Assembly: GCA_030765065.1 (NCBI GenBank) | Contig: CM060990.1 | Location: 418,571,198-418,635,197, forward strand | From: Deroplatys truncata | Taxonomy: Eukaryota > Arthropoda > Insecta > Mantodea > Mantidae | Direction of reading: 5' to 3' | Length of the DNA: 64,000 nt | In this document: piece by piece, positions 1-64,000 of the stretch | Layout: the number at the start of each line of letters is the position of its first letter | How positions within the stretch are numbered: the stretch's first letter is position 1 | Made by a program: the position numbers and the translations under genes | Notes under the pieces: model-generated | Seen by the model: the letters and a program-made list of their open reading frames with translations, nothing else | Database searches by the model: none | What the model was told of the DNA's origin: nothing

Positions 1-959
1 CAGAGTTCCCTCTGATGTAAACAGAAGCAGGTGAGTAGTAGGGATTTAGGGATTCTGTATCACTTAATATGCAGGAATGCGCAATTAATATGCTAATTAG
101 CCCCGCCCCCTCCCCCCTCAGTGCCTTGGTAGTTTTAGTAGCAGCTGAGGGTCATAAATCTTGTTGAGTACAATGGAAGCTTGACAGTTAAGCAATTAAG
201 GCTATCCTTCACCTGTCAAAACGAACAAAGGGGTCATAAATTTAAGGTTCTGTAACAAAGGCGAGATGTTTTTCCTACCCATTCCACATCCGCCCACTTC
301 TGCACCTGTGACAGTTACCCACCCCCACTTCCATTGTTTCTCGAACACGTGAGGGAAGAAAGAGCTTGCTGGACAAAGGAAGGGATTTCTATTGTGTGCC
401 TTTCTATTGTCCGGGGCAAGGCTACTTTCTGGCATACTCATTCCACTAGCTTTTAACAAAAGAACAATGCTTACACTTCAGCTGTCAAAATGAACAAAAT
501 CCATGATGAATTAGGGTCGTGACAAAGAGAACCTAAAGCCAGTTAAATAGAAACAAGTTCTATTGTCCGGGGCAAGCCTTCTTTCAAAATGAACAATGTG
601 GATGCAGGACAAAGGAAGAGATTATATTGTGTGCCTTTCTATTGTCCGGGGCAAGACTACTATAGAAAGACCCCTGCGGCATTCCCATTCCACTGCCCCA
701 TAACAAAACCGGTCCCTTTCCATTGTTTCTCGAACACTGCTAGCTTAACAAAAGAATCTGAAGGTGGCTTCATGTTCGTCCTGTCCTTGTTCGCGTGAAA
801 GAGAGAGAAGCTTGTTTACCAGCTATACGTAAACAACGTCAGAGTCGGCCATCATTATTTTTGCCCTGAGGGGCTGTTCTCTCCGATGTATTACGAGATC
901 CTACGAATATATCCGAGCATAGTTAAACAAGCTCTCTGTTTATGTAGTTGACTTTTCAA
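1..959. repeat. Locally duplicated non-coding DNA
   Basis: No gene is recognised here. A block of about 49 bp ending in TCTATTGTCCGGGGCAAG occurs at 371-420 and again, nearly identical, at 607-655; its last 18 bases occur a third time at 559-576. CATTGTTTCTCGAACAC is also present twice, near 332 and at 721. The order of the two shared pieces is swapped between the copies, so this is a scrambled local duplication and not a simple tandem array. The short reading frames that cross it do not resemble any family I know. Confidence 0.6.
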
Positions 960-1890
960 TCGCGATATAAAAATGTATTTAACCTATGTCATTACATACA
1001 TTAAACCTCTGCGTGGATATCCATAGATCGGTGTTCGATTCTTACTGTAATCAAAAGTTTATTGCTAATGACAAATTAATGATTGATATTATTATATCAT
1101 TACCTTAATTAATAAAAGGGCGTTCAGAGGATTGTAGCTCGAATCTTACCAAGTGAAACTCTAACGCGTAATAACTATTAAACTATGCACGGGCAGATTA
1201 AAAATGTATTTAACAAATATAATTTAATTTTTATATATCATTACAATAATTAATAAAAGGGTGTTCAGGGAGTCCTAGATCGAATCTGCGAAACTCTAAT
1301 GCTAATAAATATTAAACTATGCAAGTCAGATTAAAACGCATTTAACAAATATAATTTAAATTTTATATATCATTACAATAATTAATAAAAGGGTGTTCAG
1401 GGGGTCCTAGATCGAATCTGCGAAACTCTAATGCGCAATAACTATTAAACTATGCACGGGCAGATTAAAATGCATTTAACAAATATAACTTAATTTTTAT
1501 ATATCATTACAATAATTAATGAAAAGGGCGTTCAGGGGGTCCTAGATCGAATCTGCGAAACTCTAATGCTCAATAACTATTAAACTATACACGGCTAGAT
1601 TAAAATGTATTTAACAAATATAATTTAATTAATGAAACGGTGTTCAGAGGGTTCTAGATCGAATCTGCGAAACTCTAATGCTTAATAAATATTAAACTAT
1701 GTGAGTATTGGGCGGTCAGATTAAAACGTGTTTAACAAATATAATTTAATTTATACAACATTACAATGTTTAACGAGCTGTATTCTTAGGAACCCAGAGG
1801 CCGCCAGCGAAACTCTATAATAACTATTAAATTATTGAAGCAGCGTGGGCGGTCGGATTAAAATTGCATTTAACAACTATAATTGTTTAT
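960..1890 (+). repeat. Diverged tandem satellite, 104-141 bp units
   Basis: About six head-to-tail copies. Each has an AT-rich half (AACAAATATAATTTAATTTT, then a TATATCATTACAATAATTAA stretch), then AATAAAAGGGYGTTCAG, then a conserved box reading ATCGAATC or CTCGAATC, then CGAAACTCTAATGC. The boxes lie at about 1034, 1138, 1279, 1411, 1546 and 1658, so spacing is 104-141 bp. Copies differ by substitutions and small indels, which suggests an old array. There is no coding potential. Confidence 0.8.
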
Positions 1891-1984
1891 ATTAAACCAA
1901 CGCGTATACTTAGATATCCCGATGCCTAGACACCATTCTTTCTTCTCTCTTTTTCTTTCTATCTATCTCTTTCTTTCTCCACGA

Positions 1985-2425
1985 CTTGTACACATTCAGG
2001 CGTTCACATATACACGAGCACTTGTACACACATCAGCAAACATACACCAGTACACGCGCACACGTACATGCAAGTACACACACGCACACACACACGCAAG
2101 CACATACACACACGCACATACATACACCAGCACACACACATACATACACCAGTACACACACGCATTCACGCACCTCATGCGTATACATACATACACCAGT
2201 GCTCTTACACTCACACACACATATACATGGACACACACGCACACACACGAATACACACACATACACGCACACACTCACGTACATACATACACCGTTACAC
2301 TTGCATATACGCACACGACCCCACACACACACACACACATATGCCTGTTAACTTACACCCAAACAGCACCTATCCACACACGCACACGCATACACAGGCA
2401 CACACCAACTCACGCGCATGTCCTG
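1985..2425. repeat. Cryptic CA-rich microsatellite/minisatellite
   Basis: A 440 bp stretch built from ACACAC, CACGCA and CATACAC words. CATACACCAGTACACACAC-like words recur at about 2044, 2125, 2145, 2190 and 2285, so a longer unit sits on the dinucleotide repeat. Open frames on both strands are composed of Thr/His/Tyr or Val/Cys and are an artefact of base composition. Confidence 0.85.
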
Positions 2426-2459
2426 AGTGAAAAGACAAAATGATAAAATAAAAACTAAT

Positions 2460-3290
2460 TATAGCTTGGGATGCGACGCATCATTTACGAATTGTTCGAA
2501 ACTGGTCTGGATGCATGGGTTCGAATCCTAGGAGTGATTACAAATTCATCTTCTAATAACTCCAAAACTAATTAAAATAAAGACGGTAAATAAACTTTAT
2601 TACTTTTATGTCATTAGCTCGTTTCTTGTGCATGTATATTAGAGTCCAGGTGTCATGGGTTCGATCCTTAATTTTAAAATCTCAATTATCTCAGAAACTA
2701 GCAGGGATAAAGGCGCGGACCAAAGCAGGATTTTTAGCTCCTATGATGGACAATTAATGCTTTATATAATTTCCAATCAGTTGTCCGTAGCTCGAATCCC
2801 GATCTTTCAGTGACTTTCTTAATTTTCCACTGTACTCTAGAATATATCACTTAGATCGATGCTGTAACTGCATACAGGTCTTTTAAACACATCAAACTAA
2901 TATTATAAATAATTTTGTTTCTGGTGTTCCAAGTTCGAATACCGATTCAATGAAATTTACTTATAAATTTAATAACATAGTAAATAATTAAGATAAAAGT
3001 CACCTAATAAACCTTATTACGTTTATGTCATCAATTAGTATCTTGCGGGTGTATATTCGGGTACCTGACGTCCAGGCTTCGATCCTTAAGTTTAAATCTC
3101 AATTATCGCAGAAACTAGCAGAGATAGAGCCGTGGACGAAAGCATGTTTGATAGCTCCTACAATGAACAATTAATGCTGTATATAATTTCCAATCAGTTG
3201 CCCCTAGTTCGAATCCCGATCTTTCAATGACTTCCTTAATTTTCCTCTGTACACTAGAATGTAACTGCATGCAGCTTTGTGTAAGGATGT
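2460..3290 (+). repeat. Second satellite block, ~420 bp higher-order duplication
   Basis: The stretch 2585-2865 is repeated with about 85 percent identity by eye at 2995-3265. Shared words include TTATGTCAT, GAAACTAGCAG, TAATTTCCAATCAGTTG and GAATCCCGATCTTTCA. Within the block, boxes matching TTCGAAT(C) recur at about 2519, 2659, 2790, 2934, 3078 and 3208, a spacing of 130-144 bp. The 420 bp duplication is therefore a trimer of a monomer close in length to the array at 960-1890. No gene is seen. Confidence 0.75.
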
Positions 3291-3465
3291 ACTCTGAGAG
3301 AGAGAGAGAGCGAGCGAGAGGAAGTGAAACAAGTAGGGATAGAAGTGCCGAGGGCCTCTGCGCATGCGCAGCAAGAGATGATGTCACTGGCTGCAATAAT
3401 CACGTGAGTGTAAGCATCACAGCTATGCTGACGTGTCGGCATCGCCTGGAGGGGGTTTAGATCCC

Positions 3466-3473
3466 TATATAAA
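3466..3473 (+). promoter_or_regulatory. TATA box of a compact Pol II-type promoter
   Basis: TATATAAA follows a GC-richer stretch containing CTGCGCATGCGCAG-type sequence (3358-3371) and a TGACGTG word near 3429, in otherwise AT-rich DNA. About 135 bp downstream is ATGCAAG followed by a GTGAGT donor-like site at 3616. An acceptor-like TTACAG ends at 4075, directly in front of the OB-like reading frame. The promoter is inferred from sequence alone. Confidence 0.5.
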
Positions 3474-3739
3474 CAGATATCTGCTCATGTTAGAACTATT
3501 GTGTACTTATTAACTTTACATTTAAATTTTTAAGAACTAAAAAACGCAAAGTTTTTAGTTTAAGAAGAGGTGCAACCCAGCTACACGTGCAGCATTCAAC
3601 AGGAAACAATGCAAGGTGAGTGGGTATTTAGATAACTATACAAAAATCACAGATGGTTTTACAATGCATTTATTTTTGTTTAAACGATACAGTACATGAA
3701 AGACGATTCGTTGCAAGAGCATCATATTTTCTAATCTGT

Positions 3740-3960
3740 ACTTTACATTCACATGGATTTCTCTGCGTACTCTTCTCCAGTTCACAGGACTTTTTCTACT
3801 CATTCTTCTTCTATAAACATTCACATGATTTTCGCTACACATTGCTCTTACATAAACATTCACACAATTTTCTCCACTCATTCTTTGGTTCTCTGCTGGC
3901 TCATCTTCAATGAACATTCACATGATTTTCTCCATTCGTTCTTTGTTTCTCTACACATTC
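3740..3960 (+). repeat. Short minisatellite in an intron-like interval
   Basis: A word close to AACATTCACATGATTTTC followed by a CYACWCATTCTT-like tail recurs about five times (near 3747, 3785, 3817, 3857 and 3912) with irregular 38-55 bp spacing. It lies between the donor-like site at 3616 and the OB-like frame at 4057. Frames that run through it are repeat artefacts. Confidence 0.6.
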
Positions 3961-4056
3961 ATAGGCTTACTTACAAAACATACACACCCTAGTTCTAATA
4001 TAAAGAAGTGTATAATTTGTTCTTCAACTTGAATAATGTAGTGAAAATAATAATTC

Positions 4057-4410
4057 ATGACAATGTCTGTTACAGATTGTTTAGCTGATAGACTTAACAA
4101 GATGGTTGAAGAGCGTAGTTTCCTACCGACTCGTCGAGTTCAAGATCTCGAAATACGTCTTAACTATGAGATAAAGTCCTTAAAGAGAGTTCAAACAAGA
4201 TATGGTACCAGGATCGTATCTTCGTTGGGGGATTGCCAAGTGTTCTTACCAGAGCGCTATAATTCGTTAACTGATCAAGAGATTGCAGAAATACCAGGCA
4301 AAGTATCTCTTCAGTATAACGGTATGGCAGAGATGGGGAAATTTAAGACATGTAAATTGTCTTTTTTACATGCAAAGAAGGTGCGTAGAAGTGTCAAACT
4401 TAAGTATTGA
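4057..4410 (+). CDS. Small OB-like (possibly ssDNA-binding) protein of the virus-like element
   Basis: An open frame of 117 codons with no visible break. The central part has the look of a small beta-barrel nucleic-acid-binding protein: a charged helix (LADRLNKMVEER), a short FLPTRR turn, an EIKSLKRVQTRYGTRIV strand pair, and FLPERYNSLTDQEI followed by GKVSLQYNG. I recall similar small proteins from virus-like elements in arthropod and cnidarian genomes, but no function is proven. The upstream splice-acceptor-like TTACAG ends at 4075, so the true start may lie in an upstream exon and the ATG at 4057 may not be used. Its openness contrasts with the broken minus-strand genes beside it. Confidence 0.5.
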   Translation: MTMSVTDCLADRLNKMVEERSFLPTRRVQDLEIRLNYEIKSLKRVQTRYGTRIVSSLGDCQVFLPERYNSLTDQEIAEIPGKVSLQYNGMAEMGKFKTCKLSFLHAKKVRRSVKLKY

Positions 4411-4439
4411 ATGTTCTCCTATTTCACAATGAAAAATTC

Positions 4440-5399
4440 ATAAATAAAACAACTGACTCATTGATATTGCATATAAAGATACAAAAGATGCATATTATAG
4501 AATTTTATAAAAATTTACGAAATCACAATATCACATGCTTTGAGTTTAATTATATCTAGCGCACTGAAATAACTCTAAATATCCGAATGTTTATACAATC
4601 CTTTGTGCTTCATTTTACATGTATCATATGCTTCATTTTACATGTATCATAACAAAAAATGTAATTCTTTTCAGGTTGCCTTTCCTTGACCAAGATAGTT
4701 TTCTAAGACTTTCATTGTGCAATGTTTCAGGGTGTGCAATAAGAGGAAGAAGAAGAGGAATAGCCTGCTGCCATGCAAAGGATGCTGACGCTATTGGAGG
4801 GTAGAATAAGCACCATCGGCACCTACAAGAAACATTTCGGCAAGAAGCGAGTGCTGGGACATCTATATCACCGAAACACGTTAAGACAGGATCCTTATAT
4901 AACATTACAGGGTATACGATGAAAAAATACGGACAATTTTGTATACAATTCAATGCATAGCTGAGAGTTAGCTCGAACGAGTCTCCCTATATTCACTGAA
5001 ATTAAGCATTGTGAGCAATAATTTAAGTGACTGTGAAAATACTTTAAGTAATGGTGAAATTTGTATCCTAAAAGACTTGAGCCCTGTATACATTAACAGC
5101 ATTAAGACTGTTTGCCACGCTGGAATACAAATTATGAAAATAAAAAGACTTTCATTTAAATAATAAAGAAATTTGCATAACCTGTTGTTACAAGTGTAAT
5201 GACATATACAGAAACAATGAGTCGGATGAGAAAGTGATGGAAATGTAAGATAAATAATAACAATAAAAGAATTAAGGTATGCTTTTACATAGTGTTTTTA
5301 TTCATTAAAAATCCTTGCATTCCTAATGAAAAATAAATCATTACAATGATCAGTTTAAGTTATGTCACAATGATCAAAAAGAGAACCGTCTTTAGATGC
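4440..5399. other. No recognisable gene inside the virus-like relic
   Basis: AT-rich sequence between the plus-strand OB-like gene and the minus-strand capsid remnants. A 21 bp word, CTTCATTTTACATGTATCAT, is tandemly doubled at about 4610-4650. No domain was recognised on either strand. Confidence 0.5.
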
Positions 5400-6130
5400 A
5401 TTACTCGATCTTAAGTCAGAGCACCAAAAAATGACAAATCACGGCTTCTCCAATTTAGATGTGGTGTCACTATTCAGGTAAATTCCTGTAACACAGCAGG
5501 TTGAGTATGCAGATCCGTGGTCCTAAATGGGTGAAACAGAGTCTTATCCAGCTTAACAGTCTTGAGGATCTCAGCATCAGAAAGTCGAATCACAGGCCTT
5601 CTCCACTCGATGAGTACAGGTTTAACAACAGCATTCTCTTCACCCTGAGATGGGGTAAAGTATATAAATGTTCAACTTGACAAGGGATTCTAAACTCGTT
5701 GTTAGAGTCCAGAGCTGATGTATTATATGGTGAAAACACATGTTCCTCTTCTTAGTGATCTTGTCGTCGAATCTCGGTGTCATTGAGGTGTCGGTAACAT
5801 TGAAGATGCCCATGATTATAGGATTCTGAAGCCCAATAACTGTAGGAACTGCTGATTGCGTGATGTTAACCTGATGGGCGTCATGGGCAGAGCATGATGT
5901 GTGCGTCGAATCATTCCATTATTATATCCTCGACGTCGTTGACTTCTTCTAAAATCTATAGGCATTATGCTTATATCCTTGTTTCTAAAGGCAATGATAT
6001 TGCTGTTATGCTCCCCTGTTTGCTCCATGAAGCGGATGTTTATGAACAACAGGTAAAATTTGATTTGATGGTTCCTGTGAAATACGGTATCCAGCCGTAA
6101 CAGATGGAGTGTCCACTTTTGCTATCGAGG
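5400..6130 (-). pseudogene. Double-jelly-roll capsid-like remnant (fossil)
   Basis: Minus-strand words such as PVLIEWRRPVIRLSDAE, followed by HPFRTTDL, resemble a conserved block of arthropod proteins with a double-jelly-roll-like domain, the fold of major capsid proteins in Polintons and relatives. Another piece contains SAVPTVIGLQNP. The gene is broken and is left as a fossil. The match is by recall only and could be another structural protein of the same element. Confidence 0.35.
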
Positions 6131-6425
6131 AGGGAGACTGATGCAATACTGCGCTAAATTCGTATGATGCTCAACCTAAATATATTCACTAGGAAATCAG
6201 ATTCAGACAGCTGATTAGATGGAACAACTTTGTCACTGAAGGGCCACAGAACGTTCCTATAGAACAATCACTGGAAAAAATCAAGAGTGAAAGGACATTT
6301 TAATGACATTTTTATTATTATTTTTATTATTATTATTATTGTTCTTCACTGATCTAATAAAGAAGACATTCGCATCCTAATATGAGGAATCTTAAAACAT
6401 TGGACATACAAGCGGGGGATCTATG

Positions 6426-6770
6426 TTACTTAATGTTTTTCAGGGTCATGTATAGCCCTCTGCCAGAGTTTTTGAATTCCCTTTCAGGCCCAGTCCCCCT
6501 CTTCGATTCGATGTTCCTGCCCTTATTCTTCTTCACTCGTAGGCCTTTCCCTCTTGATTCAATTTCTTTGTTACGTCTCATCATTTCAGCAAGTTGTTTA
6601 TCCGCAGCTTTTTTCTTATTTACAGCTGTAGCAATTTGTGATGCACCTCCAGCGGCGGCTCCTAGTGCTGGAATAATTGCAATGAGCGGTAGAAATCCTC
6701 CCCGTTTCTTCTTTTTGGACCCGCCGCCAACAGATACCTTTCTCTCAATTTGTCTCTTATGCCTCATCAT
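6426..6770 (-). pseudogene. Adenovirus pX-like core protein remnant (fossil)
   Basis: The piece carries a basic lead GGGSKKKKRGGF, then a hydrophobic, Ala/Gly-rich stretch (LPLIAIIPALGAAAGG), then a charged helix (KKKAADKQLAEMMRRNKEIE) and a C-terminal GRGLYM. Basic residues plus GGF/GGI-LPL-I-P-A-GA is the signature of adenovirus pX and of pX-like proteins in adintoviruses, which bind DNA and interact with membranes. It sits downstream of the PLA2-like remnant on the same strand, as in related elements. Confidence 0.5.
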
Positions 6771-6800
6771 TTCGGCAAGTATTTATCTGCTGCCTTTTTC

Positions 6801-6995
6801 TTATTTACTGCTGAGGCAATTTGGGCTGCACCTCCAGCAGCAGCGCCTAGAGCTGCAATAATTGGTATGAGAGGTAGAAATCCTCCTCGTTTCTTCTTTG
6901 CGGTTCCTACACCTGAAGCTACCTTTCCCTTCATAATTGCTGTTACTAGTCACGCTGCCAACGTTTTCACCTAATGTAACATCAGATGTTTGCAC
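6801..6995 (-). pseudogene. Second, more decayed copy of the pX-like module (fossil)
   Basis: The DNA at about 6745-6910 repeats the words of 6570-6710 (CTCATCATTTCGGCAAG, CTTTTTTCTTATTTACAGCTG, GCACCTCCAGC, GAGCGGTAGAAATCCTCCYC). The pX-like module has therefore been tandemly duplicated. The copy is broken. Whether the duplication is ancestral to the element or happened after it entered the genome is open. Confidence 0.5.
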
Positions 6996-6999
6996 TCTT

Positions 7000-7210
7000 T
7001 TCCAAGTCGTTTCAGACAGATCTTGTCAGCAATGTTTCTCGAAGCAGAGACCTTATGCTGAGCGTAGGCAATGTCGCTAAGATTACACGATTCGTCTAAC
7101 GGAATGATTCCAGGGTCTCCTCTCTTTAATTTTTCTCTAGCTTTACCCCAGTTCCTCAGTATATGTAACCAGGTATATACGTCAACGGTTGCAGGCTAGT
7201 GAGAGAGTTA
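7000..7210 (-). pseudogene. Phospholipase A2-like capsid domain remnant (fossil)
   Basis: Minus-strand words GDPGIIPLDESC and LSDIAYAQHK, followed by SASRNIADK, resemble the Ca-binding loop and HDxAY region of the PLA2-like domain found in parvovirus VP1 and in adintovirus/Polinton structural proteins. The remnant lies immediately 5' of the pX-like pieces. It is broken and has no activity to infer. Confidence 0.4.
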
Positions 7211-7274
7211 ATTAAACCGAAACCTCTTGCGAGCTTAACCACCTTAGCTCTCACGTTATACTAATCGATTTTAT

Positions 7275-8483
7275 TCGGGATACTTCTTTTATACTTTCTC
7301 ATTACCAGTAACAGTCTTTTGTCCCTCAAGCGGAATCGTCACAATGTGGCCACTTGCTGAGAAGAAGGAACAGATCATCTTCTTGCCAATACTTCTCGTT
7401 CCTTCACTTTTGTTAGGGAACTTCTCTTGGGAAGACCCAGACCGATGACTGCCGTTTAGTTACCGGATTATACTGCTAAATCCAGCTTTCGTTACCTGTT
7501 AGAATGTTAAATATGGTTTTGATCTTCCTCCATTAATTATTTTCAGTAATTTCCCGTCACCATGCTTGTTTCTACTCATTTGTGAGGTGGTGGGGGATCC
7601 AGCGACTGAAGAGCTTTCTGACCTCAAGTTTTTCTTTCAGGGTTGTTTTCACTGCTGCCGATCCAATATTTAGGGCTTCTTGAATCTCACCATATTTTCC
7701 CGCAACATACGCTCTGCTTTCACTACATATTCATCCATTGTTGTTGTAGCGGGCCGTTTTGCTCGGTCTTCATCTTCCAGGGAATCCCTTCCTCTTCTAA
7801 ACTCTGCATACCATTGATAAATGGTAGATTGCGAAGGGCAAAGTTCCCCAAATGCACGATACGGTCTTTCAAGGCATTCTCTCTCCCCTAAACCGACTTT
7901 AAAGCCATAGAATCATAGCACGGAAATGCTCTCGCTTGAGATCCATCCTAGCGTATGGCGTAACAACACCTGCTATACATACTGATAGACCACGAGAAGA
8001 TGGCAAGCGAGAGGAATGTGTAACATCAACACTTTCCTGCGTCCGTATCATATTTACGCTCGCCGTGTGGATACAATAAGCATGTTAGGAGGTTATAAAC
8101 TACTACACAGTGTTGTCAAGTACTCACCCATGGCAAGAGCCAATGCGTTAACACCTATTACGGCGGTTGCTGTCCTACTAGTATCAGCTCTGGCAGCATG
8201 GGTGGTTCATTTGCACACATAAACACATTTCGTAGTAAACGTAGTAAACAATCGACAGTACGTGAGCAGATAAAGTTACAGAACCCCGCTCGCCCTTCAG
8301 GCCCCGCTCGCCTTCTCGTTGTCCAACAGTACACGCGTGGTGCTGACGATGCACATTGTTGGAGCGCATCCAGACTTGCACATGTTGCTATCTGAACTTC
8401 AATCTGAAGTTAGGAAAAGTTGCTTTGACTTTTACCACTACTCATTGTTGCCCATTCTCAAAACTTTCTGAGTGACCCTCGTA
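7275..8483 (-). mobile_element. Decayed mariner element
   Basis: The plus-strand right end reads TTCTGAGTGACCCTCGTA followed by TA, a typical mariner terminus. The minus-strand coding remnant starts at about 7946 (MDLKREHFRAM), continues with AYVAGKYGEIQEALNIGSAA, then EVRKLFSRWIPHHLT, the mariner helix-turn-helix to linker region, and ends with GKKMICSFF and HIVTIPLEGQKTV words from the DDD domain. Many stops and frameshifts are visible, so it is inactive. The 5' untranslated part (7947-8395) is unusually long for mariner, which suggests an insertion; a CAGTGTTGTCAAG word at 8107 inside it looks like a hAT end. The left terminal repeat was not found. Confidence 0.7.
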
Positions 8484-8982
8484 TAACAAAAGTGTAGTGA
8501 ATTATGCTTTACTAGAGTCAGATACCTACATACAAAAGAAATTCTTTGTATTTAAGTGGTAGATGCTTTTCGCTTATTTTTAAAATATATTTGTTTTTAT
8601 TTCTTTGCTGCGAATAGAGTTTACTGTGTTCTATACAGTTCAATTTTAATTAAACTCATTACTAGCGTGATTTATTTATTTAAATCAATTTGTAAGTAAC
8701 CAATGAACAAAGGTTATTAATCCATTGCGTTTATACTAAGCTAAATCAGTTTATATTTCCCTACCAAAGAGCGCCCAAAAGCTAATTTGGATAACCCTTT
8801 GCAAAGGAACAAAAGGCGCGTGGCAGGCAACTGGTAAGGCAGGGCGGCTTCGTTCCGCACCATTACACCTACCGGCACATAGGTGGGATGTCAGTCTATG
8901 TTCAAATGCACTATACCTGTGTACGACGTCCAAAGGTTACAATGTTTTATATAGACTGTCCAAATTCGATGAGTTCTATATC
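8484..8982. other. No recognisable gene
   Basis: AT-rich spacer between the mariner end and the left end of the next hAT. A GC-richer island at about 8815-8900 has no recognisable product. Confidence 0.5.
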
Positions 8983-10225
8983 CAGTGTTGCCAACAAATG
9001 AACATTTGTAACCATTTTGATGCTAAAAAGTTACCAGAAAATCGCCAAAGAGTGTTCACAAAGAAGCCAAAAAGCCTTCAAAAAGGGGGAGTAGGTTAAA
9101 GGCATTACTTTTCTTGTATATATCTATTAGCTATAGGAGAGGATAACGGCACACTCATCGTCATAATTAGGCTTCGGACATGACTTTAGGTTAAGTTTCT
9201 ATTATACTGGTACTTCGTTTGCAAGTGAGCGAGGAGGGGCAGTAGGCTCGTGGGCTACTGAGTTTGTGCTGTGCTCAGTACTGTGTACGCTATAGATATA
9301 GGTGGGCACAGAAGTAAGTATACAGTTCTGTAGTAAGCTTAAGCTTTTTTTTACAAAGTATAAATAACATGAAACAAACTGTGGCAGATGTAATAATCAG
9401 TTTCATGTGTGATTTACATGCGTGGACAACTACTACAATGGATTGCAATATATTTTCTGAAGGTATCAAAAGCATAACTCGAAGTTTATTTCTTGAAAAA
9501 CTCCGTTCCACATCACATGACGTGACGTGATTGGTGCAAAACGAAACTGACGAACGCCACACACCTTTGAGAAATATGTGTGTTTTCATTATTTGGAATG
9601 GTGTCCCTAATAGGCACATAATTGCATATCCTGAGGTTTTATCTAAAACACTCTTCAGTTTCTGCTTTGCTATTTCATCAGCACAACATTTGTCTACTTC
9701 TATAAAATGTTATGTCAAATTATCGACAAGTTTCAAGGAGTCTGGTATTGCCATCTGTGACGATTCAAGTTGTTTTATTGTTAAAGGAATACCCTTAAAT
9801 ATATCAGTGATTAACTGCAAATGTTCATACAGCTGTGGAAATATCACGATTTTGCAATTTTAATAGCTGAACTTGCTACCTTGTCAAATTTGCTAATCAC
9901 TTAATCTGGTTGTAATGCTCAAAGTAGTATACAGAGCGGCGATCAACCAAGATCTCCCGTGTCACAATAGGTGAGGTGGCAAAGGAATTCCTGGTGTTAA
10001 TTCTTTAAATGTTAGTGTCCTAGAAGGCGCTTTTCATTTTTTTATAGATGAAATCATCTACATCAGAAAAAATGTTTCCTAATCTGTTCTGCCATCCGGT
10101 GAAGACATGAGCTAAACACGTCAGATGTGTAATTCTGGGATAGCCTTCCTTATTTCTGGAAGCAGCTTTGACCATATAAGGGGCGGCTGCATCCGTCACA
10201 AATATTAATGTCCTTAGTTTTTATG

Positions 10226-10672
10226 TCATTGCACTGTCAAACACTTGTCAATGGAAGAATGGTTAACCTCACTTAACAGCTCGGATGTTAACAAGGATTT
10301 TTGATCTGGACGTTCAGGAGATAATATTCCTACGACCACATTAGCTATAGATCTCACAGTAGCATCTGTGGTTTCATCTATCAAAATCCAAATATTATGA
10401 CCTTCCATATAACATCTGATGCTGTTAAGAGTATCGTCATAACAAGGAGACAAATAACATTTGCGGAAAGTTGACTGACAAGGAATTTTCAAAGTTGTAT
10501 ATTTCTCCAGAAACGTTTTAAAAGCGGGATTTTGCAGCTTATTAAATGGGATGTTCATGCTTACCATCATGTCACACAAATCCCTGTAAAACTTCGGTTT
10601 GGCTACATGAGTTCGTGATTTCTGATGTGGATAATATATCCTCACCCTTTCATTTCTAGGACGCAACGTCAT
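10226..10672 (-). pseudogene. hAT transposase core fragment (CGGBP1-like)
   Basis: A 148-codon open stretch of the transposase. It contains KFYRDLCDMMVSMNIPFNKL, then FLEKYTTLKIPCQSTFRKCY and WILIDETTDATVRSIANVVV. The IDETTD word is the first catalytic-Asp region of hAT transposases related to CGGBP1. It continues 3' in another frame (words such as ITHLTCLAHVF near 10090). The N-terminal zinc-finger part lies just upstream in a separate frame near 10700-10840. It is part of the element at 8983-11496 and cannot make a whole transposase. Confidence 0.75.
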
Positions 10673-11081
10673 ATTTTGTGAGTGTTTTATAGATTTACAG
10701 TGTCTTGCAACGAAAACCCTTCTATCTCCTTTGTTTCAATGTGGCATACTTTACAAAATATATTTTCCTCTCTTACATCAAAATATTCATGTCCATATTC
10801 ATTTATAAGTAAGACACTCTTCTTACTGGTTGTTTTCGGCACACCGCCGGACTTCGTAACTTCAGAACAGGTTGTACATGTACTGATCGATTGCTTAGAG
10901 TGAATGACTGGCAGTACTTGGGGGTCCTCAATGAAACCCTGTGCGCACGTAACTGTTTCCCAGTCAAAGTGCAACGAAACAGCAACTGTGTCCAAACCTA
11001 GTCATAATCATTATTCATTATCTTCCTGTTCTGGTGCTGTTTTCCCCCTATTTTTCCTTTCAATCCTGAAGTCGAAGGCGT

Positions 11082-11207
11082 CGCAAGGCAGAACCTATCG
11101 GTTGATTTAAAGGGGCAACAATCTGAGATTGTTATTTTCTTCAGCGCAAGGCAGGACCCATCAGTTGATTTAAAGCAGCAAGAATCTGAGATTGCTATTT
11201 TCTTCAG
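11082..11207 (+). repeat. 63 bp tandem duplication inside the hAT
   Basis: Two adjacent copies of a 63 bp unit that begins CGCAAGGCAG and ends TATTTTCTTCAG, differing at about eight positions. It lies in the 5' untranslated part of the hAT copy, between the terminal repeat and the coding remnant. Confidence 0.75.
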
Positions 11208-11790
11208 CGATGGTACTATTTCCTAGCTATGGCTGATTATAAGTCATACATGAAGTGGGTTGGGATTTGAATCCCACCTGTAACTTGTGTAGTATGTACT
11301 AGGTAAAAAGGTGCACTTTATTGACGTTTGAGTTAATAGAATTATATGGTCACAAATGCATTAGAGAATTTAGCTATAGAGGAACAGAAATTTCGCCGTG
11401 TTTAGCTCAAAATGTCGTCATATCTGTCATTACTCGCTAATAGAGTACATTTTTGTCATTTACACAAGACTAAAAGTAGTTAAGTTGACAACACTGTGTA
11501 GATCTCCGGTCTCAACTTGCATTATTCTTCGAGCTGCAGAAGTGAGTGATTCGAACCTTGGCCGTTCGTTGAAATTTTCATGCAAATGCCAAAATCCCTG
11601 GCGCTACCTAAACATGGTGGCTACTCGTATTATCATGCTCAGCCTCGTAAACTTGGTCGCTGCTAAAACCCTATGCGAAAGTGTAGACATTGAACAGGTG
11701 CTTGTATCGACTCACTAAACCTACGCAACTTCTCTCATTTATGTTTTCCAATTATGTAAATAAAGCCTAATTTTCGGTAAGCCACTTAAA

Positions 11791-13221
11791 GTTTGATTTT
11801 TGAAGTTACCTGACAGCCGTCACTTTGTCCACGTGGATATGTGCAACGTTACTACGTATAGTAGATGCCTTCCTATCTCCCTCCCCCCTTATCCCTTCGA
11901 GTTCCCAGTACTATAAACAAGCGTTCGGATATCTCCCGCATCAGCAGTAACATTGCAGGCGTAAGTGTATTAACCTAGTTTAAGAACAAGAAGTATTAAC
12001 TAACTGTTCTCAATACGAACTCACTGCGTTGTTGCGTCATGAAAAGTGTACTCGTACTCGAATCTGAAAGGCTCGTGGTGAACCGAAGTGAGTTTTGCTA
12101 TATACATACCCTTGGAAGGGCTTTACCATAGGTAAGATGGATTGTTGTAGGGTGAAGGTTTGGTGTTGATGTTGGGGGTGTGATGGGAGGTAACTCCATG
12201 TTTTTATAGGCTCCTCAGTGGCTGTCTTTTCAGGAGCAGCGCCAGTGCCCTGTTCCGCTGAAGTTTATTTTTGTTTAAATTTTGATTGGTTGAATTTTGT
12301 TTACCACTCCCATTGGGAGGGGGGAGTACTTGGTGACAGCATGTTTTTGCTGTTGGCAAGTTTAAAGCCTTCGTTACCGGGGGTGCCCGCAAGCCATGCG
12401 AGGAACCCGGTAGCGTCTGTATTGTGATAAGTGTGATTCTGAGTACATATATACAAGTTTTATGAAATTCTCTTGTAAAGAGTGAATAACTGCACTATAC
12501 AGTTGAATCTCTCTCCTAAGATGCAATATGCATTCCAACTAAATATTATCCACATAATTTATTTATATTTATTTATATATTAAAATATATCTATATATAA
12601 TATATATCTATATAGTATATGATAAATATATATTATATATAAAATAAATACATATCTAGAAACGATCATCCCACTTATTTTAAGAGCATGTGCAATCGTT
12701 TTCCTCACTTGGTTGAAAGAAATAAGAGGTTCACTGTGAAGGAGCATATTCTCCTCTTCCTCCTCGAAGAATTCCCTAAGAGAAAAGACAAACTCCCTGG
12801 CTTGGCTGTGAAATGTAACACCATGACCAGAAGCTGATCTTTGTCTTGGACCATGAATCCTCGGTCTACCTCTAACTCTACCTCCTAAGTCTTGCTTCCT
12901 TAACTACGTATTTTATCAGAGTTTTAACAAAGTAAGCTAACAACACATGCAACCAACTGAACACCCAAGCGAATTCCGCTGTATAAGCAATAACTATCTG
13001 AGGAGTAAATGATTCACCAGCGTAACAACCTTTCTTTACATTTCCATAGTAACGGCCTTCCCCCCTTACCCTTCAACCCTGTGTTTAACATGCCGTTTTT
13101 CTTCTTTAAAAAAAATCAGACTATATAACTCGACCACAATAGTATTGCACTTCGCTGGGCTGGCTTCAGCTTGTATTCAAATGCAGGTTTTTGCAAGGTC
13201 AAGTGCAACAATATCCTGGTT
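11791..13221. mobile_element. Inserted 1.4 kb segment, no full element recognised
   Basis: Apart from the DDE-type fragment at 12660-12900 no gene is seen. 11920-11930 has a TATAAAC word and 12540-12660 is nearly pure A/T. A short hairpin-like CCCATTGGGAGG lies near 12310. 12900-13020 shares words (CAGAGTTTTAACAAAGTAAGCTAAC-like, ACAACAC, TGAACGCAC-like) with 26850-27000, suggesting the same element family's leader in both places. Confidence 0.4.
12660..12900 (-). pseudogene. IS630/Tc1-type DDE transposase, N-terminal fragment
   Basis: The minus strand encodes GVTFHSQAREFVFSLREFFE, then an acidic run, then PLISFNQVRKTIAHALKISG. This matches the N-terminal pattern (helical repeat, then KV-ER-A-ATG-S) of the DDE_3-type transposase lineage present at 25194-26568, though from a different subfamily. 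Only the N-terminal region survives. Confidence 0.45.
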
Positions 13222-13395
13222 GACTTACACATACACAGCTAACTTAGATCGAAGAATCTATCTTAAGTAATATCGTGATCGACTTGCACATACAGCTAAC
13301 TTAGATCGAAGAATCTATCTTAAATAATATCATGGTTGACTTACACATACAGTTAACTTAGATCGAACAGTCTATCTTAAAATTGTGTTCTGTAT
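13222..13395 (+). repeat. 57-59 bp triplication in dispersed repeat
   Basis: Three copies begin GACTTACACATAC or GACTTGCACATAC at 13222, 13281 and 13338, each followed by AACTTAGATCGAA and TCTATCTTAA. The related copy at 35590 has only one unit, so the number of units varies between members of the family. Confidence 0.8.
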
Positions 13396-13800
13396 TGTGT
13401 AAATTTGTTACATGCGCGTGAAGGTACATTTCTCTACAAATGCATTTATATGTGAAAACGGTATACGGCATTAAATCACATAAGGAAGCAAAGAGACAAA
13501 TAAATTGTTCATCACGGGAGATCGAACCCCGGTTTCCACAAGCAGAAATGTTAATCATTGCAGTACGTACAGTACTACGAAATACTCTGTATGTTCCGTC
13601 TTGATGTAGGCTACTTACGCCACGAATACCAAGCTGTGTACATTACCAGTCATTCCTCTCGTGGTTAAAACGAACACGAGCATTCGGCGTGACCGGCGAA
13701 CGATCTCCCAGAGGTAACGTTAAGATATCAAGAGTACAAGCGACCATGCATCGAGAAGAAAAGCCGAGCGCCGAAACCGGTTTAGATCGCTCGTTTGCAG

Positions 13801-14549
13801 ATCTCTAGTAGCGTATTTAAACATAAACATGAAAGCTTGGAACTTACAAACCTCTATATTTACGCAGTAAGTTTCATAGGGCGGCAGTATTTTGCTGATT
13901 CGGTGAAGCAGTCCCTATCCTGTATCACTATACTACAGTTACAAACGATACACATAATCTATCAAACTCAGTGTTTTCCCAAGTTTTTTAATAAATATGG
14001 GAGCAAAAAGATTACTAGTTTAACACTTAATACTAGCACATTTTTGGGTCTCCCAAACATTATTGACAAATTAGTATTACAACTCCAAACAGTACGGCAA
14101 ATTCTCAACTTGATTTAGCTGCTATTTCAAGATCTAAAACTACTGTCGGTGTAATACAAATCTGTAACATATCTTATAGCATTGGCTTAATTTTTTGGAG
14201 AAAGTGTAATACTATTAGTCCGGAATTTCGGTAATGCAATATTACGATAATTACTACTGCTTTCATTCCAAGCCCGAGGAACACGCCTGTCCTGTAGAGC
14301 TCAAGTATCATGAGCATGTACTTTAAGATTAGTTCTTTCTCACGATAGATTGCTACTTGGCCTAATTAGCACTTAGCTTATAGAAACAATGTAATGGTAT
14401 AGTGTACGCAGGATAATTAAATATAAATCTATGACCTTGATTATGACTTATGGTGTGAGCTGCTCTATTTAATAATGAACATACATCAGAAGGCGGGAAT
14501 TTCTCAGTAGTTCAGAGCTTTCGGGGTGTGTGTGTGTGTGTATGTGTGT

Positions 14550-14592
<43 letters not shown>

Positions 14593-15280
14593 CGCGTCCC
14601 CCTCCCCGAGAATTACACAAGCCGTCAGTTTTATCCTTCAGCTGCGACCAGCTTTCTCTTTCTTGGGCTTAGTTGTTGATCACTATTAATTATATCAGTA
14701 TAATTTTGCGGGTGGCCTTTTCAGCTTCTGGTTTACTAACAACTGGAGTACTTCCACATTTGGTGGTCCAATTCGAGATGACGCTTCTGCATATTAAAAC
14801 AGGGATAAGGAAACAAAATGAATAACTTCTCTCAGCCTGCTGCTTTTTCCTTTTTAGTTCAAATTCTCAGGTCGAAATGCTGGGAGTACACAGCAGAAGC
14901 CAGAGTAGGTTGCCATATTTTCTGCTTATTTGTAAATTTAAATTAACAAACAACACAGGATCATTTTGTTGATAGATTATTTTGTTGATAGAGCATATAG
15001 GTATATTTCACGAAGTTCAACGCCTAAAGGTAACTTTACGCACACCAAACTGTATTGAAACACCCTTTCCTAATCTCTCTCTCACCACACCGTCTCGACC
15101 ACGATACCAGCTCGAAAATTACAGTTGTATGAATTTATTGATCAATTTAGCACTTTACACAAAAAACAAAAATAGCTAATGCACCTCACACGAAGCTTAC
15201 TCTTAAAAACAGTGACAAATCGTGACGGCCGCGTGCAAAGACTAGCGACAATGCTCGGGGATAGGGCATTGCCAATCTAA
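13801..15280. other. No recognisable gene; TG/CG microsatellite
   Basis: A (TG)n tract with TATG interruptions and a CGCGCG tail lies at about 14527-14597. The remaining sequence has short frames without family resemblance. Confidence 0.55.
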
Positions 15281-15520
15281 GGCAGCTTTCAGACGATCAA
15301 CCACACGCAACGACACAGCACCGGTTGTAACCGTCCAACAACAGGGTTAGATGACAGACGAACAACTTCCCGATAACAACTGTTTAACGATACTGAGCGC
15401 AACAGCAGAAACCCTACAACCGATTGCAAAGACACACCACTTGCAAGCCACTGAAGGACGTAACAGATGAGTGGAGGCATTCACAGTCAACATGACTTGG
15501 ATATCGACTGATTTATTTTA

Positions 15521-15718
15521 TTGATTGAAAGTAAACCGGCATTATGGGATTGTCGAGTGACAAAATATGCAAATAAGGTTAAAAAAAAACAGGAAGCTTG
15601 GAGAGAACTGTGCTCTGACCTGGTGGCGGATTTCAGCAATTTGCCAGGAGAGAAGCAGAGAGAAACTGTTAAGCTTTCTGCGTTGTTATTGTTATTATTA
15701 AAATGCAGTAGGTACTGA
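15521..15718 (+). pseudogene. MADF (Myb/SANT-like) DNA-binding domain fragment of Harbinger
   Basis: The frame encodes IESKPALWDCRVTKYANK, then KKQEAWRELCSDLVADF and LPGEKQRETVK. This is the MADF pattern (I-x-RPALWD, then an AW-ElC-L helix) as in Adf-1-type proteins. In PIF/Harbinger elements the second gene encodes such a protein, which helps bring the transposase to the ends and into the nucleus. The C-terminal BESS-like region is absent and the frame ends in a Leu-rich tail, so this is the first exon or a truncated piece. Confidence 0.65.
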
Positions 15719-16249
15719 CAATGGTACAGCCTTATGAAATTGCATGGAATGGGATTAGAACATATTATCTGTATTCAAGAGAAATATTAAGTTGTTTTTC
15801 GTAGAATATGGAGTAAAACAATAAAAATGTAAAAGTAAACCCAAAATTCTTATTAAATGCATTGGTGTTTATCTATGAATATATTTTTGTTTTCAATAAT
15901 ACATTTATTTTTTCATTGTCGCTTTAGTAGTAAATATTTCATAGGGAGTTACCGACAAAGAGATTTATTAATTCATTATTGCCATGATAATATTTGTTTT
16001 TATACTCGTAGCATACTAAATCATGTGTATATATTTGACACATTTCACTAATTTTATTCCTGGTACGAAATATTGTTAGACAGTCTTGAAATTATGCTTT
16101 TGGGTTACGCTTTTAAAATTTTTGTGTGTTGCTATGGTACTTGGCCAACGGCTGAGAAACATTCAACAACCTTATTACATATATTATTATCTGTTTCTGC
16201 TGTATCCATCCTTTCTGATAAATCTAAACCTTCAATGGTCATCGTACCT

Positions 16250-16471
16250 TCACGCGATAGCCATCCCTATCCCTTTCTTTTTCGACATATGAATTTCTAG
16301 TTTGCCAAGAAGTTCAGTAAAAGATTTGATAGACATCCTAAAATAATTGAAAAATTTATCTTCATCCTCAATAAGTTCATGAAACAAAATATAAAAGGCA
16401 CCATCACTTAAACGCGAACAAAAGATAGGATAAACGTTAAAACGCCTCCATTTCCGTTTCTTTTTTGCCTC
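16250..16471 (-). pseudogene. Harbinger transposase, N-terminal fragment
   Basis: A 73-codon open frame on the minus strand without an ATG at its upstream end. It encodes KRKWRRFNVYPIFCSRLSDG, then FYILFHELIEDEDKFFNYFR, then MSIKSFTELLGKLEIHMS. This is the conserved N-terminal helix region of PIF/Harbinger (DDE_Tnp_4) transposases, with WxHP-like NVYP and FxxYFRMS words. The DDE catalytic domain is not found downstream. A stop lies just upstream (16472-16474) and another closes the frame at 16250-16252. Confidence 0.7.
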
Positions 16472-16612
16472 TTAGCAGAACCCAAAAACCTCAAGCTTCC
16501 TCTGGCTACAACATATGGAAACGGTGCTCTATCTGGTTGTAGCGTAGTTGTTCGTAAGTTGCATATTGTGAAATGGCTAGTTGCAGGCAGTTGACGTCTG
16601 AAGGCTACCTAA

Positions 16613-18959
16613 ATCTCTGTATTATCTGCGACAGGACCGCCTCCAGGGAGGGGGGTGGATCACGGCCCAAGTTGCGTCATCAGGAACATTTGGGGGGGGG
16701 GGATTCGACATTTTAGGGAATACAAAAATATTGAAGTAAATTAACGCAGGTAATATAAACACATTTATTACAAATTTAATCGAGTACTCTAATTGTTAAC
16801 TCAGTTTGTATCTTTAAGTTTGTTAATCTAAATGTGTTTTATATCCACCCTAAAGTAGATTATGTTGAGTACATCTGTCTGGTATGATGTGGCGTATCAA
16901 ATCATAATTTTTGGAAATGTATAAAAGGAATTATAGCATAATTGGTAGGATTCTAGTTGTTTAGAACGTTCGGTGTTAATACACTTACTATATTGGCCTA
17001 TTTAGATAGCTACAATAGAATACATTGAAGTACCAAGTAATAAAATACACCACCTGCCAAATATTTTTGTTTGTAATTATTTGCTATAAATGTTACGAAT
17101 TTTTATTGATTTTAACTTTCCAATTATTTGTTTAAGCTTTTATTGTGTACCAGTATCATAATAGCTACTACAGTATCTATAAAACAACTCCTTTGCGAAG
17201 CTTTCCAGCGGTATACAAAAGGAACTGAATAGTTGAAATTGGGCTCTCAGAAAAATTGCGGGGAGGATTATTGTTTTAGGAGGCGATGCGCCATAGCTTT
17301 GGGGAGGATGAGCACCCCTGATCTGCGATAAGTTTACGCCGATGTTTATGTCAACGTCATCCAATGTGAACGCGTGCATTAAGTTGCTTAAGTTACACTT
17401 ATGTCTTAAGTTTCATTGTGAATGGCCATTAATTCTTCTGTTAATGTCACTTTCCTTCAATCCTAATTCGTTTTCTACGGTACTCTGTTAATATTGTGCC
17501 TAATATTTCACTCTGTATTACTTAACTAATTGTTACAAATTGCGTATATGTACGTGAACCATTTCTACGCACGAAAAGACAAGAACCCTTGAGCCTTAAT
17601 GTGGGTGCTTAGGTTTGTTTTGGTTCATTTCAACCTAAGGATAAACGAATTAGACACATTTGTGGGGCAGGGTACAATAGTGTAGCCAATGCAAACGGTC
17701 CCGCGGGTTCCTCCCCCCCCTCAACGTCGCTGTCGCTGTATTCTGGACACGAGCCAACATTAATATGCGAGTCATCCGAACTATGGCTGTAATATGCGAG
17801 TCATCCGAACTATGACTGTACCTTTTTATGCCCAAATTAGGTTTATCCACAAAGTTGCGCAGGGATCATTTTGGGTAAATGTAACAACGTGAATGGTGAG
17901 ATATAAGAGAAAACGTGGAAACAATTACTTGACGAGGAATGAAGCGCAGAAATGAATATTTAAATTCATCACATTAATTTATCTGTTGTAACACCGCAGT
18001 CCCACCCTCTTAAAGTCAATGGCTGTCGCGTTACTGCTGCTTCCTCATAATGCGCGCGACATCAATAGATGACGCAGCTGCTGGAAACACAAACAGGTAT
18101 ATTATAATGGGCTACTTTAAATGACAAATAAGGTCCCTGTGGTTTTAAATTAATGATGTAATTTCTCTCTTTAAATACACAGCAGACCTAAAGAACTTAT
18201 CAATCACCTCTCATAATCCAATTAATGCTAGGTACTAGGCTTCGGCCGACAGACATCTGCTTTTAAAACGAGTGAATGCGGTATCCAACCTATTAGTTTG
18301 AGTAAAAAAGAGTGCGATTTCGAAGAATTACAGCATTCTGACACAGTTTGTGTCAGCACCGATAAACGTGCTTGTTCTATCCATTGGTGTAAGTGCAATG
18401 AATTATGAGGAAAGTGTGTGTTGCTCGGACTATGAAAACACAAAATTTGCGAATGGTAACTTTATTGGTATAACAAAGCGCCCTAATTTTCATGAATTAA
18501 TTATAGATCTAATGCTTTGAATTTAGTGAGGTATAATTTAGTATTAAAAAAAAGCAGAGCTAAAATGAAATTACTCGCCACCAATGTTCCTGCTACAAAC
18601 GGTTCATATCGTGGATTAGTTCATGGACGGCTATTGCACACAGAAGAACAGTCGTCGTACTATTACATTATGTAGTGCTTAATATTAGAAATGCATATAA
18701 AGAACCAAGTATATGTAAACTTCAAGCTTCACTAATATTCTTTGGTAATGACAGATCAATCAATAATGCTGTATCCGGTAATGGTTCCACACATTGCGAG
18801 TAAAAATGCTTTTTTATTTCACTCATTATCAGCAGTTTTCATTCTTCCTTAGTTTCTTCATATTTATTTTTCATTATCGAAGACCCAGACGCTAGTACTG
18901 ATTTTGACATGTCTTTTCTTTTTTAATTTACATTGTAACTGCAATCTATTGTTGCAATC
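16613..18959. other. No recognisable gene; small 29-31 bp tandem duplication
   Basis: AT-rich DNA with scattered G-runs (16691-16701). ATATGCGAGTCATCCGAACT occurs twice in tandem at about 17764 and 17793. No coding domain or transposon end was identified in this 2.3 kb. Confidence 0.5.
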
Positions 18960-20240
18960 ATGGATCCAAGTTGAAAGCCCTTATATGAAAAATCTGATGT
19001 TAGCCTCACGTTTTTTACACACTGACGTTTCCTTTTATATAATTTCTACAAACTGTTCTTATGAAAGCTTAGTTTTCTATCTGCTTCAAGTTAATCGAGA
19101 CAAACCGTTGCAAAATTAGTTCCACTACACATTTCATTGCAAGTAAGAGGATAGAAGAAACCGAATCGATGTCAGATGTTTAAACGTGAACGGCTACATG
19201 CTAGCCTTCAAATTCCATATTCTTCCATGCTGTCGCGAGAAACAACTGAATAGCGACAGCAGTTTAAAATGACAAAGTATTGAAAAATCCTCAACAATAG
19301 TAACAGATATCTCGGAAACGGTTGATGGCACAAATAGGTTATTAAAAATAAATTGTGTGTTTTAGAAAGATCTATAATTCTTTGTAGTATGTTTTTGTAT
19401 ACCTCTTAACGTTTACCAGTTATATAAAACTACACAAGGTTCCTTTCAAGTGAAAAGGGCTTCAAAGACTTGCCATATAAATATCTTAAAGTATGGTATT
19501 TTAATCAAAATCGTTAAAGCCATTTCTCAGAAAATAAAAAATTTCGAAAACTTTTCCATGTAACGGATAATTTGGTGTGGGGGCAGATTGCCTCGAAAAT
19601 CTTCGTGTCTATCTTTGGAAGATACTGAGCTTAAACAGCAAGTTTAGTATTTATCTGGTTTTCCCTTTTTGAGTTAGGCTGTTCACAGACAGACACACAG
19701 ACAAGACAGACAGACAGACAGACGCGCGCGCGCGGACCTTATTCTAAAAATCTGATGTATTACATTCACATCAGTTTCTCTACCTATTATCAGTTACTTT
19801 TATATAGCTTCAGCAAACCATTCTTAGTGAAGCTTATTTTTCTATCTACTTCATGTTAATCGAGGTACACCGTTACAGAAATACTTTCGTTACACATTTC
19901 ATTGAAGGTACCAGGTAGGCAGGAAATCGAATCGATAGTCAGATGATTAAAAACCGGGTGGCAATATGTTGGCTCAGAGATTCCATTCTCTTTACATAAC
20001 ATCGTGAGAAACACTACATAGAGAACAAAAATTTTAAAAAATGACAAGTATTGAAAACTTCAAACCAATAAACAACAACAAATATCTCGTAAATGCCTGG
20101 TGACACAAAAAACGTTTTTGAAATCGTGTGTTCTAAAAATATATACTTTTTTTGCGGAAAACGTTTTTGTCTATCTCTTATGGTTTACATCATGATGGCT
20201 CTCTTGTCCAAAATAAAGCAAGTTATACATACAGCAACGC
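18960..20240 (+). repeat. Dispersed ~770 bp repeat, two tandem copies
   Basis: Copy a covers about 18980-19745 and copy b about 19746-20235. Both begin AAAATCTGATGT and run through CTATCTRCTTCAWGTTAATC, CACATTTCATTG, CGAGAAACAACT or CGTGAGAAACAC, and ATATCTCG. Copy a ends with TTTTTGAGTTAGGCTG, a GACAGACA run (19692-19725) and a CGCGCGCGGACCTT stretch, straight into copy b. Copy b stops early. Related copies lie at 29320-30480. There is no coding capacity; this may be a satellite or a non-autonomous element. Confidence 0.75.
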
Positions 20241-20334
20241 GTATTACGAATTCATCTCGGACATGCTTAGACCAGATACTTACCAGTTGTAATCTCCAAA
20301 ATGTCTCGACCAGAAATATCAACACAGGAATCTG

Positions 20335-20700
20335 AGACAATAACAGTATTTTTAACGCTGGAGATGCTCAATAACAATAATCAACCGGTCCAAAAAGGAA
20401 AATTTAATCAGCAAAACTCAAGACTACTTTAGGTACATCATAAACGATGAAAATTGGACTGAATTAGATAGTAACTGTGTAAATAAAAAAACGAATAGCT
20501 TTCTAAACACTGTAACCTATTACAATATAGCATTTCTGTAAGAAATTGCAGCCTTTAGAAAGCACCTCAAAAGATAAAACTTGGCTAACAAAAGGAATCA
20601 TTGTCTCTTGTAAACGAAGGCGACTGCTTAGAGAAATCAATAAAACGTCAAACGACTATTTAAGTGCTATTTTAAGCAATACTAAAATGCCCAAGTCAAG
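20335..20700 (+). pseudogene. LINE fragment, linker between endonuclease and RT
   Basis: The frame encodes TWLTKGIIVSCKRRRLLREI near 20580, followed by a NKTSNDYLSAILSNT word. W-TKGI-SCKRKR-L is a common signature just before the reverse transcriptase of jockey/CR1-type non-LTR retrotransposons. It is cut off by unrelated sequence from about 20690. It may belong to the same family as the RT piece at 27320-28715. Confidence 0.5.
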
Positions 20701-20867
20701 ACATAAAGGAGCCCCCCCCAAAAAAAGAAAGAATGACAACTACATTAACAAACACAAAAACAAAGGAAATGCATTATGGGACCAGGAAGGCCCCAGAAGT
20801 TCTGCTGACCCCCTCACGCTTTAAGAGAACCTAACTTTTATCCGCAATGTCAGTTCTCTACGACTAC

Positions 20868-20869
20868 TT

Positions 20870-20910
<41 letters not shown>
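20868..20910. repeat. (CT)n microsatellite
   Basis: About 20 CT units followed by CACGCATATATATACATATA. Confidence 0.9.
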
Positions 20911-20911
<1 letters not shown>

Positions 20912-21135
20912 GCATATATATACATATACACATGATGAATAAATAAAACCTAGGAAGAGACATATGTGGTGAAAGAACAAGACTGTTCTGAGCGAAAGAC
21001 AAAAACAGGAAGTCACTCAAGAAAATTATTCAATATTTCGGGTTTACCGCTTCATCAGGAGATTAAAAGATTAAAAGCATACACAAAATGAAAACACATT
21101 TGATGGTCGACTGCACTGGTTAATAAAAATCTTCA

Positions 21136-21372
21136 TTAGTAGATCCTTCTCAAATTGTGTGGTGTCACTTCATTTACTGCCTCCCTTGTGATATATTCCA
21201 CTCCCGCTAAAGTAAATGTTTTGTTGTATCTTGCAACATAGCCCTTTACCTCTATCCAGATTAGCACTAGGGGGTTGAGGTGGCAATGGTATGGGAGCAA
21301 TCTAATGGCTTGATGGCCATGTTCTTTAGCTAGTTCATCCACAACATATTTGAGGTTGTTTTCATTTATGAG
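21136..21372 (-). pseudogene. IS630/Tc1-type DDE transposase C-terminal fragment, cut by a hAT
   Basis: The minus strand encodes YVVDELAKEHGHQAIRLLPY, then HCHLNPLVLIWIEVKGYVAR and an NKTFTL word. LPPYHC-LNPIELIWA-VK is the region of the third catalytic residue in this DDE_3-type lineage. Here the IEL is changed to LVL, so the catalytic Glu is lost. The open frame runs on across 21373 into hAT sequence, but that extension is not part of the gene: the boundary is fixed by the hAT end and its target duplication. Confidence 0.6.
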
Positions 21373-21965
21373 CAGGGGCGGCTTCATAATATGGTAGCAC
21401 GTTTGCGCTACAACCAAAATCCTGGCTCTCCCTTTAATGTAAATAACGTATACGATTCATACACTTCGGTTTTCAATCTGACATGATCTTGTGGAGTGGA
21501 CTTCGGCAAGCGTTGTATTGTTTGCAGGTGCCAAGTAGTGCACTCCAGGCTTCAACCCACATTGGTATAATGGAAAAGTATAGGGAATGACGAACCAAGG
21601 GAGTGGAGAGGTGTATGGGGGGGAAGTGCGGGGCATAAGCTGCATGTTGTTGGTTAACCTCTTAGTCAGAGAGCATAGAATAGGATGATCAACAGGAAGA
21701 ATACTTCTCGTTTCGTCCCATACACAGAGCCATCTATTGAATTCACAGTAAATGTTTACCTCACTTTCGGTCTTCTATCTACTGAACTGCATCTCTGATC
21801 ATTACATTGCCTGTATACCACGTGGTTTGTGCCGTGTTGTGTGTATCGGATTTTAATTTATGAATCAAAGTGGTTTATTTAGCTAAATACAGGTAAACGC
21901 TGCAATAAAGAGAAACAAGGAATTCCGTTCAGTCTCTTATAGCGCAACCGTTTTCAACGCTAAAC

Positions 21966-22181
21966 TTGGAGGAAAAGAATGAAATTAAACGCATTGGCAG
22001 GCCCACATCATACCTAAAAATCACTCAGGTAATTCAAACAAAAACAAGAAGTTTTAACAGGAATTTTAACAGCGATGTATATGAAAAATATGATTGGATG
22101 TGTGGTTGTGATATTAAAACGCCGTTTTGCTTTCCTTGCGTTTTGTTTGGTGGTGAAGATAATGGACAAAGCCTGGCGTGA
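21966..22181 (+). pseudogene. hAT transposase N-terminal TTF zinc-finger piece
   Basis: The frame encodes RIGRPTSYLKITQV, RSFNRNFNSDVYEKYDWMCG and CDIKTPFCFPCVLFGG. The W-CGC-FCFPC-LFGG pattern is the TTF-type zinc finger of ZMYM1-like hAT transposases, used for DNA binding. The following residues (DLHLHDRAKKHVASKLH) lie in another frame, showing a frameshift near 22181. Confidence 0.75.
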
Positions 22182-22392
22182 ATGATTTGCATCTTCATGA
22201 CCGCGCCAAAAAACATGTAGCGTCAAAGTTGCACATGAAAAATACTGTGTCTTGTTATGTTTGGCAATGTAAACATAGCAAAACAGATGGACAGTGCATC
22301 TCGGAGAGCAATTGAACACAACCAGAAAGTGACTCAAAATAGATGTTTTAAACATTATTATTAACTGCATTAGGTTTTGTGGGGACTTTGAG

Positions 22393-22713
22393 TTGGCTCT
22401 TCGAGGACATGATGAGTCAGCGACTTCAAGTAACCCTGGTATTTTTCGTGGACTGATAAATTTCAGTGCACATCTAGACTGTGTTCTGAAAAAGCATTTG
22501 GAAAATGCAACAGTGTTTAAGGGAACGTCAAAAATGATTCAAAATAAGATTTTGCAATGCATGCTTCAAGTCGGTCATGAGAAGATATCGAAAGAAATAA
22601 AAGACTCGCCGTTTTTATCTGTCATAGCAGATGAAACCAGCGATGTAGCATCCAAGTATCAAATGGTAATTGTCTATAGATACCTGTTAAACCATAAGCC
22701 AGTGGAAAGGTAG
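22393..22713 (+). pseudogene. hAT transposase DUF4371 block
   Basis: The frame carries LALRGHDE-type start ALRGHDESATSSNPGIFRGL, then MIQNKILQCMLQVGHEKI and FLSVIADETSDVASKYQMVI. The ADETSD word includes the first catalytic Asp of the RNase H-like fold. The upstream WLFED/CGDFEL words are in a different frame, and downstream (22714-22996) sequence such as HCHAHQLNL is broken by stops. Confidence 0.8.
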
Positions 22714-22995
22714 TGGGGTTTGTGAATCCTATAGGGCACAAAGCAGATAACTTAGCTGCATGCATATTGCCAGAACTTGATTGACATCTGCTAGGCTGTG
22801 AACATAAATTGATTGCTCAAACATACGATGTGGCTAATGTTATGTCTGGGTCGAAAAAAGGCGTTAAATCCATCATAAAACAGAAGTACAGGTCTGCATA
22901 ATACATTCATTGCCATGCGCATCAGTTAAACTTATGTTAAATGCAGTTTGAGCGAATAGTAGTGTACGAATTTTCTTCATAAATCTTCAAGGAAT

Positions 22996-23991
22996 TTGTG
23001 CTTTTCTCTCTGTAACTCTCCTCCGAGAACAGCAGTTTTAGAAGTAGTGCAGAAACGGCTGCCAAGATCAGTGGAAACGAGATGGAACTTTCAATCTAGA
23101 TCTGTCAACACGGTTTTCGAATACAGGGAGGAGTTAATAGAATGTATGAAAATCATAAGGAGAGGCGAAAGAATCGCCAATTCAAGTTCTGTTCAAGTAT
23201 CTGGTTTTATTGGAATTTTGAGTGATGCAGATTTCATATTTTGGTTGTCCTTCTTCCATAAAATTATGCCCCATGTCGATATTTTCTACAACCAACTTCA
23301 GAGGAGCGACTGTACTCCTGTAATGGTCCAGGATAGACTTAATTATTTTAAGGTGGAAATTCTCAAAATTAGAAGCAACATAAGTTCCACTGCAGTTGAT
23401 GAGAATGTGACGAAGAAAAGAAAAATTGTGGAACATACTGAAAGAAAACGAGAGGCCATTGAAGTGTGTGATGTAATCATTACTGAAATGAAAGACAGGT
23501 TCAGATTTGGTGCTTATATGGGAGCAGCAGTTCTCTTTCAGCCTGACAGATTTTCGGAATATAACATTTCGTTCCCGGAACAACATATTAAAGTTGTCCT
23601 TCTGACATATTCTTTTATTGAAGAAAATAAACTGATTACAGAACTTTCCACAATGTATAGTGCTGAAGAATTTAAAAACATAACCAGGGCTGTTCCACTA
23701 ATGGAGTTTTTCAGGGACAATAATTTATGTTCCACTTTTAGTGAATCTGTTAAACTACTAAGTGTCATTCTAACAATCCCCATGACAACACGTGAGACAG
23801 AAACATGCTTCTCTACTCTGAAAAGGATTAAAACATTTCTGCGTAACACAATGTCTGAGAAGAGGTTATCTGCGCTGGCCATGCTTTCCATTGAAAGGGA
23901 TTTCATCATGCAGATCAAGAACTTCATTGAGCTGGTCATCGATAAGTTTGTTGGCAGGAAGGAGAGAAGGGCTGATTTTCTCTATAAATAG
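22996..23991 (+). pseudogene. hAT transposase C-terminal part with dimerisation domain
   Basis: A 331-codon open frame, the longest uninterrupted piece of this transposase. It starts in the insertion domain (RLPRSVETRWNFQSRSVNTV; W of the conserved RW) and ends with IPMTTRETETCFSTLKRIKT and SEKRLSALAMLSIERDF, the hAT C-terminal dimerisation region. ET-CFS-LKRIK-LR--M--RLS-LA contains the third catalytic Glu. It is not a host gene: it lies entirely between the terminal repeats of the element and lacks the N-terminal half. Confidence 0.85.
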
Positions 23992-24188
23992 GTGAGTGCT
24001 ATATGCTACACTGTTTATGAAATGTGCATGTGTTATATATTGTGAATTCCCATTTCTTGTGTGTCTGCGTAAATTAATCAGCCTATAGTGAGAAACTTAT
24101 TCCGTATTTATTACTTAAAATATTTCAAATTGCAAGGGTAATTTTCTGAACCACCAAAGTTCAGTCACCAGCCGCCCCTGTTTATGAG

Positions 24189-25193
24189 TATACGAGCAAT
24201 AGAAGCTACTACTTGGGACATACTATGTCTTTAGCGCTGTTTACTTGCGGCCAAAGCAACGACTGTCCCTATTGTGGAAAGCGGGCGAAGGTCACTTGAA
24301 TGTAAGCACAATAACAAATGGTGGCGCACCAAACCAGTGCTATTCGTAAATGTCCCGAGTAGTAAAAAGCTTCCCTTTTTTCATTGTAATCTTACATATC
24401 ACGTTATTGCGAATGAGCCACTCTACCAATTGCACTTTAGTGTTACCGTTAGTGTGCGCTATCTATTTGGACCGTGTGGTATGCGGCATTGTCCATAACA
24501 GTAACACCGGACACTAAGGAAGTTAAAACTATCTGTAGAAATAGTCATGTTTTGTGTCTTCATGGTGGTCCCAAGATCTTCCCGAACTGAAGAGTAGGTG
24601 GCTATAAAAATGAGATATTCCAGCATGGGTAATAATAAAGTCCTGTGGGTGACTTCGTGGACCTTTCAATTCTGTCATAAATCAGTATGACCGGCTTTTT
24701 AACCACGTTTCAGCCAACCATACTATTCCAAGTTCTTATTTTGTGTTTATCTTGAAAATAATGTTTTTAGGGCTACAATATCCGATCATTCTAGTATTAT
24801 TTTTCTCTTTTTCTTCTTCTTCTTCTTTCTTTCTTTCTTTCTTGCTTGAACTCAAATCCGAAATCATGGACGACCTTGTTCAAAGAGCTAAAGCTCTCCT
24901 GAAATAGCTGTGCTTCTTTAAGTGAAGAAATAGCTTTGCGTGTGGTAAGATGCTCAATTCGGGTGTAGTATAGCTGGCGCAAAACTTCTGGAATCGTGAC
25001 CCTGATTGTCACCCCAGCTGCCGAGCCTAGGAATGGTTTATGTTTAGCTTAATCAACGAAAGCGATATAATACCTTTACTTACTCACAGTGCGTAACACA
25101 TACAGTCTGCATAGAAAGTGTCCGCATCTGGTTGTAATTTCAAAGAGAGCAGTACCTAAATAGTGCTTATTTTATATTTGTATATTTATAACC
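24189..25193. other. No recognisable gene; TTC/TTTC-rich tract
   Basis: A pyrimidine-rich tract lies at 24805-24845. The stretch 24540-24660 has words close to mariner or Tc leaders but no clear domain. Nothing firm can be annotated. Confidence 0.45.
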
Positions 25194-26568
25194 ATGGCTG
25201 CTACGTTTTCAAAGTTAAGTGGTAAGGTATTACATAGTCAAAGGAGAGAAATAATTGCAAATGTCCTGACTTGATGAAGCAAGAAGCAGAGATGTTCACC
25301 TGAGTTCCACGAAAGCCTTAAGAGAGTGAAAGAAAGAGTAGCCAACGCAACTGGTGATTCACCGAGTTTCGTTTCCAGAGTTCTCAAAGATAAGAACAAA
25401 ATATGGATGAAAGAGTACCATTTGACACACCTGGGAAGAAACAAAGTCACTAAAGGTATTACAAAAATAGACGATTTCGACAAATGCGTCATTCGGCGCA
25501 CGATTCACAATTTCTATGTGGAAGAAAAAACTGTGCCAACAATAAGCAGGTAGCTCATCAACCTGAAAGACAGCATAAAGTTTCAAGGTGGTGCTACAAA
25601 TCTCAGAAAAATTATAAAAAATGTAAGGTTCAAGTGGAAGAAAACGAAATCAAATAAAAGAGTTCTAACAGAAAAGCATGACATAAGATCTCAGCTGGAG
25701 GAGTACCTAACTCAGAGGTACAAATTAGAGGGTCAAACTATAGTGTATGAAAATGAGTCATACATACACAGCAGTCATACAACATCTAAAAGTTGGAGTG
25801 AGGATAGCGAATTAGGTTTGCAGGCACCTCTTGCCAAAGGGCAAATGCTTGTTATCGTTCATGCTGTTGGAAAGATCGGCTTCGTTCCAAATGCCCTTCT
25901 TTTACAAGTCGCAACAAAAACCAGGAGATTTTCATCAAGAAATGACTACAGAAAATTACATGAAGTGATACCTAATATGCCTGTTGGGTCTGTTATGGTT
26001 ATTGACAATGCTTCACAATGCGTCAACACTCAAATTGACAAACCACCTACCTCAAATTCCTTGAAAGAAGAAATGAGAGCTTGGTTACTTAGGCATAATA
26101 TAGCTTTAGATGAAAGCATGAGTAAAACAAATATAACTTAGTTAAAGCAACAAACCACTTCAGAAGTCATGCATAGTTGGCCAGATTTTAATACAACACG
26201 GCCATAATGTACTTAGACTGCCACCGTATCACCCAGATCTAAACCCAATCGAATTAATCCGGGCTGATATCAAAAATTGAGTGGCCTGCAGGAACATCAC
26301 TTTTAAATTAAAAGATGTGGAGCAGTTATGTCGCCAGCGACTTCCAGAAATTGGAAGGCCAGAATGGGAAAATGTATGTCGACATGTTGAATAAATTGAG
26401 AATTATTATTTCGAAAAATATGGAATTGCAGAAAATCAAATAGAAAAAATTCTCATCCAGGATAATGGTGCAAAAAGTAGCGACATAGGTGATGACGGCA
26501 ATGATGCGAGTGATTCCGCAGAAGAGGAAGGACTGTCAGTTGTGGAAGAATTGGAGGCAGATGGTTGA
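25194..26568 (+). pseudogene. IS630/Tc1-type DDE transposase, nearly full length but broken
   Basis: It starts MAATFSKLSGKVLHSQRREI. An internal region reads VKERVANATGDSPSFVSRVL, the helix-turn-helix-like part. The DDE core follows: IVYENESYIHSSHTTSKSW (first acidic region), GQMLVIVHAVGKIGFVPNAL, PVGSVMVIDNASQCV (second Asp) and LRLPPYHPDLNPIELI (third Glu), split over several frames. The end is an acidic tail (DDGNDASDSAEEEG) with stop at 26566-26568. At least six stops or frameshifts are visible. The family is widespread in insects; terminal repeats were not identified. Confidence 0.7.
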
Positions 26569-27319
26569 CAGTGTTTTTATAATAAGGGCTTTTTACAGCG
26601 GTGGATTTAAGTATACTGTATATAACTATAAGTTTATCAGTGCAGTGCATAACCGGTGTGCGGATATTTGACAATGACTGTCCCACGCACTCTTGCAGCA
26701 TGCAGAGACCGGTCACCACCTGATCTGGTAAGTAACTCGCTTCATAGCCCTCATTAAGATTTTCACATGTCTAGAACTGTTGCGCCAATTATAGTCGTAG
26801 ATGCGTCTTCTTTTGCGTTTAATTTAAAGTTTTCCAACTGAGTTTCTCTGGAGTTAATAGCAGTAGTTAGTAACAAAGCAGGCTAACAACACAAGAAGTA
26901 ATTGAACGCACAAACAAGCTGGATTTCCAGGATATCCCTAGGGCGATAACTGAACTGAGAGGTTCACGAGTCGCCAGTGTAAGCAAATACGCTAAAGATA
27001 CAGTGGCTTGAAACACTCTTGTTTAAAAACGTGATGTTTATTGTTAAACAACTGCCGCGGACGGGATGTTTCTACGATAATCATCAATGAGGGTCTCATT
27101 TAAAGTGACTATCACTGGCGCTTCATTTGTCACCAGTTTCGTAACAAAAGATCTCCAGAAAGTCGCTAGAATTAAAGCATGATTTGTAATTTCATCCTAT
27201 TTTCATATATCTTATTAATGTTTTTAAGATTTTGCCGCTCCCAAAATCTGACGCCATAGGCAGCGGCACGGCTCGACCAACCCCCCCCCTTTGAACCGAC
27301 CCTGTATGGTCGGTAAAGT
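26569..27319. other. Element leader-like sequence and unannotated DNA
   Basis: 26850-27000 shares words with 12915-13030 in the same orientation (AACAAAGCAGGCTAACAACAC versus AACAAAGTAAGCTAACAACAC; CACCAGCGTAA-like versus CGCCAGTGTAA). This suggests a common leader of the DDE-type family or a small repeat. CCCCCCCCCTTTGAACC (27282-27298) borders the LINE piece. No gene is seen. Confidence 0.4.
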
Positions 27320-28715
27320 AACAGAGATAGAAAACCATTTAAAGTAACACTGATAAACGGTGAAGAAATAATTGAAGATCCCAAAAATTGTATAATTTTT
27401 AATCATTATTTTGCTAGTATAGCAAAGGAATTAACGTAATCACTTCCTCACACAACAGTTAATACAATTCTTCCCCAAAAAACTAACAACAATTCCTCTA
27501 TTTACTTATATTCCACATCTGAAGGGGAAATCAATCGCCTAAAAAACAAAAACTGCAGTGGTTATAGCAACATCCCTGATTCCATTGTAAAACAATGTGG
27601 AAAATAGTTGTTTTATATAATTTTATAATAATTTAATTATACAATTTTATTAAATGTTTTATAACCATTAATGGATATCTGTAATAAAATTTGTCCTTTG
27701 TAACTGGCTGCTTTTCTGGCACTCTTAAAATAGTATACATTAAGTTAACTTTTAAAAAGGGGAAAGAACACATCGAAAATTATTGGCCTATATCCCCACT
27801 CTTTGCTGCTTTCTCTAAGAACATTGAAAAGGTTATGTATAATAAATAAATAAATAAATACACATACTGGTTAAGTGCAATATTATCACTAACTCACAAT
27901 TTGGGTTCCGAGAAGGAAAATGGATCAACTCAGCCGTTTTCTCCCTCTTAGAAGAAATATTAAGTGCTAAAGACAAAAAAGAACATTCTGTAGGAATTTT
28001 CGAAGACATTCTCTGGCGAAAGATCGATAGCTATGGTAATAAGAGGAATAGCAAATCAATGGTTCAGTACATACCTTAGCAATAGGCCCAACCTGGTGGA
28101 AATTGAAAACAAGCAGTTTGATGTGAAAATTTCCAAGTGATGTATCCCACAAGGTGCAATATTAGGGCTATCACTATTTTTATTGTATGCACCATCTTCC
28201 ATTTTACCTTACACCTGCGAGTAGTGTCGTACTTGCCGATGATACAAATTTTGTCTTCAGAAATAATGGCCAAGCCTCATTACATTTAACCCTAAATAAC
28301 TCATTGTCAAAATCAACTTATTAGCTCAAATGTAACAGAATGATTGCAAATACTGACAAGACTACCGAGACTTTAGTGGACTCTCAAACTGTAATAATCA
28401 ATATCAGATAATTATGGATATTTCAGTAATATGCAATCAAACTTGTACACATCTCTTAGGCATCGCTACAGGTACAAGGCTATGATTGAACGAACACATA
28501 CTCTAGCCCTTTGTCGAAAGTTAAGTCGTACAACATATGCAATTAAAATGCTAACACAATAGTACATACAACATTAAATTCTATAGATAGATGTGCTATA
28601 CATTGCTATACAATTTGCGACAAAATTGTATTTTCATTGTAATCATGTTCTGTATTCTAAAGTAGTCGCGATATGACTACAGTTGAAGCGACAATAAAGA
28701 AAGAAAAGAATAAGT
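27320..28715 (+). mobile_element. Decayed jockey/CR1-type LINE, reverse-transcriptase part
   Basis: Plus-strand words in order: EEIIEDPKN (27360), NHYFASIAKEL (27400), SEGEINRLKNKNCSGY (27520), IENYWPISPLFAAFSKNIEK (27770), GIANQWFSTYLSNRPNLVEI (28047), IPQGAILGLSLFLLYA (28144) and SVVLADDTNFVF (28223), the last holding the DD of the RT active site. Stops and frameshifts are frequent. AT-rich material replaces the expected sequence near 27605-27700. The 3' end is marked by AATAAAGAAAGAAAAGAATA at about 28692. No endonuclease part is present here. Confidence 0.7.
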
Positions 28716-29319
28716 CTTTAACACGGAGTTTATGAGAACGGTATATTTTGGTTATGTATACACTGTTCTCGCATATGTAATATCATTCTAGGGGGTCACT
28801 TAATAATATGCATTGTTTTGAAAGAAATAATGACACTCATAATACACGTGCAACTGAATCGATACATCTACATCATCATACACTTACTAGAACGATAAAC
28901 GGTGTATCCCACAGGGGTAATTTTGAACAAGATACCCAATTCTGATCAAAAGGAAATGCAAATGTTGTAGTGCATATCATTTTCTCATACTTAAGTTGTA
29001 ATGAAGCTCGTGAAGATGATGTACATTCTGTAAATAGTATGTAAACTTATACGTATTTTTAAAGCTCCATTTATACCTCACCTTTAACTACAATGGTCTT
29101 TGGAACATATTGTTGCCTATAGGCAATGGTATTAACTCGTATTCGCCTGTCGTTGGCAAACTTTGGGTTTTATTAATTACATCTGGGAGAGATAGGGACC
29201 CCTCGCACAACAGGCAGGTGCTCTATCGACTGCGCTACGAGGTTAGCCTATACGTATTGTATATTATTCGGTTAATAAATTCAATTATATTCTATACAAA
29301 ATTCCTTTTCAATAAAGAG
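28716..29319. other. Spacer with one tRNA-like (SINE-type) head
   Basis: On the minus strand, 29237-29187 reads TAGCGCAGTCGATAGAGC (A-box-like) and then GTGCGAGGGGTCCC with a degenerate B box. It resembles the head of a tRNA-derived SINE and not a working tRNA. The rest has nothing recognisable. Confidence 0.45.
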
Positions 29320-30429
29320 GATCTTAAACATATGGTATTTTAATAAAAATCTGCAGTTTTTTTAGAAAATGGAAATTTATATAAAAAATGGTACTTTGAG
29401 GTGGGGAAATTTAGTTGGAAAATCTTGTATAGCATCTTTGGAACATGCTGAGCATGAATACCGAGTTTGGTGTAGTTTGGTATTCATCGGACATTTAGTT
29501 TCTGGGTTATGCTGTCCAAACACGCGCGGGGACCTGTTTCTAGAAATCTGATGTGCTGCATTCGCCTGACTTGCTCTACTCATTCTTTTACAAAAGCTTG
29601 TTCTTCTATCCACTACTTGTTAATCGAGATTAAACTTCCATTAAACATTTAGATATTTTGTGTTAGGCATAAGGATACAATAGCTAAAGAGGCAGATTTT
29701 AAAAATCTGATGTGTTACATTCATATGACTTTCTCTACCCTCTATCGCTTACTAGTGGGTATACAAATAATGCTTACGAAAGTTTTTATTTTCCTATCTA
29801 CTTAATTTTATTCAAGATAAACCTTTCCGGAATTCCCTACATTACACATTTCGTTATAGATACAAATGGGATAGCCATGGTGAAATGTTTTAGAACCGGA
29901 CGCTGTACGTTGGCCTTAAAATTCTATACTCTTTCCACGACATCGCGAGAAACAACTGAAAATCGAGAGGGCTTTCAAAGAATGGCAAAGTATTTAACAA
30001 TTGGAACCATTAATAACGAATATCTCGAAAAATGGCTAATGCCACAAAAAGGTTACTTGAAATAAATTGTGTGCTTCCAAGAGATTTACATTTTTTATGT
30101 AGTGCGTTTTCGTCTATCGCTTAACGTTTAAGATTATACAAAATTCCTCCTAATGAAGAGGACTTCACCGGCTATACCCAGAAAATTCACATATACACTG
30201 CATTTGTCATACAAATATCTTTAACGTATCACACTTTAATCAAAATCGTTAAGAGCCATTTTTTGAGAAAATCAAATTTAACGAACTTGTTTCCCATGTA
30301 TAATTTGAAGTGCGGGATTTTCTTGAAAATCTTCGTGCCGCATCCTTGAAAGACCTGGACTTAAATACAAACCTTGGTATTCAACCCTTTTTGAGTTATG
30401 CTGTGCCCCCACTCTCTCTCACTCACTCA

Positions 30430-30464
<35 letters not shown>

Positions 30465-30480
30465 CTTTTTTTTTTAAAAA
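29320..30480 (+). repeat. Further copies of the ~770 bp dispersed repeat
   Basis: 29320-29560 is the end part (GAGTTTTGGT-like, GGTTATGCTGTCCAAACACG, CGCGGGGACCTG, then AAATCTGATGTGCTGCATTC). 29550-29690 is a truncated start, and 29698-30415 is a nearly complete unit starting AAAAATCTGATGTGTTACAT and ending TTTTTGAGTTATGCTGTG. The last unit runs into (CTCA)n/(CA)n at 30410-30462 where the copy at 19690 has (GACA)n. The family thus ends in a variable microsatellite. Confidence 0.7.
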
Positions 30481-30725
30481 TGCAATTTTAGGATTCAGGG
30501 AGTCTCAAAACGTGTATTTCCCGTGAAATCTCGGTATTGAATTTTTGGGTGGAATGCAATACTTCCTGCTTAATATAGGTAAGCAGTAGAGAAAGCGAAA
30601 CTGCACTTTTTGGGGTTCAGGAGCCTCAAAACATGTATTTCCGGTGACTTCTCGACATAAAAATTGTTGGTGGAATGCAATACTTTCTTTACTTTAAGTA
30701 CGTAGTAGGGAAAGTAAAAGTGTAT
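30478..30725 (+). repeat. ~120 bp tandem duplication
   Basis: Two units, 30478-30600 and 30601-30722. Shared words are TTCAGGRRSCTCAAAACRTG, GTATTTCC, GGTGGAATGCAATACTT and a final AAGTA-GTAG-GAAAG. It directly follows the microsatellite tail of the ~770 bp repeat and may be part of that family. Confidence 0.7.
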
Positions 30726-31204
30726 TCTTTTCGGAGCATATCTTATACGAAGACAAATTTTTTTAAAGTGCCAGTATGTATATATTGTCGAATGTGAGCC
30801 TAATCTTTTAAGAAGAGACTATGGAAAATAATTTCATTCACTCCATTATAGGCATTTGATTATGATTTAATCCATAATTTATTTCGTCTTCTTCCAATAA
30901 TAATTCATAATCTTCAACAGATTCACACATAATTTTCTAGCCATTTAAGTTCATTTTTATATGATAAAGAATAGACACGAATCTCATCACAATTTGTGCA
31001 GTCCACTATAAATGATTGCTTATACTGGCTTTCCATGCCATCAGTTCTAGCTTTTTTTCCTACAGTTTTAATGTTTGTTTTTTTAAGTAGGCCTTTAGAC
31101 AAATGCTGCAGTCAAATTCTGAAGAGTGAGTTTTTAACAGATATCTTCTTACACTTAGTATATGTCTGTCAGACAGAAAAACTTGAATTCTACATTGCCT
31201 GTTT
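30726..31204. other. No recognisable gene
   Basis: AT-rich spacer with no coding domain or element end seen. Confidence 0.5.
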
Positions 31205-31760
31205 TGCACGTCTGTGACCCGCATTCGGGTAGTCCCGGGATCGCTCTCCGGCGACCGCACACTCCGACCAATGGGTTTTTTCGTTTTTTTTAGGGGGGTC
31301 GTCAGGCGAATGCTAGAGTGGTTTGTTTTACCCTCCGAATTTCCTGTACCTCAATTTCGTTCCGTTAATCATTTCATTCATCCTTCACCCCGTTTGGTCC
31401 GTTTCTGGGTTGAAGTGTTGGCGATGGAGTTTCGGTACAGCGTACCAGAGGAAAAGGATGCTCTCAGTGAACTTTCTCATTCTCTCAGCCTTCGGTTGGT
31501 TACCGGGATATAAGGACCGCCAACGGCGGGGACGTTGGGCCCCATGTGGGGCGGATTCCCCGGTCTGCCTGTCCGTTTGCCGGGTCGTTTATATCTGGAA
31601 ACTATAGAGACCCTGTCATTGCTGTGCCGTCACTCCTGGTCCCGGCTACCCGGTATCTCCCTTCACCTCATCCCTTCCTCGTGGGGACGTAGGTAAAATA
31701 TCCGGATTCACTGGATCGGTGCCGAGTCCCCTCCGCTTCACAATCCAATCCAATGCTATT
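31205..31760 (+). mobile_element. SINE-like element, plus strand
   Basis: The head CGTCTGTGACCCGCATTCGG followed by GTAGTCCCGGGATCGCTC resembles a mutated tRNA-derived head; the better preserved relative on the minus strand at 32995-32920 reads GAGACTCGCATTCGGGAGG and then GCCGGGTTCGATTTCC (B box). The body is GC-richer than its surroundings. The tail has CTTCACCTCATCCCTTCCTC and ends in AATCCAATCCAATGC. The tail word is shared, reverse-complemented, with 32240-32262. Confidence 0.5.
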
Positions 31761-32219
31761 TTGCAAGTCTAGTCATTATGTTAATACAAGCAGTCTTTTC
31801 CAAATTGCCTTTCACAATACCTCTTTGCACAAGTTCAAAATCAATAATTTTGCGTGAATTTTAAATCCATGCCGAATATACTACATATTTGGCTGAAACT
31901 CCTGAGGAGTCATACTGAAAGTATCTTGCCAGCCATAGTACAAGTTTACCCCTACCTTTTAGTGAATCCAAGTTCTTTTCTCTTTATTGATCCCAGGGTG
32001 TTCTAACAATTGGTGCTGCCATGTTTCGAATGACTTTTTGAATTTAGCCCTTGAAAACATTGCCAGGATTTATAATGCTGAAACAGTATACCAGACGATA
32101 ATGCTAAAGAACTTGCTAGTAAAGTATTTCCTTCCGATATCTTTCCTGATAAATTTTGCGAGTTTCACGTGAATATATTATATAGGTTCATCAACGAAGA
32201 GGGACACCTCACACACTTA
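31761..32219. other. No recognisable gene
   Basis: AT-rich spacer between two SINE-like elements. Confidence 0.5.
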
Positions 32220-33000
32220 GACCTACATACATCCATTGGGGCTACCACCCCCAGGAGGAAGGGATGAAGTGAGGAAACCACAGGAGGTTACAGTCTGCAG
32301 GCAGACAGGCCACGGAGACGCGCGGAAGTCTCTAACATTTCCATACTTGAAGACCCGTCCCACTGCTGAAACTGCCTAGAGAGGGCGATGAACGACCTGT
32401 CGACCAAGCAGCCCTCTTATGTCCACAGAGAGTACTGTTTTCTTTGAGCAAATATCCGCGCCTTCTGTCCGGCACCGCCATCCGCCACAAAACCTAGAAG
32501 CACAGCGAAAGATGTCGTCCTCCGTGATTTAGGGGTACCATGCTAGACCCTAGTTCCTGAGGTCACCAGTTCAAACCCGGCGGAGGGCAATGGATTTTTT
32601 CAGACGTAAAAATCCTTAGCATGGCTTCCTTTGGAGGGGAAGTAAAGCCGGTGGTCCCATGTCGTAGATTTCCTGCACCTAAAAGAACTTCAAGTCTCTG
32701 AGCAAACTTTCCCGTCTTCATGTCCAATATAGAAATGGGACGCTAAGAACCATAAGAGCGTCCATAAATAAAACTTAAATTAATTTCTTTAACACCTGAA
32801 GGATCAGACGCAATTGAAGAAAATGATGGAAAGGAAATCGTGGTGGATGAGAAACCACCCAACATTCACCTACCGATCATGAAAAAACACGAAAAACCCA
32901 AGGTCAGAGGGAGCAGTCGAAGGAAATCGAACCCGGCACCTCCCGAATGCGAGTCTCACACGTTACCGCGGGGCATCTTGTTCGACACGTGAATGCATTA
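32220..33000 (-). mobile_element. SINE-like element, minus strand, with a second tRNA-like unit inside
   Basis: The minus-strand head at 32995-32920 has a good B-box word (GGGTTCGATTTCC) and a tRNA-like upstream part. The far end at 32234-32320 has ACCACCCCCAGGAGGAAGGG on the plus strand, repeated at 34103. Inside, on the plus strand, 32525-32770 carries another tRNA-like head (B box CAGTTCAAACCCGG at 32568) and a tail GCGTCCATAAATAAAAC. One SINE therefore seems to be inserted in another, or they are adjacent. Confidence 0.5.
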
Positions 33001-34098
33001 CCACCGTAACATATTGCTTCAACACACATGACTGTCATTTTAATGTGATCAGAAATGATTTTAACTTCATTTCTCTGAAAGTTTCATTCGGCTTAAGCTG
33101 CTTTTTTAAACATCTACGGCTGTTCATAATCTGTGTCCCTAAAGCGGAAGGAACATAAACAAGCTATGTGGACAGGCGAAATTTTGTTTCTTTTGCAAAC
33201 TTCTACCTATATCTTTTGGGAGATTTGTCTCTGTGAAAATTATGAAAATGAGTTCCCCTGCGTGTTTTACTTTTCACATAACAACCATATGCACTACATA
33301 AAGACAATTTCTTTTTCACAATTTTATATGTTTCTGCAATACTAAAACACCACAAAATACACTTCTCTTCAAGTTGAAATACCACCAAGAACAATAATGA
33401 AAACAGATCACTACACGCGTGGCAGTGATTGCCTTGCAATCATAAAGCCCCTTCCTTCTAACTCTCTGTGTACTGATAACCTATGACGGATTTTGTTTAG
33501 CTTACGTGGCAATAATAGCGCGGCTGTATGTAGAAATAATGTTATAATACCACTGCAGTTTACAGGGCATGTCCTATCATTTACGAAGCAAAATGATTTC
33601 TGGGTTTCCTCCCCGTTAAATATTTAAGAAATCGTTCTACGAACAAAAATTCACGGTTTATATGCACTAAACTGAATTAGAAATGATGCTACCGATTCTC
33701 ATAAGTACTTTAAAATGTCTAATGCAAGCATGACATTATTTATATTGAACGCCATACCTTCCGAAACAAAGAAAGAAAAAAAAAAAACATTGTTTGAACA
33801 AATGAGTTTTTTCAGGATCCTCATTTCGAGCCTACGCGGTAAAATCATTCCTAAGAAAGGGTGACCATGCGTCTTACTGCCACAAGGCAGAAAAATCGTC
33901 CGAGGGTAGTACCTTCCTCCGCGAAGAACATTATACTTCGACAGGGGTATGCCAGCTGAAATTTTCTTACGAATTGAATAGGCTTGTGCTTTTCTATCTC
34001 TGACATATGACCACCCTATGCAGAACCTGCATGATACAGCGCATAAGTACAACGGAGGGGATACATCGCACACCGTGAGCTATATAGATCTATTGTTG
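33001..34098. other. No recognisable gene
   Basis: About 1.1 kb of AT-rich DNA. A 124-codon minus-strand frame at 33699-34073 has no family resemblance and no supporting context, so it is not called. Confidence 0.5.
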
Positions 34099-34205
34099 AT
34101 ACCACCCGCCCAGGAGGAATGGATGAAGCGAAGGAACCATAGGAGGCTACAGGCAGACAGGCCACGGAGACACGCAACAGTCCCTCAAATGTCCTGGCTC
34201 AAATA
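34099..34205 (+). repeat. Fragment of the 32.2 kb SINE-like family
   Basis: TACCACCCGCCCAGGAGGAA, then GGATGAAGCGAAGGAACCAT and GGCAGACAGGCCACGGAGAC match 32231-32320 with a few changes and a short deletion. Confidence 0.7.
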
Positions 34206-34691
34206 CACAACCCACCGTCGGTGCCGCCCAGTGGATTTAGGTTTCCGATGACGAAACAAGCAGACAACCAGCGATCGGCGATTTCGATCACACTTACTAT
34301 ATTGTGTGGTGTTCAGCGAGTCCTCTCTGTTTTTGGAGTTGTATACCTGAAGTAGGTGAAAGAAAGCTGTGTTCTTATTTAAACTTGAAGAGTTTAATAT
34401 ACATTATTAAAGCAAACACAGGATATACAATAAAAACCAGAGTTTATTGTTCAACAAGAAAAGAAAGTTAGTTATTAACCCTGCCTGGATTAAATTTTGA
34501 GAAGAGACAAGAACGCCCCTTATATTTACACGATTTATTCAGCATTTCTCTTACACAACTGTGAAAATTCTTAAAAAGACAGTTGTGCGCTCAAACCTTG
34601 CAACACGAGTGCTCACAGGCAAGTTCTCGCATCGGTAAAGCTTTCGTAACTTACGAAAAGTGGCAGACCTTTCGAGAGTTGAATGTGTTTA
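34206..34691. other. No recognisable gene
   Basis: AT-rich spacer. It contains an AATTTTGAGAAGAGACAAGA-like stretch but no identified element. Confidence 0.5.
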
Positions 34692-34915
34692 TACGAGGCG
34701 TATTCGGAAAGTAAGCTTCCCGATTTTGTTTCCTTTAAAGTAAACATATTTAGCAGGGAAAATTGCGCATGCGTAACACATCTATGACGTATCAATCACA
34801 TGCCAGCTGGACAGGTCCCGCCTGGTGCCAGTAGCGCGGCAGCAGTGGCCCGAAATGGCGGCTCTTATTCGTTCTCAGGCCGCCAGCGAGGTTCAGTCAT
34901 TGATAAATAGGCCTC
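34692..34915 (+). mobile_element. Mariner-type 5' end
   Basis: TA followed by CGAGGCGTATTCGGAAAGTA is the common mariner terminal pattern (ACGAGGTGTATTC-AAAAGTA). A leader with GCGCATGCGTAACAC and GCAGCAGTGGCCCGAAATGG follows. No mariner transposase frame is seen behind it; instead the sequence runs straight into a piece of the CGGBP1-like hAT. Confidence 0.5.
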
Positions 34916-35177
34916 GGACACAGTTGCTGTTTCGTTGCACTTTGACTGGGAAACAGTTACGTGCGCAGAGGGTTTCATTGAGGACCCCCAAGTACTGTCA
35001 GTCATTCACTCTAAGCAATCGATCAGTACATGTACAACCTGTTCTGAAGTTACGAAGTCCGGCGGTGTTAGCTGACAAAACATGCCGAAAACAACCAGTA
35101 AGAAGAGTGTCTTACTTATAAATGAACATGGACATGAGTATTTTGATGTAAGAGGGGAAAATATATTTTGTAAAGTA
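34916..35177 (+). pseudogene. CGGBP1-like hAT, 5' transposase fragment (second copy)
   Basis: It is nearly identical, in opposite orientation, to 10747-10993. It encodes MPKTTSKKSVLLINEHGHEY from the ATG at 35082, then FDVRGENIFCK, the start of the BED-type zinc finger. It has 15 bases (35069-35083) that the other copy lacks, and those bases include the first two bases of that ATG. Homology stops at 35177. There is no transposase core. Confidence 0.7.
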
Positions 35178-35439
35178 TTAGTGGTGGTATCTGCCAATTT
35201 TAATGTTTATGAAGCCCACTTCTACAACAATTTTACTGCGTGCAATGCGTTCTCTATGTGAAACTAAGCCGAAGAAGATGGTGATGATGATAATAATGAT
35301 AATAATAATAAGAAGAATAAGAATAATAATAGCTACAGAAATCCGTAAGAATGCGTTTATATAAACAATCTGAAAAGTACTGGCGGCTGGAAAACTATGA
35401 GGCGATACACATAATATATATATATATACATACATATAC
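35178..35439. repeat. AAT/GAT-rich simple sequence
   Basis: (GATGAT)(AATAAT)n at 35278-35330 and a (TA)n/(CATA)n tract at 35413-35445. No gene. Confidence 0.6.
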
Positions 35440-36090
35440 ATGATGGCTATTACCATACTCAGCCTCATAACCTAAGTCGCTACTAAATCCTATTCTAATC
35501 AGTAGACATTGAAGCATTGGCTCATCAACCTCTGCAACTTCTCTCATTTATGCCTTCCAATCATGTAAATAAAGCCTAATTTTCGGAAAGTCACTTACAT
35601 ACAGCTAACTTAAGCGGCAACAGTCTGCAGGTTATGTTATCTTAAAAGTGTGTTCTGTATTGTGTAAATCTGTTACATTTGCTCTGCAAATATATTTATA
35701 TAGGAAAATGTTATACAGCATTAAAATTACAATAGGAAGCAAAGAGAGAAACAAATTGTTCACCACGGGGGATCGAACCCGGTTTTCAGCATGAAAAGCA
35801 AAAATTTTAATCGCTGCAGTGCAGTGCAGTACTACGAAATACTATAAATGCTACGCTTGATGTGGGCAACTTATGCTACGAATGCCAAGCTGTGTACATT
35901 ACCGGTCACTCTTTGTTGCTCTCCTGGTAAAACAGAACAGAATAATCTGCGTGAGCGGGTGTGGGGGATCCCCCGGGCGATATAGGGCGAGCAGGAAGAA
36001 GACAGTGCGAGCGCAATGCGTCAAGAGGGTTCGGTAGAGTCGAGCGCCGAAACCGGTTTATACCCCTGCCGTTGAAACATCGCACTTGAC
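35440..36090. repeat. Dispersed repeat copy 2 (uninterrupted)
   Basis: Counterpart of 11609-11790 plus 13222-13800. It keeps AATAAAGCCTAATTTTCGG directly followed by CTTACATACAGCTAACTTAA. A minus-strand tRNA-like B box (CCGGGTTCGATCC) lies at 35769-35782. It ends near GAGCGCCGAAACCGGTTTAT. Both copies share a CAGTGCAGTACTACGAAATAC word. Confidence 0.65.
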
Positions 36091-36330
36091 AGCTAGCGAT
36101 TAAGTTGGTACGCTCGCAAAAAAACAGATGAAAAGTTTTAACCGTTAGACTTCCTAAACCAATCACAAGGCAACATTTCGGGTTATCTATGACAAAGTGG
36201 AAGCAGCTCTGTTGCCGGATGTAGCTATTTCCAACCACGTGTTTCAGTTCGTGAATCTAGCACGTGCGTTGAGTTGTTCTTTGCAAGTTAATATTGTCCA
36301 TTGTTATTCATATTTGTGGTTACTGTTGGT

Positions 36331-36338
<8 letters not shown>

Positions 36339-36375
<37 letters not shown>

Positions 36376-38095
36376 AACACACACACCAGGTGAGTCAGCT
36401 GCCCCTAGGTATTGTATCCATGCAACCCGCAGTTTATAGTCTAATATGAAAACATTGAACCTTTTATCAAATAAACTGTTATTGTACTTCTGTCCTTCTA
36501 TTCGATACTATACACATGACCACCATTAAAGATTAAAGGCCTGAATGAGCCAAGGAGCCGCGAAAGGTTTTAAAAAGACGGTTTTTCATGGATATAATGC
36601 CTGCAAGGAGATAGAGGTATGTTTTCCCGAAGAACAGGAGATAATATGTGCGTTCTGACCGAGTGGATTAGCTGCCGGGATGTGGTAAGGCAACGGTTAG
36701 CTTCGGAAGTTCGAATCTTATACAAACATCACATTGTTTTGGTTATTTTCTTTCCATTTCTCCTTGCGTTTATTTTCTGTATTTTAGTGTACTAATCTAC
36801 TTATTTTTGTTATTGGCTCTCCTGTGAGCCAAAGACACAAGAATTACAATCAGATAATTGTGTATTATGTTTACGGTAATAATCTGTACCTATCTGGTGT
36901 TGTAAACCGTGTCACGTAGCACGTTTATTCTTTTGGGCACATATCGACGATATTAAATCTAACAGCTTTTGTTTCATGTTTAAACCTTATGTTTCACTTC
37001 TTCTACTGACAAAGGATTTGTAAATGTGCCAAGTCCATGGTAAACAGAATAATAAATTGTTAAAGAGCGTGGATTTCATCAACGAAGTAATTTTTCAAAA
37101 TGACGACCCCCTTCATCAATGCACATTTATGTACGTTGCCGGAAAGACCTTCTTGCATGTTGTAACATGTCCGGTGTAATATGCCTACATTCTTCACGTA
37201 TGAATGCCCGGAAATGATTTGGGCTTTGCGGTTCTTCTTCTTTACGGTAGAAAAAACATGGTGATTATTCTATTTTGTACACACTTATGTTATCAAAAAT
37301 GTACTTTATATCATAATATCAAATTATAGGCCCAAAGAGATAAAACAAAAGGTAATAAACATTTTGAACTTAACACGACGGATTTGAACACGCACTAAAG
37401 CGGCACAGAGGTATAGCAACTATGATAATACCATTCGGCCAACGCTACATTGCGAGTTGGGGTTCCTATACGAATTAATAATAGCAAAACTCAAACCCAC
37501 TTCGAATCTTTACATGCTTTTTGCAACTTCATACAGCTTTTGGAGGTAATTTTGGTAACTTAACTCAAATAAACAAACTGCATCAGCCATTTCCATTACT
37601 GTATGAACTGAAATATGCCATAGTTTGTGACAGAAAAGAAATTATCTACCTAATGCTTAGCATTTTTTGACAAGGCTGTACAACGAACCTTTGTTGGCTG
37701 ACGGCTTGAATCCAATTGGTCACACTGTTAGATCTTCCATTTTGTTTTCAAATAGTTTTGTCAACCGAAGCATGTGATAAGTTGTTCCTTCAGGGGCGTT
37801 TTCAAAGGTGTGTATTAATGTATGATAAAGAATAAAAGTTTGTAAAATCAGCTAAAAGTGGCACTGAAGTTCTCAGTGTCAAGGTGGGATGTTTTTGGCA
37901 TCGACATACATGACGATTCTGTCCCGTAAAACACTTATGCACTGTGTTATCTATCCCTCCTCTACAAAATGTTATGCAAATCAGCCTTTAGAAGGAATTC
38001 AAGAAATGCGTAAGTCACATATGTTGCTTAGCACGTTGCATAAATTCAAAAATAAATAGGGGCAGCTGACTCCCCTGGTGTGTGTATATATATAG
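36339..38095. mobile_element. Terminal-inverted-repeat element with mirrored microsatellite arms
   Basis: CACACCAGGTGAGTCAGCTG (36382) and CCCCTA are mirrored by TAGGGGCAGCTGACTCCCCT (38057) and GGTGTG. Outside these the left flank is (TA)n(CA)n and the right flank (TG)n(TA)n, so the inverted repeat continues through simple sequence. The interior (1.7 kb) has a tRNA-like plus-strand word pair (TGACCGAGTGGATTAGC at 36657, GGAAGTTCGAATC at 36705), another on the minus strand (TGGCCGAATGG and GTGTTCAAATCC at 37441-37380), and a Tc-type transposase scrap. It carries no transposase of its own. Confidence 0.55.
37078..37255 (-). pseudogene. Tc1/mariner superfamily transposase, C-terminal scrap
   Basis: The minus strand encodes PNHFRAFIREECRHITPDML, then QHARRSFRQR, a stop, and MCIDEGGRHFEKLL. 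ITPDML-VR-SF-R---CIE--G-HFEHLL is the C-terminal end of DUF4817-type Tc transposases. A related C-terminus lies at 43865-44020. One in-frame stop is visible in this short piece. Confidence 0.65.
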
Positions 38096-40115
38096 GCATT
38101 GGAACTGTTAAGAAGGACCCGGGAATTCTTTGAACAGGAGTACGTGAAGGTTCATAGGCATCCCTCTATTCCTGCTGATAAAGGCGTACAACGAACTGCA
38201 GCAGCTCTTGAACTAATCACGATAACTGTTATTTACAAGGGAGTGAAACTCCAAGAGAAAGAGAACAAAATTCCTGAACCATCTGGAACGCAGCGTGACT
38301 GAAAATAACTTTGTTATCGCAGCTTATAATTTGTTTTATTTCTCCTCATTGCAGCAGGCACGATTGCATTATTTTGTTTCCGTATTGTCAAAAGTGCGTA
38401 ATTTATTTTACATACGTTGCATTGTTTATGCTGAGTTAATTTCAATTAACAACAATAATACGAAATAGTTATTATTCATTGACGTTCGCTACTTACGTTG
38501 AGGCAGTATTTTTAACACTTAAGTAATTTCAGTCTAATTATATAATATGTAAATTCAATAACAGCCCACCTTGAAGCAATATTTGTATGTAATAATTTGT
38601 AAAATGTATGTAACAGTCATTGCATATGCTTATATTATTGTATCCATGTGTAAAAATGTTATATGAATGTATTACGTAATTAAATAATGTAGGAGCTGTG
38701 AGAAATAGGTAAAAAATTGCTAACAATGAGGTAACCGACAGTTTTAGTGACAGTTTATAAAATAGCCAATCAACAACCAGAAAAAGCTTTAGTTAAATGA
38801 AGGTTTTCTATTGGAGTAGGATTAGCCAATCAGAAACTGAAAAGGAGAAAATTTTACAAATTTAGAGTTCAGTTGCCTGCAGACAGAGTTACTAACCAGA
38901 CGCAAAAAGTGTCCTCAAGAAATATAACATGTATTCGTGTGAGACGAAAAATAAGTTTACATATTAAAAAAGTGTAATTAATTAATAAAAAGAATCTCAC
39001 AGCTCTCTATATCAGTGAAGTGTTATTTAAATCGTATCAAGTATTAATAAAAGGAGTGAAGTAAAATTATAATTGTGTAAGCCTACATTCTTGTTGCACC
39101 ACAACCCTGCTAAGGCATCCATGTCTGTAACAAAAATACTGACGCAGCCGAGGAAAACATAAATATATAATATTTAAAGAAACAGTCAAATTACAAAGTT
39201 AATATTTTTTAAACATTTGGGGCAAAGGCCACCGGAAAGTACGTTTGGGGCAAAGGCTACCGGAAACTGTTTACTATACGTGCGGTTGCAACTACTTCAA
39301 GTTCGGCTCCCCAACTCTTGAAATACAATACAACTCCTTCAAATCGGCTTTTCCATACGTGAAACAGCAACATTCACAACGTACACTTTTTGTATGCGTC
39401 TTAGACACGATAGAAAGGAGAACAATCAGCTGTTGTTGTTTACTAACCACTCTGGCAACGTCGCAACCACAATATAGTTAACGTTACGCTAAGCCACACG
39501 AACTATCAAGTGCAAAGATACAATGGCGGAGGTATAGATTACTCTATAGCAGTCCTCTAATTCTAACCCAGGTAGAACATCGGTTAGATTTGTCAGTATT
39601 CTGCTACGCACTCTGTACGCAAGGTACTTATTCCACAAAATCATGGAGTCTAGTGTTTCGGATGTCGTGAATGTAGTCGGTACACAATAGTTATTATCTT
39701 GATAGTATCAACAATGAAAAACTTTTAAAGTTGTGTGGATAAAACTGTATACAAATGCTTAATGAGCATTTTGGGGGGGGGATTATAAACGCATAAAGCG
39801 TTTTAAAGGTTCAAACGAAAGGGATGCTTCATCAGAAACCTATGTGATCAATGGAGTAGTTTTGTAATGCACATTTAAGAATTTTCAAGAAACTTGTATT
39901 TTAAAGACTGCACAATCGCCATGCTAAGGGAACTGAAACCTAAGTTCCAACTTATATAGTCTTAAATATATTATTATGAAAATTTAATTTCATGTTAATA
40001 TGCTTTAACAGAAAGAACCTACTACACTAAATTTTAACGAAGTACACCTATTAGTTCCTAAGTTAATATTTAACCAACTTTAAACCTCACTCGGTATAAA
40101 CTGTCTGTTAAGTAA
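38096..40115. other. No recognisable gene in 2 kb
   Basis: AT-rich. TTTGGGGCAAAGGCYACCGG is present twice, at about 39219 and 39245, a 26 bp tandem duplication. CAAT-box-like words (TAGCCAATCA at 38764 and 38824) occur in a possible regulatory or LTR-like stretch, but no end repeats could be fixed. A G-run lies at 39773-39780. Confidence 0.5.
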
Positions 40116-40665
40116 AGGTTGGTTCACAATAACCCAGAACGGGAAGCAATACGGCATACAAGATTTTGGTTCACAATACCCCGGTAACCAGAATGGGAAT
40201 GCAAATCGATGATCATATCAGTCTCAAAGTGGAAAATCGATTTTTCGCATTGTAATTTCATTTGTTTTTAACTAACCAAAGATATTTTTTCACCTGCTTT
40301 CAATTCAGCCAACATGATGCGGGTTAGCTAATGTCAAAATTCGACAGAGTAAACATTATCTAAATGCAAAACTATTAAATTTCCCATTCCTCTAGTTTTA
40401 CCAAGCTTTCATTTCTTTATTTACTGGCGTACATTAAAGTTGTTTGTTGTTCTTTGTTAATTTCTACCGGTTTTTTTTACTGTTCTTTGTAGCTTTTACT
40501 ATTGTTTTTGAGATAATGGCAGTTTTGAGTTGCATATAAACGAACTGCAAATGACCCTTTCACTAATAGAACCAACGCTCAATGGATCTGCGGGTGTCAG
40601 GATCTGTGGTTAGGACACACATATGCTAGAATTTCTTCCAGTTTCATGTTTCCAGCTTGCGACGA

Positions 40666-40716
<51 letters not shown>

Positions 40717-40965
40717 AGCAGCTGTTTCATGCCACGGCCACCTAGAATAATCTCTACAGTGAAGAGTCTAATATGCACAATATGGAGCTTACATGCCGTG
40801 CCTAGGAACGAGAACGAGGAAGTTAAAACTCGACCAAGTCTTCTTTCCCGTCCCCGGAAACTGGAAAAGTTTCCCGTCAATTGTGAACGCTCCCATTAAA
40901 ATACATGCATTTCAACTTTGTCGTTCTCGTTCTGGTTACCGTTCTCGGTTGCTGTGAACCAGCCT
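40116..40965. mobile_element. 850 bp MITE with TAA target duplication (PIF/Harbinger-like)
   Basis: Ends AGGTTGGTTCACA (40116) and TGTGAACCAGCCT (ending 40965) are inverted repeats, with further inverted words CCAGAACGGGAA / CGTTCTCGTTCTGG inside. TAA flanks both sides (40113-40115, 40966-40968). The interior is non-coding and contains a (GA)n tract at 40668-40711. Near the left end the terminal word is partly repeated (TTTTGGTTCACAATACC at 40163). The TAA flanks suggest mobilisation by PIF/Harbinger or ISL2EU-type transposases. Confidence 0.65.
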
Positions 40966-42087
40966 TAAGAGTTTTAAAATGATTTACGGAAAACGTGCAT
41001 TAATGTTTCTCGGTGTGCGCAAACAATGACTGAATCGGAAGATGCAAAAACGTGAATGTGAAAAAAACTAACACGAGACGTGAAATCTTTTGTAATTCCT
41101 GTAAAACATATTCTGTATGGAAATAAAAATAAGTTACCATGCCCATCTGCACATTTCTATTTTATTAAATCTGAATTCTGTGAGTTACTGGAACCAAAAA
41201 CAAGCTTCCATTACGCACATGTCACCCTTTTTCCGAATTTTAACTTTCTTGAGGGTTGGTTGCACTTCTTTCTTGTAACAAACAATAATTTAGTATATTT
41301 TTTCACTTGAAATATGTATATTCAAATACAATATATGTACATCTTTGATTTATATGACTTTCTTAAGGTGTTTTCTTCTTCACTCACTGACGCTTATGCC
41401 ACAATACAGGAGATACGTATATGCACCGCACCACTACTGCACGTGTCCCGTTTTTTGCATCTTTTCAAGCGTTCCGGATTGTTTTTCGCCCACATGCTCT
41501 GCCATGACCTGTCACTTTTTTGCACAGTACTGTGCGTCCATCTCCGTAGAACTGATATTGAATTTAAAGTGGAAATAAATAAATTTAAAAAATAAAACTT
41601 TAAAAAACACGCCACATTTTTGCGTATTCTGATTCAATTCCTCTACTTTTCATATCCCCCAAATAAGCTTTCAAAAAATTAACCTTTACTTGATATAAGT
41701 TTCTAAAATAAATTGAATTTCATTTGAGTACATCAGAATATACCAAAAATTCAGTTACCATAAATACCCCGTATAGTTTTTAATTACTGTACTTTCTGCT
41801 ACACTCTAAATATGTTTACTCATTTTTCTAAAATACGTTACATAAGAAGTCTTTTACGCGCAGCAACATTTTGGAAAACAAGAAACTGAGAAAAAAGGAA
41901 ATGAAAATACTTTTACAATTGAATATCCCTGTAACATGTGTGTTGAAATGCCCTTCCTGTGTTTTTAAACACATGAACAATAACACCATTTTGTGATACA
42001 GGAACATAAAAAATAAAAAAGAAATGTTTGCTCCAAATTCATAAAATTTCAGCAGCAAGTCGCAACAATACCGTGCAGGCGTTTTAA
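40966..42087. other. No clear gene
   Basis: AT-rich sequence. On the minus strand near 41480 a SWQSMWAKNNPERLKRCKKRD word recalls NPE-rich basic repeats of some uncharacterised arthropod element proteins, but it is too short to name. Confidence 0.4.
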
Positions 42088-42158
42088 GGTCACTGCAGTA
42101 CAGCATGCTACGCATATAGTTGGAAAATATATGCGTAGCACGCTGTACTGCAGAGACC
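42088..42158. repeat. 31 bp arm hairpin (inverted repeat)
   Basis: The left arm 42088-42118 (GGTCACTGCAGTACAGC...) and right arm 42128-42158 (...GCTGTACTGCAGAGACC) are complementary at 29 of 31 positions around a 9 nt loop (GTTGGAAAA). It lies just in front of the DUF4817 element. It may be two element ends joined head to head. Confidence 0.9.
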
Positions 42159-42407
42159 TCGGTACCTTTCCGATGCGCAACTGGCGGTGCATGACGCGTT
42201 CAAGGTTATCTTTATCAGATGTGCTTCAGTCCTGCTTTGAGTTCGTGCTGTAGAGAGAGCCGACATTGTGCATTTTAAAGGTGAAGGTTTATTCAAGACA
42301 TCTGTGTTGTGTGTGATTTGCTTAAGTGTAACGTCTTGTTATTAATCCATTGCAATGCCTGCCGACAAATTCACGCTTGAACAACGAATTGTTATGTACG
42401 ATACATA

Positions 42408-43652
42408 CACTACGTGATCAAAAGTATCCGGACACCTGGCTGAAAATGACGTACAAGTTCGTGGTGCCCTCCATCGGTAATGCTGGAAGTCAATATGGTG
42501 TTGGCCCACCCTTAGCCTTGATTAGACCTTTAACTCTCGCAGGCATACTTTCAATCAGGTGCTGGAAGGTTTCTTGGGGAATGGCAGCCCATTCTTCACG
42601 CAGTGCGGAACTGAGGAGAGGTATTGATGTAGGTCGGTGAGGCCTGGCACGAAGTCGGCCTTCCAAAACATCCCAAAGGTGTTCTATAGGATTCAAGTCA
42701 GGACTCTGTGCAGGCCAGTCCATTACAGGGATGTTATTGTCGTGTAACCACTCCGCCACAGCTCGCGCAGTATGAACAGGTGCTCGATCGTGTTGAAAGA
42801 TGCAATCGCCATCCCCGAATTGCTCTTCAACAGTGGGAAGCAAGAAGGTGCTTAAAATATCAATGTAGGTCTGCGCTGTGATCGTGCCACGCAAAACAAC
42901 AAGGGGTGCAAGCCCCCTCCAGGAAAACCACGACCACACCATAACACCACCATCTGCGAACTTCACTGTTGGCACTACACACGCTGGCAGATGACGTTCA
43001 CCGGGCATTCGCCATACCCACATCCTGCTATCGGATCACCACATTGTGTACCGTGATTCGTCACTCCACACAACGTTTTGCCACTGTTCAATCGTGTAAT
43101 GTTGACGCTCCTGACACCAAGCGAGGCGTCGTTTGGCATTTTCCTGCGTGATGTGTGGCTTATGAGCAGCCGCTCGACCATGGAATCCAAGGTTTCTCAC
43201 CTCACGCCTAACTGTCATAGTACTTGGAGTGGATCCTGATGCAGTTTGGAATTCCTGTGTGATGGTCTGGATAGATGTCTACCTATTACTCTTTACGACC
43301 CTCTTCAAATGTCGGCGGTCTCTGTCAGTCAACAGACGAGGTCGGCCTGTACGCTTTTGTACTGTACATGCCCCTTCACTTTTCCACTTCACTATCACAC
43401 CAGAAACAGTGGATCTAGGGATGTTTAGGAGTGTGGAAATCTCGCGTACAGACTTCTGACACAAGTGACACCCAATCACCTGACCACGTTCGAAGTCCGT
43501 GAGTTCCACGGAGCGTCCCATTCTGCTGTTTCCCGATGTCTAATGACTACTGAGTTCGCGGATGAGTACCAGGCAGTAGGTGGCAGCACAATACATCTAA
43601 GATGAAAAACGTATGTTTGTAGGGGTGTCCGGATACTTTTGATCACATAGTC
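42408..43652 (-). mobile_element. Tc1 element, nearly intact, 1,245 bp
   Basis: The ends CACTACGTGATCAAAAGTAT (42408) and ATACTTTTGATCACATAGTC (ending 43652) are inverted repeats of about 28 bp with two or three mismatches, continuing into CCGGACACC. TA flanks both sides (42406-42407 and 43653-43654). The single minus-strand gene fills most of the element. It sits inside the DUF4817 element, and the interrupted codons of the host element line up across the site after removing the Tc1 and one TA. Confidence 0.93.
42490..43521 (-). pseudogene. Tc1 transposase with two in-frame stops
   Basis: One frame of 344 codons runs from MGRSVELTDFERGQVIGC to [10 protein letters not shown]. Residues 1-110 are the paired helix-turn-helix region (SVREISTLLNIPRSTVSGVI, then KRTGRPRLLTDRDRRHLKR). 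The DDE core shows VVWSDESRYT (first Asp), [11 protein letters not shown] (second Asp) and [12 protein letters not shown] (Glu), all kept. Two stops interrupt it: TAG after KSNR (about 43279) and TGA after YTMW (about 43036). Both are explained by C-to-T changes (CAG to TAG, CGA to TGA), and no frameshift is needed. Length equals a full Tc1 transposase, so the copy is young. Confidence 0.92.
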
Positions 43653-44035
43653 TACGTTAAGACCGAATCATGTACACAGGTGTGTAGACCATTTCAGGAG
43701 AAATTTCCTGGTATTCCAGTTCCAATAAGAGAAACTGTTAGACGTCCGGTTAATAAGTTTAGGACAACGGGATCGCTAAACCTAAGAAGCGAAAACGAAA
43801 TGTTCTAACGGAATAAAAAATTGACGAAATTGGTGCATCTGTTTTTGGGGAACCCTACAAAAAAAAGTTTGTAGGAACAATCCCCACACCATAGATGAAC
43901 TTAAGGACAATATAAAAACAGAAATTAACATTCCGCAAGAAGAACTCATGCGTGTAAATGGAAATTACACTCGAAGATGCCAAGAATGTCCTCACGTAAA
44001 TGGACACCACTTTATAACAAGGTTAGTACTCATTA

Positions 44036-45509
44036 TAGTGCATGTTACTATCACTTGTAAGTAACGCGGGAGTTACGTAACGAAAAAACCCCAGTGTAAT
44101 AGCCAATGTGCGGAGCACGCATACGCGCGATCCGTGGCCTCAGCATAAAGAGATCGCACTCTATAATTACCTAATTATTTAAATGTTTGTGCAGGAACCC
44201 GCACGAAAGCCTCTTCGAGCTTATTTTTAATTTAATTATTTCGTCATTAGTGGACACCATCTCGTTGATCTGTGAATATCACGCATATGAATTTCTAAGC
44301 AACAAAGCCAGGAGGGAAAGAATAAAGTTGAACTGTTAGTGCACTATAGGCAGGGTCGTCGCAGGCATCAAATCATCCCCATACCTCGTACAATCCTTTG
44401 GCGTTTGTAGACAGCATTCGGACTGTATAGACCTGCCTGTCAGTGACCTTTTGGCAGTTGTTAACATTCTTTGTAGTGATAATAGTTTGAGTGTGGGTAA
44501 CTTGAAGCCAACTGATTAAGAGTTCCTATGCCTGGTGATTACTGTTGACACATCTTGAGGACGAGAACACCATTTGTTTCTACATAGAAGTGGATTTTAA
44601 TGATGCACGCTTTCCACAATTTGTATTTATTCGCGTTACCTACTTACTTTCTAAGAAAACCGAGAAAGTAAAACGCAGTGTGTTTCAGAATTCGACCGAT
44701 TAGCTTTAGAGCTAATGATAGAGGGATGTTGGGGGAACATTTGGAGATAGGACAGTTACGTTCCCAAAAAGCATGATTTTTTGCAATAAGCCAAAATAAA
44801 GCCAGTACGCCACTGATACCTCAATGGTATATGCATGCATTTGCTCCACTGCCAAGAATTGTACATGTGTGGCTCAGTGGTAAAGTAGGGAGTTCTCAAG
44901 CCAATAACACTAGATTCCAAGTTCAAGTCCTGCCGAATATTTCCCTCCCTTCTCTCTCTCATTTTCTTTTCGTTCTATAAATTTTTGATTGTGAAGGATA
45001 TGGAATACTAAACTCCTTCAGTTTAGTACCGCTGCTGTTAAATGTAATCAAGCAAATCAAACGAATGAAATTTGAACAGGAGTGTACAACATAAGATATT
45101 GTAATGTTAAACATACACATTATATGCAATCAGAAACCTTTATGGAGGCGACTTTAAAAATGGCATTACCAGGACCTGGGACTAATACACTATTGTGCTT
45201 ACGAATTGAAAGAACGCGCTGTTAACTCTGGATAAGAAATAAACTAGTGTACAAGGCAAATCACAGTCACTGTTCTGCTTAAGCTTTATTTATTCACTTC
45301 CAGGAATCGTAGAAAAGCGTATTTCTGCTTCAGATATATGGAAACAGCTAACAGTGATATTTTGTGAACTCATTTTCTGAAATATTTTCCTTTTGGGAAA
45401 CGCCAGTGAATCACGAGATAGCACTGCTATACAGTTGCATAAAGTCAAATATAGTCATGAAAGCGCGTGTTGTCACTCGCACGGATAGCTCACTCGGTAA
45501 CATGGTTGA
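44036..45509. other. Spacer with tRNA-like (SINE-type) heads
   Basis: 44868-44937 reads TGTGGCTCAGTGGTAAAG (A-box-like) and, 39 bases on, AAGTTCAAGTCCTGCC (B box), a good tRNA-derived SINE head on the plus strand, followed by a CT-rich tail. A second partial head, GGATAGCTCACTCGGTAACA, lies at 45483, directly at the edge of the next element. The remaining sequence has no recognisable gene. Confidence 0.5.
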
Positions 45510-45515
45510 CTAAAG

Positions 45516-48218
45516 AGACACTGGGAGTGAATTTTTAGGTGAAAAATGACAACATTTTCAACTTTGGAATTATAAATATTCTATAGACACTTGTGAATCA
45601 TTTTGGCGAAACATTTTGCACTATCTGCCATTTTTAAAAGCCCGGCAACATGTTCAAATCACACGTGCGCTCCCTTAAAACTCCACTGGACCCGCCCACT
45701 TTCTACTTCTATATGTAAAGCATCATAATTTGCTAATTTCTGCATATTTTTCGATTTATTTGGCTGCATTTTGGGATCACATGTAATTGCCTGCTTTGTG
45801 CTTCCATCTAGCGCCTAAATGCATAACTATTTACTACGTAATGAACACAAGTTTAGAACTTTGAAAAGAAAAATTATATTTTGGTACGGTAAGGGTCTAT
45901 TTCATTAAAATTCTCTCCATTTACCCATACCATCTTATTCTACAGCATTTTTCAGTTATTTTAATACGTTATTGGTTGTTTAAGGCTTTGTTTATATATC
46001 TATCTTACAGATCTTTTGATACACTTTGTTGTTTATGTACTATATGCAGTATTGAAAGCAAACTTTGAGTGAGTTGTTTGAAAATGCCTACTGTAGTGAA
46101 TGTGAGTGTTCAAATGTGACTACAAATTAGAGAAAGACATGGCTTTGCTGAAAAATTATGTGTGAAAGTGCAACAATTGTGGTTTTAGCTCTACCCAGAA
46201 ATATTCCAGTCCTCGTTTCATTAAAGACAAAAATATCTAGAAGTTTCCATTTGAAATAAACAGAAAATGTGTAATGCCATTTTTAGCAAATTAACTTTTT
46301 TACCAATAGAAATGCTATAGTAGAGAATATTTCTAATACCTAAATATGTCATCGCCAGTCACTGCATGTCAACAGAAAACAAACCCCAGCATGGCAAGCG
46401 TCCCACTGGCACTGACTCCTGGTGTTTTTACAACAAAAGTATAGCTAATGCTACATAAACTGATACCAGCGATAAAATAAATGTCCATACAGCTTTCTGA
46501 ATCAACTGTTTCCAAGATAATGCCTGTCTACGAAAGACTAGACTGTGATGAGCTGCTGCATAAATATGTAAGAGATGTTACACAAAATCAACATGAATTG
46601 CTGCGTGCCATGTTATGGAGGAATGTCCAAAAGAAATATTTGTATCAAAAAAGAGCATCACAATTGCTGTAACAAATGCTGGACAGAATTTTATATGGGG
46701 TGCTCAGCTATAGAAGAAATGAAATTTACTATAAAGAATTCTACAATTTGCAGTGTATCAGATGTGATTATGAAGAGATGCGACAACACAAGAAAATATG
46801 TGTGTGCTCGATCTTCAACTGAGAAGAAGAAAACGGCTTGCAGGAAGAGTAAATTACCAAAAATGAAAAAGGAGGAAGCCAAATAGAAAAAGGATGAGAA
46901 AACATATGTTTCAGGCAGTTATAAGTACCTGATAAGCTGTAAATTTAAAAAGAATGTGCATTTAGAAATATGTATTTTTTTTCTCAGCTTTTCATTTTTG
47001 CACATGAAATTGATTCCTTTCATTTCAGTTTTGCTCTGATTTGTATGTAAATTTGCACACATCTCCTCAAATGTAATATATAAAGATTCAAGGAAGCATT
47101 TTTATAATTTCTTTACTCATTGGCTCACAAAAAATTAATTTATACTAAAAAGCAAAGAAAAGTTTGACATCAACTTCATAAAAAGAAAATTTTATTTCTA
47201 TACAAATAATAACATCAACTTCAATCAAATGCTTATATTTCTTTTCATTGTACTAAAGTATAGGAAAATGTCACTATCACACTTCTCTGACAAATGTGGA
47301 TGTACATTGTAGTTTGAAAAGTTTTTGTTTGCTAATCAAAAATATTCAATTGTATTATCTGAGAAACTATTTGAGCTAGAGCTTTGAGCTTTTACACAGT
47401 CATTTCTCTATTTACCTTAATTAAATGTACCAATTTTCCAGTAAATAGCTTTCAAAAAAGTTACAAAATTCAGTCCCATTGTCCCTTAAAGACCAGTCAC
47501 ACCTCGATACAACTCGATTCTACGAGGTGGTTTGCTGCTACAGACAGCAAAGGATCTGCAGGTGGCAAAAGGGGCACAAAAGTACAGAAAAAAGACACAA
47601 AGGGAACTACAAACACGAGATTATAAATAAGGAGAGTTCTGATATGTAAAGCAAACAATTCACTGTTTCCCAGCATAATATTTTATAAATCAGTGTTTTT
47701 TTTTTCAAAACTTTATTTTCTCACATTCAAAATGAACCTCACACACGAGTTTTTGTTTAAATACAGCTAAAATTTCTCAGAATCTGCAGAAGTATCCATT
47801 GTAACATTCTATGTTACAAAAATATGCCTAACACTAATAATAATTTTTAACAATATATCTTTTATGAAAAAATTGTGAATTTTAGATATTCAAATTTCAA
47901 AAGTATTTAAAGAGTTATCATAATTCACTCAACAACATTTATTGAACTTTCAAATCATACTTTTTTTGTAACTGATTCAAAGCTTCAATTCCAAAAATGT
48001 TAACCAATTTTCTGAACTTTTGAAGCGCATGGTTAATTTTGATTATGCGATATATTTACATAATAAAATTTATGAAATAATTAATAACTCACAAAGTATT
48101 TATCCAACTTGAATGAAATTTGCTATTCACATTAATCTAACAGCAATAGAATCACAGTAAAATTTTCAGAAATATCCATACAACAATATGGAAATTTGAA
48201 AATTCACTCCCAGTGTCC
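45516..48218 (+). mobile_element. 2.7 kb DNA transposon with 22 bp TIRs and CTAAAG flanks
   Basis: The ends AGACACTGGGAGTGAATTTT (45516) and AAAATTCACTCCCAGTGTCC (ending 48218) are inverted repeats with two mismatches over 22 bp. CTAAAG flanks both sides (45510-45515 and 48219-48224), suggesting a 6 bp target duplication. A decayed plus-strand coding part (46481-46886) resembles the C-terminal part of insect Mutator-like proteins. The remaining interior is AT-rich without recognised domains. The superfamily is uncertain: Mutator-like elements usually give 8-9 bp duplications, so another family is possible. Confidence 0.65.
46481..46886 (+). pseudogene. Transposase-like C-terminal remnant of the 2.7 kb element
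   Basis: Two overlapping frames. The first reads ESTVSKIMPVYERLDCDELL and VTQNQHELLRAMLWRNVQKK. The second reads FTIKNSTICSVSDVIMKR and then a basic tail (KKTACRKSKLPKMKKEEAK). The pattern TQN-NE-LH--IW-R-PK, followed by a basic C-terminus, recurs in uncharacterised insect and hydra proteins I associate with Mutator-like transposases. A frameshift near 46600 separates the pieces. The catalytic core is missing or unrecognisable. Confidence 0.4.
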
Positions 48219-48224
48219 CTAAAG

Positions 48225-49092
48225 TGAAACGGGTGCAGCCTGTCACCTGTAAAACCCGTCACTTCGTGAAACAGGCCCCAGGTGATACAAATGTACAAGT
48301 CACTCGCGACAGTCTTTCGTTCCGAAGTTGACTCTATACGCATGAAACGCTGAAAATTCTCATCTATTGTCATTAGGTATGCGCGAGCCACGTAGCACAT
48401 CCAAGAGGGAGAGCCGTGGAAGGGTACTGTGAGTAACGTAGCTACTACCCCTTTATCGGAACAGTAGCGTAATGCCGATTCTAGTTATGAAAATGTGGAT
48501 GGGCCTATTTATTAAAATGCAAGGTATACATTAAATGTTAAAACAGAAGCAAGTGTTTTATTCATTATTATTTATATAATAAAGGTTTGAAACTAAAAAT
48601 ATCTCATACTTAAAAAATTGAAGAAATAAAACTAATAACGCTTATAAACTTGCAGGAAAATGAACAAATAACACTCAATACTTACAGCTTTTACAGTAAA
48701 CCAATATCATTTTGCTTCAATTGACGTTGTTGGCTTACTAATTGGAGCCAAGGATACTATCCCATGCGATTTTGTACAATTTTGCAGCAAATATAAATTA
48801 AAGAATCCATTTATTAATGCAGGATCTCTAGCGATATTGAAAAATCATTTGTATGGTACATGAACTAATTTATTCTTATATACAAATTTGTCTATTTTAC
48901 ATAAGGGCAATGTTCATATTATATATATATATATATATATGTAAATTATTTTGGTAGTGTTTTATATGTTGCAACTTTGTTAACAGTTACTTCCATTGTT
49001 TACAATTTTAATTGTGTATTTATATCCTGTTGTTGTTTAGTATGTTTTGTTTATGGCAGCCTCCAATTGGGGAAGCTGAATTTGATAATAAA

Positions 49093-49139
<47 letters not shown>

Positions 49140-49398
49140 TATGTTGCAGCATCTTTGTATGCTACAAAATATGAAAGAGCTCATTCTTCCTTAAATGTCC
49201 GACCAACTCTTATGGAATGCATTTGCATAAAGCAGCGTTCGACCACTGGGTTAGAAGACTACTTGTGTGTTGCAAACAGCAAAAGGAAAGGGGAGGGGTG
49301 GAGGTAGCTTGACATGCGGTGACAAGAATTCCCATACCTATACTGCACCAGCATAATGCAGGCTTCTGCGGTTGTCTAGTTGCTTTAAGAACACCTAT
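48225..49398. other. No recognisable gene; AT and CA microsatellites
   Basis: (AT)n at 48919-48940 and (CA)n at 49098-49138. The sequence straight after the 2.7 kb element (TGAAACGGGTGCAGCCTGTC) may be the other half of the tRNA-like unit cut at 45509. Confidence 0.5.
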
Positions 49399-50735
49399 CT
49401 TTTTTTTAAGTATTTATTTAAGGCCGCAGTGCTCTATTTTTTTGTAACCACGATATTACATAAAGTACATTAGACATACAAATCAATAATGGAGCAACAA
49501 GTACTATTACTAGAACATACCAGCTAGACTATTACATAGGTAATAAACAGTACTCAGTAGCGTGACAAATCATTAAGGGATGCAAAGTAAAGTGTTACAA
49601 TTTAAATTGATTTATACATATAAAAATATCTTTAAAATAACATATAGTATTATGAAAGAACTTTGGATAATTTAAAGCTGTATTAATTTTTGATACTGTG
49701 TGTTTCTTCCTAGAAGTACTATACGTATGTAGTGCATTCTGTAAGTATGTGGTTTACTGTTAAGTGTGTTCTACAAGAGCGGCATACTGGTGGCTCATCT
49801 TTGGATATCAGATAGGAGTGAGTTAGTTTGGTGTGTCCAATTCTTAATCGTGTCAATGAAACTTGATCTCTTCTTTGTAGCTTATGTATAGATGGCATGT
49901 AAAAGTCCATTGCCGCTTCCATTGTAGTACGTGGTCCAAAGCTTCTTAATCTTCTTATTTATGAATGTCAGCAAGTCTCTGTGAGGAGTATGGATATTTT
50001 GGATTGAGGAGTTTTGTATTTTTTTCTTTGCTGCAAGGTCTGCCAGTTCATAACCGGTTATGTCACAATGTGAAGGTATCTATGAAGTGATAATTTCTTT
50101 TCTCTTTATTTTTAATGAATGGATCAGGATCTGAATGGCCTGTATTAGTACATCTATTGTATGAAACCGAGGGAGTCAGAAAAAATAATGAAATGTTGGT
50201 CTTCCATATTTTCAATGTTCAGCATTGCCTGTTTGATTGCGTACAGTTCACAGGTAAAAATGGAACATAAATTAAGTAGTTTAAGTGAAAGAACTTTGTC
50301 TCTGAACACTGTTGCACATCCGCTCCCTTCACTAGTTTTGGGTCTATCTGTGTATATTGGTAATTGGTGATTTACTCTTAATTTCATTGTACATGCATTT
50401 AAATACCACTTGATTAGTTTCTCCTTTGATGTGCTGCAGTGGATATAATTTTATTATAGGGTATAATATTGATAAAGGTGGTAATATATTAATATCCCTT
50501 GTTTTCTCTGAGGGGATGGTAGAATTAAGCTCTTTACAGTATTTGCTGGCTCATAAGTATAGTGGGATCTGGTTGCTTCTACTTTCAGGGTATTTATCAT
50601 AATATCTACTGGAAAATAGGCAAGTAAATGAAGGTGGACTTCTGTTTGCTGCTACTTTAAGTGCATAATGTAAAGTTAACTGTTTCCTTCTGATATTTAG
50701 GGGTATTTCATATATTTCAAATTGCAGTTTCTTAA
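49399..50735 (-). mobile_element. LINE A (I-group), 3' part: end of RT, RNase H, 3' UTR
   Basis: Minus strand, reading down from 50735: LQFEIYEIPLNIRRKQLTLH (end of RT), then IYTDRPKTSEGSGCATVF and CSIFTCELYAIKQAML and HFIIFSDSLGFIQ, the D-E-D residues of an RNase H domain (50154-50387; the usual DGSKT is DRPKT). Then DQVSLTRLRIGHTKLTHSYL and HLTVNHILTEC (49719-49922), the usual C-terminal domain of I-group LINEs. The A-rich 3' end on the minus strand is at about 49399-49410. It is separated from the 5' part (59208-64000) by a piggyBac and LINE B. Confidence 0.85.
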
Positions 50736-51086
50736 CCCTCCGTCGGGCGCAATATATGCTCTGGCGAGTTAGGGCGCAATGCGCCTGTTAGGCACAGTTA
50801 AAACAATCATAATTAATACACGCTTATTTTAATTTTAGTATTAAAAAAGTATTCACTGACATTCGCGGAAATGTTTAAAGGCAAAAAAAAAAAAAACTAA
50901 ATTCGTTGTAAAAAAAACTCGTTTATTGTTTAGAAAATTATAAAAGAGAATGTATCAAAATGTTTAATCTGCCACCAAATTGGCTTAAATTGTCTGGCCA
51001 TTATCATTAAACGAATTTCAAAGTGTGGTAAGAAACAACTATAACATTGTAGTGCATGGCTCAGAATCGAGATTAGCTATTCTCAG

Positions 51087-52862
51087 TCAGTTAAGTTCAG
51101 CAGAAGAAGGGCATATGCACCTATCACAGCATGTTCCGCACACCATATTTGCATGGGTCAGACAGATTGCGGTGTGACATTTTTTGCATTCATAGTTTGT
51201 CATCCTCCTGAAACCCGTTTCCGTTGTGCAGCTAGAGCACCTACGTCTTTTGGAGGGTGTAGGTGACATTTCTCGATCATTACCGGCGGGAAGAAACCTT
51301 TTCAGCCTCATTTGTAGGTTGGTAGGGATGCCAACTGTCTTCAAAGTTCTTCGGTTTAACTCTCCAAATACAAATTCGTGGGCTAACGTCTTCGGAAAAC
51401 TCTTCTACGCAAGGGTTCCAGTTGATTGCCAAGATAAGTTACTTGTGAATTTATACCACCCACATTCAACATTGTAAAAAATATCACCATTGGCCAGCGC
51501 TTGACATTTCTGCTCACGCTGTAAGTAGCACACATTTGGTCTGCAGTATCAACGCCGCCCTTGGTGGAATTGTAGAAACTGATTATTTCTGGCTTCCTTT
51601 GATAGCCAGATTCAGGGTCGATGGCGTCGTCATCATGAAGCGAAGACACGAGAATTACGTTCTTCTTCACTTGCGGGATGTAGGACACCAAAGTCTTTCC
51701 AGCAGTAAAGCCAAACATGCTGCTGTATTGTATCTTTCCTTTGACCGAAACAAATTGTGGGGGCAAATGTCTTTTATTTTTTCGCACAGTTCCAACATAG
51801 GACAGCTTCTTCTTTTTCAAATCGTCGATCAAATCCATATCGGTGAACCAATTATCAGCAGTGATGTTACGACCAGACCCACATAATGGCTTGACCATTC
51901 TTTTCACCACTTCACTTGGTTTATTGCTGACACAGAAGGGACCTTCAGGCTGTCTTCCAGCATATATCTCCATGTTCAGCGTATAAAACATTTTTGCATC
52001 AACAAGCGCAAAACATTTTATGCCGTATTTGTTCGGTTTCGACGGAATATACTGCCGAAATGGGCACCTTCCTCGGAAACCTGGAAGCATTTCGTCCACT
52101 GTGACGTTCTCCCCGACGCTATAGATTTTCTGAGTTTTCTACAAATTTTTCGAACACGTCACGAATTGGAGCAAAACGGTCGAATTCCTGTCGTTCTGCC
52201 CTGGTAGTAAGGTCATCAAAACGAAGGCAATGTGTCAGAGTCTTGAACCGCTTGATGTTCATCACGAGGGAAAATTTTTCCACACCTTCACCTTCTTTTC
52301 CCCAAAGTTCCTCCAAACTTTGACGATTCCCTCTGAGAGCTCCTGCTAGATACAACAAACCAATGAAAGCCCTTAGTTCAATGACATCAGTGGGTGTGAT
52401 GTCCCTCTCTCTGGAAAATTTGTGCTTAATGGATTCAATGTACTGGTTTGTGCATTTAACAATCGTGTTCAAGATGTCGTCACTGAATAAATTATCCCAA
52501 CATTCGACTACAGTTTGAGAGTTCTTAGCATTTCTTACGACTCCAGGAAGATGCGTTACAACATTATGACCCGGCCTACGAACATTTCTTGCAGGCGGAT
52601 TTCCGTCCCACTTGGTCTTTTTATCTTTTCCCACAAAAACGTTGGCTCCTGGGACTGGTTCGGATTCATCTTCGGACTCCTCACCATCTTGTTCGGTTTC
52701 TGAATCGCCTTCACGTTCTTCCACCTCATCTTCAGAAGCAACGTCACTCTCTTCCCCCAAATCCTCATTCACTGAGGGATCTTCCTCGTTGAAATCTTGC
52801 AATAAGATCATTACCTCGTCAAGATGACTCGAATTAGAGAGATCGTAAAATTTCCGCGATAT
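51087..52862 (-). pseudogene. piggyBac transposase, two frameshifts
   Basis: The N-terminal SRKFYDLSNSSHLDEVMILL is followed by a long acidic region (EESDVASEDEVEEREGDSE) and the DDE core. Catalytic Asp positions are kept: TVDEMLPGFRGRCPFRQYIP, ITADNWFTDMDLIDDL, and STKGGVDTADQMCATYSV. The C-terminus is a Cys-rich finger (CSSC...YECKKCH...CLTH...CGTCC, 51087-51235). A frameshift lies at about 52110 (after VENSENL) and another at about 51390 (after LEPLRRRVF). The probable start codon is ATA at 52862-52860 where ATG would be expected before SRKFYDL. Upstream codons in the same frame (to 52976) are probably intron. Confidence 0.92.
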
Positions 52863-52875
52863 TTTATACGAAAAC

Positions 52876-53048
52876 CTGAAATGCAAGAGAGAAAACACCA
52901 ACATAAGTATGTAGTCGGGCGCAATGAGCCTGGGAGGCCAGGTTAAAAAATTGACGTATTTCCGAAAAATATCCACAAATTATAAATGATTTAGTCAGGG
53001 AATTTGTAAAACAAATACTAGTGATAAACAGATTCCAAAAATACTAAC
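52876..53048 (-). other. Probable intron in the piggyBac 5' UTR
   Basis: On the minus strand a donor AAAG|GTTAGT is at 53048 and an acceptor TTCTCTCTTGCATTTCAG| ends at 52876, with a pyrimidine tract. Splicing would join a 5' untranslated exon (from near the right end) to the exon that begins just before the SRKFYDL start. This explains why the frame continues upstream of the conserved N-terminus without resemblance to piggyBac proteins. Confidence 0.55.
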
Positions 53049-53282
53049 CTTTATATGTGTGACGAATTCGGGCGCAATGCCTGTGAGATCAAAGTTACGA
53101 TAACTGCCCTCCAAGAAGCAAGCAAGCCAATTGAGCACTAGGACTGTAAACTTCAGATAAAGAAAAGAGACTAAACGGACGGACAGACAGCAACGCATCC
53201 TAGCGGTGGAAAGGGCAACGAAAATTTCCACGCTGTGCCTGTCAGGCCGGTTGCGCCCGACGGAGGGTTAATCGAACTAGTA

Positions 53283-53285
<3 letters not shown>

Positions 53286-53320
<35 letters not shown>

Positions 53321-53611
53321 ATAGGGGTTAAGGGCGCTAAACAGCTATGGTCATCAGCGCCCTTACAATGTATAAAATCTAAAATCCAGAAATTAAAATC
53401 CGGGACACAAACCCGCTTAATATAATCAATAAAAACATGTCAAAGACTAAAAACCACCACTAAAGACATAGTAAATAAAACAATAAAAGATTAAATTACG
53501 TGTCAGGAACTGCAGAAGTCAAGGGACTAGGGCGCTCTATGTCCCCAGGGGAGAACAGCTCCCCATTAAAACGACAATAAAAATTCACAAAACTAAAACA
53601 CGCTCAGCGTA
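53286..53611 (-). other. LINE B 3' UTR and (ATC)n tail
   Basis: The last 40 bases before the tail form a hairpin on the minus strand: AAGGGCGCTGATGACC, ATAGCTGTTTAGCGCCCTTA. The stems AAGGGCGCT and AGCGCCCTT pair. The tail is about eleven ATC units. A conserved 3' hairpin followed by a short simple repeat is a typical recognition site for the reverse transcriptase of such LINEs. Confidence 0.75.
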
Positions 53612-56600
53612 TTAAATGCGTCGACTAAAATTACTGTCATTGATAAAACGTAAAACAAATTCTACAGTATGCGCGTCCTCTGCCAAAACGTCGGCTATAC
53701 CAACAGGCAAAGACACACGAACGCGCAATTGGGCTAAAACCTGACACTCTGTTAAAATATGACGCACCGTTAAGGGTGCCGCACACTGGCCACACAGTGG
53801 TGCGGGATCACCACTAAGCAAGTGTCTATGACTAAAAACGCAATGTCCGATACGAAGTCGTGTTAAAATCACCTCTTCCCGACGAGAAGCACGAGAAGAG
53901 GTGACCCAGACAACCGGGAGAGGTTTAACCTCTCGCAACTTGTTCCCCCTAAGCGCCGCCCACTCATCGCGCCAACGCGAGAGGATGCGGTATCGTAAAA
54001 TAACATAAGAATCTGAGGAAGGAACAACACAGGTAAAACATCTGGGTGATAAAACCGCGGATTTGGCAGCGGCGTCGGCAGACTCGTTCCCTGAGATGCC
54101 CACGTGACCTGGAATCCACAGGAAAGAGACGCTGATGCCAGAGGCACCAAGCGAGTGCAGCAGGTCATGTATGCGCTGTACGAGTGGGTGGTAATGGTAC
54201 AGCGCGTTAATACTCTGAAGGGCACTCACAGACTCCGTAAAAAAAACACAGTGCCGTAAGTCGTGCCGCTGAATGTATAAAACAGATTAATAAACAATAA
54301 AAAGATCGGCGGTAAAAATCGAACATTGCCCAGGTAAACGAAACGTAAAACTACATTCACCAAAAACAAAAGCACACCCTACTCCAACATCAGTCTTAGA
54401 CCCATCAGTATATATAAAATGACATTCCCCGAATTGCGCCTGTAATTCTAAAAACCGCTGATCTAAAGACTGAAGAAGGGGTCTCATTCTTCGGCATCGA
54501 CGTTAATCCAAGATGACAGTGGGCCTCAGCGCGCAACCATGGAGGAAAACGCGTTTCCCCCCATGGGAAGGGCCGGCGCTAGCGTAACGTCCAGATGCCG
54601 AAGAAGCTGTCGAAATCGAACCCCTAGAGGGAGCAATGCAGAGGAGTTAATTGAATATTGCCGATCAAGCGAATCCTCGAAAAATAAGTCGAAGGACGGG
54701 TGGTCATGCAAGCTTGGGAGTCGACATGCATAGCTGCACAAAAGCATCTCACGCCTGAAGGACAGCGGAGGCTCTGCAACTTCAACGTACAGGCTGGGAA
54801 CAGGGCTGGTTGGAAAGGCCCCTGTAGCGACTCTTATGCCACGATGGTGAATGGCATTAAGGCGACGTATCACAGATGGGCATGCCGATGAATAGACAAT
54901 ACACCCGTAATCAAGCTTGGACCGGACCAAACAGCGATAAAGACGCAGAAGTATGGTCCGATCAGCTCCCCAGGATGTGCCACTTAAAACACGTAAAAGA
55001 TTAAGAGAACGGTCACACTTTGCTTTTAAAAACGAAATGTGTGAAGTCCAGCTCAGTTTTCGATCAAAGATCAACCGCAAAAATTTCATCTCGTCTGCAA
55101 ATAAAAGGACCTCCGGCCAAAGATGGAGAGAAGGCGGAGGGAAAGCCCCGGCGCCAAAAATTGATACAGACGGATTTCTGGGCGGAGAAATTAAAGCCGT
55201 TCGCGTTACTCCAGGCGTAGAGACGATCGATACAGCTCTATGGACGGCGTTCGAGCAGACAGGTCCGCCGTGAACTGCAATAAATGACAAAATCGTCGTA
55301 GAAAAGGGACGAAGATACGCCAGGTGGAATACAATCAACAATGGGGATGATAACAATAGCAAAAAGTGTGACACTGAGTACAGAGCCCTGCGGTACACCG
55401 TTCCCTTGAATAACACGACTAGATAAACCCGAGCCCACACGTACACGAAAGACGCGGTCCGTCATAAACTCCCAAAGAAATATGGGAAGACGACCGCGGA
55501 AATTCCATGCGTGAAGTGTACGTAAAATGCCGCCCCTCCAACAAGTGTCATAAACTTTCTCCAGGACAAAAAACACAGCCACTGCTTGACACTTTCTCAG
55601 AAATCCGTTCATAATATGCGTCGACACACACACCAGATGGTCGACGGTAGAGCGATGGCGACGAAATCCGCACTGATCGTTCGCTAGAAGTTTCTGAGAC
55701 TCAAGCCACCATGTCAACCGTCCTTTGATCATGCGCTCCATCACCTTGCAAATGCAACTGGTGAGGGAGCTAGGGCGGTAGCTGGAAGGTAGGTGGCGAT
55801 CCTTCCCAGGCTTGAGTATGGGGACAATGATGGCTTCGCGCCAAACGGAAGGAAAAAGGCCGTCTTGCCAAATACGGTTATAGACCTGTAAGAGAAAGAC
55901 TTTACTGTCGGCTGAAAGGTTCTTTAACATCAGGACATGAATGCCGCCCGGCCCAGAGCGGAGTGCCTAGAGCAATGGAGAGCATGCTCCAGCTCCCTCA
56001 TTGCAAAAAGTGCATTATAACACTCCGTATTAGCAGACCGAAAATTATAGGTCGCGGAATCCAGCCGGTGTTTCAAAGTGCGAAAGCCGGCGGAATAATG
56101 GGCAGAATTCGAAACCGCTTCAAAGGCAGCACCCAGAGTGTTAGCAATGGCAGCCGGATCCACTATGGTGGCATTAGAAACCTGAAGGCCAGACACAGTA
56201 CAATGTGACACTTTACCGGAGAAGCGACGAAGTTTATCCCAAACAACAGAGGAAGGAGTGAAGCGATTAAAAGACTCGACAAAACGAGTCCACGACGCCT
56301 TCTTGCTATCCTGAATGCGACGAACCCTGGTTCGCGAATGCTTAAAAGTAGCCAAATTATCAAGCGTAGGGTGTCGCCGAAACAGCCTAAGCGCAGCTCT
56401 ACGGGCACGAACGGCGTCCCGACACTCCTCGTTCCACCAAGGAACAGGAACACGTCGAGGGCGAGAGGATGAGCGGGGGATTGTGCGTTCGGCGGCAGAT
56501 AGAATCGTAGAGGCAAGGTGCTGCACCATTTGGTTAACGTCAGTGAAGGGCTGGTCCTCAAAACACACGAGATTGGAATACAATCTCCAGTTGGCTTTTC

Positions 56601-57277
56601 TGAATATCCACGTAGGTTCTCTGGAACGCTGGACGTGGTGAGACAGAAGAGAAACGATGCAGGGGTAATGGTCGCTGGAGTAGGTGTCAGCGACGACGTT
56701 CCACTGCAAACGACAAGCAAGATGGATGGAGCAAACGGCAAGTTCCAAGTGAGAGAAAGTACCAGAAGAATCAGAAAGAAAAGTAGGCTCACCTGTATTG
56801 AGGATGAAGAGGTTGAACTGATCAAAAATGTCGGAAAGAAGAGTTCCCCTCGCACAAGACCTTGGCGAACCCCACAGGGGCTGATGGGCATTAAAATCTC
56901 CCAACAGAAGAAATGGTGTTGGGAGAGCGGACAGGAGATCTCGAATGTCCGCGTGAGCGAGGGGATACGATGGAGGTGAATACACAGAGTAAACAGAAAA
57001 GAGAAATCCGGTAATTGAAGCCTAACGGCAACAGCTTGCAAGTCAAACGTAAGAGTGAGAGTTTGAAAATGAACGTCGTTACGCACTAATAACATGACAG
57101 CTCCGGCTCAAGATCGTAGCGAACCGGAGTATACCCTCGGAGATCAAAAGGATCGTGAGGGCGAAGCTTAGTCTCCTGCAAACACACGACCATATGTGAA
57201 TGGGAACGCAATAGAAGTTGCAGTTCCGCCCTATGCGATCGTACACCTCGTAAATTCCAGGTCAAGATAGCTATCAA
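53612..57277 (-). pseudogene. LINE B ORF2: endonuclease, reverse transcriptase, RNase H
   Basis: It starts at the ATG 57277, 17 bp after the ORF1 stop. Endonuclease: ILTWNLRGVRSHRAELQ, VVCLQETKL, LLLGDFNAHQPLWGS and SSDHYPCIV. The 351-codon piece 55930-56985 holds the endonuclease end and linker. RT (55238-55930): CGFRRHRSTVDHLV, VFFVLEKVYDTCWR, GVPQGSVLSVTLFAI and SLFYDDFVIYCSS. The connecting part is at 54526-55446 (LDYGCIVYSSACPSVIRRLN). RNase H: FIYTDGSKTDVGVGCAF, CSIFTADLF (Asp where Glu is usual), FTESVSALQ (Glu where Asp is usual), WIPGHVGISGNESADAAAK. The end is RLRIGHCVFSHRHLLSGDP. About five frameshifts. The long antisense frames in this region are shadows. Confidence 0.9.
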
Positions 57278-57294
57278 GAAAAGGGATAAAGTGT

Positions 57295-58606
57295 CTACTT
57301 AGAAGGGCGGCTTAAAATAATCTTTTGCTTAACCTTGGGGCTCGGGCTATTCGTATGGAGTTGGTCAGATTCCATAGGCTGCTCGAAGGGAGGGTCCACG
57401 CGCTCAGTGCCAGAAACCGATTCAAGCGCTGAGAATCGGTTCTGGGTGGCAATGGGTGAAGGGGGCCGCTGAGCGCGGCTTGTTCCAGGAGCATCCTGGG
57501 ACTGCGACCTTCGAGGAGGAGAAGGTGAACTTTTCTTGCCGCGCGCACGCGGATGGTCTTTCAAAAAATCTTCCCTACGAAATTTCTGCTTCGATTTCTT
57601 CTAAGTGCCTTGAGACTTCATAACTTTTGGACCAGCTTTAGATGGCTTGACAACAGTGGCTGTAATGGATGGCCGGATGGTAGTGGCGGTCAATGCAGTC
57701 ATGGTCCAGGTTTGAGTGTCTGCATCCTTCCGGGGTACTGGCGAGGCAACAACAGAACTAAATGTACCAGATCGCAGGAGCGAAGGTTAGCGCGCATGGT
57801 AACGCCTCCGGGCTTCAGCGAAGGAGAGTTTCTCCTTTAGCCGGATCTCCTGGATCGCCTTCTAGTCCAAGTACCGCGGACAGTCTGCAAATGACGCAGA
57901 ATGAGACCATTTGCAATTAACGCAGACGGGTTCGGATGAACAGGTACCTTCGTGTGACGGCTGGCTACATGAGGCACAGATAGTAACAGCACTCTTACAA
58001 GAGACTTGCGTATGCCCAAAACGTTGCCATTTAAAACAACGCAGAGGTCTAGGAATATAGGGCCCCACCGCAATACGTTCGTACCCTGCTGAAATACTAG
58101 TGGGCAGATCGACGCCATCGAACGTGAGAAACAGTGTACGAGTTGGTACCAACACTCCGTCGCGTTTAGCCTGCACTCGAACCGCTGTAACCATTTGTCG
58201 GAAAGATATTCCACCAGTTCATCGTCTGATATTCCGTCGAGGCTGTAGGTGGTGACGACGCCTCGACAGGAATTCAAAGGCGGTGCTTCTCAACACGGAT
58301 AGGATAACCGTGGAGAAGCGTGCCGCGTAACAAGCACTTACTTTGTTGTTCGGACTTGCTCTGAACTAACAATGAACCATTCCGAAGACGGGTGCAGGAA
58401 TGAACCGAACCAGCAATATTATCAATCCCCTTTTGGATAATAAAAGGGTTCACCTTCTCAAAAGATTGGCCTTCCTCTGTACGGGTAATCACTAAGTTAC
58501 AACCAGCTGTTGGTGGTGCTACTTCTGTTGCAATGACTTTTCGGCGCTTGTTATTAATAATGGAGAAAGGGTGCTCCATAGCGAAAGAAATCCTCCAACA
58601 TTGCAA
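57295..58606 (-). pseudogene. LINE B ORF1 (Gag-like, zinc knuckles)
   Basis: The N-terminal frame starts near 58606 (MEHPFSIINNKRRK within it) and ends at 58274. The middle continues in other frames (GVVTTYSLDGISDDELVEYL near 58260; RTLFLTFDGVDLPTSISAGY near 58130). Three knuckles follow: CFKWQRFGHTQVSC, CASCSQPSHEGTC and CVNCKWSHSASFADC. The first has Trp where the second Cys belongs. A TAG at about 57862 replaces the usual Trp after YLD. The C-terminal part is Ser/Pro-rich (57564-57295). ORF1 proteins of this type bind RNA and form the RNP. There are two frameshifts in the N-terminal half, plus stops. Confidence 0.85.
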
Positions 58607-59207
58607 CCGTCTCCGACCTCGGGCTCTGACTTCCCGGGCGTTACCCCGGCTTGGGTGAGTGGCCTGTCTATAGCAAACTCACCCCAGGGTCACACCTCCC
58701 TGAACATAGACAGAGGGACCCAATCGCCGTCAGAAGTCAGCAGCTCATGCAATGGCCCCCCTCGCGGGACTGCAGTTGAACAGCGGATACGAACACATAC
58801 CCTACATGACTACCCCGGGTGGTGGGGATGACGCCATTACCCACTCACTCGTGCGCGGGTATCCGTCAGGCTGTGTCCACGGAGGATTAAAATAAAATGT
58901 AAAATAAATAAAACTGAGTGGGCGTTTCGCACGCAAGGTAGGCCGGCGAAGAAGAAAAATAGATGTGTGAATGAATGGACGTGGGAAGAAATGTGCCTAA
59001 ATAGAAGAGAGAATGAAGAAACGATGGCGAGGGCGTCATGGAATGAAATGCACAGAACGCCTACCTTGAGTCCGCCGGTCACGAGAACGAAGCCACCTCG
59101 ACTGGACGGGAATGAAGGGATGAAAATGGCGATGAGTGGCTCGGGCACCCCCGGGTACGTCGAACCCGTACTCACATAAGGTGAGCCCCTGGGGGGGACT
59201 GGTATGG

Positions 59208-60132
59208 AAGCTCAGTTGCTATTCTTAATGCACAATTTTCGATAGTGTCTAACATTTTCAGTGTAGTTGGAGGTGCAGAGTTGTAAACTATGGCTTCATA
59301 ATCCAGTTTAGCTTGAACTGTAGTCGTGTATGTGTGCATCAGCACTGAATAGTCTGCGCCCCAGTTGTTAGGTGACAGAATCTTCATAACATCCAATCCC
59401 CGTATACAGTTGTTTCTTAGAGTTTTAAAATGAGGAAGCCATGCCAATTTAGTATCAAATGTGAGCCCTAATAACTTAAGTAGTTTTTCAATGTTTAGTT
59501 TTACCCCATCAAGGTCTAAATGAGGTAGGATATCTGAGAATTTGCCTTTCTTGAAGTTGATGAACTTAGATTTTGATTTAGAGGGTTTAAAGCCTTCTTT
59601 CTGGAGCCATTTTTCAGTTATGTCTAGAGCAGCTTGCATTAACTTATTATTTAGTGATAGGCAACTTCCTCTGCAAAGCAATGTCAAATCATCTGCAAAT
59701 AAACATCCTTTTACTGGGGAGGATGTTGTCCAAGATGCCATTAACTGCTATTAGAAACAGAGTTACACTCAATACAGCTCCTTGAGGGATTCCATTTTCT
59801 GTTGTTCCTGTATTAGAACCATTTGTTCGGACTTGTATAGTTCTTTGCTGTAAAAAATTATGAATGAAAGCTATCATATTTCCTTTAATATTGTTGGCCA
59901 TAGGCATCTGTATGACACTGTCTTTCCAAATGGCTTCATAAGCTTTTTCTATATCAAGACTAACAACAGTTAGATTTTGAGAGTTAATAAAAGATTTACA
60001 TATTTCAGATTCCAACAGGATGAGATTATCTACGGTGGAATGGAAAAGACGAGAAATCACTTTGCATCTGGAGAAAAAAAAAACCTGATGCTCTAGGGTC
60101 CATCTTAAGCGGTCATTTACAATTCTTTCCAT
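59208..60132 (-). pseudogene. LINE A ORF2 reverse transcriptase part
   Basis: The pieces are STVDNLILLESEICKSFI, VVSLDIEKAYEAIWKDSVIQ (first Asp region), NGIPQGAVLSVTLFLIAVNG, and GCLFADDLTLLC with the FADD active site, then FKPSKSKSKFINFKKG and GLTFDTKLAWLPHFKTLRNN, and LDYEAIVYNSAPPTTLKMLD. It ends at LRIATEL where LINE B interrupts. A frameshift lies near 59700 between PSKRMFIC and the FADD frame. It is the same I-group type as LINE B but clearly a different family (low residue identity). Confidence 0.85.
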
Positions 60133-60994
60133 TAATTTACATAAAGTGCAAGTTAAGGAAATTGGTTGATAAGTTTGAGGATTATTGCCTTTGCCAGGTT
60201 TTAGTATAGGGATGATCTATCTCCATTTAATGATCTTGTTAGTTCTTCTATACTTAAAAGTTTATTAGTATCTTGGTCGGTGTCTTCATTATATAATTAT
60301 GATGGTTAGATCAAGCCCTTTCTGCAAAGAAGAAGTACTTGAAGAGCATTAAAAGGGATAATTCCTATAGGTGGTCAAAAAGATCGAGTTCAAAAAATAG
60401 TCTTCCAAAAATAATGTCATTCTTTCTACTTATATATATATACATATATATATATTTATATATATATTTGGAATACCAATTTGATGTTCATGAAATCATT
60501 TGTATAGTTTGCATTGCCTGAAGATTCTGAAAAAGTGTTGGGCAGTAAACCAGCTTCCTCCTTGAGGCTGCTTAACACTGCTTTGTTCTCAGGATTTTTA
60601 AGTAGTTTAATTTCCATTTGGAAATTAAGTCCTCAGGTTTTCCGAATTCGGTTCCAAACTTTATTTGAAATTGAGTGATAATTTAAGGTGGAAATAAAGT
60701 CTAGCCATTAGAACGTTTGCTCTGTCTCCTGGCAGCAGTTCTAAGTTTCAAGGAATTAATTCTATTTTCTTGGGTGGGATGTCTTTTTATACTGATTGAA
60801 CGCAACATTTTTGCTCTTAGTTGCAATCTTTCAGGAAGCATACCACCACGGCAACTTTTCTTGTGAGTGCTTGGGATTGTTCTTTGGAATGCTGATATCA
60901 GCAGCTGCATTTATTGGACTTGAAAGATTCCCTACTATAGAGTTAATTGTCTTATGAAAATCCCATGCTGGTGTTGTATTTTCTATGTTTTCAT

Positions 60995-61717
60995 TTAGGT
61001 AAGCTTGTAAGTTTTTCTACCCAGCTTTTTTATTACTGAATTTTGGCTTAGTAGTGTACTGGTAAAATAATGTGTGTCTAAAATTATTGGAAAGTGGTCA
61101 CTGCCATACAGCTGGTTGTTAAGTTTTCCATTGAAACAAGTTAGCAATATCTGAGTGCATATTGTCAAATCAATAGAGCTGCACGAGTGGTGGGCTAGAT
61201 TATAGTAAGTTGGGTCACCTGAACTTAACAAAATGAGCTAATTTTGTTCCATGAGGCTCTTTATTATATATCCTCTATTATCACTTGATCTACTTCCCCA
61301 GGTTGCGTTGTGGCTACTTAAAGTCTCCTAAGAGTATAAATGGCTTAAGAATTTGGTTTAGGATATCTCTTAAGAATATCCATATTTATATCTACACTAT
61401 TTGGTATATACATGTTGCATATTGTTAGCCTTTTGGAATAAGCTACAGTAACTGCAACAGTGTCTAGAGTGTTATTGAAGTTAATTTATTTTCTCATTAC
61501 TGGTTTCTTTATATATGTAGCTACTCCACCACTAGCACAGCCAGGATCTATTTTTATGATAGCCTTCATATGGTGTAAGTTCAGCTATATCATTATTTTT
61601 AAAATTTGTTTCTTGCAAGCATATTATATCTGGATTATTATGTTGCATGAGCATTTTTAAATATTCAAATTGTGTTCTGAAGCTGTTTATATTCCACTGT
61701 AGTAATGTTAAAGCCAT
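60995..61717 (-). pseudogene. LINE A ORF2 endonuclease part
   Basis: It starts MALTLLQWNINSFRTQFEYL, then PDIICLQETNFKN with the catalytic Glu, then PGCASGGVATYIKK and MYIPNS further down, and near 61100 YGSDHFPIILD with the catalytic SDHFPI motif. This is an apurinic/apyrimidinic-type endonuclease that nicks target DNA for target-primed reverse transcription. Stops and frameshifts separate the pieces. The start at 61717 matches the normal ORF2 start of the family. Confidence 0.75.
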
Positions 61718-62272
61718 AATTATATGATTTTATATTGTGAAGTTCCTCCCTTGCTGCTCCTAATGGTTTCTCCTAAGACACTGCTAAATATAGTTGTTTC
61801 TGCATTCGAGTGCTTCGATATTTAATACTCTTGCCTTTAAGATATTAATGTAACTTTTTAAGGTTATCTGCAAGGCTTTGGATGTCTTTTGTGTAACTCA
61901 AAGCCTCTGCAACTATGTCTTTAGTATCAAATATATTTAGTATGAAAGCAGAGAGCTGTGAGTAGTTGAGGATAAAATCACCTCAATAAAGTGGAAGTAA
62001 GGTTTCGAGTACTTGAGCTTTCTTATCGGCAGGTTTTACTTTTCTGTTGACATGTCTACCACCTTCTTTATTTGATGGTTCCTTAATAATTGAATCAGAG
62101 CACGTATTATCATGGCCATCTACAACTTAAGGGCAGGGGGCTGCTAGATGTGTACGTCCGTTTGCATTTAGCTGGTGATTCTTGCACTTCCATTTCTGAA
62201 CTCTCTACCAAATTTATACTATAGTTCAGCAAGTTAGAAAAAACCCTTGGGAGGAGTAACTCACCTGGTCAA

Positions 62273-62277
<5 letters not shown>

Positions 62278-62320
<43 letters not shown>

Positions 62321-62321
62321 A
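62278..62321. repeat. (CT)n microsatellite
   Basis: About 22 CT units in the ORF1 region of LINE A. Confidence 0.95.
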
Positions 62322-63242
62322 CTGCCTTGGGTGGGCATGCCTCTGAGTCGCTGGTGTACAAGCCATAGTTTCGCTTAGCCCGTGTTTTATTTTATTATAT
62401 TATATTCTCACAAAGCCGTTATCACTTAATCACACCACTGTTGTAACTATCCAACTGTAGAGACAGCACTAAAGACACAAGAGCAAAATGTTTGCATATA
62501 ACTAATAGCGATAGCATTTCACATACACGCGGCAATATTATAGGATATCTTCCAAAAGTTAATTCACACTTTTTAGGGTATTTCATAGCCTTCAATCCCC
62601 CATCTATCTTTTCAAGGGAAAAAGTTCCTAGCTGATTGATTTTCATATTACAAATTATTTCAATGGAAATTTTACGAAGAAAACTAGCAGCTTTAGTTTT
62701 TTACAGGGAGACCAATCACACTTCATCATCATCTCGAAACTGTGCTCTTCAACACACCTCTTACAGAACTGAAATAAGGATTTTAGGTTTTGAGTTATCA
62801 CAATGTAAACTAGATCCTATTAAATTTTTCTACACTATAAAATTGTTGTGTTCACAACAGTGACGTGACATTTGTTTCCCGTGTATCAGCCCACTTCCTC
62901 TTTAAGACACCTCATTGGATAACTCAGTAGCTAAAGGTAAAAGACAGTATAGTGGGGGCGATTTATCCCTCCTGAATGGTCATGCAGTCCGTAAACCGAG
63001 GGATTTTACTAAGTTGTTATACTGTAGTTATCTGTTTTGGACTTCGATCTTGAGGTACAGAGCATGCCAGAGAAGTAGGTGTAGGAGATTCTGTCTTGTC
63101 TTTCCTATTATTGTGAGCCTTTGGACTAGGAGGGGGATTGCTGTTTTTTCTGGCTAAAGTTATGATTGTCTTTTCGACTAGCAAGAACTGGAAACTCAGA
63201 TAAATCTGGCTTACTGGCCTGATGTGTTAAGATAGACTGGGA

Positions 63243-63301
<59 letters not shown>
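63243..63301. repeat. (ATT)n microsatellite
   Basis: About 19 ATT units without interruption, in the ORF1 region of LINE A. Confidence 0.95.
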
Positions 63302-64000
63302 CATGGGTTGTCTCATTAGTTGTTATTACTTTGTTTCGCTACAGGACCTTCTTGCTTAAACAAGCAGCAAGTAATTGATATATCTGTATTGAAATACACC
63401 CAGTAATTAGTTTCATCAAATCTAATTTGCATGCTGCTTGGTAGTTTGTCTAGGTCAGTAGGTTTGATAAACATTTGCCTACTAAAACTCAAGATATGTG
63501 AGAAACCAGGTTCTGAAATTCCTGCTCTTATAGGTTGTAGGTGGGAGACTGGAATTATACCAGTTTGGTCTAATAAGCATTTTTCTATTTCACGGTCAGG
63601 TATCACAGGACTGACATTGTAGATCACTACTCTGATATTCTGTGTGATAAGAGGCCTCACTTCTAGATACATGTTGCTTATTTTAACTTTGGGGTGCTTG
63701 TTAACTAATCCTCTGCTACACTTTTATTAGCCAGGTACATGCGGAGATAGATATGCGGGAAACATATCTAATGTCATTGAGGTCTGTGAGTTTTCCTATA
63801 GCAATAACATATTCCTTCAGTGATATCCGATCAATGGCTTCTATAACTATTACATGGTCCTTTGTTGGTGTTGAGCATGTAATAGTTGCATAACTAGTGG
63901 TAGAATCAGTATTTGTAGCTTTACCTTGGATGTTGTGTTGATCAGTCATCACGACTAAGGTTGAGGTTAGCTGTACTACATACAACTACCTTAGTCCGAA

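Follow-up and report, generated by a model that had tools for sequence, protein, structure and literature searches.

The window analysed here, a stretch of 64,000 nucleotides from Deroplatys truncata, carries in its last part a minus-strand non-LTR retrotransposon (LINE A) that is broken by a second one (LINE B) and by a DNA transposon of the piggyBac superfamily (Table 1). The element boundaries and both target-site duplications can be read directly and bear out the three-element anatomy proposed in the first-pass annotation. The arrangement is almost certainly a nest built up in sequence by three ordinary transposable elements, LINE A being followed by LINE B and then, most likely, by piggyBac.

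Table 1. Coordinates of the three elements, their target-site duplications and the LINE A remnant in the window.
Feature	Position	Strand	Basis
LINE A left-hand arm with 3' end, RNase H region and Cys-His motif	49399-50735	-	LINE B and L001 as tblastn queries
TTAA target copy, left of piggyBac	50732-50735	.	direct reading
piggyBac-superfamily DNA transposon, 2,532 bp	50736-53267	-	DDE_Tnp_1_7 and 6x67 matches, frames
TTAA target copy, right of piggyBac	53268-53271	.	direct reading
TCGA, sole LINE A bases between both target duplications	53272-53275	.	direct reading and sister copies
LINE B 3'-end target-site duplication ACTAGTATGG (derived)	53276-53285	.	direct reading and sister copies
(GAT)12 tail of LINE B, plus-strand letters	53285-53320		base 53285 common to tail and duplication
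LINE B non-LTR retrotransposon (endonuclease, RT, RNase H regions)	53286-59197	-	RVT_1, Exo_endo_phos_2, sister 3' ends
LINE B 5'-end target-site duplication ACTGGTATGG (ancestral form)	59198-59207	.	direct reading and sister copies
LINE A right-hand arm (5' part: endonuclease, reverse transcriptase), decayed	59208-64000	-	RVT_1, L001 ORF alignment

Both LINEs are presumably non-LTR retrotransposons of the I/R1-like group, which carry an RNase H and an APE-type endonuclease. As in other elements of this type, their endonuclease, RT and RNase H regions align end to end with the 1,235-aa ORF of an independent, uninterrupted LINE (L001), while, unlike intact elements, both copies in the window are defective. 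LINE A was recognized by RVT_1 (E=3.3e-18) and by the alignment of its endonuclease and RT to L001; it holds at least 15 disabling changes in the 2,513 bp of the endonuclease-RT part and at least 20 in 3,515 bp overall. Its 3' end at about position 49399 is backed by five sister copies (L012, L014, L021, L024 and L027) that cease aligning at 49400-49402 though their loci extend further. For LINE A itself the search for a target duplication found none, with no common word longer than 8 bp in the next 2 kb, and the 5' end of the element lies near or beyond the end of the window.

LINE B matches RVT_1 (E=6.8e-24) and, in its APE-type endonuclease, Exo_endo_phos_2 (E=2.5e-18). Its RNase_H match of 23.5 bits lies below the Pfam cut-off of 25.8, and the region aligns to the L001 ORF, which itself scores 47.6 bits, above the cut-off. 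Seven disabling changes were counted in 3,684 bp. The family is abundant, with 7,319 candidate places in a preliminary search, and the 3' end and trinucleotide tail of the window copy are common to 19 sister copies; such a tail, together with a target duplication, is again in keeping with this type of element. The two duplication copies agree at 9 of 10 bp, a level (at least 9/10) reached by 19 of 200,000 random pairs of 10-mers from the window. The pair adjoins both ends of the element. At the position of the 3'-end copy the LINE A family mostly reads ACTGGTATGG, where the window copy reads ACTAGTATGG.

The transposase of the piggyBac element was identified by DDE_Tnp_1_7 in two frame pieces (E=2.9e-49 and 4.8e-23). 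It contains the motifs TVDE, DNWFT and GVDTADQ, which we take to hold the three catalytic aspartates of the superfamily. These align with TIDE, DNWFT and GVDTLDQ in the Trichoplusia ni piggyBac transposase (PDB 6x67), which the window element matches with E=4.4e-57; the aligned chain residues are 84-253 and 259-488. Unlike the Trichoplusia ni protein, the window transposase has its frame broken by two frameshifts (2 disabling changes in 1,767 bp), and its C-terminal cysteine-rich stretch, seen by eye in the frame 51404-51090, has no Pfam match at E 0.05. The 17-bp terminal inverted repeats are identical (CCCTCCGTCGGGCGCAA) and, as in other members of the superfamily, start with CCCT. TTAA stands on both sides of the element here and in 19 of the 20 sister copies that were fetched, which represent 15 distinct insertions and are up to 98.5% identical over their own length. 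The left 1 kb matches at least 39 other places in the genome.

The comparison with empty sites, set beforehand as the one that could refute this layout, was run on the LINE A copies found elsewhere in this genome. The sequence predicted for the join was continuous in 31 of 33 loci (18 of 20 in a first set and 13 of 13 in a second), so the pre-insertion sequence is demonstrated in sister copies. The genome search, in which 40 of 160 candidates were scored, had given 43 matches including the window copy. The 33 loci, which are partly dependent (L019 and L020 are near-duplicates), correspond to 35 of the 42 non-self matches, and the seven omitted are those whose match starts over 190 bp away from the junction. 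The two exceptions carry deletions at the join, of about 75 bp in L026 and about 29 bp in L027, and one copy counted as continuous (L074) shows an 8-bp gap across TTAA. On the protein level, tblastn matched the uninterrupted thumb region of LINE B with both arms of LINE A, the right one as far as the junction and the left one from just beyond it, and the L001 ORF gave the same two-arm alignment.

The spacing between two fixed LINE A codons is 25 nt when the remnant is kept, 11 when it is removed and 39 when both duplicate copies are counted, while the LINE B protein predicts 27 nt. The claim that the arms join through a small remnant stands, with a change in its size: the 14 bp given earlier include one 10-bp copy of the LINE B duplication, so that of LINE A just the 4 bp TCGA separate the two target duplications. 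The two single-base indels reported near the join are real (family GGAATGCTCCAG, window GGAA-GCTC-AG). A single 2-bp deletion was rejected in their place because two separate bases are missing relative to the sister copies.

That the three pieces were joined wrongly during assembly has a practically negligible probability, since both inserts end at family boundaries (the 3' end of LINE B and the ends of piggyBac) with matching target duplications, and the join rebuilds a family sequence found in nearly all sisters. Scanning of viral contigs found no relatives, Rfam gave no match, and no description of this nest was found in the literature within a partial, open-access coverage.

The relative age of the three copies was read from their divergence from the sister majority, which is 5.9% for LINE A (57/964), 2.8% for LINE B (28/988) and 1.2% for piggyBac (31/2521); therefore, LINE A came first, LINE B second and piggyBac, most likely, last. 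The difference between LINE B and piggyBac is 2.3-fold (Fisher p = 0.0018), where the LINE B differences may include errors of the source lineage or of reverse transcription. Letters present in no sister number 23 of 1001 in LINE B and 11 of 2525 in piggyBac (p = 2.1e-6, odds 5.4 times), the LINE B sisters being the 40 best-scored of the 7,319 candidates, so that some of these 'private' letters may occur in unseen copies. The density of disabling changes distinguishes LINE A from both inserts (p = 0.011 against LINE B, p = 0.013 against piggyBac) but does not tell the inserts apart (p = 0.73), and broken-codon counts were accordingly rejected as a clock for this pair. CpG depletion was also dropped as a clock: the observed/expected ratio is 0.32 in LINE A, 1.01 in LINE B and 0.94 in piggyBac, and because sister LINE A copies (0.04-0.31 in three copies) and the intact L001 (0.46) are likewise low, low CpG is a family trait of LINE A.

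The first-pass annotation had left the order of the two insertions unfixed. Anatomy and target letters indeed allow either order, as piggyBac meets the same 14 bp to the right of its TTAA in both cases, but divergence suggests with fair confidence that LINE B preceded piggyBac. The reverse, in which piggyBac was already in LINE A when LINE B landed 4 bp from the piggyBac TTAA, agrees with the anatomy and with the undistinguished densities of disabling changes; we consider it rather improbable in view of the larger divergence of LINE B and its excess of strictly private letters.

The closeness of the two inserts had been taken to suggest a local hotspot or open target, in which DNA structure or open chromatin in this stretch of LINE A would draw unrelated elements. 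Random placement would yield an edge gap of at most 4 bp with a probability of 0.0037 (about 0.4%; 0.7% for at most 14 bp), a value that concerns a pair selected after the fact in a repeat-rich genome of 4.29 Gb. Foreign sequence also lies about 31 and 20 bp from the join in L013 and L025, and the deletions in L026 and L027 fall at the site. However, none of the 33 sister LINE A copies examined carries foreign sequence exactly at the join, and structural changes lying no more than 50 bp away number 6 in these copies, two of them the foreign sequence in L013 and L025. They are no denser there than in LINE A at large: stretches of equal width average 4.85, and 28% of them hold six or more. Elsewhere in LINE A a short run of TA does look repeatedly hit, so the method can reveal such a site. 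Since, in addition, the near flanks of none of the 20 sister piggyBac copies (15 distinct insertions) match LINE A or LINE B, the hotspot is unsupported and very unlikely. The second insertion would depend on the first if piggyBac had been drawn to the adjacent TTAA by the microsatellite tail of LINE B or by its fresh 3' end. This is hardly credible, with the present locus as one example in its favour and LINE B in the near flanks of none of those 20 copies.

Our preferred reading is successive insertion. LINE A arrived first and then decayed. LINE B entered it where its coding sequence passes from RT to RNase H, probably by target-primed reverse transcription, the signs of which are the 10-bp duplication, the microsatellite tail and an ATG at the target end that matches this tail. 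The piggyBac element, most likely later, was then probably cut and pasted into a TTAA that by chance lay 4 bp from the LINE B target duplication. The enzymatic steps of both insertions are deduced from how these families are known to work.

Nesting of this kind is ordinary and not surprising. The nest is clean and checkable, allows three transposon families to be ordered by age (LINE A old, LINE B abundant, piggyBac young) and can serve to date transposon activity in this genome. Nested LTR elements are known in plants (PMC6911290), and there, as in the window, younger elements lie inside older ones, as read from target duplications and divergence. In contrast to those plant LTR nests, the window combines two LINEs with a piggyBac element, and the inserts lie 4 bp apart between their duplications.

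The three elements form an ordinary nest, in which LINE A, an old and decayed non-LTR retroelement on the minus strand, holds both a second LINE (LINE B) and a piggyBac DNA transposon, likewise on the minus strand. The anatomy proposed in the first-pass annotation was confirmed with one small correction: the 14-bp LINE A remnant between the two inserts is present, but only 4 bp of it are unique LINE A sequence, the rest being one of the two copies of the LINE B duplication. The end check in the window showed that the piggyBac termini are perfect inverted repeats of 17 bp.

Features of the nest, in window coordinates
Feature	Position	Basis
LINE A left arm	49399-50735	direct reading of window
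TTAA left of piggyBac	50732-50735	direct reading and end checks
piggyBac	50736-53267	direct reading and end checks
TTAA right of piggyBac	53268-53271	direct reading
TCGA	53272-53275	direct reading
LINE B duplication copy, left-hand, ACTAGTATGG	53276-53285	direct reading
LINE B	53286-59197	direct reading, repeat and end checks
LINE B duplication copy, right-hand, ACTGGTATGG	59198-59207	direct reading
LINE A right arm	starts 59208	direct reading

When 1 kb of LINE A was searched against the genome of the window (4.29 Gb in 818 contigs), 43 matches were returned, the window itself among them. Thirty-three other copies were fetched across the junction; they account for 35 of the 42 non-self matches, and the remaining seven start >190 bp from the junction. 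The arms join as predicted, continuously, in 31/33 copies (18/20 in the first batch and 13/13 in the second); L074 has 8 bp missing over the TTAA, and deletions of ∼75 and ∼29 bp in L026 and L027 overlap it. The family usually reads TCGG-ACTGGTATGG-AATGCTCCAG at the join, so the right-hand LINE B duplication is ancestral and the left-hand one carries one change. Immediately to the right of the second duplication, two single bases of the family sequence are missing from the window's LINE A, in agreement with the single-base indels given in the first-pass annotation.

At the protein level, residues of the LINE B thumb up to 213 matched the right arm, and those from 223 onwards matched the left arm. 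L001 (JALTVI010000075.1), a 3.8-kb contig with an uninterrupted 1,235-aa LINE ORF of the same layout as LINE A and LINE B (endonuclease, RT, RNase H), served as an independent yardstick; up to residue 834 its protein matched the right arm and from 845 onwards the left arm, whereas the match to the joined DNA started at 838 (AFRTSPMES vs SFHTSSIKK). Spacing between fixed codons is 25 nt with the remnant kept, 11 nt without it and 39 nt with both duplicates, the expected value being 27. L001 is filed under a Sulfurovum genome bin, most likely as eukaryotic contamination.

The suggestion of a local hotspot was not supported. None of the 33 sister copies carries foreign sequence at the join itself; the nearest cases are L025, where it begins 20 bp away, and L013, with 146 extra bp ∼31 bp away. 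When structural changes (indels ≥12 bp, breaks and foreign ends) were counted over these copies, six touched the site ±50 bp; equally wide windows averaged 4.85, and 28% of them had at least six. Of 20 sister piggyBac copies fetched, 19 are bracketed by TTAA; the 20 represent 15 distinct insertions once shared-flank copies were grouped, and no LINE A or LINE B match was found in their flanks (low-complexity filter on, flanks of ≤600 bp). Under random placement, the probability of an edge gap of ≤4 bp is 0.0037, a point in favour of a hotspot; LINE A without its inserts contains 64 TTAA sites in 6,144 bp, and 22% of its positions lie ≤4 bp from one. LINE B is abundant (7,319 candidate places in the genome), and near misses of this kind would therefore be expected somewhere in the genome. 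The deletions of L026 and L027 show no excess over their surroundings.

Elsewhere in LINE A, a short TA run (∼49886-49896) looks like a recurrent insertion site. There L010, L022 and L023 meet unrelated foreign sequence at one place and their alignments resume at an identical base (L023 seen on one side only); the L022 insert is a 381-bp inverted repeat (78% over 366 bp). The run is uninterrupted in 11 other copies of the first 20 fetched.

The order of insertion, previously left unfixed, is now estimated from divergence as probably LINE A, then LINE B, then piggyBac. Divergence from the sister majority was 5.9% for LINE A (57/964; 20 sisters), 2.8% for LINE B (28/988 over the 3'-terminal 1 kb; 19 sisters), a value that may include source-lineage and reverse-transcription errors and is drawn from a sample of a far larger family, and 1.2% for piggyBac (31/2521; 19 sisters, five repeat members of shared-flank groups excluded from the vote). 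LINE B and piggyBac differed significantly (Fisher p = 0.0018), also in letters absent from all sisters (23/1001 vs 11/2525, p = 2.1e-6), and share a regional mutation rate because they sit at one locus. Disabling changes did not separate these two (p = 0.73). The piggyBac transposase is reported to contact 4-5 bp beyond its TTAA, and the structural target had 11 bp on each side (PMC7351741); the target letters give no order, since in either case the TTAA is followed on its right by an identical 14 bp.

LINE B may have entered through a plus-strand nick after ATGG (or ATG), annealing of the RNA tail to the nicked end, and reverse transcription followed by a second nick 10 bp off, while piggyBac would have entered a TTAA by cut-and-paste; such steps are general to these families. 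The priming scheme fits because ATG is common to target and tail. LINE B sister copies share a common 3' end with mostly short trinucleotide tails. With its 12 GAT units, the tail of the LINE B copy studied here (53285-53320) exceeds those of most of the 19 sister copies in length.

The piggyBac matches DDE_Tnp_1_7 and the T. ni transposase structure 6x67, with conserved aspartate-bearing motifs. LINE B and LINE A have one layout in common, with regions for endonuclease, RT and RNase H; the RNase H region of LINE B scores below the Pfam cut-off for RNase_H. A simple frame-path calculation gave, as minimum values, two frameshifts and no in-frame stops for piggyBac (1,767 bp), four and three for LINE B (3,684 bp), and 11 and nine for LINE A (3,515 bp). 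The stretch assigned to the LINE A 5' part includes (CT)22 (62276-62319) and (ATT)19.7 (63243-63301) arrays. Five piggyBac copies (L040, L041, L043, L044 and L048) lie within ∼1.6 Mb of contig C15 (96.4-97.9 Mb) and have their flanks in common, and this insertion was therefore multiplied by segmental duplication.
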